Source of the DNA: Opitutaceae bacterium
Lineage (GTDB): Bacteria; Verrucomicrobiota; Verrucomicrobiia; Opitutales; Opitutaceae
Direction of reading: 5' to 3'
Assembly (NCBI GenBank): GCA_028822375.1
Contig: JAPKDW010000019.1
Coordinates: 1 to 33,201, forward strand
Length of the DNA: 33,201 bases
In this document: positions 1 through 33,201 of the stretch, in pieces
Position numbering within the stretch: position 1 is the first letter of the stretch
Layout of the letters: the number at the start of each line of letters is the position of its first letter
Translations under genes and position numbers: made by a program
The notes under the pieces: model-generated
Database searches by the model: none
What the model saw: the letters and a program-made list of their open reading frames with translations, nothing else
What the model was told of the DNA's origin: nothing

Positions 1-353
1 AAATACGCCGAAAAGCAAAAATGAGAGACGCCATCTCTGTATCACACCTTCAAATACCCATCCATTCATGGAATTCCTACAACCAACAGTTTAAAACGAG
101 ATCGAACCTTGCTCTGTAAATAACGTGTGAATAACTTTTCGTGCTTTTACTTACGATTGGAAAACTGTCCGAGAGGCGATTATGAGTCCTTCTAGCCCCA
201 CCTGTATTCAAACCTCGTCCAATCGCTCAATTATTCTTCAAATTTCCCATGCCTAATTCCTCTTCCCGAAAATCGCGCGATCACGGCCAAATAGGCTGCG
301 TAGGGACTGATACCGAACCGTAAGCATGCTACTACACAAATAGCGTCTCCCGA
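1..353. other. Gene-free stretch at the left edge
   Basis: No convincing gene was seen here on either strand. The reading frames that cross it are short or run antisense into the next gene. No clear -35/-10 pair, terminator hairpin or repeat stands out. It probably carries the promoter of the sensor gene that starts at 354, but I cannot point to it. Confidence 0.5.
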
Positions 354-2195
354 ATGCCTCGAAACGAGTCTCCAAATCACAAAGACAACGCTAACGTCAC
401 TCAGTCCGCGATCCATGGGATCCGCGGGACGCTTTTCCTTCTCTCCATCGTTAGAGACGAAGACGATGCAGCCAATCTCCGAACCGACCTGAAACGGTCG
501 CGATTGAACGAATGCAAATTTCAACGCTGCACTTCTCTTGATCAAGGTTGCAGCATGCTCCGAGCCTGCGCTTTCGACGTCGTATTCCTGAATTTGGAAG
601 AGCTCGAAGAGCCCGATCGGGCTGTCGAACAAATCCGAGATTGCGGATGCACGAGCCCTATCCTCGGACTCGTCTCGCGGCGCACCTTGGACATTCCCGA
701 ATACAATCGTCCAATCGGGATCGACGATACGCTTTGCAAAGAGGACCTTTCCCATTCGCTAGTCGAACATACCGTTCGCTCGACCCTCGCTCGACACGCT
801 CTTTCATCTGAACGCTCCCTTCTTGAAACTCGCCTGAACCTAGCCCTTGAAATCGGCGAAATGGGTTCATGGACCTACTACCCAAAGCAACGGCGCTTCG
901 AACTCGACGAAATCGCTCAAGCGATGCTCCAATCCGCTACAGGACTTGACGCTCGCTCGCTGGATGAAGTAGCCGACTGCGTGTATCCAGACGACCGCGA
1001 TCAATTCGCCGAAGCGATCGAACGACTTCCGCTCCCCAACGAAATCGTCAAATGCCAATTCCGCGTCAATGGCGACTCGATGCCTTTAAAGACCTTCGAA
1101 ATGCGAGGCCGTATTTGGCAGCCGTCTCCAGCAGACGACGCGGCCATTATGGGTCTCTTCCGGCAGGCTTCTAAGACAAACGAACTATTCGAGCGCATCG
1201 CAGAAGCGAACACCGCCGTTCAAGAAGCCTTTCAAGCTCGCGAAGAAGCCGTACAGCGAGCCAATCAAAAGCTGCAAGCGCTCGCGACCGAGCTCTGTCA
1301 CACAGAGAGAGTCGTACCTAAAAGCGTATCTGAAAAGCCTTCGCCCAAAGTCGATCCAAACGCCGAATCCTCAACAACTCAGACGCCTGAACCAATTGAG
1401 GGACCTAAAAGCGTAGAGGAGATAGCCACGGCAGAACCAATCGAAACAGCCGAGGAGCCTGCAGTCGCAAAACGAACTAAGACGCTCGAGGAGCCTGCAG
1501 TCGCAAAACGAACTAAGACGCTCGAGGAAGTTGCGACAGTAGAAACGGTCGAACAACCCGAGCCAGAGCCTCCCCAAGCCGAGGAAGTAAAGGAAGCTCC
1601 AAAGCTTTCCAAAAAAACCAGCGAAGCCCTTAGCATCGACAAATTTAGCGCTTACGAGGAGGTCATGAAGTCGGTCGCGCGTCAAAAAACGGCCACCTCA
1701 ACGCAAGAATCGCTTCCATTCGATTTCGCCCAAGAACCTGTCACGGATTTCAGCCCACCCAATCCCGCCAAAGAAGGATTCATCAGCGCCGCCAAACGAC
1801 TGGTCGCCATGACCCGCAAGGAGCACAATCTCGAGGCGAGCATCTCCGTCGCAGACCAGCAATCCATCGAACTCGAACGGCGCAAGGACATGCTCTTCGA
1901 CATTCTAAGAGAGCTGCTAATCAATGTCGTACGCCATTCTCGAGCAAAACTCTGCATCATCACCCTCTTCAGAGACGAAGATGAATGGGTACTTCAGGTA
2001 GAGGACGATGGCGTAGGACTCGACGACAAGCTCAAGAGCGTCAACGCCCCGCTCAATAAAATCGGCCTCTTTCAAATCCGCACCCAACTTGCGCTCAAAG
2101 GCGGCCATCTCGACATAGTTCCAGCCTCGCCAACCGCACTAATTGCCCGCGTCCGCATCCCCGTCTCTATTAGAGACGGAGCAAAATCGTCGTAA
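354..2195 (+). CDS. Sensor protein: degenerate receiver, PAS-like region, DegS/NarX-type ATPase domain
   Basis: This 613-residue cytoplasmic protein is probably a signalling histidine-kinase relative. Residues about 24-135 read like a response-regulator receiver, but the expected phospho-acceptor Asp is Asn80 (in DVVFLN), so it is probably a pseudo-receiver. Residues about 160-265 look PAS-like (GEMGSWTYYPKQRRFELDE). A coiled stretch (about 283-315) and a long Glu/Pro/Thr-rich low-complexity linker (about 320-420) follow. The C-terminus is an HATPase_c domain with an N box (ELLINVVRHSRA), a G1 box (DDGVGL) and a later G-rich turn (KIGLFQIR), most like the NarX/DegS class. I see no clear dimerisation segment with a phosphorylatable His in front of it, so autophosphorylation is doubtful. 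No membrane segment is visible. The ATG at 354 has no obvious Shine-Dalgarno. Family assignment is good; partner and signal are unknown. Confidence 0.85.
   Translation: MPRNESPNHKDNANVTQSAIHGIRGTLFLLSIVRDEDDAANLRTDLKRSRLNECKFQRCTSLDQGCSMLRACAFDVVFLNLEELEEPDRAVEQIRDCGCTSPILGLVSRRTLDIPEYNRPIGIDDTLCKEDLSHSLVEHTVRSTLARHALSSERSLLETRLNLALEIGEMGSWTYYPKQRRFELDEIAQAMLQSATGLDARSLDEVADCVYPDDRDQFAEAIERLPLPNEIVKCQFRVNGDSMPLKTFEMRGRIWQPSPADDAAIMGLFRQASKTNELFERIAEANTAVQEAFQAREEAVQRANQKLQALATELCHTERVVPKSVSEKPSPKVDPNAESSTTQTPEPIEGPKSVEEIATAEPIETAEEPAVAKRTKTLEEPAVAKRTKTLEEVATVETVEQPEPEPPQAEEVKEAPKLSKKTSEALSIDKFSAYEEVMKSVARQKTATSTQESLPFDFAQEPVTDFSPPNPAKEGFISAAKRLVAMTRKEHNLEASISVADQQSIELERRKDMLFDILRELLINVVRHSRAKLCIITLFRDEDEWVLQVEDDGVGLDDKLKSVNAPLNKIGLFQIRTQLALKGGHLDIVPASPTALIARVRIPVSIRDGAKSS
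1451..1522 (+). repeat. Exact 36-bp tandem duplication inside the sensor gene
   Basis: Two identical 36-base units (1451-1486 and 1487-1522) lie head to tail, and a few further bases begin a third copy. Each encodes the 12-residue unit EEPAVAKRTKTL in the low-complexity linker before the ATPase domain. The frame is kept, so copy number could vary without breaking the protein. Perfect identity suggests a recent duplication. Confidence 0.95.
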
Positions 2196-2217
2196 CCGCT
2201 CCGAATTGCCCCGTATT

Positions 2218-2583
2218 TTAACGTTCCTCGGAAGCAATGCCACGAAGGTCTTCCGGATCTAAGATTTCTATCTGCGATCTAGATACCTTTATATAACCCT
2301 TTTCGCGCAAGCTTCTCAATTTTCGCGAAAACGTTTCGCTAGCCATATCCAATTCATCCGCCACCGAACGCTTCGGGCAGCTAATTTCGAACGAGCCAGG
2401 CTCACTAATAAGCGTGCCGCCGCCCGCGTCGACGACTCCATGATGAATATTTTCAACTAGTTTTTCACTGCCGCAGTCTCTCCGATTTCGGCCTTGAACG
2501 CTTTGCAAAGAACTCTGGACATTCGCCAGCACAGTAGACGATACGCCAGTCAGCTCGTACATCACAGTCGGTCTAGCTCCCAA
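2218..2583 (-). pseudogene. Remnant of a Crp/Fnr-family transcription regulator
   Basis: The 121-codon frame has a recognisable Crp-type winged helix at its C-terminal half: CPKRSVADELDMASETFSRK, then a recognition-wing segment (SLREKGYIKV...IEILDPEDL), matching the family's usual pattern. The cyclic-nucleotide-type beta-barrel domain of about 110 residues is missing. The frame is closed by a TAA only six codons above the TTG at 2583, and the first 30 residues (GARPTVMYELTGV) resemble the end of that barrel with a piece deleted. Full-length members are about 220-230 residues. I read this as a truncated, probably non-functional gene. An alternative is a free-standing small DNA-binding protein. 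It converges on the sensor gene, with 22 bases between the two stops. Confidence 0.7.
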
Positions 2584-2645
2584 CGGACCGCGGAGCGTTT
2601 ACGGATAGCGAATACGATGTCCACGAAAGGGTCCGATAACTCGGC

Positions 2646-2725
2646 GTAGGAGTGGGTTAATCCCGCGATATTGTAAATCAACATAAGAAATAACAAGAGG
2701 AATCGCGGGATAAACCCGCTCTTAC
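2646..2725. repeat. REP-like inverted pair (GTAGGAGYGGGTTWATCCCGCGAT type)
   Basis: Two 24-base arms, 2646-2669 and 2702-2725, are inverted copies matching at 21 of 24 positions and separated by 32 bases. Each arm has its own small hairpin core (GCGGG...CCCGC). The architecture and the GTAGGAGCGGG core resemble bacterial REP/BIME elements, which RAYT transposases elsewhere in a genome usually mobilise. No RAYT gene is in this window. Confidence 0.85.
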
Positions 2726-3090
2726 AACTTAGAGAAAGCGCGATGCCAGGCTTATTGGAAATTTGCTAAGGATTGAAACGCATCGTTTGTATCACTCTAA
2801 CTGCTACAGGGATTCCATTACTCTTCGCAGGTTGCCATCTCGATACCCTTATCGATTCCAGCTGGATACCGTAGATAGTTTGGGGTGCGTTTTAAAGTGT
2901 CGCCGGATAACATGAACGAATTGAAGAAGTTGGACTCAATCTCACGAGTCAAGAACGTCTTGATAAGCGGGACAATAAGGATCCCCGACCAGTCGGGAAA
3001 GTAAGGTTTTCCAAACTGGCTCTAAAAACATCACTCTCTCTTTTGCGACTCTTGTGCCTTTTTGCGGCCATTTTAAACCGATTTAGTTAA

Positions 3091-3128
3091 GACAAGTCGG
3101 GACTCCATGATGGCTCGCTGCGCTCGCC
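3091..3128 (+). repeat. Dispersed 38-bp repeat, copy 1
   Basis: This copy matches positions 4676-4713 at 32 of 38 bases, in the same orientation. The shared core is TGGCTCGCT followed by CGCTC. Both copies lie in spacers, 51 bases before the SGNH gene here and 151 bases before the DUF1592 gene in the other case. Confidence 0.7.
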
Positions 3129-3179
3129 TGTATGATCTAGCCCTCGACAGTCGCCACAGCACATTTCAAATTTAGCCCT

Positions 3180-4307
3180 ATGCTCCTATCGCCCTATTCC
3201 CGTCGTCAATTCGCAAGCCGCCTCATCGGAGGCGCAATAACGCTGAGCCTTGCTCCAAGTATCCTTGCGCAAAAATCACCTAAGCCGGACGCAAAAATCA
3301 ATTGGCGCAACGTGCTTGATTGGGGAGTTGAAGGCAAAGGGTGGACCGACACCCTGCGTTACTTTGGTCGCCTGCCAAGCAAAGCCGAAAACGTAGTTCG
3401 AAATCCTGTATGGGAATTATCACAACACTCGGCCGGCATGTCCGTTCGCTTCATCACAAATTCTCCGGTTATCAAAGTACGCTACGAATTGTTGCTTGAA
3501 CGTCTTGCCATGCCGCACATGCCCGCGACCGGCGTAAGCGGCCTGGACCTTTACGCGCAAGATGCCCAAGGCATTGATCGCTGGGTCGGAGTAGTAAAAC
3601 CAGATGGCAAAGTAATCGAGGCGGACATTGCCAAAGACCTCGCTCCGGGCTCGCGTCGCTACACGATCTACCTGCCCCTTTACAATGGCGTCGAATCCCT
3701 CGAGATCGGCGTCCCCGATGGACAATCCTTCGAGCCCGTTGCGCCAAGAGCAGAACAGTCAATTCTCTTTTACGGTACCTCCATTCTCCACGGAGCCTGC
3801 GCTTCCCGACCCGGAATGGCTTTCACGTCTATACTGGGACGTAGATTGCGACGCCCCACAATCAATCTCGGCTTCTCCGGCAACGGTCGCATGGAGGCTG
3901 AAGTTGGCGCCCTACTCGCGGAGTTAGACCCTTGCGCATACGTAATCGACTGCCTGCCGAATATGAACGGCGAAACCGTCAGCGAGCGAGCAGTCCCACT
4001 TGTAAAGCAAATCCGTAGCGCTCACCCGAATACACCCATTTTACTCACGGAAGATCGCAGTTTCACCAACGTCGCCTTTTTCCCAACCCGAAAAGCCCAT
4101 CACGATCGTAGCAGAAAAGCGCTGCGCAAAGCCTATCGCGAGCTAAGCGACGCCGGGATCAAACACCTTTATTATCTCGATGGCGACCACCTCTTAGGCC
4201 TCGACGGAGAAGCCGCTACCGATGGCTCCCACCCCAACGACCTAGGCATGGTTCGCTACGCCGACGCCTACGAGCCGGTTTTAAGAGCTATGCTAAAACA
4301 GTACTAA
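3180..4307 (+). CDS. Exported SGNH/GDSL-type hydrolase with GxDLY-type N-terminal domain
   Basis: The predicted product is a 375-residue esterase-like enzyme acting outside the cytoplasm. The N-terminus carries a twin-arginine-like export signal (SRRQF, then the hydrophobic IGGAITLSLAPSILAQ). Residues about 40-185 form the beta-rich domain that precedes the catalytic domain in this subfamily and contain SGLDLY (120-125). The SGNH catalytic domain follows: GTSI with nucleophile Ser201, GFSGNG with Asn235, and DGSHPND with Asp348 and His351. All expected catalytic residues are present. Relatives remove acyl or acetyl groups from glycans or lipids; the substrate here cannot be read from sequence. 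It stands alone between repeat-rich spacers, and the ATG at 3180 lacks a clear ribosome-binding site. Length is normal for the subfamily. Confidence 0.88.
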   Translation: MLLSPYSRRQFASRLIGGAITLSLAPSILAQKSPKPDAKINWRNVLDWGVEGKGWTDTLRYFGRLPSKAENVVRNPVWELSQHSAGMSVRFITNSPVIKVRYELLLERLAMPHMPATGVSGLDLYAQDAQGIDRWVGVVKPDGKVIEADIAKDLAPGSRRYTIYLPLYNGVESLEIGVPDGQSFEPVAPRAEQSILFYGTSILHGACASRPGMAFTSILGRRLRRPTINLGFSGNGRMEAEVGALLAELDPCAYVIDCLPNMNGETVSERAVPLVKQIRSAHPNTPILLTEDRSFTNVAFFPTRKAHHDRSRKALRKAYRELSDAGIKHLYYLDGDHLLGLDGEAATDGSHPNDLGMVRYADAYEPVLRAMLKQY

Positions 4308-4348
4308 GAGTACTGTTAAACAAGTCGAAATTTGCTCCGTAACCCAAT

Positions 4349-4542
4349 TGTAGGAGCGGTCCCGCTAAGCGCATTGGCGTCAACTTAACTGAAATCGTCT
4401 GACGGAGTGGAGCGCAGATGGCGAAGCAAAACCACCCCGACGTGTCGGGGTAGCTACGCCGAGACTTCGGCGTGGGATCTGCAATAATTCCTTCAAATAG
4501 AGATAAGTTGACGCGTATGCGCTAAGCGGGACCACTCCTACA
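4349..4542. repeat. 194-bp nested inverted-repeat element (MITE/BIME-like)
   Basis: Terminal arms 4349-4387 and 4504-4542 are inverted copies matching at 35 of 39 bases, each beginning TGTAGGAG and including GGTCCCGCT. Three further complementary pairs lie inside: GCAGAT/ATCTGC (4414-4419, 4477-4482), CCCCGA/TCGGGG (4435-4450) and ACGCCGA/TCGGCGT (4456-4473). The element can therefore fold as a long stem topped by two hairpins. It has no coding frame. The outer arms share the GTAGGAGCGG core seen at 2646 and 26092. No flanking target duplication is evident. Confidence 0.85.
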
Positions 4543-4675
4543 CTGACGTATCTAGCAGCCTCTTAGAGTACACTCATCATGCTGACGCGCAGCGTCATCA
4601 AGCAAGCAAGCAAGGCACGAGCGCATCCTGTTAAAACACTCTCCCAACCGAAGTTTATCAACAGAATACACCCTC

Positions 4676-4713
4676 GACAAATCGGGACTGTATAATGGCT
4701 CGCTACGCTCCCC
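4676..4713 (+). repeat. Dispersed 38-bp repeat, copy 2
   Basis: Partner of the copy at 3091-3128, with 32 of 38 bases identical and the same orientation relative to the downstream gene. Confidence 0.7.
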
Positions 4714-4864
4714 AGCATGGTGAGAAATCCAAATTTTCATGCACGTTCCTATGCTTCAGTATCCTTAATACCGCGAAACTGCCCTAAAAGACAACATCGA
4801 GCTAGATTCTTGTCCATCTCCCAGTTCTCATTAGTAAGCTAGTTCAGTTAATACCCTGTCCAGA

Positions 4865-7393
4865 TTGCGCTTCATGTTTTCCTTAGTCTCAAGACTTAGG
4901 CCCCTAATCGGGCTTGTCCTTATCGCTCCGCTACTAACAGCCGAGGCGAGCAAATCTGTTCTAAAATCATTCAAGAGCGAAATTGAGCCGATCCTCGATA
5001 ACTATTGCTACGATTGCCACGGATTCGGAACCAGCAAGGGTGGCGTCACCTTGGATGAATTCACCGCCGACTCGATCGTCGATCACGAGCTTTGGGTACG
5101 GCTTCTCCGAAATACGCGAACTCACATCATGCCTCCAGTCGAGGAAGCGTTTCTCCCAACCGATGAAGAACGGGAACGCCTCTCAGATTGGATTAAATCT
5201 GGTCCATTTGGAATTAATCCCCAAAACCCCGATCCAGGAAAAGTAACTGTTCAACGGCTCAACCGAGTAGAATACCAAAACACGATTCGCGAGCTGATTG
5301 GATTAGAATTCGACACGGCAGACGCGTTCCCGGCAGACGACTCAGGCGAAGGTTTCGACAACATTGGCGACATCCTAACCCTCTCGCCAATGATGCTGGA
5401 AAAATACCTCGATGCAGCCAGCCATATCATCACCGAAGCCGTACCCACACAGGCCCGCATATTGCCCGAGCGCTTATTAGCCGATGAAGAATTAGTGAAT
5501 TTCTTCTCTCCCCCGACAATCGAAGACGACGAAGACAACGACACGCTCCAACTTTCCTTTTACTCCCCATCGACTCGCTCTGCGAAATACGAAATAAAAC
5601 GCTCCGGGAAATACCAAATCGTACTTAACTTCAAACCTGTCAGTTTTTCCCGTTTCCGAGGATTCGACTACAATCGCTGTCGCTTCATATTCAAAATCGA
5701 CGGCGAGATCAAAATCGACCAAGAATTCGAATACGTTTCCGGACGGACATTCGAACACGCCTTTGAATACGACTGGCAACCTGGAGAACACGATTTCACA
5801 GTCGAGGTCGAACCTCTCACATTCGGCTTGGAAAAAATCAAGCGCCTCAAAATGCGGATCGAAAGCATCGCCGTTCAAGGACCTTTCGCGCAGGAGCACT
5901 GGATACAGCCAAAGAACTACAAACGCTTCTTCCCCGGAACCGTCCCCGTTGATGACGTTTCGAGAACCGAATACACACGTCAGCTCCTTGGCAAATTCGC
6001 AACCCGCGCATTCAGACGTCCCGTCGATCGACAAACCGTTGATCAGCTAACCAACCTGGCAAAGCAAATAGCTTCTCAGGAAGGAAACAGCTACGAAATG
6101 GGAATCTCCCAGGCCATGGTAGCGATCCTCGCCTCCCCTCGTTTTCTCTTCAGAGAAGAAAATTCCCTTGAGCCGACAAAAAGAGGCGGACACCCACTGA
6201 TCGACGAGCACTCCCTTGCTTCACGGCTTTCCTACTTCCTCTGGTCATCCATGCCAGACGAACAGCTCTTCCAATTGGCGCAAGAAGGAAAGCTCCGCGA
6301 AAACCTCGACGCTCAAATCCAGCGCATGATGAAGGACAAACGTTCTGAAAACTTCATCGACAACTTCTCAGGCCAATGGCTCCACGCCCGGGATATCCAA
6401 TCCGTCAACATAAGCTCTCTCGATGTTTGGCTCCGCGACCATCCGCAACCCGAAATAATGGCAGCCAAAGAAGCCTACTCCATCGTCCGCGAAATCCCGG
6501 AAAACAATCGTACCCCGGAACAAAAAGAGACCTACACACGAACGAGAGCCATCATGAAAAAGCTCTACGACTTTGACCGACCGGAGTTAAAACCTCCTCT
6601 GCAACGCGCAATGCGCGAGGAAACCGAGCTCTATTTTAATTACGTAATCCGGGAGGATCGAAACCTCAAAGAACTGCTGGATAGCGACTATGCCTTCCTG
6701 AACAATCGACTTGCCGAACACTACGAAATCGACGGCGTAAAAGGCTCCAAATTGCGGAAAGTATCGCTCGAGCCCGGAAGCCCTCGAGGCGGTGTGCTCA
6801 CGCAAGGAACAATCCTCGCATACACTTCCAACCCTACGCGAACCTCCCCCGTCAAACGCGGCGTCTTCATCCTGGAAAACATCCTCGGAACTCCCCCAGC
6901 TGCCCCTCCGCCAAATATTCCTGCCCTCGAAGATGTAGCCAGTCCCGAGGAAATCCAAAAAATGAGCCTGCGCGAATCGCTCGCTCTCCACCGCGAAGAT
7001 CCGCTCTGCCGATCCTGCCACAATCGGATGGACCCCTTGGGTTTGGCATTCGAAAACTTCAATGCCATGGGCATTTGGCGCGATGCCGAACTCAACCAAC
7101 CCATAGAAACAGACGGCAAACTAATCACCGGCGAAACCTTCGACTCCATCCAGGAAATGAAGCGAATACTTGCAAATGAACGCATAAACGACTTCTATTA
7201 CTGTTTCAGCGAAAAGCTGCTAACCTATGCCCTAGGCCGTGGAATCGAATACTATGATACCGGAACCGTAGACCATCTCGTCGAAACGCTCCAAAAATCC
7301 GACGGTCGCCCTTCGGCCTTAATAAAAGAAATCATTCGCTCCACACCGTTTCAAAAGCGTCGAAATCCAAAATTTAAACCAGATCATCAATGA
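4865..7393 (+). CDS. DUF1592/DUF1588-type exported c-heme protein (PSCyt1 family)
   Basis: This 842-residue protein has the domain set seen in Planctomycetes and Verrucomicrobia. A signal peptide (hydrophobic LIGLVLIAPLLTAEA) is followed by a short cytochrome-c-like segment with heme motif C48-Y-D-C51-H52. Next come a DUF1587-like region (about 125-190), a beta-rich carbohydrate-binding-like insert (about 225-350), DUF1595-like (about 366-430) and DUF1592-like (about 415-625). A DUF1588-like region (about 640-740) carries a second CxxCH at C715/C718/H719, and a DUF1585-like end (about 750-835) finishes the protein. Biochemical function is not established for the family; the heme motif suggests periplasmic redox chemistry. 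The first start is a TTG at 4865; an ATG at 4874 is equally plausible and keeps the signal peptide. It overlaps the next gene by four bases (ATGA), implying translational coupling. Confidence 0.9.
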   Translation: MRFMFSLVSRLRPLIGLVLIAPLLTAEASKSVLKSFKSEIEPILDNYCYDCHGFGTSKGGVTLDEFTADSIVDHELWVRLLRNTRTHIMPPVEEAFLPTDEERERLSDWIKSGPFGINPQNPDPGKVTVQRLNRVEYQNTIRELIGLEFDTADAFPADDSGEGFDNIGDILTLSPMMLEKYLDAASHIITEAVPTQARILPERLLADEELVNFFSPPTIEDDEDNDTLQLSFYSPSTRSAKYEIKRSGKYQIVLNFKPVSFSRFRGFDYNRCRFIFKIDGEIKIDQEFEYVSGRTFEHAFEYDWQPGEHDFTVEVEPLTFGLEKIKRLKMRIESIAVQGPFAQEHWIQPKNYKRFFPGTVPVDDVSRTEYTRQLLGKFATRAFRRPVDRQTVDQLTNLAKQIASQEGNSYEMGISQAMVAILASPRFLFREENSLEPTKRGGHPLIDEHSLASRLSYFLWSSMPDEQLFQLAQEGKLRENLDAQIQRMMKDKRSENFIDNFSGQWLHARDIQSVNISSLDVWLRDHPQPEIMAAKEAYSIVREIPENNRTPEQKETYTRTRAIMKKLYDFDRPELKPPLQRAMREETELYFNYVIREDRNLKELLDSDYAFLNNRLAEHYEIDGVKGSKLRKVSLEPGSPRGGVLTQGTILAYTSNPTRTSPVKRGVFILENILGTPPAAPPPNIPALEDVASPEEIQKMSLRESLALHREDPLCRSCHNRMDPLGLAFENFNAMGIWRDAELNQPIETDGKLITGETFDSIQEMKRILANERINDFYYCFSEKLLTYALGRGIEYYDTGTVDHLVETLQKSDGRPSALIKEIIRSTPFQKRRNPKFKPDHQ

Positions 7394-8763
7394 ACCGCCA
7401 ATCATTCGCAAATCAGCTAAATCGGCGAAACTTTCTCAAAGGCGTCGGAGCAAGTCTCGCCATGCCAGCCTTTCAATCCATGGTTCCCGGCAACCTTCTT
7501 GCCGCCAAGACTCTCCGCCAGGTAGCGACAACGGGTTCCGGAGCCCCTCTCCGAGCCGCCTACGTTTTCTTTCCCAACGGATCCATTCCAGACCTTTGGT
7601 GGCCGCAAGGCAAAGGAAGTGCCTTCTCGTTCAAAGACACGCTCAAGCCGCTCGAGTCGCTTCGCGATTCCGTCCAAGTCCTTAGCGGATTGGATCAACT
7701 AAATGCCACCGCTGGAAAAGATGGCGGCGGCGACCACGCTCGCGGCAATAGCGTATTCCTAACGAGCGTACGTATAAAGAAAAGCGCTACAGACTTCAGA
7801 GCCGGCACATCCATCGACCAAGCGATTGCCAGCGACGTCGGCCATATGACTCGATTTCCGTCGCTTGAGCTAAGCTGCGACCCCGCTAGACGCGCCGGAG
7901 CCTGCGACACTGGCTACTCATGCGCCTACCAATATAATCTTTCTTGGAAAACGCCGACCAATCCGATGACCCCCGAATCGAATCCGCGCAAGGTATTCGA
8001 ACGACTCTTCGGCGAGGGTTCGCATGGCGAGCGATCGGAAAAGACGAAGCAACGAATGGTGAATCGACGCTCCATTCTCGACTTCGTAATGACCGATGCC
8101 CAGCGCATGCAAAAGAAACTCGATCACCGCGACCGGGAAAAGCTCGAACAATACCTGACGGGTATTAGAGAAGTAGAATCTCGTATCCAAAACTTGGAGC
8201 GATTCGGATCAACCGTCGACCCGGACATCGCAACGCCCGAGGGCATTCCATTTAGCCATGGCGAGCACATCGACATCATGTTCGACATGATGACCCTAGC
8301 CTTCCAAACCGACTCTACCCGCATTGCCACCTTGATGCTCGCCCACGATGGCGACAATCGTTCCCACGATGAGATCGGCATCCCCGAAGGTCATCACGAA
8401 CTAACGCACCACCAAAACAAAGCCGACCGGATCGCCAAAGTTGGCCGAATCGATCAGTGGTACGCGCAAAAATTCGCTTCGTTCCTAACGGGTTTGGATG
8501 AAATCAATGACATTGACGGCAAGTCCATGCTTCACAATTCCATGATCCTATACGGAAGCGGGAACGCCGACGGAAACCGACACACCCACGACAACCTGCC
8601 ACTCGTTTTGGCAGGACATGGTGGCGGTAACCTGAATCCTGGGAACTATCGCAAATTCGGTTCGAAACCCGCGGCCAATCTCTTCCTCAATATGGCCGAC
8701 AATATGGGTGTCCAAAACCTACCTCGCTTTGGAGATTCCACCGGTCGATTGGCGAGTATATAA
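7390..8763 (+). CDS. DUF1552 protein with twin-arginine-like signal
   Basis: This 457-residue protein starts on the ATG that overlaps the stop of the DUF1592 gene. The N-terminus RRNFLKGVGASLAM is a twin-arginine-type export signal, suggesting the protein folds, possibly around a cofactor, before export. The body is typical of DUF1552: FPNGSIPDLWWP (about 58-69), GGDHARG, SLELSCD, and the C-terminal block GSGNADGNRHTHDNLPLVLA, which recalls the alkaline-phosphatase-like fold of the related DUF1501 proteins. The family's reaction is unknown. Its near-constant pairing with DUF1592 heme proteins suggests the two act together outside the cytoplasm. Length and motifs look intact. Confidence 0.9.
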   Translation: MNRQSFANQLNRRNFLKGVGASLAMPAFQSMVPGNLLAAKTLRQVATTGSGAPLRAAYVFFPNGSIPDLWWPQGKGSAFSFKDTLKPLESLRDSVQVLSGLDQLNATAGKDGGGDHARGNSVFLTSVRIKKSATDFRAGTSIDQAIASDVGHMTRFPSLELSCDPARRAGACDTGYSCAYQYNLSWKTPTNPMTPESNPRKVFERLFGEGSHGERSEKTKQRMVNRRSILDFVMTDAQRMQKKLDHRDREKLEQYLTGIREVESRIQNLERFGSTVDPDIATPEGIPFSHGEHIDIMFDMMTLAFQTDSTRIATLMLAHDGDNRSHDEIGIPEGHHELTHHQNKADRIAKVGRIDQWYAQKFASFLTGLDEINDIDGKSMLHNSMILYGSGNADGNRHTHDNLPLVLAGHGGGNLNPGNYRKFGSKPAANLFLNMADNMGVQNLPRFGDSTGRLASI

Positions 8764-8810
8764 ATCAACTGCAGGGCGGATCGCCGACCCGTAATGAACT
8801 AGAGCAGGAC

Positions 8811-8870
8811 TGTCGCCTCAGCGAGGCAACCTACAATGAAAACCGTAGGGCCGGCGCTTGCGCCGCGCCG
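8811..8870. repeat. Two hairpins after the DUF1552 gene, REP-like
   Basis: GCCTC-AGC-GAGGC (8815-8827) is followed by GGCGC-TT-GCGCC (8853-8864), the latter just after CCGTAGGG. Neither has a T-run, so they are not classic intrinsic terminators, but they could stabilise or end the upstream transcript. They resemble single REP units rather than a full inverted pair. Confidence 0.6.
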
Positions 8871-8952
8871 CGTAGTTAGAGGGCAATTTATATCGCGGCA
8901 CTGTCCCGCTAAGCCTTGCCCCTGCGGATACAATAGAATCAACCCTCTCTTC

Positions 8953-9326
8953 CTAATCCACCGGTGTCAACTTCGCCGGATAGCGCCGATCCGCATTCCA
9001 TTCCCCGAAATAGATCGCTCCCGCGCTACCCACGTGGAGATCGTGCCCATGGATAAAGGTCTTAGTGGTTTGATAAAGCGGTTGAAGGACTCCATCGACA
9101 TATGTAGGCTTACTCCCGCCTGGAGCGCTGATCACCTTTTTCGTTTTCCGATCCATAATCAGAAGAAACCCCGATTGCCCAAGGCGTTTTCCCGCCCCCC
9201 CTTCTTTAGACCATCCGCGGTCGTATCGCTTTCACCATGAGCGTGCTCATCAGTGCCTCCATGGCCATATCCGGAATAAGAAGATAGCGACAAACAAATA
9301 GAGAACAGAAAGATTCGATACATCAT
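8953..9326 (-). pseudogene. Frameshifted remnant of a secreted NHL/beta-propeller-type protein
   Basis: Two abutting minus-strand frames read as one protein if the frame slips at a run of seven G (minus-strand sense) near 9195-9201. The first half has a start (M-M-Y-R, with AGGAAA about ten bases upstream), a signal peptide (FLFSICLSLSSYSGYGHGG) and a His/Glu-rich stretch. The second half carries ISAPGGSKPTYVDG, then HGHDLHVGSAGAIYFGEWNA and YPAKL. That last part resembles a terminal blade of NHL-repeat six-bladed propellers (HD..V...G.IYV..WN). The joined product is about 124 residues, while such proteins are usually 300 or more, so the middle seems to be missing in addition to the frameshift. 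A sequencing error in the G run could explain the frameshift but not the shortness. Family assignment is tentative. Confidence 0.55.
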
Positions 9327-9345
9327 AACAACACGTTTCCTGCCC

Positions 9346-9397
9346 TGATCTATTACTAAGGTCATACTATTGATCTATTAATAATCATATCAGTTTT
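9346..9397. promoter_or_regulatory. Candidate operator region of the 9.5-14.8 kb cluster
   Basis: Exact direct repeats TGATCTATTA occur at 9346-9355 and 9371-9380, a 25-base period. Immediately after them lies ATAATCATATCAGTTTT (9381-9397), which matches 15 of 17 bases of ATTATCATATCACTTTT (15974-15990) in front of the GntR/LacI-type regulator gene. The region lies between the divergent NHL relic and the first cluster gene, a natural control position. Protein binding is inferred from this match only. Confidence 0.45.
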
Positions 9398-9538
9398 TGC
9401 CCTAACCGGCACCTTAAACCTTGCCTCAACTCTCCACAAACAGATGTATAGCCGAAGACATTAGACGCCTAAGCGTTCTCCATTTCCAACGTCTCTACTG
9501 CATCAATCCGTTAACCGATACAACGCCCCTTCAATACC

Positions 9539-10585
9539 ATGAAAGATACACCGCTCCGCACATCCGTAATCGGCAGTTACCCATTTCCAGGTTGGTTGGA
9601 ATTCGCCTCCCAAAACCTCGATCAATTTGGAGTAAACGACATCAGTGAAATGCAGGAGGATGCCGTTATCGCCGCCATTCACGACCAAGTTTCTGCCGGC
9701 CTCGACGTAATCACCGACGGAGAACAAACCCGATTCGATTTCAACCTCTCTTTCTACGGCTACATAAAAGGCATCGAACTCGAAAGCGCTTCCCCTCGCC
9801 GGTTCGGACCTCCTGCTCACGATCAGCGCGGCAAGCATGCGATCACCGCCGAACTAGAAGCCCCCAATGGACTCGGAGCCGTCGAAGAATTCGAGCGCCT
9901 AAAACGCCTTGCCCCAGAAGGTCCGAGCCTCAAGGCCAGTATTCCCGGTCCCTTTACCATGAGCGGGCGGCTACTCCCCAATGATCAATATCCAGATCGC
10001 CAAGCGATCACCGAAGCGCTTCTCCCTCTAGTCCGCAGCGAAATCGAAAAGCTCGTCGAAGCGGGCTGCAAAGAAATCTGCGTAGATGAACCATCCATGA
10101 GCTGTTACGCCTATAAAGCCGACACGAGCACCTTCGTCGATCTCTTCAATCGCACCGTCGAACCCGCGGTCGGCAAAGCCCGCATCTGTTCTCATCTATG
10201 CTTTGGCAACTACAAGGGACGAGCCGTCGGAAAACGCACCCCACGCGACATGTTTCCAGCCTTCCTCGATATGCACGTCGACGAAATGCATATCGAAATG
10301 TGTACCACCCACTTCGACTACCTCGACCTCATTGAAGAGATCTGCAAACGCAGGGACGCTGCAATCGGTATCATCGACGTCAAAAGCTACTACATCGAAA
10401 CGCCCGAAGACGTAGCCGCAATCATCCGCAAATGCTTGGAGTTCGCCCCGGCCGACCGACTCGTATTCGCCCCCGATTGCGGCCTCTCGCAAACAGCCCG
10501 CTGGGCCTCCCGACAAAAGCTAAAGAATATGGTAGCCGGCGCAAACATCGTCCGGCGCGAGCTGGGACTTCCCAACGCAAAATGA
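9539..10585 (+). CDS. MetE C-terminal-domain-like zinc methyltransferase (cobalamin-independent family)
   Basis: This 348-residue protein matches the catalytic (C-terminal) barrel of cobalamin-independent methionine synthase without the N-terminal barrel. The zinc site appears complete: His219 and Cys221 (SHLCFGN), Glu253 (MHIEMC) and Cys314 (FAPDCGL), corresponding in order to the His, Cys, Glu and Cys ligands of MetE. Other conserved blocks are the N-terminal SVIGSYP, DGEQTR (60-65) and VDEPS (182-186). Stand-alone core proteins of this type transfer methyl groups to thiols, from donors that differ between subgroups; neither donor nor acceptor can be read here. It is the first gene of the cluster and overlaps the next by four bases (ATGA at 10582-10585). 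No strong ribosome-binding site precedes the ATG. Confidence 0.85.
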   Translation: MKDTPLRTSVIGSYPFPGWLEFASQNLDQFGVNDISEMQEDAVIAAIHDQVSAGLDVITDGEQTRFDFNLSFYGYIKGIELESASPRRFGPPAHDQRGKHAITAELEAPNGLGAVEEFERLKRLAPEGPSLKASIPGPFTMSGRLLPNDQYPDRQAITEALLPLVRSEIEKLVEAGCKEICVDEPSMSCYAYKADTSTFVDLFNRTVEPAVGKARICSHLCFGNYKGRAVGKRTPRDMFPAFLDMHVDEMHIEMCTTHFDYLDLIEEICKRRDAAIGIIDVKSYYIETPEDVAAIIRKCLEFAPADRLVFAPDCGLSQTARWASRQKLKNMVAGANIVRRELGLPNAK

Positions 10586-11427
10586 AGCCCGCTTTTCTAA
10601 AAGGCGAAGAGCTCCTCGTCGACATCGAATCAGCCCGTAGCGATAAATCCAATACGCTACATACGTGGTGGTTAGGGCAAAGCGGGTTTCTCGTTATGTC
10701 CGCCGGTAAAACCGTTCTTTTCGATCCCTATCTGTCGGACTCGCTCACTCGAAAATACGCCCCAACCGACAAACCGCACACGCGCATCACCGAGCTCGTC
10801 TTAGATCCCGGGACGCTCGAAGGCATCGACATCGTAACCTCGAGTCACAATCACACCGACCACCTCGACAAGGAAACGCTAATCGCGCTCGTTCAAGCGA
10901 ACCCTGAACTAGACTTCGTCATCCCCGAGGCCAACAGAGCATTTATAGCCGATCGAATCGAACGCGATCCCTCTCTACCAATCGGGCTCAACGACGGACT
11001 AAGCACGACCGTGAAAGGCGTAACCTTCCACGGCATAGCATCCGCCCATGACGAACTCAAAACCAACGAAAAAGGCGAGCATCACTTCATGGGATTCGTC
11101 ATCGAACTCGGTCCTTGGAAGATCTACCACAGCGGCGATACACGACTCTACGACGGACTCGTTTCCCGCCTCAAACCGTTCAATCTCGACTTGGCGTTTC
11201 TTCCAATAAATGGATACAAACCCGAACGCCGTGTTGCCGGAAACCTCAACTCGGAGGAGGCCGCTCAATTGGCCGACGAGTGCTCTATAAAAACCGTTGT
11301 CCCTCACCACTACGATCTATTTGAATTTAACACCGCCGACCCGGTAGATTTCGAAAAGGCCTGCCAATTTAGAAACGTCAACCATCACGTCCTACAAAAC
11401 GGTCAACGACTCACGCTCGAGCGATAA
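10582..11427 (+). CDS. Metallo-beta-lactamase-fold hydrolase, UlaG-like
   Basis: The 281-residue product starts at the ATG overlapping the methyltransferase stop; the frame is open further upstream, but that part is antisense-like and lies inside the previous gene. The metal site reads SHNHTDHLD with His89, His91, Asp93 and His94, followed later by HSGDTRLYDG and VPHHYDLF, which supply the other expected ligands. GQSGFLV and LFDPYLSD near the start are typical of the branch containing UlaG (L-ascorbate-6-phosphate lactonase) and related lactonases. Substrate is unknown; a sugar-lactone or phosphoester role would fit the neighbours. It is cytoplasmic, with no signal peptide. The next gene begins 45 bases after its stop. 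Confidence 0.85.
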   Translation: MKPAFLKGEELLVDIESARSDKSNTLHTWWLGQSGFLVMSAGKTVLFDPYLSDSLTRKYAPTDKPHTRITELVLDPGTLEGIDIVTSSHNHTDHLDKETLIALVQANPELDFVIPEANRAFIADRIERDPSLPIGLNDGLSTTVKGVTFHGIASAHDELKTNEKGEHHFMGFVIELGPWKIYHSGDTRLYDGLVSRLKPFNLDLAFLPINGYKPERRVAGNLNSEEAAQLADECSIKTVVPHHYDLFEFNTADPVDFEKACQFRNVNHHVLQNGQRLTLER

Positions 11428-11472
11428 ATCCGACTAGGACTCAAAATTAACAGTATTCATTTTCCTAACGCT

Positions 11473-12252
11473 ATGTCTCACACGCAAACTTATCTCCAAA
11501 AATCACGCGAACTTATCGAAATCGTCTCCGCGCAAGAAGACAATATCGCCAAGGCCGCCGACTGGTTTGCCAAAACGATTTTAGCCGATCGCATGGTCCA
11601 TGTTTTCGGTTCCGGTCATAGTCGCATGATGACCGAAGAAATGTGGCCACGTTACGGCTCTTTTCCAGGCTTCAACCCAATTGTGGAGCTTTCACTCAGT
11701 TTTCATAATCTCGTCGTCGGCTGCAACGGACAGCGACAAGCAATGTTTCTCGAAAACGCCAGCGGCCTGGCTGAACAGATCCTGAGGAATTTCGAACTCA
11801 CTGAAAAAGACACAGCTCTCGTCATATCCTCCAGTGGCTGTAATCGCGTACCGATCGAAATGGCCGAGCTTTTTCAAAAGAACGGCATCAAGGTGGTTGC
11901 CCTTATCAGCCAACTCCACTCCGACGCCTCCACCACCAAAGACACTCGCGGCTTAAAGCTCTCCGACTTCGCCGATCTCATCCTCGACACTGGAGCGCCC
12001 GTAGGCGATGCCATGATAAAAATCGAAGGATTGGATACACCGGTTTCACCAGGATCTACTCTTGGCGGATGCCTCGTCGTCAATTCCATCAAAGCAGAAG
12101 TCGCTCAACGACTCATCGATGCCGGCAAACCGCCGAAGGTCCTAACTGCTGGAGCGCTCATTGGAGCCGAGCGAGCGGACGAAATATTCCAAGCGGCCTA
12201 CGACGAACACGGTCGTCGCCTATCGCGATACTACGCGACCCTCGGCGAATAG
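11473..12252 (+). CDS. SIS-domain sugar isomerase-like protein (UPF0309-like)
   Basis: This 259-residue cytoplasmic protein has a SIS (sugar isomerase) fold of the UPF0309 type. Visible landmarks are VFGSGHSRMMTEEMWPRYG (about 43-61) and VISSSGCNRVPIEMA (about 117-131), the two Ser/Gly-rich phosphosugar-binding turns of the family. Relatives isomerise, sense or cleave phosphorylated sugars or amino sugars, but this branch is poorly characterised. It sits in the middle of the cluster, before the FAD oxidoreductase relic, which begins 11 bases after its stop. Length is normal for the family. The exact reaction is not claimed. Confidence 0.83.
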   Translation: MSHTQTYLQKSRELIEIVSAQEDNIAKAADWFAKTILADRMVHVFGSGHSRMMTEEMWPRYGSFPGFNPIVELSLSFHNLVVGCNGQRQAMFLENASGLAEQILRNFELTEKDTALVISSSGCNRVPIEMAELFQKNGIKVVALISQLHSDASTTKDTRGLKLSDFADLILDTGAPVGDAMIKIEGLDTPVSPGSTLGGCLVVNSIKAEVAQRLIDAGKPPKVLTAGALIGAERADEIFQAAYDEHGRRLSRYYATLGE

Positions 12253-12263
12253 AAACCATTCCA

Positions 12264-12540
12264 TGAGCCTTCGAATCATCAATCGATCGATCGTTCCGAC
12301 TCTAGCCGAAGTAGACATTCTAGTGGTCGGAGCGGGCTCCGCAGGTTGCGTCGCCGAAAAAGCGCCGATGGAAACGACGAAACTCATTGGGAATACCTAC
12401 CCGATGGTAGCGCCTACTGAGTTCCTTACAGAAGCCTAGTCGCCCGCGGTCGCGACGATCTATGGGTTGCCGGTCGTTGCTTCAGCGCCACGCATGACGC
12501 CCACGCATCCTCCAACTTAATCAAAATTGAACCGTGTTAA
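12264..12540 (+). pseudogene. Relic of an FAD-dependent oxidoreductase gene
   Basis: The ATG at 12264 opens a frame whose residues 18-32 (VDILVVGAGSAGCVA) are the N-terminal Rossmann FAD-binding motif. It then loses register. In another frame, from about 12361, comes ETHWEYLPDGSAY, a TGA stop at 12418-12420 where relatives have Gly, and then VPYRSLVARGRDDLWVAGRC followed by FSATHDAHAS, the typical C-terminal block of the FAD_oxidored family. The sequence diverges after HAS and ends at TAA 12538-12540. Intact members are several hundred residues long, so a central region of several hundred codons has gone. At least one frameshift, one nonsense codon and one large deletion make it non-functional. 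It lies exactly where a cluster gene would be expected, between the SIS and first dehydrogenase genes. Confidence 0.88.
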
Positions 12541-12614
12541 TATTTGATTCTTAAGTTCTCCCGCTTTAATAAATACTCACTAACAACCCACCCCGTACAA
12601 CCAACTCCCTCTTC

Positions 12615-13700
12615 ATGAACCCACAAGAGAAAAACTGGAAAATCGTCGGCATCAATTTCGATCACATGCACATGGGCGATCTTCTTCGCCAAGTTCACGA
12701 ACACCCGTCTGCAACGATCGCCGGCATTTGCGACGACGTTCCCGCGCGGATGGAAGAAGCCATCGCCAATTTCTCGATTCCCGCGGAACGGGTTTTCACC
12801 GATATCGATGCTTGTATGAAAACGGCCGACCCAGACCTCGTCATCATCTGCGCCTCAACTGCTCGACACGCCGAATACGTCGAAAAGATCTCCCCTTACG
12901 GGAAACACCTCTTCATCGAAAAGCCGTTTGCAGACAGCCTAGCCGCCGCCGATCAAATGAACGCCGCCTTGGCTCCCGGCCAGCAATTGATAATCAACTG
13001 GCCCCTTCGCTGGTATCCTTCCCATGCGACCGCTTTCCGTCTAATCAGCGAAGGTCTCATAGGGTCCGTCCGTGAAGTACACTACTATGACGGAAATCGA
13101 GGTCCTCTCGCTCACGGAGCAGACAAAATCGCCAAAGACGTTACGCCCGAACTTAAAGCCGAAAGCTGGTTCTACAAAAAGAGCGGAGGCGGCGGAGCCC
13201 TCCTCGACTACCTCGGATACGGCACCACGCTCGGAGCTTGGTTCAACGGAGGCAAATCACCCGTCGACGTCACCACCGTCACCGGCGGCGATCCCAATCT
13301 AGAAGTCGACGAACACAGCATAACCATCTGCCGGTACGCTGACGGCACACTCTCGAAATTCGAAACCAAATGGGGGACCTTCACCGATCCCTGGACACAT
13401 CAACCCCAACCCAAATGCGGCTTCAACATCGTTGGAAGCGAAGGCACTATCGCCTCCTACGATCTAGAACCGACGATTCACGTCCAAACCCAATCGAAAC
13501 CAGAAGGCGAAACCATTGCTTGTGATGATTTAGTTCACCCTTTTCACGCCCCCATCCCCTACGTCCTCAACCGCATAGAAAACGGACTTGAAATCGATGG
13601 CCCACTAAGCCCGAAGATCGCTCGCATCGGACAACAAATCGTCGACGCAGCCGTCCTCAGCGCAACAACGCGAACAACCGTTTCTCTCAAAAATCTATGA
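12615..13700 (+). CDS. Gfo/Idh/MocA-family dehydrogenase (first of two)
   Basis: This 361-residue NAD(P)-dependent oxidoreductase acts on sugars, polyols or related compounds. The N-terminal Rossmann fold spans about 1-130 (IVGINFDHMHMGD, then GICDD). The lysine of the family's EKP motif is present (FIEKPFADS, about 97-105). The C-terminal half contains NWPLRWYPSH and SGGGGALLDYLGYGTTLG, where many relatives have a G-x-H. Here the motif reads GYGT, so the catalytic histidine may be replaced; that is a real departure or a subgroup trait. It overlaps the second dehydrogenase by four bases (ATGA at 13697), implying coupled translation and perhaps a shared pathway step. Confidence 0.87.
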   Translation: MNPQEKNWKIVGINFDHMHMGDLLRQVHEHPSATIAGICDDVPARMEEAIANFSIPAERVFTDIDACMKTADPDLVIICASTARHAEYVEKISPYGKHLFIEKPFADSLAAADQMNAALAPGQQLIINWPLRWYPSHATAFRLISEGLIGSVREVHYYDGNRGPLAHGADKIAKDVTPELKAESWFYKKSGGGGALLDYLGYGTTLGAWFNGGKSPVDVTTVTGGDPNLEVDEHSITICRYADGTLSKFETKWGTFTDPWTHQPQPKCGFNIVGSEGTIASYDLEPTIHVQTQSKPEGETIACDDLVHPFHAPIPYVLNRIENGLEIDGPLSPKIARIGQQIVDAAVLSATTRTTVSLKNL

Positions 13701-14827
13701 GCCCAGAAACCAACTACACCCTAGAAAGTTATCAAGAGGTCAAGCAGCTCGAGGCCCCAAACCTCGATTACAAACCACAGCTTCCAAAAAGCTACCGCCC
13801 AAAAATCGGCCTTATCGGTTGTGGTGGCATCACAATCCATCACCTCAATGCCTACAAAGCAGCCGGACTGAAAGTTGTCGGTTTATGCGATTTGAATGAA
13901 TCCAAAACGCACGAGAGACGAGACTCGCACTATCCTAACGCAATTTGCTACCAGGACTACAATGAACTGCTAGCCAACCCAGAGATAGATGTAGTCGACA
14001 TCGCCCTACATCCAGCTCCCCGAGTTGCGGCAATCGAAGCTGCTCTCAATGCAGGCAAACATGTCCTCAGTCAAAAGCCATTCGCCCTCGACCTCGATAT
14101 TGCGGAGCGCCTAGCCAAGCTAGCCGAATCCAAAAACCTGAAGCTCGCTGTCAACCAAAACGGTCGCTGGGCTCCCTACGTCCGCTATATGCAGCGGGCC
14201 ATCAACGCAGACCTGATAGGCGAAACAAACACGGTAAACATCTACCTCAACTGGGACCACACTTGGATCCAAGGCACCCCATTCGAATCGATTCACCACA
14301 TCATCCTCTACGACTTCGCGGTGCACTGGATCGATATGGCAGTCAATTTTTTCCCGACCCAATCAGCCGAACGCGCATTCGGAACCGCCCGCAAAGCCAA
14401 GAATCAAACACTTAATTCTCCCCTACTCGGCGGAGCCACAATACAATTCGGCAATGGCGTAGCCAATCTCGCCCTCGACGGACAATGCTCCCAAGGAGCC
14501 CTGGAACGCATCGTCATTACGGGCGACAAAGGAGTCCTTACCGCCACCGGCGCCGTAACCAAAATCTCCGAAGTCACGCTTGAAACCGCCGAAGGCATCG
14601 CCACTGCCCAACTAGAAGGCGCTTGGTTCGACGACGGATTCCAAGGAGCTATGCTGGAATTGCTCTGCTCCATCGAAGAAGATCGCGAACCCTTCAATTC
14701 CGCTCAAAACAATCTCGCTACCCTCGCCAGCGTATACGCTATCATCGCATCAGCCGACAGCGGAAAAGCCGTCCCAGTTGGAGAAAACCGCCAACTCGGC
14801 GAAAATGGCCAACCCCGATCGCGTTAA
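13697..14827 (+). CDS. Gfo/Idh/MocA-family dehydrogenase (second of two)
   Basis: This 376-residue relative of the previous product has a clearer dinucleotide motif: KIGLIGCGGITIHHLNAY (about 36-53) and VVGLCDLNE. The EKP position reads SQKPFALDLD (about 122-131), keeping the lysine. Substrate-domain landmarks are AVNQNGRWAPY and HHIILYDFAVHWIDMA, where the conserved His follows a D-F-A-V pattern as in many active members. Cytoplasmic, with no signal peptide. The two dehydrogenases are divergent enough that they are more likely to act on different intermediates than to be a recent duplication. It is the last gene of the cluster, and a perfect 28-bp inverted repeat follows 21 bases after its stop. 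Substrate unknown. Confidence 0.87.
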   Translation: MSPETNYTLESYQEVKQLEAPNLDYKPQLPKSYRPKIGLIGCGGITIHHLNAYKAAGLKVVGLCDLNESKTHERRDSHYPNAICYQDYNELLANPEIDVVDIALHPAPRVAAIEAALNAGKHVLSQKPFALDLDIAERLAKLAESKNLKLAVNQNGRWAPYVRYMQRAINADLIGETNTVNIYLNWDHTWIQGTPFESIHHIILYDFAVHWIDMAVNFFPTQSAERAFGTARKAKNQTLNSPLLGGATIQFGNGVANLALDGQCSQGALERIVITGDKGVLTATGAVTKISEVTLETAEGIATAQLEGAWFDDGFQGAMLELLCSIEEDREPFNSAQNNLATLASVYAIIASADSGKAVPVGENRQLGENGQPRSR

Positions 14828-14848
14828 CACTACTTTCGAAAAGGCTTA

Positions 14849-14916
14849 CCCACGAATAACACGAATTTTCACGAATCAGTCCAAAATCATTCGTGAAAAT
14901 TCGTGTTATTCGTGGG
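14849..14916. repeat. Perfect 28-bp inverted repeat between convergent genes
   Basis: Arms 14849-14876 and 14889-14916 are exact inverted copies around a 12-base spacer. Within an arm the unit ACGAAT recurs three times. Lying between the convergent dehydrogenase and regulator genes, the hairpin could end or protect both transcripts, although there is no T-run. Its ATTCGTG/CACGAAT composition differs from the GTAGGAGCGG elements, so it is a second repeat family, probably also dispersed in the genome. Confidence 0.92.
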
Positions 14917-14964
14917 CAATAAAGCAGTTCGTCACTTTCCAATACGAACGGCGTGCCGCATCCA

Positions 14965-15960
14965 TCACAAACTTCCTCGCATCACCGGACGGGGAGCCAA
15001 AATCCGCGTGATTGCCGTAGACGTATCGCCCGAAATTCTTTTTTGAGCAACCTCCACGACGTTCTTCGCCAGCTCGTCCCAGGGGATCGAAATGGTTGTC
15101 AAATCCAGCTGCTCCGCTACCGGAGCATCATCGAAACCAATGACTCGCAACCCTACCGATCGACCCTTCTTGCCAGCTACATCCATCAAAGCCTGCGCCA
15201 GTCGATCATTTGCGCAAAACACCACTTTAGGTTTTTTTTCCAACAAAGGCCGAGCCGCCAAAAGTCCATCATCGTAAAACCATGATTCCGCAAAATGAAC
15301 TTCTGCCCCAGGAATCGCTTCTTGAAATCCCCTCACGCGATCCAAGCACCGCTGATCCCCTTTCGGTCCACCGAGAATCATCGCAACCGCATCCGGAGCA
15401 ATCGACCGCACCAACTCTCCCGCCGCAATGCCGCCCGAATGATCGTCCACGCTCACCGCATCGCAATACACCGCCGACAAACCTTTTGGAGGCGCCTGAT
15501 TAATAAGCAGACAGTACCGTTCTTCTTTCCGGATCAATTCCTGAGCTTCAGAACATTCCCAAAAAATAGGAAAACTCGAACCGCTCACTCGACTGACCGA
15601 ACCACCCCATCGCACACGGGCCTGAATCCCTGCCTTCTCGAAGCCATCCTTCAAACGAGCCAACAAGAGCGCCCCGAAACTATCCTTCACCCGCGCCCGT
15701 TCATTGAAAATCAATTCCACACCCCGCCACTGCGGCGTCTCTCCCCGAAGGAAAGTACCGCTCCCCGGTTTGCGCGTAAGATATCCTTCCGCCACCAACT
15801 CTCGGATCAACGTATCCGCCGTTTGATAACTGATACTGAAACGTAGCCCCAAGGCGCGATTCGAAAGAAAACGACTCCCCGGCAAATAGTAGCCATGCTC
15901 AATCCGGCGAATCAATTTCTCCTTAACATCTATGACTTTTTGCGAACGAGGACGGGCCAT
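14965..15960 (-). CDS. Transcription regulator: GntR-type winged helix with LacI-type sensor domain
   Basis: The 331-residue product joins an N-terminal GntR-like winged helix (about 8-72, with GYYLPGSRFLSNRALGLRF and EGYLTRKPGSGTFL) to a periplasmic-binding-protein-like sensor (about 80-320, with VDDHSGGIAAGELV, AMILGG, VVFCANDRLAQALMD and RVIGFDDAP). AraR of Bacillus has the same combination. Such proteins repress sugar genes until a sugar binds. The gene converges on the 9.5-14.8 kb cluster, making that cluster the obvious target. This is supported by a 17-bp motif in its own upstream region that recurs before the first cluster gene. Start ATG at 15960; the product looks full length. Confidence 0.9.
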   Translation of the reverse strand: MARPRSQKVIDVKEKLIRRIEHGYYLPGSRFLSNRALGLRFSISYQTADTLIRELVAEGYLTRKPGSGTFLRGETPQWRGVELIFNERARVKDSFGALLLARLKDGFEKAGIQARVRWGGSVSRVSGSSFPIFWECSEAQELIRKEERYCLLINQAPPKGLSAVYCDAVSVDDHSGGIAAGELVRSIAPDAVAMILGGPKGDQRCLDRVRGFQEAIPGAEVHFAESWFYDDGLLAARPLLEKKPKVVFCANDRLAQALMDVAGKKGRSVGLRVIGFDDAPVAEQLDLTTISIPWDELAKNVVEVAQKRISGDTSTAITRILAPRPVMRGSL

Positions 15961-15973
15961 TTAGGACGCATTT

Positions 15974-16002
15974 ATTATCATATCACTTTTACTGTCAACT
16001 GT
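15974..16002 (-). promoter_or_regulatory. Candidate promoter/operator of the GntR/LacI-type regulator
   Basis: Upstream of the ATG at 15960 the minus strand has TTGACA (+ strand 15993-15998), an exact -35 consensus, followed by an AT-rich stretch (TGATATGATAATAAAT) that could hold a weak -10. On the + strand, ATTATCATATCACTTTT (15974-15990) matches 15 of 17 bases of the motif at 9381-9397. ACTGT is directly repeated at 15991-15995 and 15998-16002. Overlap of the motif with the promoter would suit autorepression. This is prediction only. Confidence 0.45.
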
Positions 16003-16068
16003 ATTGTAATTCAGTTTTACCTACAAACATGTTCCATTCAATCGCCTGTTAATCTAGTAGCGGAAGCT

Positions 16069-16144
16069 GGTAGGGTTGTTTGTCCCAAGCAACCGTTGAA
16101 GTCGCATCACCCGATGCGGTTGCTTAGGAACAGGCAACCCTACC
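16069..16144. repeat. 76-bp nested inverted repeat
   Basis: The outer ends GGTAGGGTTG and CAACCCTACC (16069, 16144) are exact inverted copies, and inner blocks AAGCAACCG and CGGTTGCTT are also complementary, separated from the outer ones by imperfect segments. A third hairpin, CGCATC-ACCC-GATGCG, sits at the tip. The element could fold as one cruciform. It lies between the regulator gene and icd, has no coding content and looks like a REP/MITE family distinct from the GTAGGAGCGG elements. The remaining bases of this spacer (15961-16314) show nothing else beyond the regulator promoter. Confidence 0.88.
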
Positions 16145-16215
16145 ATTTATAAGCGTCAAAAAACGAACCTCTTAAACGTACCTTTGCCCATCTCCCAAAC
16201 GCGGTATTCTATTGA

Positions 16216-18546
<2,331 letters not shown>

Positions 18547-18574
18547 GGAGTTTTACTAAACCGTAATACGGAAC

Positions 18575-18605
18575 AGGATACGTCCAATTAGGCGTATCCT
18601 TTTTT
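18575..18605 (+). terminator. Intrinsic terminator of icd
   Basis: Perfect 8-bp stem AGGATACG/CGTATCCT (18575-18582 and 18593-18600), a 10-base loop and a run of six T. It begins 28 bases after the icd stop. The rest of the spacer up to 18804 has only a weak AT-rich hairpin at about 18700-18722. Confidence 0.9.
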
Positions 18606-18804
18606 GTGGATAAACGCAGAACTCAAACCTCCTTAGACCTAATAGTATTCGCCAAGGTACGGTTACCCGCTTTCCCCTTCCGGCGCATTTTGTCGAAGTT
18701 ATACATATTGAAGAAATGTATACCGCCAAGCGCTAGTACATCATCTTGAAAGTTTCATACATAGAGATCATTGAAACGAAAAAAACAACACCTTCTTCAG
18801 ACCA

Positions 18805-21800
18805 CTACGGCAGCTCATGTACTTCAATCAGCACAATACCTGTGTCGCTATTTACGTCGCTGACGATCACCGTATAAAGACCTGGCTCGAGCTCGCGTAC
18901 CATTGCGGAATCTAAGCTTTTCTCGTCCAGAATCGACGTATTCACTTCCTCAGACGATGCCGTAATAAGGAAGCCATTTTCATCCTCCCAATCATCGTTC
19001 ATCGCAATTCTATCTTGTCCCCTATAAAGCGCCATTTGAGGATCTGATAGTACTCCGGAAACTTTTCGCTTAAGAAGCTCCGGACCCAAAGCTCGAATCA
19101 ATACTCGCTTAGGATCCTGACCGGTAATAACGAATCCGGCGATCGCCACCTCTTGGCCCGTCGAGGCACGTAAACGTGTCGATATATTAGCCAAGCGCGT
19201 TTCGATGCTCTCGCTTGAGGCATCGAACACCTCGATTAAACCAAGTCCAGTTCCTCTGTCGACTCCAGACAAAACGACCGTATATAGGCCCGGTTCAAGT
19301 GTTGTCAAAATCACAGCTTCGTCAGGATCCGCAGGAGTTGCGGCGCCAACGCTTAGGCCAACCGAATCGATCGTTTCCGAGTTCAGTTCCTCGCTCCAGT
19401 TATCCTGAGACAAAATCATTTCACCTTTCCAATTGTGAAGCGTCAGTTTTGGATCCGCTAAAACACCTTCGATATTCGGATCCCTAGCCGCCATGGACTC
19501 ACCCAATCCACGGATGAGCACGCGTCTTGACTGCGTGCCAGTGATTATAAAGCCGGCAATCATTACATCTGCGTCAACTCCCACAAATCCGCGAGTCGAA
19601 ATATTGATTAGAGCTTCGCGAATCATCCGAACACGCGTGGAGCCCACTAATATCGACCCATTGGCATTTGCCACTTCAACCGAATACGAACCCTCGTGCT
19701 CGGAATCCATCGCTTCGATAAACACTGAACGAGAATCGCCGCCCGAAAGCGGATTCCCGTCCTTGTACCACTGATACGAAACACCCGTTTCGTCCTCGAC
19801 TTGAACGCTCAGCTCAAGACGCGTTCCCTCGATCGCTTTTTTCTCGATAGGCAATGCCGAGGCAATCGGAGCTCCAGGTCGAGGCGCTATATCCAAAACA
19901 TGCAGATACACTCCTGTGCCGCTTTTATTAGTGACTTCGACTAAGACTTCGGATCGACCTGACTGAGTTGGCGTTCCCGAAACGACACCCGTACTCGTAT
20001 CGATACTCAAGCCTGCCGGCAATCCACTCGCCGCGAACAAGGTCGGATTACGCGTAGCGGTGATAGTGAACTCAATAGCATCTCCCGCAATCGCTTCGAT
20101 CTCTCCCGGATCGGAAATCACCGGCGTCAACCAGCTCGGATCTTCTTCGACCAAAATAGTCAACCGCGACAACCCAAAACTGCGATCGGCTCGAAAATCG
20201 TTTCCATCGATAGCGATGTAATAGATCTCGCCAACCTGCACGTCAAAAGCAACGCGACTCGAAAGAGCGCCACCACTATCGTCGTTTTTCGCCAACAAAC
20301 TCAAGGCTCCAATCGATTGGCCTCCGTACACCGCTAATACCGTATCGAAATCGCTTCCGAAAGTTGTGATTTCCGCGTGACCTGAACGTGTCGCGGTCCA
20401 ACGCCACCACAAAGATTGGCCAATAGCGCTTCCGCCATGATCGGGTTCACCATTCTCTTTAGTCGCTTGTTGCGTAAACGACACATCCTCAAACGCATCC
20501 GAAACGATGCTACGAGCATCTTCGAAATCGTCATTCTCGGCCATCGCAACCGTTAGCCCAATTTCGCCAAACCCGTCATTCCATCCATCGACCGCGATCT
20601 TATACGTCTCGCCTTCTTGAGCATACAAAGTAAGAGCGCTTGTCCAAACCCCCGTACGTTCATCGTCATCATTCGAATCGATCAATTGAAGCGCTTCCAA
20701 GCTACTACCAGTGTATACCGCTAACAGCGTATCGAAACTGTTGCTAGCTGAGGTCGAAATCGTCACATTGCCGCTCAAAGGAGCCTTCCAACTCCACCAA
20801 ACCGACTTCGACCCAAACGTATTCGCTACATGATCCGGTTCGCCAGATTCGCGAGTAGCAGCGATGTTCTCACCCGTCGCGATGACATTGATACCTTCGA
20901 TTTCCAGAGCCTTTGCAAAATCGTCATTTACCACGGTTTGACCAAGACTGAGGCTTATATTTCCCGAAGCGCCGAACAACCCGTCAACCGCAATTCGATA
21001 TACCCTTCCCGCCTCTGCATTGAATCCTAGCGAAGCTCCACTATGAGTTGGCGATACGTCACGATCCTTAGCGACTAGTTGAAGCGTATCCACATTTTCG
21101 CCCTGATATACCGCAAGCATCGTATTGAAATCGCTTCCCGCCGACGTCAACTCCGCAAAGCCATCCGTATCCGCAGTCCAACTCCACCAAACCGTCTGGC
21201 CTGTTCCCTCAGCGTCATGCGTTCCCTCGCTCGCTTCCATGGTTGCTGTAGCGTTGAAACCAGAAACAACCAAAGGCGAATTCAAAACCGATGTTGCATT
21301 TGAAAAATCGTCATTAAGCGGTCTGGGCATTTCCACCTCGAGGGCCCGTGAAAGATTCAGACGCCCTCCAACGCGGCAACGCCTCGCCAAACTTTCCAAT
21401 GTATCCGTCGATGAATACAAACGATTCAAAATAGTAGCCATCGATTCATCGGGGAAACGCGTTATCATCAACGCAATCGCGCCACTGACGAAAGGAGTCG
21501 CCATCGACGTTCCGCTCAAAGCCCTATAATCGTTATCCGAATTGAAATAGGTCGAATTGATCCCTACACCCGGCGCCGCGAGCTCAACCTCGGATTCGCC
21601 GTAATTTGCGAAGCTCGCGAAACCATCCCGTTTGTCAGTCGCCGTAACGCTAACCACATTGGGATAGGAATAAGAAGACGGATAATTTGGCTGATCGTCA
21701 TTGTTGCTGCTTCCATTGCCAGCTGACGCTATAAAATAAATTCCGGCTTCACTCGCCTGCTCTATCGCATCGCCCAACAAGGGATTGAAATCCAAACCAC

Positions 21801-22692
21801 CCCAGCTGCTATTGATGATATGGGCTCCTTGTTCGCGGGCGTAGTTGATACACTCTATCGCATCCGAATCGCTGCCTTCACCGCTCGAATTAAGAAATTT
21901 CAAAGCCATCAACTTGATATTCCAGGCCACTCCAGTTACCCCCAATCCATTATTGCCAACCGCCCCAACGATACCTGCCACGTGCGTACCATGACCCAAA
22001 TCATCCATTGGATCGCCTTCAGTTTCAGGCGTACGCTCTCCATCTACTCCAACCGTGTTGATTCCATGAATGTCATCGATGAAGCCATTCCCATCGTCAT
22101 CCAACCCGTTGCCAGCAATTTCACCGGTATTTACCCACATGTTCGCAGCCAAATCTTCATGCGTGTAACGAACGCCCGAATCGAGAATCGCTACCACGAC
22201 ATCCGGCGCCTCGTTAACGACATCCCAGGCTTCGCTTGCGCTTACGTCCGATCCGGCGATTCCACCCAGTTGCCCGGCGTTTTCGATTCCCCACTGCTTG
22301 CCATCCTGCAACAACGTATCATCCGGTAAAACGGACGCTTTTCTAATGTAATTATAGGAAACGCGCTCCAACAAACCGGATCGCTTATAGGCCGCAATCG
22401 CTTCTTCGAGAGACTGCTTCTCCTCAACCTCGACCAGCGCAACTCGAGGCAAGGTCGAATATCCACGCTTAATGCGGCCTCTCGCCACCTTATGAGCTCT
22501 ACTCAGCGGGGCGAATCGACCCCCGGTAGAGTGTGGCAAAATAAGATCGCCACGCATTTTGATAAGCAATTCGCCAGCTACAACTCTGCGGCCATTAGGA
22601 TCAGTCGCCACTTTCTCCGCCCCGACGGCCAAAGTCGACCATACGACGAAGAGCCAAAGGGCTCTAAAACCTTTGTTTTTCAATATGCTCAC
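18805..22692 (-). CDS. Secreted subtilisin-like (S8) serine protease with propeptide and repeated C-terminal domains
   Basis: This 1295-residue exported protease starts on a GTG at 22692, ten bases after the recombinase stop. A signal peptide covers about 1-25 and a fervidolysin-like propeptide about 30-118. The S8 domain (about 130-450) has Asp171 (AILDSG), His234 (GHGTHVAG), oxyanion Asn326 (SAGNGS) and Ser396 (SGTSMATP), so it should be active. Three copies of a beta-rich domain follow (about 460-586, 589-717, 720-845), each opening NDDF and carrying a WW.W core and an LAVY block. Then come a putative-Ig region (about 860-935), an Ig-like region with QWYKDG (about 945-1020) and two copies (1028-1157, 1167-1295) of a domain with the pattern IST...AGF.ITG..RVLIR.LG. 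Such tail domains are common in verrucomicrobial exported proteins and may serve sorting or surface attachment, a guess. Confidence 0.93.
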   Translation of the reverse strand: MSILKNKGFRALWLFVVWSTLAVGAEKVATDPNGRRVVAGELLIKMRGDLILPHSTGGRFAPLSRAHKVARGRIKRGYSTLPRVALVEVEEKQSLEEAIAAYKRSGLLERVSYNYIRKASVLPDDTLLQDGKQWGIENAGQLGGIAGSDVSASEAWDVVNEAPDVVVAILDSGVRYTHEDLAANMWVNTGEIAGNGLDDDGNGFIDDIHGINTVGVDGERTPETEGDPMDDLGHGTHVAGIVGAVGNNGLGVTGVAWNIKLMALKFLNSSGEGSDSDAIECINYAREQGAHIINSSWGGLDFNPLLGDAIEQASEAGIYFIASAGNGSSNNDDQPNYPSSYSYPNVVSVTATDKRDGFASFANYGESEVELAAPGVGINSTYFNSDNDYRALSGTSMATPFVSGAIALMITRFPDESMATILNRLYSSTDTLESLARRCRVGGRLNLSRALEVEMPRPLNDDFSNATSVLNSPLVVSGFNATATMEASEGTHDAEGTGQTVWWSWTADTDGFAELTSAGSDFNTMLAVYQGENVDTLQLVAKDRDVSPTHSGASLGFNAEAGRVYRIAVDGLFGASGNISLSLGQTVVNDDFAKALEIEGINVIATGENIAATRESGEPDHVANTFGSKSVWWSWKAPLSGNVTISTSASNSFDTLLAVYTGSSLEALQLIDSNDDDERTGVWTSALTLYAQEGETYKIAVDGWNDGFGEIGLTVAMAENDDFEDARSIVSDAFEDVSFTQQATKENGEPDHGGSAIGQSLWWRWTATRSGHAEITTFGSDFDTVLAVYGGQSIGALSLLAKNDDSGGALSSRVAFDVQVGEIYYIAIDGNDFRADRSFGLSRLTILVEEDPSWLTPVISDPGEIEAIAGDAIEFTITATRNPTLFAASGLPAGLSIDTSTGVVSGTPTQSGRSEVLVEVTNKSGTGVYLHVLDIAPRPGAPIASALPIEKKAIEGTRLELSVQVEDETGVSYQWYKDGNPLSGGDSRSVFIEAMDSEHEGSYSVEVANANGSILVGSTRVRMIREALINISTRGFVGVDADVMIAGFIITGTQSRRVLIRGLGESMAARDPNIEGVLADPKLTLHNWKGEMILSQDNWSEELNSETIDSVGLSVGAATPADPDEAVILTTLEPGLYTVVLSGVDRGTGLGLIEVFDASSESIETRLANISTRLRASTGQEVAIAGFVITGQDPKRVLIRALGPELLKRKVSGVLSDPQMALYRGQDRIAMNDDWEDENGFLITASSEEVNTSILDEKSLDSAMVRELEPGLYTVIVSDVNSDTGIVLIEVHELP

Positions 22693-22702
22693 TGTCAGTA
22701 GC

Positions 22703-23689
22703 TTATGGTTCTCCAGCTCGTGGATGAGCCTGATTGTAAACCGCTTTCAAGCGCCCCAAATTGACGTGGGTGTAGATCTGAGTCGTCGAAAGCTTAGAAT
22801 GTCCTAGGAGTTCCTGCACGAGTCTTAAATCGGCGCCATTATCTAAAAGATGAGTGGCATAAGAATGGCGTATTTTGTGGGGGGTAATGTCCATTGGAAG
22901 CTCCGCCAATCTCAAGTACCGCTTCAGCATCAATTGAACCTGTCGAGCCGAGCAATTTCGGCCTTGTTTTCCAATAATCACGAAATCGTCAAATTTAGTA
23001 GAAGGAGCGAATTCTCCCTTCCACTTTTCAAGGACGGCAAGGGCCATCCGACCAAGGGGGCAAGTCCGAGATTTCCCACCCTTTCCCACGATCCGAGCCA
23101 CACCTTCATCGAAACTCACGTCCCCATAACGAAGTCCTACCAATTCGGACACTCGAAACCCCGCTCCATAGAGCAACTCCAGGATCAAGCGATCTCGCCA
23201 TGCCTGGAAAGGTTCGAGCTCCTCGCTTTCGAGCAATTTTATCGGCCCGTCCAGCAAGCTCACCACTTGCTTCTCCGTCAGAAAAATCGGCAATTTCTTG
23301 GCTGGCTTGGGAAGAATTAGCCCATCAAGGGGGTTACGATCCAACACGCCCTGCCGGATCCAATACTTGAAAAATGTCTTCAACCCCGACGCGTAATTCC
23401 GCAAAGTCACGCGTCCAACGCGCCTCTGCTCCTCGATCACGAAATCCCGAGCATCGCGCAAGACGATCGATGCGAGCTCCCCATCCCAGGAACCGCCCTT
23501 TACCAAATGCCGAAAAAACCGATCAATCGCCGTCGAATAATTACGCGTCGTATATTCCGACAACTGACGCTCATGCGCTAAATACTTCAAAAACGGCGGC
23601 AACCACTCCGTTTTCCAGCGAGCAGCCTCTGCCGGTTCATTCGAATCTATCGCTTTGCCAGTCGCCGCCACTGAAAGCGAGCGTCTCAA
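22703..23689 (-). CDS. Xer-type tyrosine recombinase
   Basis: This 328-residue site-specific recombinase probably resolves chromosome dimers at a dif site. The N-terminal SAM-like core-binding domain (about 28-115) precedes the catalytic domain, which has all the expected residues: Arg179 (GAGFRVSEL), Lys203 (VGKGGKSR), His271 and Arg274 (HKIRHSYATHLL), His297 (LGHSKL) and the nucleophile Tyr306 (TQIYTHV). It is a chromosomal XerC/XerD-like protein rather than a phage or integron integrase; which of the two cannot be told. The TTG start at 23689 overlaps the mazG stop (TTGA); a GTG six codons further in is an alternative. Both arrangements imply coupling to mazG. No attachment site or transposon end is visible around it. 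Confidence 0.92.
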   Translation of the reverse strand: MRRSLSVAATGKAIDSNEPAEAARWKTEWLPPFLKYLAHERQLSEYTTRNYSTAIDRFFRHLVKGGSWDGELASIVLRDARDFVIEEQRRVGRVTLRNYASGLKTFFKYWIRQGVLDRNPLDGLILPKPAKKLPIFLTEKQVVSLLDGPIKLLESEELEPFQAWRDRLILELLYGAGFRVSELVGLRYGDVSFDEGVARIVGKGGKSRTCPLGRMALAVLEKWKGEFAPSTKFDDFVIIGKQGRNCSARQVQLMLKRYLRLAELPMDITPHKIRHSYATHLLDNGADLRLVQELLGHSKLSTTQIYTHVNLGRLKAVYNQAHPRAGEP

Positions 23690-24354
23690 CTTACCGACTC
23701 GGATGCAAGGGCTTCCGTTTCATTTTGAACGCTACGCGCATACCGCCTCACCGCCGACTCGGGGTCGATTCCCTTTACGCGACACGCAGCCGCGATTTCG
23801 AACAACAACGCTCCCGCCGTTTCCTCGTCCAAGGTCTCGGCTATTTCTCCAATCGAATCTCGATCGATCGATTCGCCCGTCGGCAAGTCCTTCTTTTCGA
23901 TCTGCTTGAAAATATCTACCGCTAACATCAACGCAGGCAAGGCAGGCGGCAGGTCTTTGAAGACCGATTTCGAAACCGGCTTATTCTTTTTCTCCTGCGC
24001 CTTGATCTCGTCCCATTGATGCAACACCTGATCCGAAGAATCGAGCGTTTTGTCCCCAAACACATGCGGATGGCGGCGGATCAATTTGTCATTCACTTCT
24101 TTCGCCACCGCTTCGAAATCGAAATGCTCCGATTCCTTCGCCAACTGAGAATGAAAGACGACCTGAAGCAACACATCCCCCAACTCCTCTCGCATATGGT
24201 CCATATCGAGATTGTCTATTGTCTCCAATAGCTCGCTACATTCGTCCACCAAACATTCGGCGATCGATTGATGATCCTGTTCCAAGTCCCAAGGGCAACC
24301 GTCAGGGGCTCTCAATCGAGCCATCGTCGCCAGTAAATCGTCTATTGCACTCAC
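23686..24354 (-). CDS. mazG: Nucleoside triphosphate pyrophosphohydrolase MazG
   Basis: This 222-residue protein hydrolyses (d)NTPs to monophosphates plus pyrophosphate, a house-cleaning role. The N-terminal MazG domain is intact: GCPWDLEQDH (19-28), then the metal-binding set Glu38, Glu41, Glu57 and Asp60 in DECSEL and EELGDVLLQVVFHSQ. The C-terminal half retains the outline of a second MazG domain (DEETAGALLFEIAAACR, GIDPESAVRR), but the metal-binding EELGD is eroded, so only the first site is likely active. E. coli MazG is 263 residues with two domains; this one is shorter. GTG start at 24354. It heads a tight minus-strand group, mazG-xer-protease, and is divergent from trpC with a 96-base shared control region. 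Confidence 0.93.
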   Translation of the reverse strand: MSAIDDLLATMARLRAPDGCPWDLEQDHQSIAECLVDECSELLETIDNLDMDHMREELGDVLLQVVFHSQLAKESEHFDFEAVAKEVNDKLIRRHPHVFGDKTLDSSDQVLHQWDEIKAQEKKNKPVSKSVFKDLPPALPALMLAVDIFKQIEKKDLPTGESIDRDSIGEIAETLDEETAGALLFEIAAACRVKGIDPESAVRRYARSVQNETEALASESVS

Positions 24355-24450
24355 TCCGATACATGTACGAAAACGCCCGCATCAAGTGCAAATACAATCC
24401 TCGACAGCCTGAATACTTCCTACCAATGTGGCCGCTTCTAATCGCCTGAC

Positions 24451-25242
24451 ATGGATAAATTAAGCGAAATAATGGAATGGAAACGCCGCGAAATTGCGGA
24501 CCGCGTTCGCGTAGTCGAAGACTCCGAATTGGCGGCGTTCGGAGCAATCCGCCCTCAAGGCCGTTTCCTCGAAGCTCTGCAAACGCCTTCCGGCTTAGCC
24601 GTAATTTCCGAAATCAAACGCCGCTCTCCGTCCGCCGGACAAATCAAAGCCCTCGGAGCATCCACCGAACAAGCCGAGACCTATCTATCCGCAGGCGCCG
24701 ACTGCCTCTCGATCCTAACCGATGAAAAGTACTTCGGCGGCAATCTCTCCGATCTCGAGAGCGTCACGCAAAAATTTGCCCAAGAACAACGCGGGATTCC
24801 CTGCCTTCGCAAAGACTTCATGGTTCATCCCATCCAAGTCGTCGAAGCTGCCCAAGCTGGAGCATCGGCCATCCTCATAATCGTCCGCGCTTTAAGCGAC
24901 GAAGAGATGAAAGCCCTTCGCGCAGCAGCCGACCTCGCGGGACTAGATGCTCTTTACGAAATTCATAGCGAACCTGAACTCGAGAGAGCAGTCGCCCACG
25001 ACGCTCGCATTATCGGCGTCAACAATCGCGACCTCGCCATTTTCAAAACCGATTTGTCATTCTCCGAACGCCTTATCCCTCTCTTTCCGAAAAACATAAT
25101 CGCCGTATCGGAAAGCGGGATTTGGACCGGCGAAGACGCGCGTCGCGTTAGAGCCGCAGGCGCAAAAGCAATCCTAGTCGGAGAAGCCCTCATGAAGGCC
25201 GACTCGACGAGCGACCTGATTCGCGACTTCCACCAAGCCTAA
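24451..25242 (+). CDS. trpC: Indole-3-glycerol-phosphate synthase
   Basis: This 263-residue TIM-barrel enzyme closes the indole ring from carboxyphenylaminodeoxyribulose phosphate in tryptophan biosynthesis. Key residues are in place: Glu54, Lys56 and Ser59 (SEIKRRSPSAG), Lys121 (LRKDFM), the LYEIHSE strand near 170, Asn192 (GVNNRDL), Ser222 (VSESGI) and the phosphate-binding end AKAILVGEALM. It is monofunctional, without a fused TrpF. The usual trp neighbours are absent; instead rsmA follows two bases after the stop. ATG at 24451. Trp genes are therefore probably scattered in this genome. Confidence 0.96.
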   Translation: MDKLSEIMEWKRREIADRVRVVEDSELAAFGAIRPQGRFLEALQTPSGLAVISEIKRRSPSAGQIKALGASTEQAETYLSAGADCLSILTDEKYFGGNLSDLESVTQKFAQEQRGIPCLRKDFMVHPIQVVEAAQAGASAILIIVRALSDEEMKALRAAADLAGLDALYEIHSEPELERAVAHDARIIGVNNRDLAIFKTDLSFSERLIPLFPKNIIAVSESGIWTGEDARRVRAAGAKAILVGEALMKADSTSDLIRDFHQA

Positions 25243-25244
25243 TT

Positions 25245-26072
25245 ATGAGCTCGCCGCTTTCTCCCTCGGAAACGCGAGCCTTGCTCGAACGGATCGACCA
25301 TCGCCCGGTTCGCAAGTTGGGACAGAATTTTCTGATCGACGGCAATATAGTGCGCAAGTCGCTCGAACTCGCAAAGATCCAGCCAGGTGACACCGTTGTA
25401 GAAATCGGCCCGGGTCTCGGCACTCTCACCCAAGCGCTTCTCAATGCAGGCGCGACCGTCTACGCGATCGAAAAAGACAGACGACTCGCAGCGCACATGC
25501 GATCGATCGAATCCGAATTCGAAGAAAGCTTTCATCTTCTGGAAGGCGACGCGATGGACCATCCACTCGCCGGACTACCGGAAGACGCCGGTCCTTTCAA
25601 AATCGTCGCCAACCTGCCCTACGCCATTTCGACACCCTGGATGGACGCCATCATAAATGGTCCTGCCCCGCAAAGCATGACCCTCATGCTACAAAAAGAA
25701 GCGGCTCAACGTTTTGTCGCCAAATCCGGCACCAAACAACTCGGAGCCATAAGCATCTTTCTCCAATCAGCTTTCAATACCCCTTCTTCACACGACGTCG
25801 CCGCCAGCTGCTTCTATCCAAAACCCGACGTCGGCTCTCGCCTGCTCAATCTAGAAACCAAGCAGAGCCCCTATCGCTTTACCCGAGAAGATCGAATCCT
25901 GATACGCGACTTATTCAATCAACGCCGCAAACAGATCAGTTCCCTCCTCAAGAAACACTCAAACCCCAGAGCCGCTCATTGGTTGACTCAACTTGATGCA
26001 CTAAATATCAACCCACAATCCAGACCCGAGCAAATTGCACTCGAAATCTGGATAGAACTCGCTCAAAGCTGA
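25245..26072 (+). CDS. rsmA: 16S rRNA (adenine1518-N6/adenine1519-N6)-dimethyltransferase
   Basis: This 275-residue RsmA (KsgA) dimethylates two adjacent adenines in the 3' hairpin of 16S rRNA during ribosome maturation. Visible motifs: RKLGQNFLID (23-32), the SAM-binding VVEIGPGLGT (51-60), Glu76 in YAIEKD, GDAMD (101-105) and the catalytic NLPY (123-126). The C-terminal lobe contains the family signature FYPKPDVGSRLL and RRKQISSLLKK. Length is standard. It starts two bases after trpC and is almost certainly co-transcribed with it. A short REP-like hairpin follows 19 bases after the stop. Confidence 0.97.
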   Translation: MSSPLSPSETRALLERIDHRPVRKLGQNFLIDGNIVRKSLELAKIQPGDTVVEIGPGLGTLTQALLNAGATVYAIEKDRRLAAHMRSIESEFEESFHLLEGDAMDHPLAGLPEDAGPFKIVANLPYAISTPWMDAIINGPAPQSMTLMLQKEAAQRFVAKSGTKQLGAISIFLQSAFNTPSSHDVAASCFYPKPDVGSRLLNLETKQSPYRFTREDRILIRDLFNQRRKQISSLLKKHSNPRAAHWLTQLDALNINPQSRPEQIALEIWIELAQS

Positions 26073-26091
26073 ACGGTTTCAAAAATTTCCC

Positions 26092-26113
26092 GTAGGAGCG
26101 GGACCGCTTCTAC
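26092..26113. repeat. Single REP-like hairpin after rsmA
   Basis: GTAGGAGCGG and CCGCTTCTAC form a 10-bp stem with one mismatch around a GA loop. It shares the GTAGGAGCGG core of the elements at 2646 and 4349 but is a lone unit. No T-run follows. Nothing else was found in the spacer 26073-26280. Confidence 0.75.
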
Positions 26114-26280
26114 ATTGAATAGCTAAAAGATGGAACGTGGTGTCTCGACGCATTTTTTCATTTCCCTAGATCGCGAGTCGGGACGCCTCGCACCACCTTA
26201 TGGAATTAGTCGATTTACATACGCGGTCGCCGCAAGCGCCCCCTACTGACCTTCAACCTACTCGGTAAATTCGCCCCCCC

Positions 26281-26457
26281 TCAACCAGAGTGCGCTGAAT
26301 CGACTCCAGCTTTCCCTCTCAACAACCATCCACCATTGGCGAAAAGCAACCAACGCTGCCGACGCGTACGATCCCGGTCGGGCGTGTCCAATAAACGCCG
26401 TACCATGTTTTCGCTCCGACTATCCTCAATTATAATATCCTTATATCGCTTGTTCAT
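26281..26457 (-). CDS. Small basic protein, third gene of the lexA group
   Basis: A 58-residue frame starts with ATG at 26457, one base after the stop of the preceding gene. It has an excellent ribosome-binding site (GGAGGAATGAAATG, with GGAGGA eight bases before the ATG). The N-terminus MNKRYKDIIIEDSR is acidic/aliphatic; the middle is Arg-rich with Trp (RDRTRRQRWLLFANGGWLLR), and it ends TGA at 26281. I do not recognise the family. Its close spacing and strong ribosome-binding site argue that it is translated as part of the lexA operon and so induced by DNA damage. The C-terminal tail looks ragged and could be a truncation. Confidence 0.5.
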   Translation of the reverse strand: MNKRYKDIIIEDSRSENMVRRLLDTPDRDRTRRQRWLLFANGGWLLRGKAGVDSAHSG

Positions 26458-26458
26458 T

Positions 26459-26728
26459 TCATTCCTCCGTCAATTTGTATTTCTGTTCCAGATACACCAT
26501 TAATTCTCCAATTCGAGAAACGCTTTCAGTCAGAGATTTAACTCCCGTTCCATAAGTGCTCTCCGGCTCCATCGTCACGATGTGCCGACCCAAAATCTCT
26601 TTGTACGCTTCACTCGAACGCTGACGGATATCGACAACAGCAGCCTTTCGAGCAACGGGCCGCGGCCGATTAACCGTTGCATCCCCTCCATGAGGCACGA
26701 GCGATATTCCCGATCCAGCCCCGATCAT
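26459..26728 (-). CDS. Small uncharacterised protein coupled to lexA
   Basis: This 89-residue frame begins with an ATG that shares its A with the lexA stop (TAATG), a classic coupled arrangement. The first 30 residues are Gly/Pro/Arg-rich (GAGSGISLVPHGG). The rest (about 33-89) looks like an amphipathic helical protein (RQRSSEAYKEILGRH, SRIGELMVYLEQKYKL). I recognise no domain. Position suggests a damage-inducible accessory gene. In many bacteria lexA cassettes carry ImuA/ImuB/DnaE2, but neither the size nor the sequence matches those. No signal peptide or membrane segment. Confidence 0.65.
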   Translation of the reverse strand: MIGAGSGISLVPHGGDATVNRPRPVARKAAVVDIRQRSSEAYKEILGRHIVTMEPESTYGTGVKSLTESVSRIGELMVYLEQKYKLTEE

Positions 26729-27351
26729 TAAAATGCCCTCCGCGTTAAGGCTACCATGACTCCCTGCACGACGAGTTCCATCGCCGGAATCAAATCAGGA
26801 TAGGCCGAGTTTTCCGCCTTCAAGAAAGGTCGCCCCTCATTCATGACAAAACGCTTCAATGTCGTCTCCCCGTCTATCAGAGCCGCAACCACATCCCCAT
26901 CACGCGGCTCCTTGTATTCGAGAATCACGACATCTCCTTCTTGGATATGAGCGTCTATCATGGAATCCCCACGAACTGTTAGAGCAAAGGTCCTCGCCGA
27001 ATCGGAAACTCCAATCGACGCCAGATCAACCCCTACTCCGCCTTCGGCTACCGCATCGCCATAAGTCGGCATGCCAGCTGGAATAATCCCCAAAAGCGGA
27101 ATCGAACTAAAATTCTCCGTATTCACCGGAAGTAAATCACCAGGCAACCGCCGCAAGAATCCCTTCCGCTCCAAAGCCTTCAAATGATTCACCGCCGCCG
27201 TCTGGCTAGCGAATCCAAAGAAGCGTTGAATTTCGCGAGTCGACGGCATGCGCCCCAATTCGGCGCGACGACTCTGGACGAAATCCATAATCTCTCGTTG
27301 CCGTTTGGTGAGCGAATCCCTAAAGGTGTTCATGAACACCATAAAGATCAA
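26728..27351 (-). CDS. lexA: LexA repressor of the SOS response
   Basis: This protein of about 207 residues represses DNA-damage genes until RecA filaments trigger self-cleavage. The N-terminal winged helix (about 14-68, SLTKRQREIMDFVQSRR and STREIQRFFGF) is followed by a S24 peptidase domain. The cleavage bond Ala92-Gly93 (IIPAGMP), nucleophile Ser130 (VRGDSM) and base Lys166 (TTLKRF) are all present. The start is uncertain. The TTG at 27351 has AGGA about ten bases upstream; ATG codons at 27342 and 27333 are also in frame. A perfect palindrome overlaps these codons and should be LexA's own operator. A candidate extended -10 (TGCTAAAAT, + strand 27394-27402) lies upstream. Two small genes follow in the same operon. 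Confidence 0.95.
   Translation of the reverse strand: MIFMVFMNTFRDSLTKRQREIMDFVQSRRAELGRMPSTREIQRFFGFASQTAAVNHLKALERKGFLRRLPGDLLPVNTENFSSIPLLGIIPAGMPTYGDAVAEGGVGVDLASIGVSDSARTFALTVRGDSMIDAHIQEGDVVILEYKEPRDGDVVAALIDGETTLKRFVMNEGRPFLKAENSAYPDLIPAMELVVQGVMVALTRRAF
27325..27340. promoter_or_regulatory. Putative LexA operator (perfect 16-bp palindrome)
   Basis: GGTGTTCATGAACACC is an exact palindrome over the first codons of lexA. The half-site TGTTC/GAACA resembles known SOS boxes built on GTTC/GAAC half-sites, here with a two-base gap. Placement suits autorepression, possibly by roadblock, since it lies downstream of the candidate promoter. It is the only perfect site of this type I noticed in the window. 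Confidence 0.7.
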
Positions 27352-27722
27352 TGCGATCGCTTCCTGTCAAATCCCAATCGCCAAAAAGATTTCATTTTAG
27401 CAAAACTTATATCAATGAAGCCACTCCCTTAGAAAAACTGAAAGCTGCCAGATACCGAGCCCTCCGACCGCATTTGTCCCAGACTATCTGCTTCACGATG
27501 TCTAAAAAATATGGCGGGTCTGTCCAAAACATGGATACGTATATGCGCTTATCGAGAAACATTCATCTTAAGGACTACTTAGATTAAACTAGGCTTTATC
27601 CCTATATTTCTGGGTCAATTCACACTGAGACGTCAACTTCTTCCAATTGATATCCCCCGTAAACCAGGAAGTGCTTGAAATCACCATGGTTGAACGTAAT
27701 GGTTCCAATATACAATAATTTC

Positions 27723-27776
27723 CCTCCCAACACCCACACCTGCCAGGTCGTTTGCAAAAACGGCCTGGCCTTTTTT
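27723..27776 (+). ncRNA. Candidate small RNA with C-rich 5' end and terminator
   Basis: A strong intrinsic terminator here has no gene in front of it on the + strand. Upstream lie TTGAAC (27690-27695) and TACAAT (27711-27716), 15 bases apart, an acceptable promoter. Transcription from about 27723 would give an RNA of about 54 nt whose unpaired 5' part is CUCCCAACACCCACACC. C-rich, unpaired stretches of this kind can pair with G-rich ribosome-binding sites. No sequence match to 6S, SRP, tmRNA or RNase P RNA was seen. Existence rests on these signals only. Confidence 0.3.
27742..27776 (+). terminator. Intrinsic terminator without an upstream gene
   Basis: Twelve-base stem GCCAGGTCGTTT/AAACGGCCTGGC (27742-27753 and 27758-27769) with one T-G pair, loop GCAA, then C and six T. 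Orientation is plus. The T-run is absent on the other strand, so it does not serve the convergent M16 gene. Confidence 0.85.
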
Positions 27777-27846
27777 GCGCCCAAAAACACAAATAATGGT
27801 TAACTGCTCGAAATTGAATTCAGAACAGCTTGGCAAAAGGAACGCT

Positions 27847-30423
27847 CTACTCGACGGCGCCGATCACGAGCTCGACCCGATCCTCTGTCTTGAAATAGGT
27901 TTTGGCGAATAGCGCCAGCGCTTCAACAGTCACCGAATCGATTCGAGCATCGTAATCACGCCAGTCGTTCGCCGGCAGTCCATAGGCAAGATTCATCGCC
28001 GCCTGGCTGGCGCACGAGGAATTCGTCTGCTGACTCATGCGACGCGATGCCTTCAAGCGGGTTTTGCAGCGATTTAATTCGGCTTCGGTCACGCCGCCAC
28101 TGGCAACTCTATCAACTTCCTTTATAAGCTCTTCGATCACCTGTGCATAGCCTTCAGGTGAAGTGCCCGCGAAAAAGTAGAAGAGACCCGTATCCAATCC
28201 GACAATCCGGCTCGAACGAACGAAATAAGCCAAACCTAATTCCTCGCGCACTTGCTCGAACAGATTGCTGGACATCCCGCTGAAAACCTCGTCCGCCACT
28301 TCGGATACATAATAGTCATCCGACAAAAGGCCTGGCCCCGGGAAGCCATGAAAGACAATCGCTTGCTGGCGATCCATCTTGCGACGGTGAATGCCTGGTT
28401 CGTGTGGTTTTACGAATACAGCATCCGAACTTGGTTTTTCACCTTTCGGCGTTTTTGCCAACAGCGTTTCGAGACGCGGTTTCAAGCTTTTGGAATCAAA
28501 TTGGCCAGAGACGGCAATCGTTAGATTGCCAGCCGTCAGAAGCTTTGCTCGCAACGCTTTCAAATCGCTCGTTTCAAGCGGCTCGACAGTCTCCAACGAG
28601 CCTGCTCCCCCAAGTCGAAATGGATGCTCCCCAAAAAACAACTCTCTTAGAGCACGTCTTCCCGCCGTTACGATATCGTCTTGATCCTCCTTAATGGCTG
28701 CAACATGAGCCGACTTCTCCAACTCGAAAGTCTCCTCGTCGAAAGCTGGAGAGAAAAGCGATTGCCCCAACACGTCCAAAGCGAGGTCCAAGTCGGATGG
28801 CAAAACTTCCAAGGCTAGGCCAAGGCTATTGTTGCCGGAAAACTCATAGAAACTACCTCCAGCATTTTCAACCGCTGCAGCTACTTCCAATGACGTTCGT
28901 TTCTCCGTGTCCTTGGTTAGCATAGTTGCCAACAGTGATGTCGCTCCCTGCCTTCCCGATTCCTCGTAAAGCGAACCGCCATTCATGACTACACGGATAT
29001 GCAGGTTCGGCAAACGATGATCTTCCCGCATCAGCAAAACGCTTCCATTGGCTTGCTTGAATTCCGAGAAATCGTTGCCTGAACGCTCGACCGATACCGT
29101 ATTCAAATCGACCGACTCGGAATCCTTCGGATTGAGCGTAACAGTCGTCAACCTATCCTTGCGCAACCATTCTTTCGATACGCGTACCAGTTCCTCTGCA
29201 GTCGTCTCTGCGACGCGACGCAAATAATTGCCCGCATAACCAATATCGCCCACGACGACTTCCGCCGCGCCAAACCGCGACGCTTGCCCACTCACGGTCT
29301 TTCGAGCATTCACTTCCGCAATCAGTAACTGACGAACCGCTTTGTCGACGAGCTCGCTAGGAAAATCATCCACTGTTAAATTCGCCAAACGCTCATGCAA
29401 GGCAGCGATCGCTTGGTCTCGCTTATCCGGATCGCAAACCAATGCCAAGTAAAACACTCCGACCGTTCCCGGAGTCCAATTGGAAGCATCCACGGCGTGC
29501 ACGAGCTTTAGTTCTTCCCGCAGGTTCGTCGAAAGCAAAGAGCTATTACCGCTACCGAGGATCAATGAAAGCGCATCCAGCACAGGCGTATCCGCGTGCG
29601 TAAGACCAGGAGTCTGAAATCCAATCCCAACTCGCGATATTTGCACATCTTCATAGATATGCATTTCGCGTTCCGCCAACTGTATCGGCTCCTGAGGAAT
29701 GTAGACGCTGGGCAATGCCTTGCGTTCATATGTTCCGAAGTAGCTCTTGGCATGAGCTTTCATCTCCACCACATCGAAATCGCCAGAGATGATCAAAACC
29801 GCGTTATTCGGAACATAACGCGTTTGATAGTACTCCACCAATTCCTCACGCGATATCTTGGAAAAAATCTCTTTGTACCCAATAACCGGATAACGGTATG
29901 GGTGCTCTCGAAACGAGGTTTCAAATAAAGCTCGGGAAAGTTTCTGATCAGGATCGTCCTCGCCCATATCGATCTCCCGCAAAATCACGTCGCGCTCTTT
30001 CTCAACTTCGTCAGCCGGCAAGGTCGAGCAGAAGACCGCGTCGCTCAAAACATCCAGAGCCGTTTCGACATTCTCCGAAGGAATATCTATATAGTAGACC
30101 GTACGATCGAAAGTCGTGTAGGCATTGATGTATCCGCCACCAGCTTGAACGCTCTCGGAGATCGACCGTCCCTCGCGCTTCTCCGTGCCCTTGAAAAGCA
30201 TGTGCTCGACATAGTGCGACAAGCCCGCGCCCATTTGGTCGCCTTCGTGGATGCTGCCGGTTTTCACCCAAACCTGGACAGAGCAAATCGCATTGGAACG
30301 CTCCTGCTTCAAAACGACCGTCAGGCCATTATCGAGAACGAACCGTTCGACCGGTTCTTTCAGCAAAGGAGCAATTAGCGATTGGCTCGCTTCAAGCGAG
30401 CGGGAGAGCGAAGATTCAGGCAT
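27847..30423 (-). CDS. M16-family zinc metallopeptidase, two-domain
   Basis: This 858-residue protein contains two M16 repeats. The N-terminal half has the inverted zinc motif HYVEH (His70, Glu73, His74), with the likely third ligand Glu150 in VILREIDMGEDDP. The family's substrate-binding partner domain (about 195-375) follows. The second half (about 450-858) lacks an HxxEH and should be the non-catalytic repeat, as in other single-chain M16 enzymes. No signal peptide is evident, so it is either cytoplasmic or exported unconventionally. Relatives degrade small peptides or process exported ones. It is the second gene after the Minf_1886-family gene on the minus strand, with a 97-base gap, and is probably but not certainly co-transcribed. 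Confidence 0.94.
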   Translation of the reverse strand: MPESSLSRSLEASQSLIAPLLKEPVERFVLDNGLTVVLKQERSNAICSVQVWVKTGSIHEGDQMGAGLSHYVEHMLFKGTEKREGRSISESVQAGGGYINAYTTFDRTVYYIDIPSENVETALDVLSDAVFCSTLPADEVEKERDVILREIDMGEDDPDQKLSRALFETSFREHPYRYPVIGYKEIFSKISREELVEYYQTRYVPNNAVLIISGDFDVVEMKAHAKSYFGTYERKALPSVYIPQEPIQLAEREMHIYEDVQISRVGIGFQTPGLTHADTPVLDALSLILGSGNSSLLSTNLREELKLVHAVDASNWTPGTVGVFYLALVCDPDKRDQAIAALHERLANLTVDDFPSELVDKAVRQLLIAEVNARKTVSGQASRFGAAEVVVGDIGYAGNYLRRVAETTAEELVRVSKEWLRKDRLTTVTLNPKDSESVDLNTVSVERSGNDFSEFKQANGSVLLMREDHRLPNLHIRVVMNGGSLYEESGRQGATSLLATMLTKDTEKRTSLEVAAAVENAGGSFYEFSGNNSLGLALEVLPSDLDLALDVLGQSLFSPAFDEETFELEKSAHVAAIKEDQDDIVTAGRRALRELFFGEHPFRLGGAGSLETVEPLETSDLKALRAKLLTAGNLTIAVSGQFDSKSLKPRLETLLAKTPKGEKPSSDAVFVKPHEPGIHRRKMDRQQAIVFHGFPGPGLLSDDYYVSEVADEVFSGMSSNLFEQVREELGLAYFVRSSRIVGLDTGLFYFFAGTSPEGYAQVIEELIKEVDRVASGGVTEAELNRCKTRLKASRRMSQQTNSSCASQAAMNLAYGLPANDWRDYDARIDSVTVEALALFAKTYFKTEDRVELVIGAVE

Positions 30424-30520
30424 GATTGGAAATCGGTTTGACGACGGTCATCGGAAGACCGCGAAAGAAAGTCGATAAGAACGCCCAGGGCAAGCCCCGA
30501 GACAACGGAATAAAAGAAAA

Positions 30521-30961
30521 CTAAAACGTCTCGATTGAACGATAGCGCGGGCGTTTCAACCGGCGTTTTTCCGGCTGAAAAGGCTTCTGAAACGCTTCCT
30601 CGAAGCTGTAAATCGAAGAGAAGTCTTCCTTGGAGTCGCCCTCGTTTCGGCTAAAGACGCCATACTCGATGAGATTGAAAACCATCTCTCCGATGTCCTC
30701 GCACTTGTTTAATCCCCAGGAAGTCAAAACCGTGTAGGCCATCGGACCATACTGATCCAGGGCATACTCTCGAGCGCCTTCGAGCAATTCCTGTCCGCTG
30801 ACATGGCGTTGGTTTTTAGTCACGATCTTACCGTTGCGCTTCCGCTCTTTGTCCATCGTAAAATCCAACGCCTCTTTCAGAAACGAATAGGCTTCCTTCG
30901 TGTATCGATCATCTTCCTTGATGATCAGGTTCACCATTTCTGTGAAATTCTGCTTCTTCAT
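30521..30961 (-). CDS. Minf_1886-family protein of unknown function
   Basis: This 146-residue cytoplasmic protein belongs to a family known mainly from Verrucomicrobia, Planctomycetes and relatives and named after a Methylacidiphilum gene. Characteristic stretches are YTKEAYSFLKEALDFT, KNQRHVSGQELLEGAREYA, YGPMAYTVLTSWGLNKCEDI and GEMVFNLIEYG. The C-terminal 35 residues (acidic then Arg/Lys/Pro-rich) are likely flexible. Function is unknown; relatives often lie near housekeeping genes. Start ATG at 30961, with a 134-base divergent spacer to mogA. Confidence 0.88.
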   Translation of the reverse strand: MKKQNFTEMVNLIIKEDDRYTKEAYSFLKEALDFTMDKERKRNGKIVTKNQRHVSGQELLEGAREYALDQYGPMAYTVLTSWGLNKCEDIGEMVFNLIEYGVFSRNEGDSKEDFSSIYSFEEAFQKPFQPEKRRLKRPRYRSIETF

Positions 30962-31095
30962 CGATAACGAGCCAAATCAGCTCATGCCTCTGCCAAACCA
31001 TTCGGCTCCAGCAAAACTGTCAATCCCGCAAAAACAAAGTTGAGCCTAACTCGATAGCGCCCATTTTCGAAATTCTTTAACTCAGAATAGATCCT

Positions 31096-31632
31096 ATGAC
31101 TTCCCAAACCACCACAATCGGCGTGATCAATATCTCGGATCGCGCTTCAAAAGGAATCTACGAAGACATTCCAGGCAAGGCCTGCCTCGAATTGCTCGAA
31201 GAATGGCTCGTTACGCCATTCGAAGTCGCCTACGCCGTTGTGCCCGACGAACAGGATCAAATCGAAGCCACGCTCAAGGAATTCGCCGACCAAAAAGGCT
31301 GCAGTCTCGTCGTAACCACTGGCGGCACCGGCCCAGCTCTACGCGACATAACTCCCGAAGCCACCGAAGCCGTTTGCGAAAAGATGCTACCTGGATTCGG
31401 CGAACAAATGCGGACTGCCTCACTCAAGTACGTTCCCACCGCGATCCTCTCGCGGCAGACTGCCGGTACGCGCGGCTCCTGCCTCATTGTCAATCTCCCA
31501 GGGAAGCCTAAAGCTATCCGAGAGAATCTAGAGGCTGTCTTTCCCGCGATTCCCTACTGCATCGACCTCATCGGCGGAGCCTATTTGGAAACCGACGAAA
31601 GCGTCATGAAAGTCTTTCGCCCCAAGCGTTAG
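31096..31632 (+). CDS. mogA: Molybdopterin adenylyltransferase MogA
   Basis: This 178-residue enzyme adenylylates molybdopterin before molybdate insertion in molybdenum-cofactor synthesis. The MogA/MoaB fold is clear: IGVINISDRASKGIYEDIPG (8-27), VVPDEQDQI with Asp51, TTGGTGP (74-80) with Asp84 in LRDITPEAT, and the C-terminal NLPGKPKAIRENL. The two Asp residues occupy the places of the catalytic ones of E. coli MogA, and the serine-rich motif region supports MogA over a CinA domain. It stands alone; no other moa/mob genes are in the window. It converges on the hybrid kinase with eight bases between stops, so read-through antisense transcription is likely. Confidence 0.94.
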   Translation: MTSQTTTIGVINISDRASKGIYEDIPGKACLELLEEWLVTPFEVAYAVVPDEQDQIEATLKEFADQKGCSLVVTTGGTGPALRDITPEATEAVCEKMLPGFGEQMRTASLKYVPTAILSRQTAGTRGSCLIVNLPGKPKAIRENLEAVFPAIPYCIDLIGGAYLETDESVMKVFRPKR

Positions 31633-31640
31633 CGCTGAAT

Positions 31641-33201
31641 CTACCTCGCCTTTTCCCAAGCGGCGAAGTTCGCCCTCAAGCGTTCCAGCAAAGCAAAACA
31701 ATCATCGCGTCTATCATCGGCCGCTTTTTGCAGGGCCTTACTATCGACATACAGCGATTCGATCCCAATCGCCATAGCCGTGTTTGAAAGGTAATGAGCC
31801 GTTTCCGTTACGAATTCAAAATCGCCTCGGCCTTCCGCGCTTTCCATTTTGACGCAAAGTTCGCCGACTTCTTTCAAAGCCGTAGCGATCATTTCATCTG
31901 AAAAGACGCCCATTCCCTCACTCGCGAACGCAGTCGACGATTCCTCCTCCGCATCGGAAATCTCCTTTTCGGCTTCCTCTTCGACCGGCGTCTCCTCAAC
32001 GTTGCCTTCAGCGTTCTTGGCCAGCCGCTCCAGCCAAGGAATTCTCCGAATTCTCTCTTCCAAATCATCGGCGAAAAACGGTTTTCCGAGAAAGTCGTTA
32101 ATCCCAGACTTCATCGCTCGCAATATCTCGTCCTCCGCCAGCGTTGCCGATATTCCTATAATCCACGGCTGATCAGCCAAACCCGAGTTTCCTCGGATGA
32201 TCGACGCCGCCTCCGGTCCGGTCATTCCAGGCATCCGCAAATCGGTCACGATTAAATCATAGGCCGCCCCTTTCTCTGAAGCCGGCTTTCCGTCCTCCAA
32301 CTGATCAGGCGAATATCCTAGCCCTTCTAAATACTGAGCGATCAAACCGCGCACCATCGGATTGTCGTCCACAACCAAAACTTCCAGAGGATATTTCTCT
32401 CCAAGAGCGCTCGATTCCTCCAATTCCGAATCATCCGCGCCCCCCTCTATCTCCACGGCCTCCAATTCCTCCAAAACCTCAAAATCGAACGAGACCGTAA
32501 ACTCAGACCCTTCCCCAAAAACACTCTTCACGGAAATTGAACCGCCCATCAACTCCACGATCCGCTTCACGATCGCCAATCCCAAACCAGCCCCCTCGCG
32601 CGGCGAAGTCCCGACATGTTCCAACTGAATGAACGGCTCAAACAAACGCCCCAGATCCGCATCCTTAATTCCCACTCCGGAATCCGAAATCACGAAATCC
32701 AACTTCCCCGAAACGCTGTTTCTCCGAATCGCGAAACGAATGTTTCCCGTATCCGTATACTTCACCGAATTCCCCACGAGATTCAACAAAACCTGGCGCA
32801 AGCGTACCCCATCGGTTTGCACCACCGCAGGCAAAGAATCCGCGACATCCAACTTCGCTACCAATCCCTTTCGCTCAGCCATCGGTCGGATAGTCCGGAA
32901 AGTCTCGTCGATCAAACGCCTCAAAGGAACTGCTTCCTCCTTGAGCTCCGAACTCGCTTTGCGCAGATTGCTGAAATCCAAAATGTCCTGCACGATGCGT
33001 AGCAGAATTTTGCCCTCCGATTGAATCGTATCCAAGCAAGACATTTGCTTTTCGTCCAAACGTGTCCCCCTCAGAAGATTGCTATAGCCCAACACGCTCT
33101 GCAGCGGCGTTCGAATCTCGTGACTGATCACTGCCAGAAACTCGCTCTTAGCTCGATCCGCCGCCTCCGCTCGCTCCTTAGCCAAGCCATATCCGTCTCC
33201 G
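31641..33201 (-). CDS. Hybrid histidine kinase with receiver and Hpt-like domains (5' end outside the window)
   Basis: The frame is open to the window edge, so this is the C-terminal part of a larger sensor; the TTG at 33185 is not its real start. Visible order: HisKA with the phosphorylatable His (codon 33120-33122, in VISHEIRTP); HATPase_c with N box LNLVGNSVKYTD, DSGVGI and GAGLGLAIVKR; a receiver with LVVDDNP, phospho-acceptor Asp (codon 32241-32243, in IVTDLRMPG) and the conserved Lys in LGKPF; an acidic linker; and a C-terminal Hpt-like domain with His in ETAHYLSNTA (codon 31794-31796). That supports an internal phosphorelay His-Asp-His. The missing N-terminus should hold the sensor. 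The output partner is not in the window. Confidence 0.93.
   Translation of the reverse strand, partial: GDGYGLAKERAEAADRAKSEFLAVISHEIRTPLQSVLGYSNLLRGTRLDEKQMSCLDTIQSEGKILLRIVQDILDFSNLRKASSELKEEAVPLRRLIDETFRTIRPMAERKGLVAKLDVADSLPAVVQTDGVRLRQVLLNLVGNSVKYTDTGNIRFAIRRNSVSGKLDFVISDSGVGIKDADLGRLFEPFIQLEHVGTSPREGAGLGLAIVKRIVELMGGSISVKSVFGEGSEFTVSFDFEVLEELEAVEIEGGADDSELEESSALGEKYPLEVLVVDDNPMVRGLIAQYLEGLGYSPDQLEDGKPASEKGAAYDLIVTDLRMPGMTGPEAASIIRGNSGLADQPWIIGISATLAEDEILRAMKSGINDFLGKPFFADDLEERIRRIPWLERLAKNAEGNVEETPVEEEAEKEISDAEEESSTAFASEGMGVFSDEMIATALKEVGELCVKMESAEGRGDFEFVTETAHYLSNTAMAIGIESLYVDSKALQKAADDRRDDCFALLERLRANFAAWEKAR

Follow-up and report, generated by a model that had tools for sequence, protein, structure and literature searches.

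The analysed window, a stretch of 33,201 nucleotides from an Opitutaceae bacterium, carries a trimmed copy of a recurring gene cluster. We read this copy, at a probability of roughly 0.4, as one operon of a widespread sugar pathway in which an O-methylated sugar would be catabolized and a MetE core would pass the methyl group to homocysteine. The gene cluster itself is secure; its substrate and the methyl donor are what we infer from it.

Organization of the locus

Five genes on the plus strand code a MetE core, a UlaG-like hydrolase, a SIS protein and two Gfo/Idh/MocA dehydrogenases (Gfo1 and Gfo2), and a regulator gene converges on them from the minus strand (Table 1). PSD/DUF1552 genes stand ahead of MetE. 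This layout, with ATGA gene overlaps at 10582-10585 and 13697-13700, had been given in a preliminary description of the DNA and was borne out in the sequence. The family names assigned there were each matched by Pfam (Meth_synt_2; Lactamase_B_2/3; SIS_2; GFO_IDH_MocA twice; GntR with Peripla_BP_3). All the genes it named are real, but a decayed FAD gene, two operator-like sites and a hairpin with a 28-bp stem had been overlooked. The start of the UlaG-like gene at 10582 is our choice; the mechanical open reading frame starts at 10432.

Table 1. Features of the locus, in positions of the window.
Feature	Positions	Strand	Basis or remark
Operator-like site TAATAATCATATCAGTTT	9379..9396	+	142 nt 5ʹ of the MetE-core start codon
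MetE core (cobalamin-independent methionine synthase, catalytic domain only), 348 aa	9539..10585	+	PF01717, E=2e-27
UlaG-like metallo-beta-lactamase-fold hydrolase, 281 aa	10582..11427	+	PF12706, E=2e-19
SIS-domain protein, PRK02947/UPF0309 type, 259 aa	11473..12252	+	NF002805, 255.9 bits (cut-off 135)
Decayed FAD-dependent oxidoreductase gene	about 12278..12510	+	between SIS and Gfo1
Gfo1, Gfo/Idh/MocA dehydrogenase, 361 aa	12615..13700	+	PF01408, E=4e-17
Gfo2, Gfo/Idh/MocA dehydrogenase, 376 aa	13697..14827	+	PF01408, E=8e-21
Perfect 28-bp-stem hairpin	14849..14916		arms 14849-14876 and 14889-14916
Transcriptional regulator, 331 aa	14965..15960	-	PF00392, E=1e-7; PF13377, E=5e-12
Operator-like site TTATTATCATATCACTTT	15972..15989	+	11 nt ahead of the regulator start codon

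Conservation of the gene cluster

MetE-core orthologues were found at 80 loci in ten phylum-level groups, and at least one cluster partner was nearby in nine of the ten, the exception being Acidobacteriota with one locus. The comparison showed a recurring cluster of SDR, sugar kinase, SIS protein, FAD oxidoreductase, MetE core, UlaG-like protein, PTE-family lactonase-like protein, Gfo pair, regulator and, often, a permease of the nucleoside H+ symporter family; the SDR, kinase, FAD oxidoreductase, PTE-family protein and permease belong to the fuller clusters. Gfo2 is usually directly 3ʹ of Gfo1 in the relatives. At 14 of the 80 loci no cluster gene other than MetE was seen; several of these loci are short or truncated. 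Carriers of the MetE core include Flexithrix dorotheae DSM 6795 and a Verrucomicrobium strain.

Strands were compared in the 30 of 80 MetE neighbourhoods that have at least 8 kb on either side, with the opposite strand as the sole control. UlaG shared the strand of MetE in 20/30, SDR in 18/30, SIS in 14/30, ROK in 13/30 and SIS2 in 8/30, and none of these five was found on the opposite strand in any of the 30. Among 372 genomes of the order, the MetE core was present in 21, Gfo1 in 38 and both in 20; Gfo1 thus accompanied the MetE core in 20 of 21 genomes, against 18 of the 351 others (Fisher p = 1e-21, uncorrected for relatedness). UlaG was directly 3ʹ of MetE in 20 of the same 21 genomes, and the remaining one stops at a contig end. 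Over all loci with at least 900 bp downstream, it was directly 3ʹ in 48/76 and absent there in 28/76. Chance clustering was rejected on synteny and the presence profile. The preliminary description had stated that it would fail if the genes did not travel together; the comparison across related genomes did not refute it, as the gene company was conserved. It named no described pathway with such a gene set, and no description of the cluster was found in the open-licence literature searched.

The copy in the window

In the FAD gene of the window, residues about 5-29 of an intact orthologue are followed directly by residues 340-391, read in a different frame, and a stop is present. Intact FAD oxidoreductase genes were found with tblastn in the cluster at L013, L020, L026, L032, L042 and L062, the Pfam FAD_oxidored check being confined to L062. 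A model of the FAD oxidoreductase (pLDDT 73.8) gave just generic FAD-enzyme matches (best TM 0.44). In the genome to which the window belongs, neither an FAD-oxidoreductase orthologue (best match 29%) nor a match to the PTE-family lactonase-like protein was found, which indicates that this organism's pathway either lacks steps or differs from that of the fuller clusters; its SDR and kinase genes lie on another contig. The preliminary description had drawn a five-gene pathway: the genes do belong together, but the cluster is larger than drawn and the window copy is trimmed. Between sister species the cluster genes of the window showed dN/dS of 0.03-0.07, which means strong purifying selection.

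Regulator and candidate operator

The regulator combines a GntR-type helix-turn-helix with a LacI-type sugar-binding domain, as identified by Pfam. Its relatives adjoin the cluster or its Gfo genes at L001, L003, L005, L020, L042, L062, L116, L119, L121, L139, L144, L202 and others. A candidate operator, TWATNATCATATCANTTT, is common to the upstream regions of the MetE operon and of the regulator gene. The 18-mer occurs exactly at 9379 and 15972 and nowhere else exactly in the 4.56-Mb genome. Similar sites were found 5ʹ of MetE at L001, L003, L005, L111, L162 (two mismatches) and L165, L005 and L165 being one and the same locus, and just 5ʹ of the regulator gene at L001, L020, L042, L112, L116, L119, L139, L144 and L202. 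The shared 18-mer is weak by itself (best match 15/18, equalled by 6 of 150 shuffles), and the case for the operator is made by its position in relatives and by the genome scan. When two mismatches were allowed, G118, G128 and G209 had as many matches to a reversed control as to the pattern itself, and G039 had none to the pattern. Therefore, a site is meaningful only if it matches exactly or with one mismatch, or if it adjoins cluster genes. A further exact copy, at C167:21039 in G002, is about 60 bases away from a contig end and follows the PSD/DUF1552 genes that also stand ahead of MetE in the window; it was rejected as an independent site, since it most likely represents the region upstream of MetE once more.

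Folding of 14830-14960 gave -54.8 kcal/mol (z = -9.8), and the hairpin between the convergent gene ends is probably a two-way terminator.

The MetE core and known methionine synthases

S13, E62, D183, H219, C221, E253, K282 and C314 of the MetE core were invariant in 96 of 96 aligned rows, 90 of them distinct. All of these rows keep the zinc ligands (H641/C643/E665/C726) and the homocysteine-binding residues (S433/E484/D599) of core methionine synthases, whose roles are taken from PMC7857596. The protein is a single domain without the separate N-terminal folate-binding domain of MetE: Pfam gave a full Meth_synt_2 match, with Meth_synt_1 below its cut-off over the same residues. Eight NCBIfam methionine synthase models matched it, each with a score under the model's cut-off.

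The nearest PDB entry is 3RPD (E=1.5e-30, 109.8 bits), the structure of MesD. The core methionine synthases MesA-MesD (Price et al. 2021, PMC7857596) are likewise single catalytic domains with identical zinc and homocysteine-binding residues. At the place aligned with K282, 3RPD too is without His and carries Ala. However, the score of 109.8 bits lies below the at least 560 bits used for MesD in PMC7857596; as that threshold was set with another query, this comparison, made with MesD alone, is approximate. The present MetE core also differs in sitting in a sugar operon. Folate-dependent MetE differs in its folate domain and at K282, where Thermotoga MetE has a His that corresponds to His707 of E. 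coli MetE.

The complete zinc and homocysteine residues would also suit an ordinary methionine-forming enzyme that takes its methyl group from a corrinoid or another donor, tied to the operon through growth or one-carbon output and leaving the sugar untouched. PMC7857596 describes core methionine synthases as thought to receive methyl from corrinoid proteins, and the operon in G039 does contain a corrinoid protein. We consider this explanation rather unlikely. One MetH-sized B12 protein is already coded in the window's own genome, so methionine supply does not obviously depend on the MetE core. In addition, the MetE core co-occurs with Gfo1 across genomes, usually adjoins UlaG, and lies with a sugar-type regulator behind the same operator-like site.

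The UlaG-like hydrolase and the SIS protein

The HxHTDH motif of the UlaG-like protein was invariant in all 12 aligned sequences, and its model (pLDDT 90.4) had 3bv6 and UlaG 2wyl/2wym as top fold matches, with TM about 0.8. It thus has the fold and the HxHxDH metal motif in common with UlaG L-ascorbate-6-phosphate lactonase. The identity is, however, about 20%, and the protein scored 55.8 bits against the cut-off of 306 of the UlaG equivalog NF008688. Its neighbour is the MetE core, whereas UlaG belongs to the context of the ascorbate PTS.

The nearest PDB entries to the SIS protein are 3cvj and 9eol (SCO4393/NagS). Places taken from the NagS alignment showed that H53, S54, R64, E94, S119, S121 and D179 were kept in all 43 SIS orthologues, so that the phosphate-binding serines, His, Arg, Glu94 and Asp179 are common to both proteins (PMC12680351). 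In contrast, S91 was M in 43/43 and N228 was kept in 1/43, and the gene context differs. According to the same paper, NagS acts on GlcNAc-6-phosphate, makes an unsaturated sugar phosphate and is confined to Streptomycetaceae, and homologues of roughly 30% identity were without activity. A plain NagS pathway was judged unlikely on account of the changed S91 and N228.

The substrate may instead be an N-acetyl amino sugar or a nucleoside-like glycoside, with the MetE-UlaG pair dealing with a side product. The GlcNAc-6-phosphate chemistry of this nearest characterized SIS relative is consistent with an amino sugar, as is a NagB gene (315 bits, cut-off 237) next to the regulator in L020, and the permease family would fit a nucleoside-like glycoside. 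The altered S91 and N228 and the inactive homologues argue against this route, which we regard as unlikely.

URO-D and corrinoid genes in relatives

In three relatives, G039 (L121), G053 and G400, a URO-D-family gene lies inside the same operon, and the G039 operon also codes a second URO-D protein and the corrinoid protein. Not all URO-D proteins are methyltransferases. Those of G039 pass Pfam URO-D and scored 36 and 115 bits against the MtaA/CmuA methyltransferase cut-off of 235; the corrinoid protein is under the cut-offs of its best models. The MtaA, MtbC and MtgC systems similarly bring URO-D and corrinoid proteins together, but none of the L121 proteins reaches an NCBIfam cut-off, the window lacks them, and few relatives have them. 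The window's own genome gave no match to the L121 URO-D protein at E <= 1e-10, so corrinoid-dependent demethylation by such proteins was rejected for this organism; no dedicated corrinoid protein was found there, the MetH-sized frame being the sole B12-binding match. In G400 the cluster contains URO-D but neither MetE nor UlaG, and MetE was unmatched genome-wide at 1e-100. Strict replacement of the MetE core by URO-D was rejected, because both are present in G053 and G039, neither is in the G370 cluster, and replacement was seen only in G400.

These genes also bear on whether the MetE core instead acts as a zinc thiol-alkyltransferase in the metabolism of an unmethylated sugar, opening a non-methyl electrophile, such as an epoxide or unsaturated sugar, in the manner of epoxyalkane:coenzyme M transferase. 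In favour of this, the superfamily includes an epoxide coenzyme M transferase (PMC10418091), and the SIS relative NagS makes an unsaturated sugar phosphate (PMC12680351). We find such a function quite improbable, since all three homocysteine-binding residues are invariant and the URO-D-family and corrinoid genes that relatives have in this operon speak for methyl groups.

Proposed pathway

In our preferred reading, the O-methylated sugar or glycoside would be oxidized by the dehydrogenases, and the kinase and SIS protein would handle the phosphorylated sugar. The two lactonase-like hydrolases (UlaG-like and PTE-family) may open lactone intermediates. The MetE core and UlaG would make up a two-gene step that can be separated from the rest: homocysteine, or a thiol like it, would be activated at the zinc site and take the methyl from an activated intermediate or a methyl carrier, and the UlaG-like protein would hydrolyse the demethylated product. 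In G265 the MetE-UlaG pair is on another contig and the rest of the cluster is together. In G370 the cluster is retained, but MetE, UlaG and URO-D are missing from it (MetE and URO-D were unmatched genome-wide at 1e-100), indicating that the pathway can do without methyl removal.

Paired Gfo/Idh enzymes are also found in 3-keto-glycoside pathways (NCBIfam families BT_2158/BT_2159), which the L138 cluster resembles with its pair, further Gfo/Idh and TIM-barrel protein. However, the cluster Gfo proteins scored 26-52 bits against cut-offs of 650-750, and kinase, SIS and MetE-core genes are additional in the cluster.

The preliminary description had proposed a methylated-sugar pathway with methyl transfer to a thiol. 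A conserved, apparently co-regulated sugar-type cluster agrees with it, and the methyl part gains indirect support from the invariant zinc and homocysteine residues and from URO-D and corrinoid genes in a few relatives' operons; no result identified a methylated sugar as the substrate. Points against the methyl reading are the occurrence of URO-D in the operon of just three relatives, the low methyltransferase-model scores of the G039 proteins, the lack of a URO-D match in the window's own genome, and the loci at which MetE has no UlaG directly 3ʹ of it or was seen alone. Stoichiometric transfer to homocysteine would also overproduce methionine unless the flux were small or the methionine were used.

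A more specific variant, cobalamin- and folate-independent O-demethylation, is improbable in our view. The dehydrogenases, with the FAD enzyme where present, would convert a methoxy sugar lactone to an ascorbate-like O-methyl enediol lactone from which the methyl can leave. Zinc-bound homocysteine of the MetE core would take it to form methionine, and the overlapping UlaG-like lactonase would open the freed reductone lactone.

Significance

Plant, algal and bacterial glycans commonly contain methylated sugars, and to our knowledge little has been described of aerobic routes for removing their methyl groups. Should the methyl reading prove wrong, a useful target would still be left: a conserved sugar pathway with about ten genes and no substrate description in the literature searched. 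The MetE-core member hints at an undescribed removal of methyl groups from sugars. If this is true, the cluster would provide the gene set, regulator and candidate operator for one sugar demethylation route, and would extend the core methionine synthases by a clade for which operon partners could lead to the methyl donor. If the direct-demethylation variant holds, sugar catabolism would feed these enzymes directly, and they would make up a fifth clade among the core methionine synthases.

Genes of the cluster

The preliminary description had placed five genes on the forward strand, coding for a MetE core, a UlaG-like protein, a SIS protein and two Gfo/Idh proteins (Gfo1 and Gfo2), and a regulator gene convergent to them. 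All six were located at those places, together with the two claimed ATGA overlaps, and the claimed families agreed with Pfam (Meth_synt_2, Lactamase_B_2/3, SIS_2, GFO_IDH_MocA twice, and GntR with Peripla_BP_3). Among the six proteins, only SIS scored above a curated NCBIfam cut-off (NF002805); the MetE core reached 200.8 bits, where its best model has a cut-off of 406, and the UlaG-like protein scored 55.8 bits with the UlaG model (cut-off, 306). The predicted structure of the UlaG-like protein (pLDDT 90.4) gave 3bv6 and UlaG as best fold matches (TM ~0.8).

Between the SIS and Gfo1 genes, a decayed FAD-dependent oxidoreductase gene was found, in which residues ~5-29 of an intact orthologue were fused to residues 340-391; the second part is in a different frame, and a stop is present. 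In the sister species (G002, locus L001), this gene carried a different internal deletion. The structural match search with the predicted FAD oxidoreductase was uninformative. In the window's own genome, a pair of genes for an SDR dehydrogenase and a ROK sugar kinase was present on a separate contig (C245, L126), about 2.4 kb from a nucleoside-H+-symporter-type permease gene on the opposite strand. A search of this genome for the PTE-family lactonase-like protein at E <= 1e-15 gave no match, and a search for the FAD oxidoreductase orthologue found none (best match, 29%). Because SDR and ROK lie on another contig and the other two were not found, the window cluster is a trimmed copy. Nor is it dead, since dN/dS against the sister species was 0.029-0.073 for its six genes (0.057 for the adjacent isocitrate dehydrogenase), at dS of ~0.9-1.3, which is close to saturation.

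Features located in the window and in related sequences
Sequence	Positions	Feature
Window	10582-10585	ATGA overlap
Window	13697-13700	ATGA overlap
Window	14849-14916	Perfect 28-bp-stem hairpin between convergent Gfo2 and regulator ends, z -9.8
Window	4865-8763	PSD-type and DUF1552 (HXXSHH) protein gene pair, upstream of the operon
Sister species G002, near end of contig C167 (L198)		Closely similar PSD/DUF1552 pair
Window	18805-22692	Subtilase, 1295 aa, with Ig-type domains
L001 (sister species)	5535-6374	Damaged PTE-family gene still between Gfo2 and regulator; none in window
Own genome, G000:C8	13550-14518	Second MetE-core paralogue, distant (27% identical)
L138 (genome G400)	10086-12222	Secreted-looking Gfo/Idh protein, then TAT-signal-like TIM-barrel protein, inside the cluster
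L151	6844-9549	GH78 alpha-L-rhamnosidase gene directly before a more distant Gfo1-Gfo2 pair
L154	7153-9852	GH78 alpha-L-rhamnosidase gene directly before a more distant Gfo1-Gfo2 pair

Among the 203 loci compared, a 16-mer of the hairpin was found only in L182, the window's own region.

Operator-like sites

Exact matches to TWATNATCATATCANTTT were located 142 nt upstream of MetE and 11 nt upstream of the regulator gene. The pattern was derived from these two sites, so that their count in the window alone is circular. The 4.56-Mb genome contained no further exact match; with two mismatches one more appeared, and the reversed control pattern also gave one. The best shared 18-mer (15/18) was equalled by 6 of 150 shuffles. 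When 18 loci were scanned with a shorter pattern allowing up to two mismatches (L005 and L165 being one locus, and L111 and L112 coming from one genome), a site stood directly before the regulator, MetE or SDR gene in 13, and was missing or unrelated in L006, L062, L121, L126 and L127. One scanned locus, L042, is from a planctomycete. The G400 genome had a site between regulator and SDR. In a scan of ten genomes, G039 gave no match, and two-mismatch sites were no commoner than those of the reversed control in G118, G128 and G209. A scan of the own SDR-ROK locus revealed no convincing site. Support for these putative operators comes from the relatives.

Conservation of the cluster

A search of genome contigs with the MetE core gave 209 relatives, of which the best 80 were kept. 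In the tree of 81 rows these fell into ten phylum-level groups: Verrucomicrobiota (46 rows), Planctomycetota (14), Gemmatimonadota (5), Latescibacterota (5), Bacteroidota (2) and five groups of one row each, with four rows ungrouped. The comparison of gene order in relatives, proposed in the preliminary description, showed that partners recur beside MetE, at least one being close to it in 9 of the 10 groups; the sole Acidobacteriota locus (L072) had none near MetE. Among the best 80 of 209, UlaG directly followed MetE in 48 of the 76 loci whose downstream sequence is 900 bp or longer, a SIS protein lay within 5 kb in 35 of the 63 whose upstream sequence is 3 kb or longer, and MetE was the only cluster gene visible in 14 of 80.

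Strands were compared in the 30 loci where MetE is flanked by 8 kb or more on both sides, using identity thresholds chosen by ourselves and query proteins partly drawn from these same loci. On the MetE strand we counted UlaG (20), SDR (18), SIS (14), ROK (13), a second SIS type (8), aldo/keto reductase (6), Gfo1, FAD oxidoreductase and PTE (5 each), Gfo2 (4), and PhyH and DAAO (3 each), and on the opposite strand the regulator alone (4 loci). A Latescibacterota/Gemmatimonadota form (L025, L030, L033, L035, L043, L047, L048, L049, L051, L057) combined, where the contig shows it, the MetE core with the second SIS type, ROK and aldo/keto reductase; PhyH and DAO-type genes occurred in 6 of these 10 loci, and UlaG in L048 only.

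Ten genes (SDR, ROK, SIS, FAD oxidoreductase, MetE, UlaG, PTE, Gfo1, Gfo2 and regulator) were all present in L062, L116 and L119, and most of them in L013, L020, L032, L118 and L121. The PTE protein of L062 was closest to phospho-furanose lactonase (141 bits; cut-off, 630). A ketohexokinase-family gene replaced ROK in L118 (PF25270) and L161 (tblastn). In L019, L114, L118, L119 and L121, a nucleoside-H+-symporter-type permease gene was located within or next to the cluster; in L155 and L159, such genes came after Gfo1. The GH78 genes beside distant Gfo1-Gfo2 pairs possibly hint at rhamnosides. Genes resembling the Gfo/Idh and TIM-barrel pair of L138 were seen beside L032, L040 and L112, judged by eye only.

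Within the order, the MetE core was found in 21 of 372 genomes (E <= 1e-100) and Gfo1 in 38 (E <= 1e-80, best five candidates per genome scored). Twenty genomes had both (Fisher p = 1e-21, kinship ignored), on one contig in 16 as judged from contig names; the MetE-only exception, G193, is 75% complete. UlaG followed MetE in 20 of the 21, and the exception, G096, has 326 bases of contig left after MetE. Gfo1 occurred without the MetE core in 18 genomes, some with quite different surroundings.

Residues of the MetE core and SIS proteins

All 96 MetE-core rows (90 distinct) had Lys where the aligned Thermotoga MetE has His, and 3RPD, the nearest solved structure to the window protein, has Ala there. 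This His corresponds to E. coli His707. PMC7857596 identifies 3RPD as MesD and lists three homocysteine-binding and four zinc-binding residues; these seven were invariant in 96 of 96 rows. Judged from its residues, the cluster MetE core is equipped for zinc and homocysteine. The own genome also codes for a MetH-sized B12 protein (1275-aa frame). Proteins similar to its second MetE-core paralogue occur in many relatives.

Residue roles in NagS were taken from PMC12680351. Seven NagS residues were kept in all 43 SIS orthologues, which have Met at the position of S91, and Asn at position 228 in only one. Because S91 and N228 are changed, the cluster SIS protein probably acts on a phosphosugar other than that of NagS.

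Proposed methyl transfer and the MetE-UlaG module

In G039 (L121), which has MetE and UlaG, two URO-D proteins and a B12-binding corrinoid protein were encoded between ROK and SIS. They scored above Pfam cut-offs, but fell short of those of the closest NCBIfam models, MtaA/CmuA (36 and 115 bits against 235) and MtgC (208 against 370). The first URO-D gene was at the same place in G053 (65%) and in G400, where MetE and UlaG were absent from the 20-kb stretch and a genome search for MetE gave no match. G370 had the cluster without MetE, UlaG or this URO-D. The G039-type URO-D was found in 4 of 372 genomes, all among the 38 with Gfo1 (p = 9e-5, kinship ignored), and lay on a separate contig in G052 and G234. 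Thus, genes of this methyltransferase-rich family recur near MetE-UlaG in a few relatives. MetE-UlaG behaves as a separable module, because in G265 it and the remaining cluster are on separate contigs, and in G400 and G370 the cluster lacks it.

We infer that the substrate would be an O-methyl sugar, that its methyl group may be passed to homocysteine, and that UlaG and PTE would open a lactone. A precedent is given in PMC12366255, where another enzyme, Bmt, transfers methyl groups of environmental DMSP and betaine directly to homocysteine. The main difficulty of methyl transfer to homocysteine is that full flux would overfill the methionine pool.

A description of this gene set was not found in the open-licence literature searched. 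The comparisons show that the cluster is conserved and appears to be under joint regulation, and that its genes belong to families known to handle sugars and sugar phosphates. We regard the window cluster as a sugar-catabolic operon whose core methionine synthase belongs to an unassigned clade.
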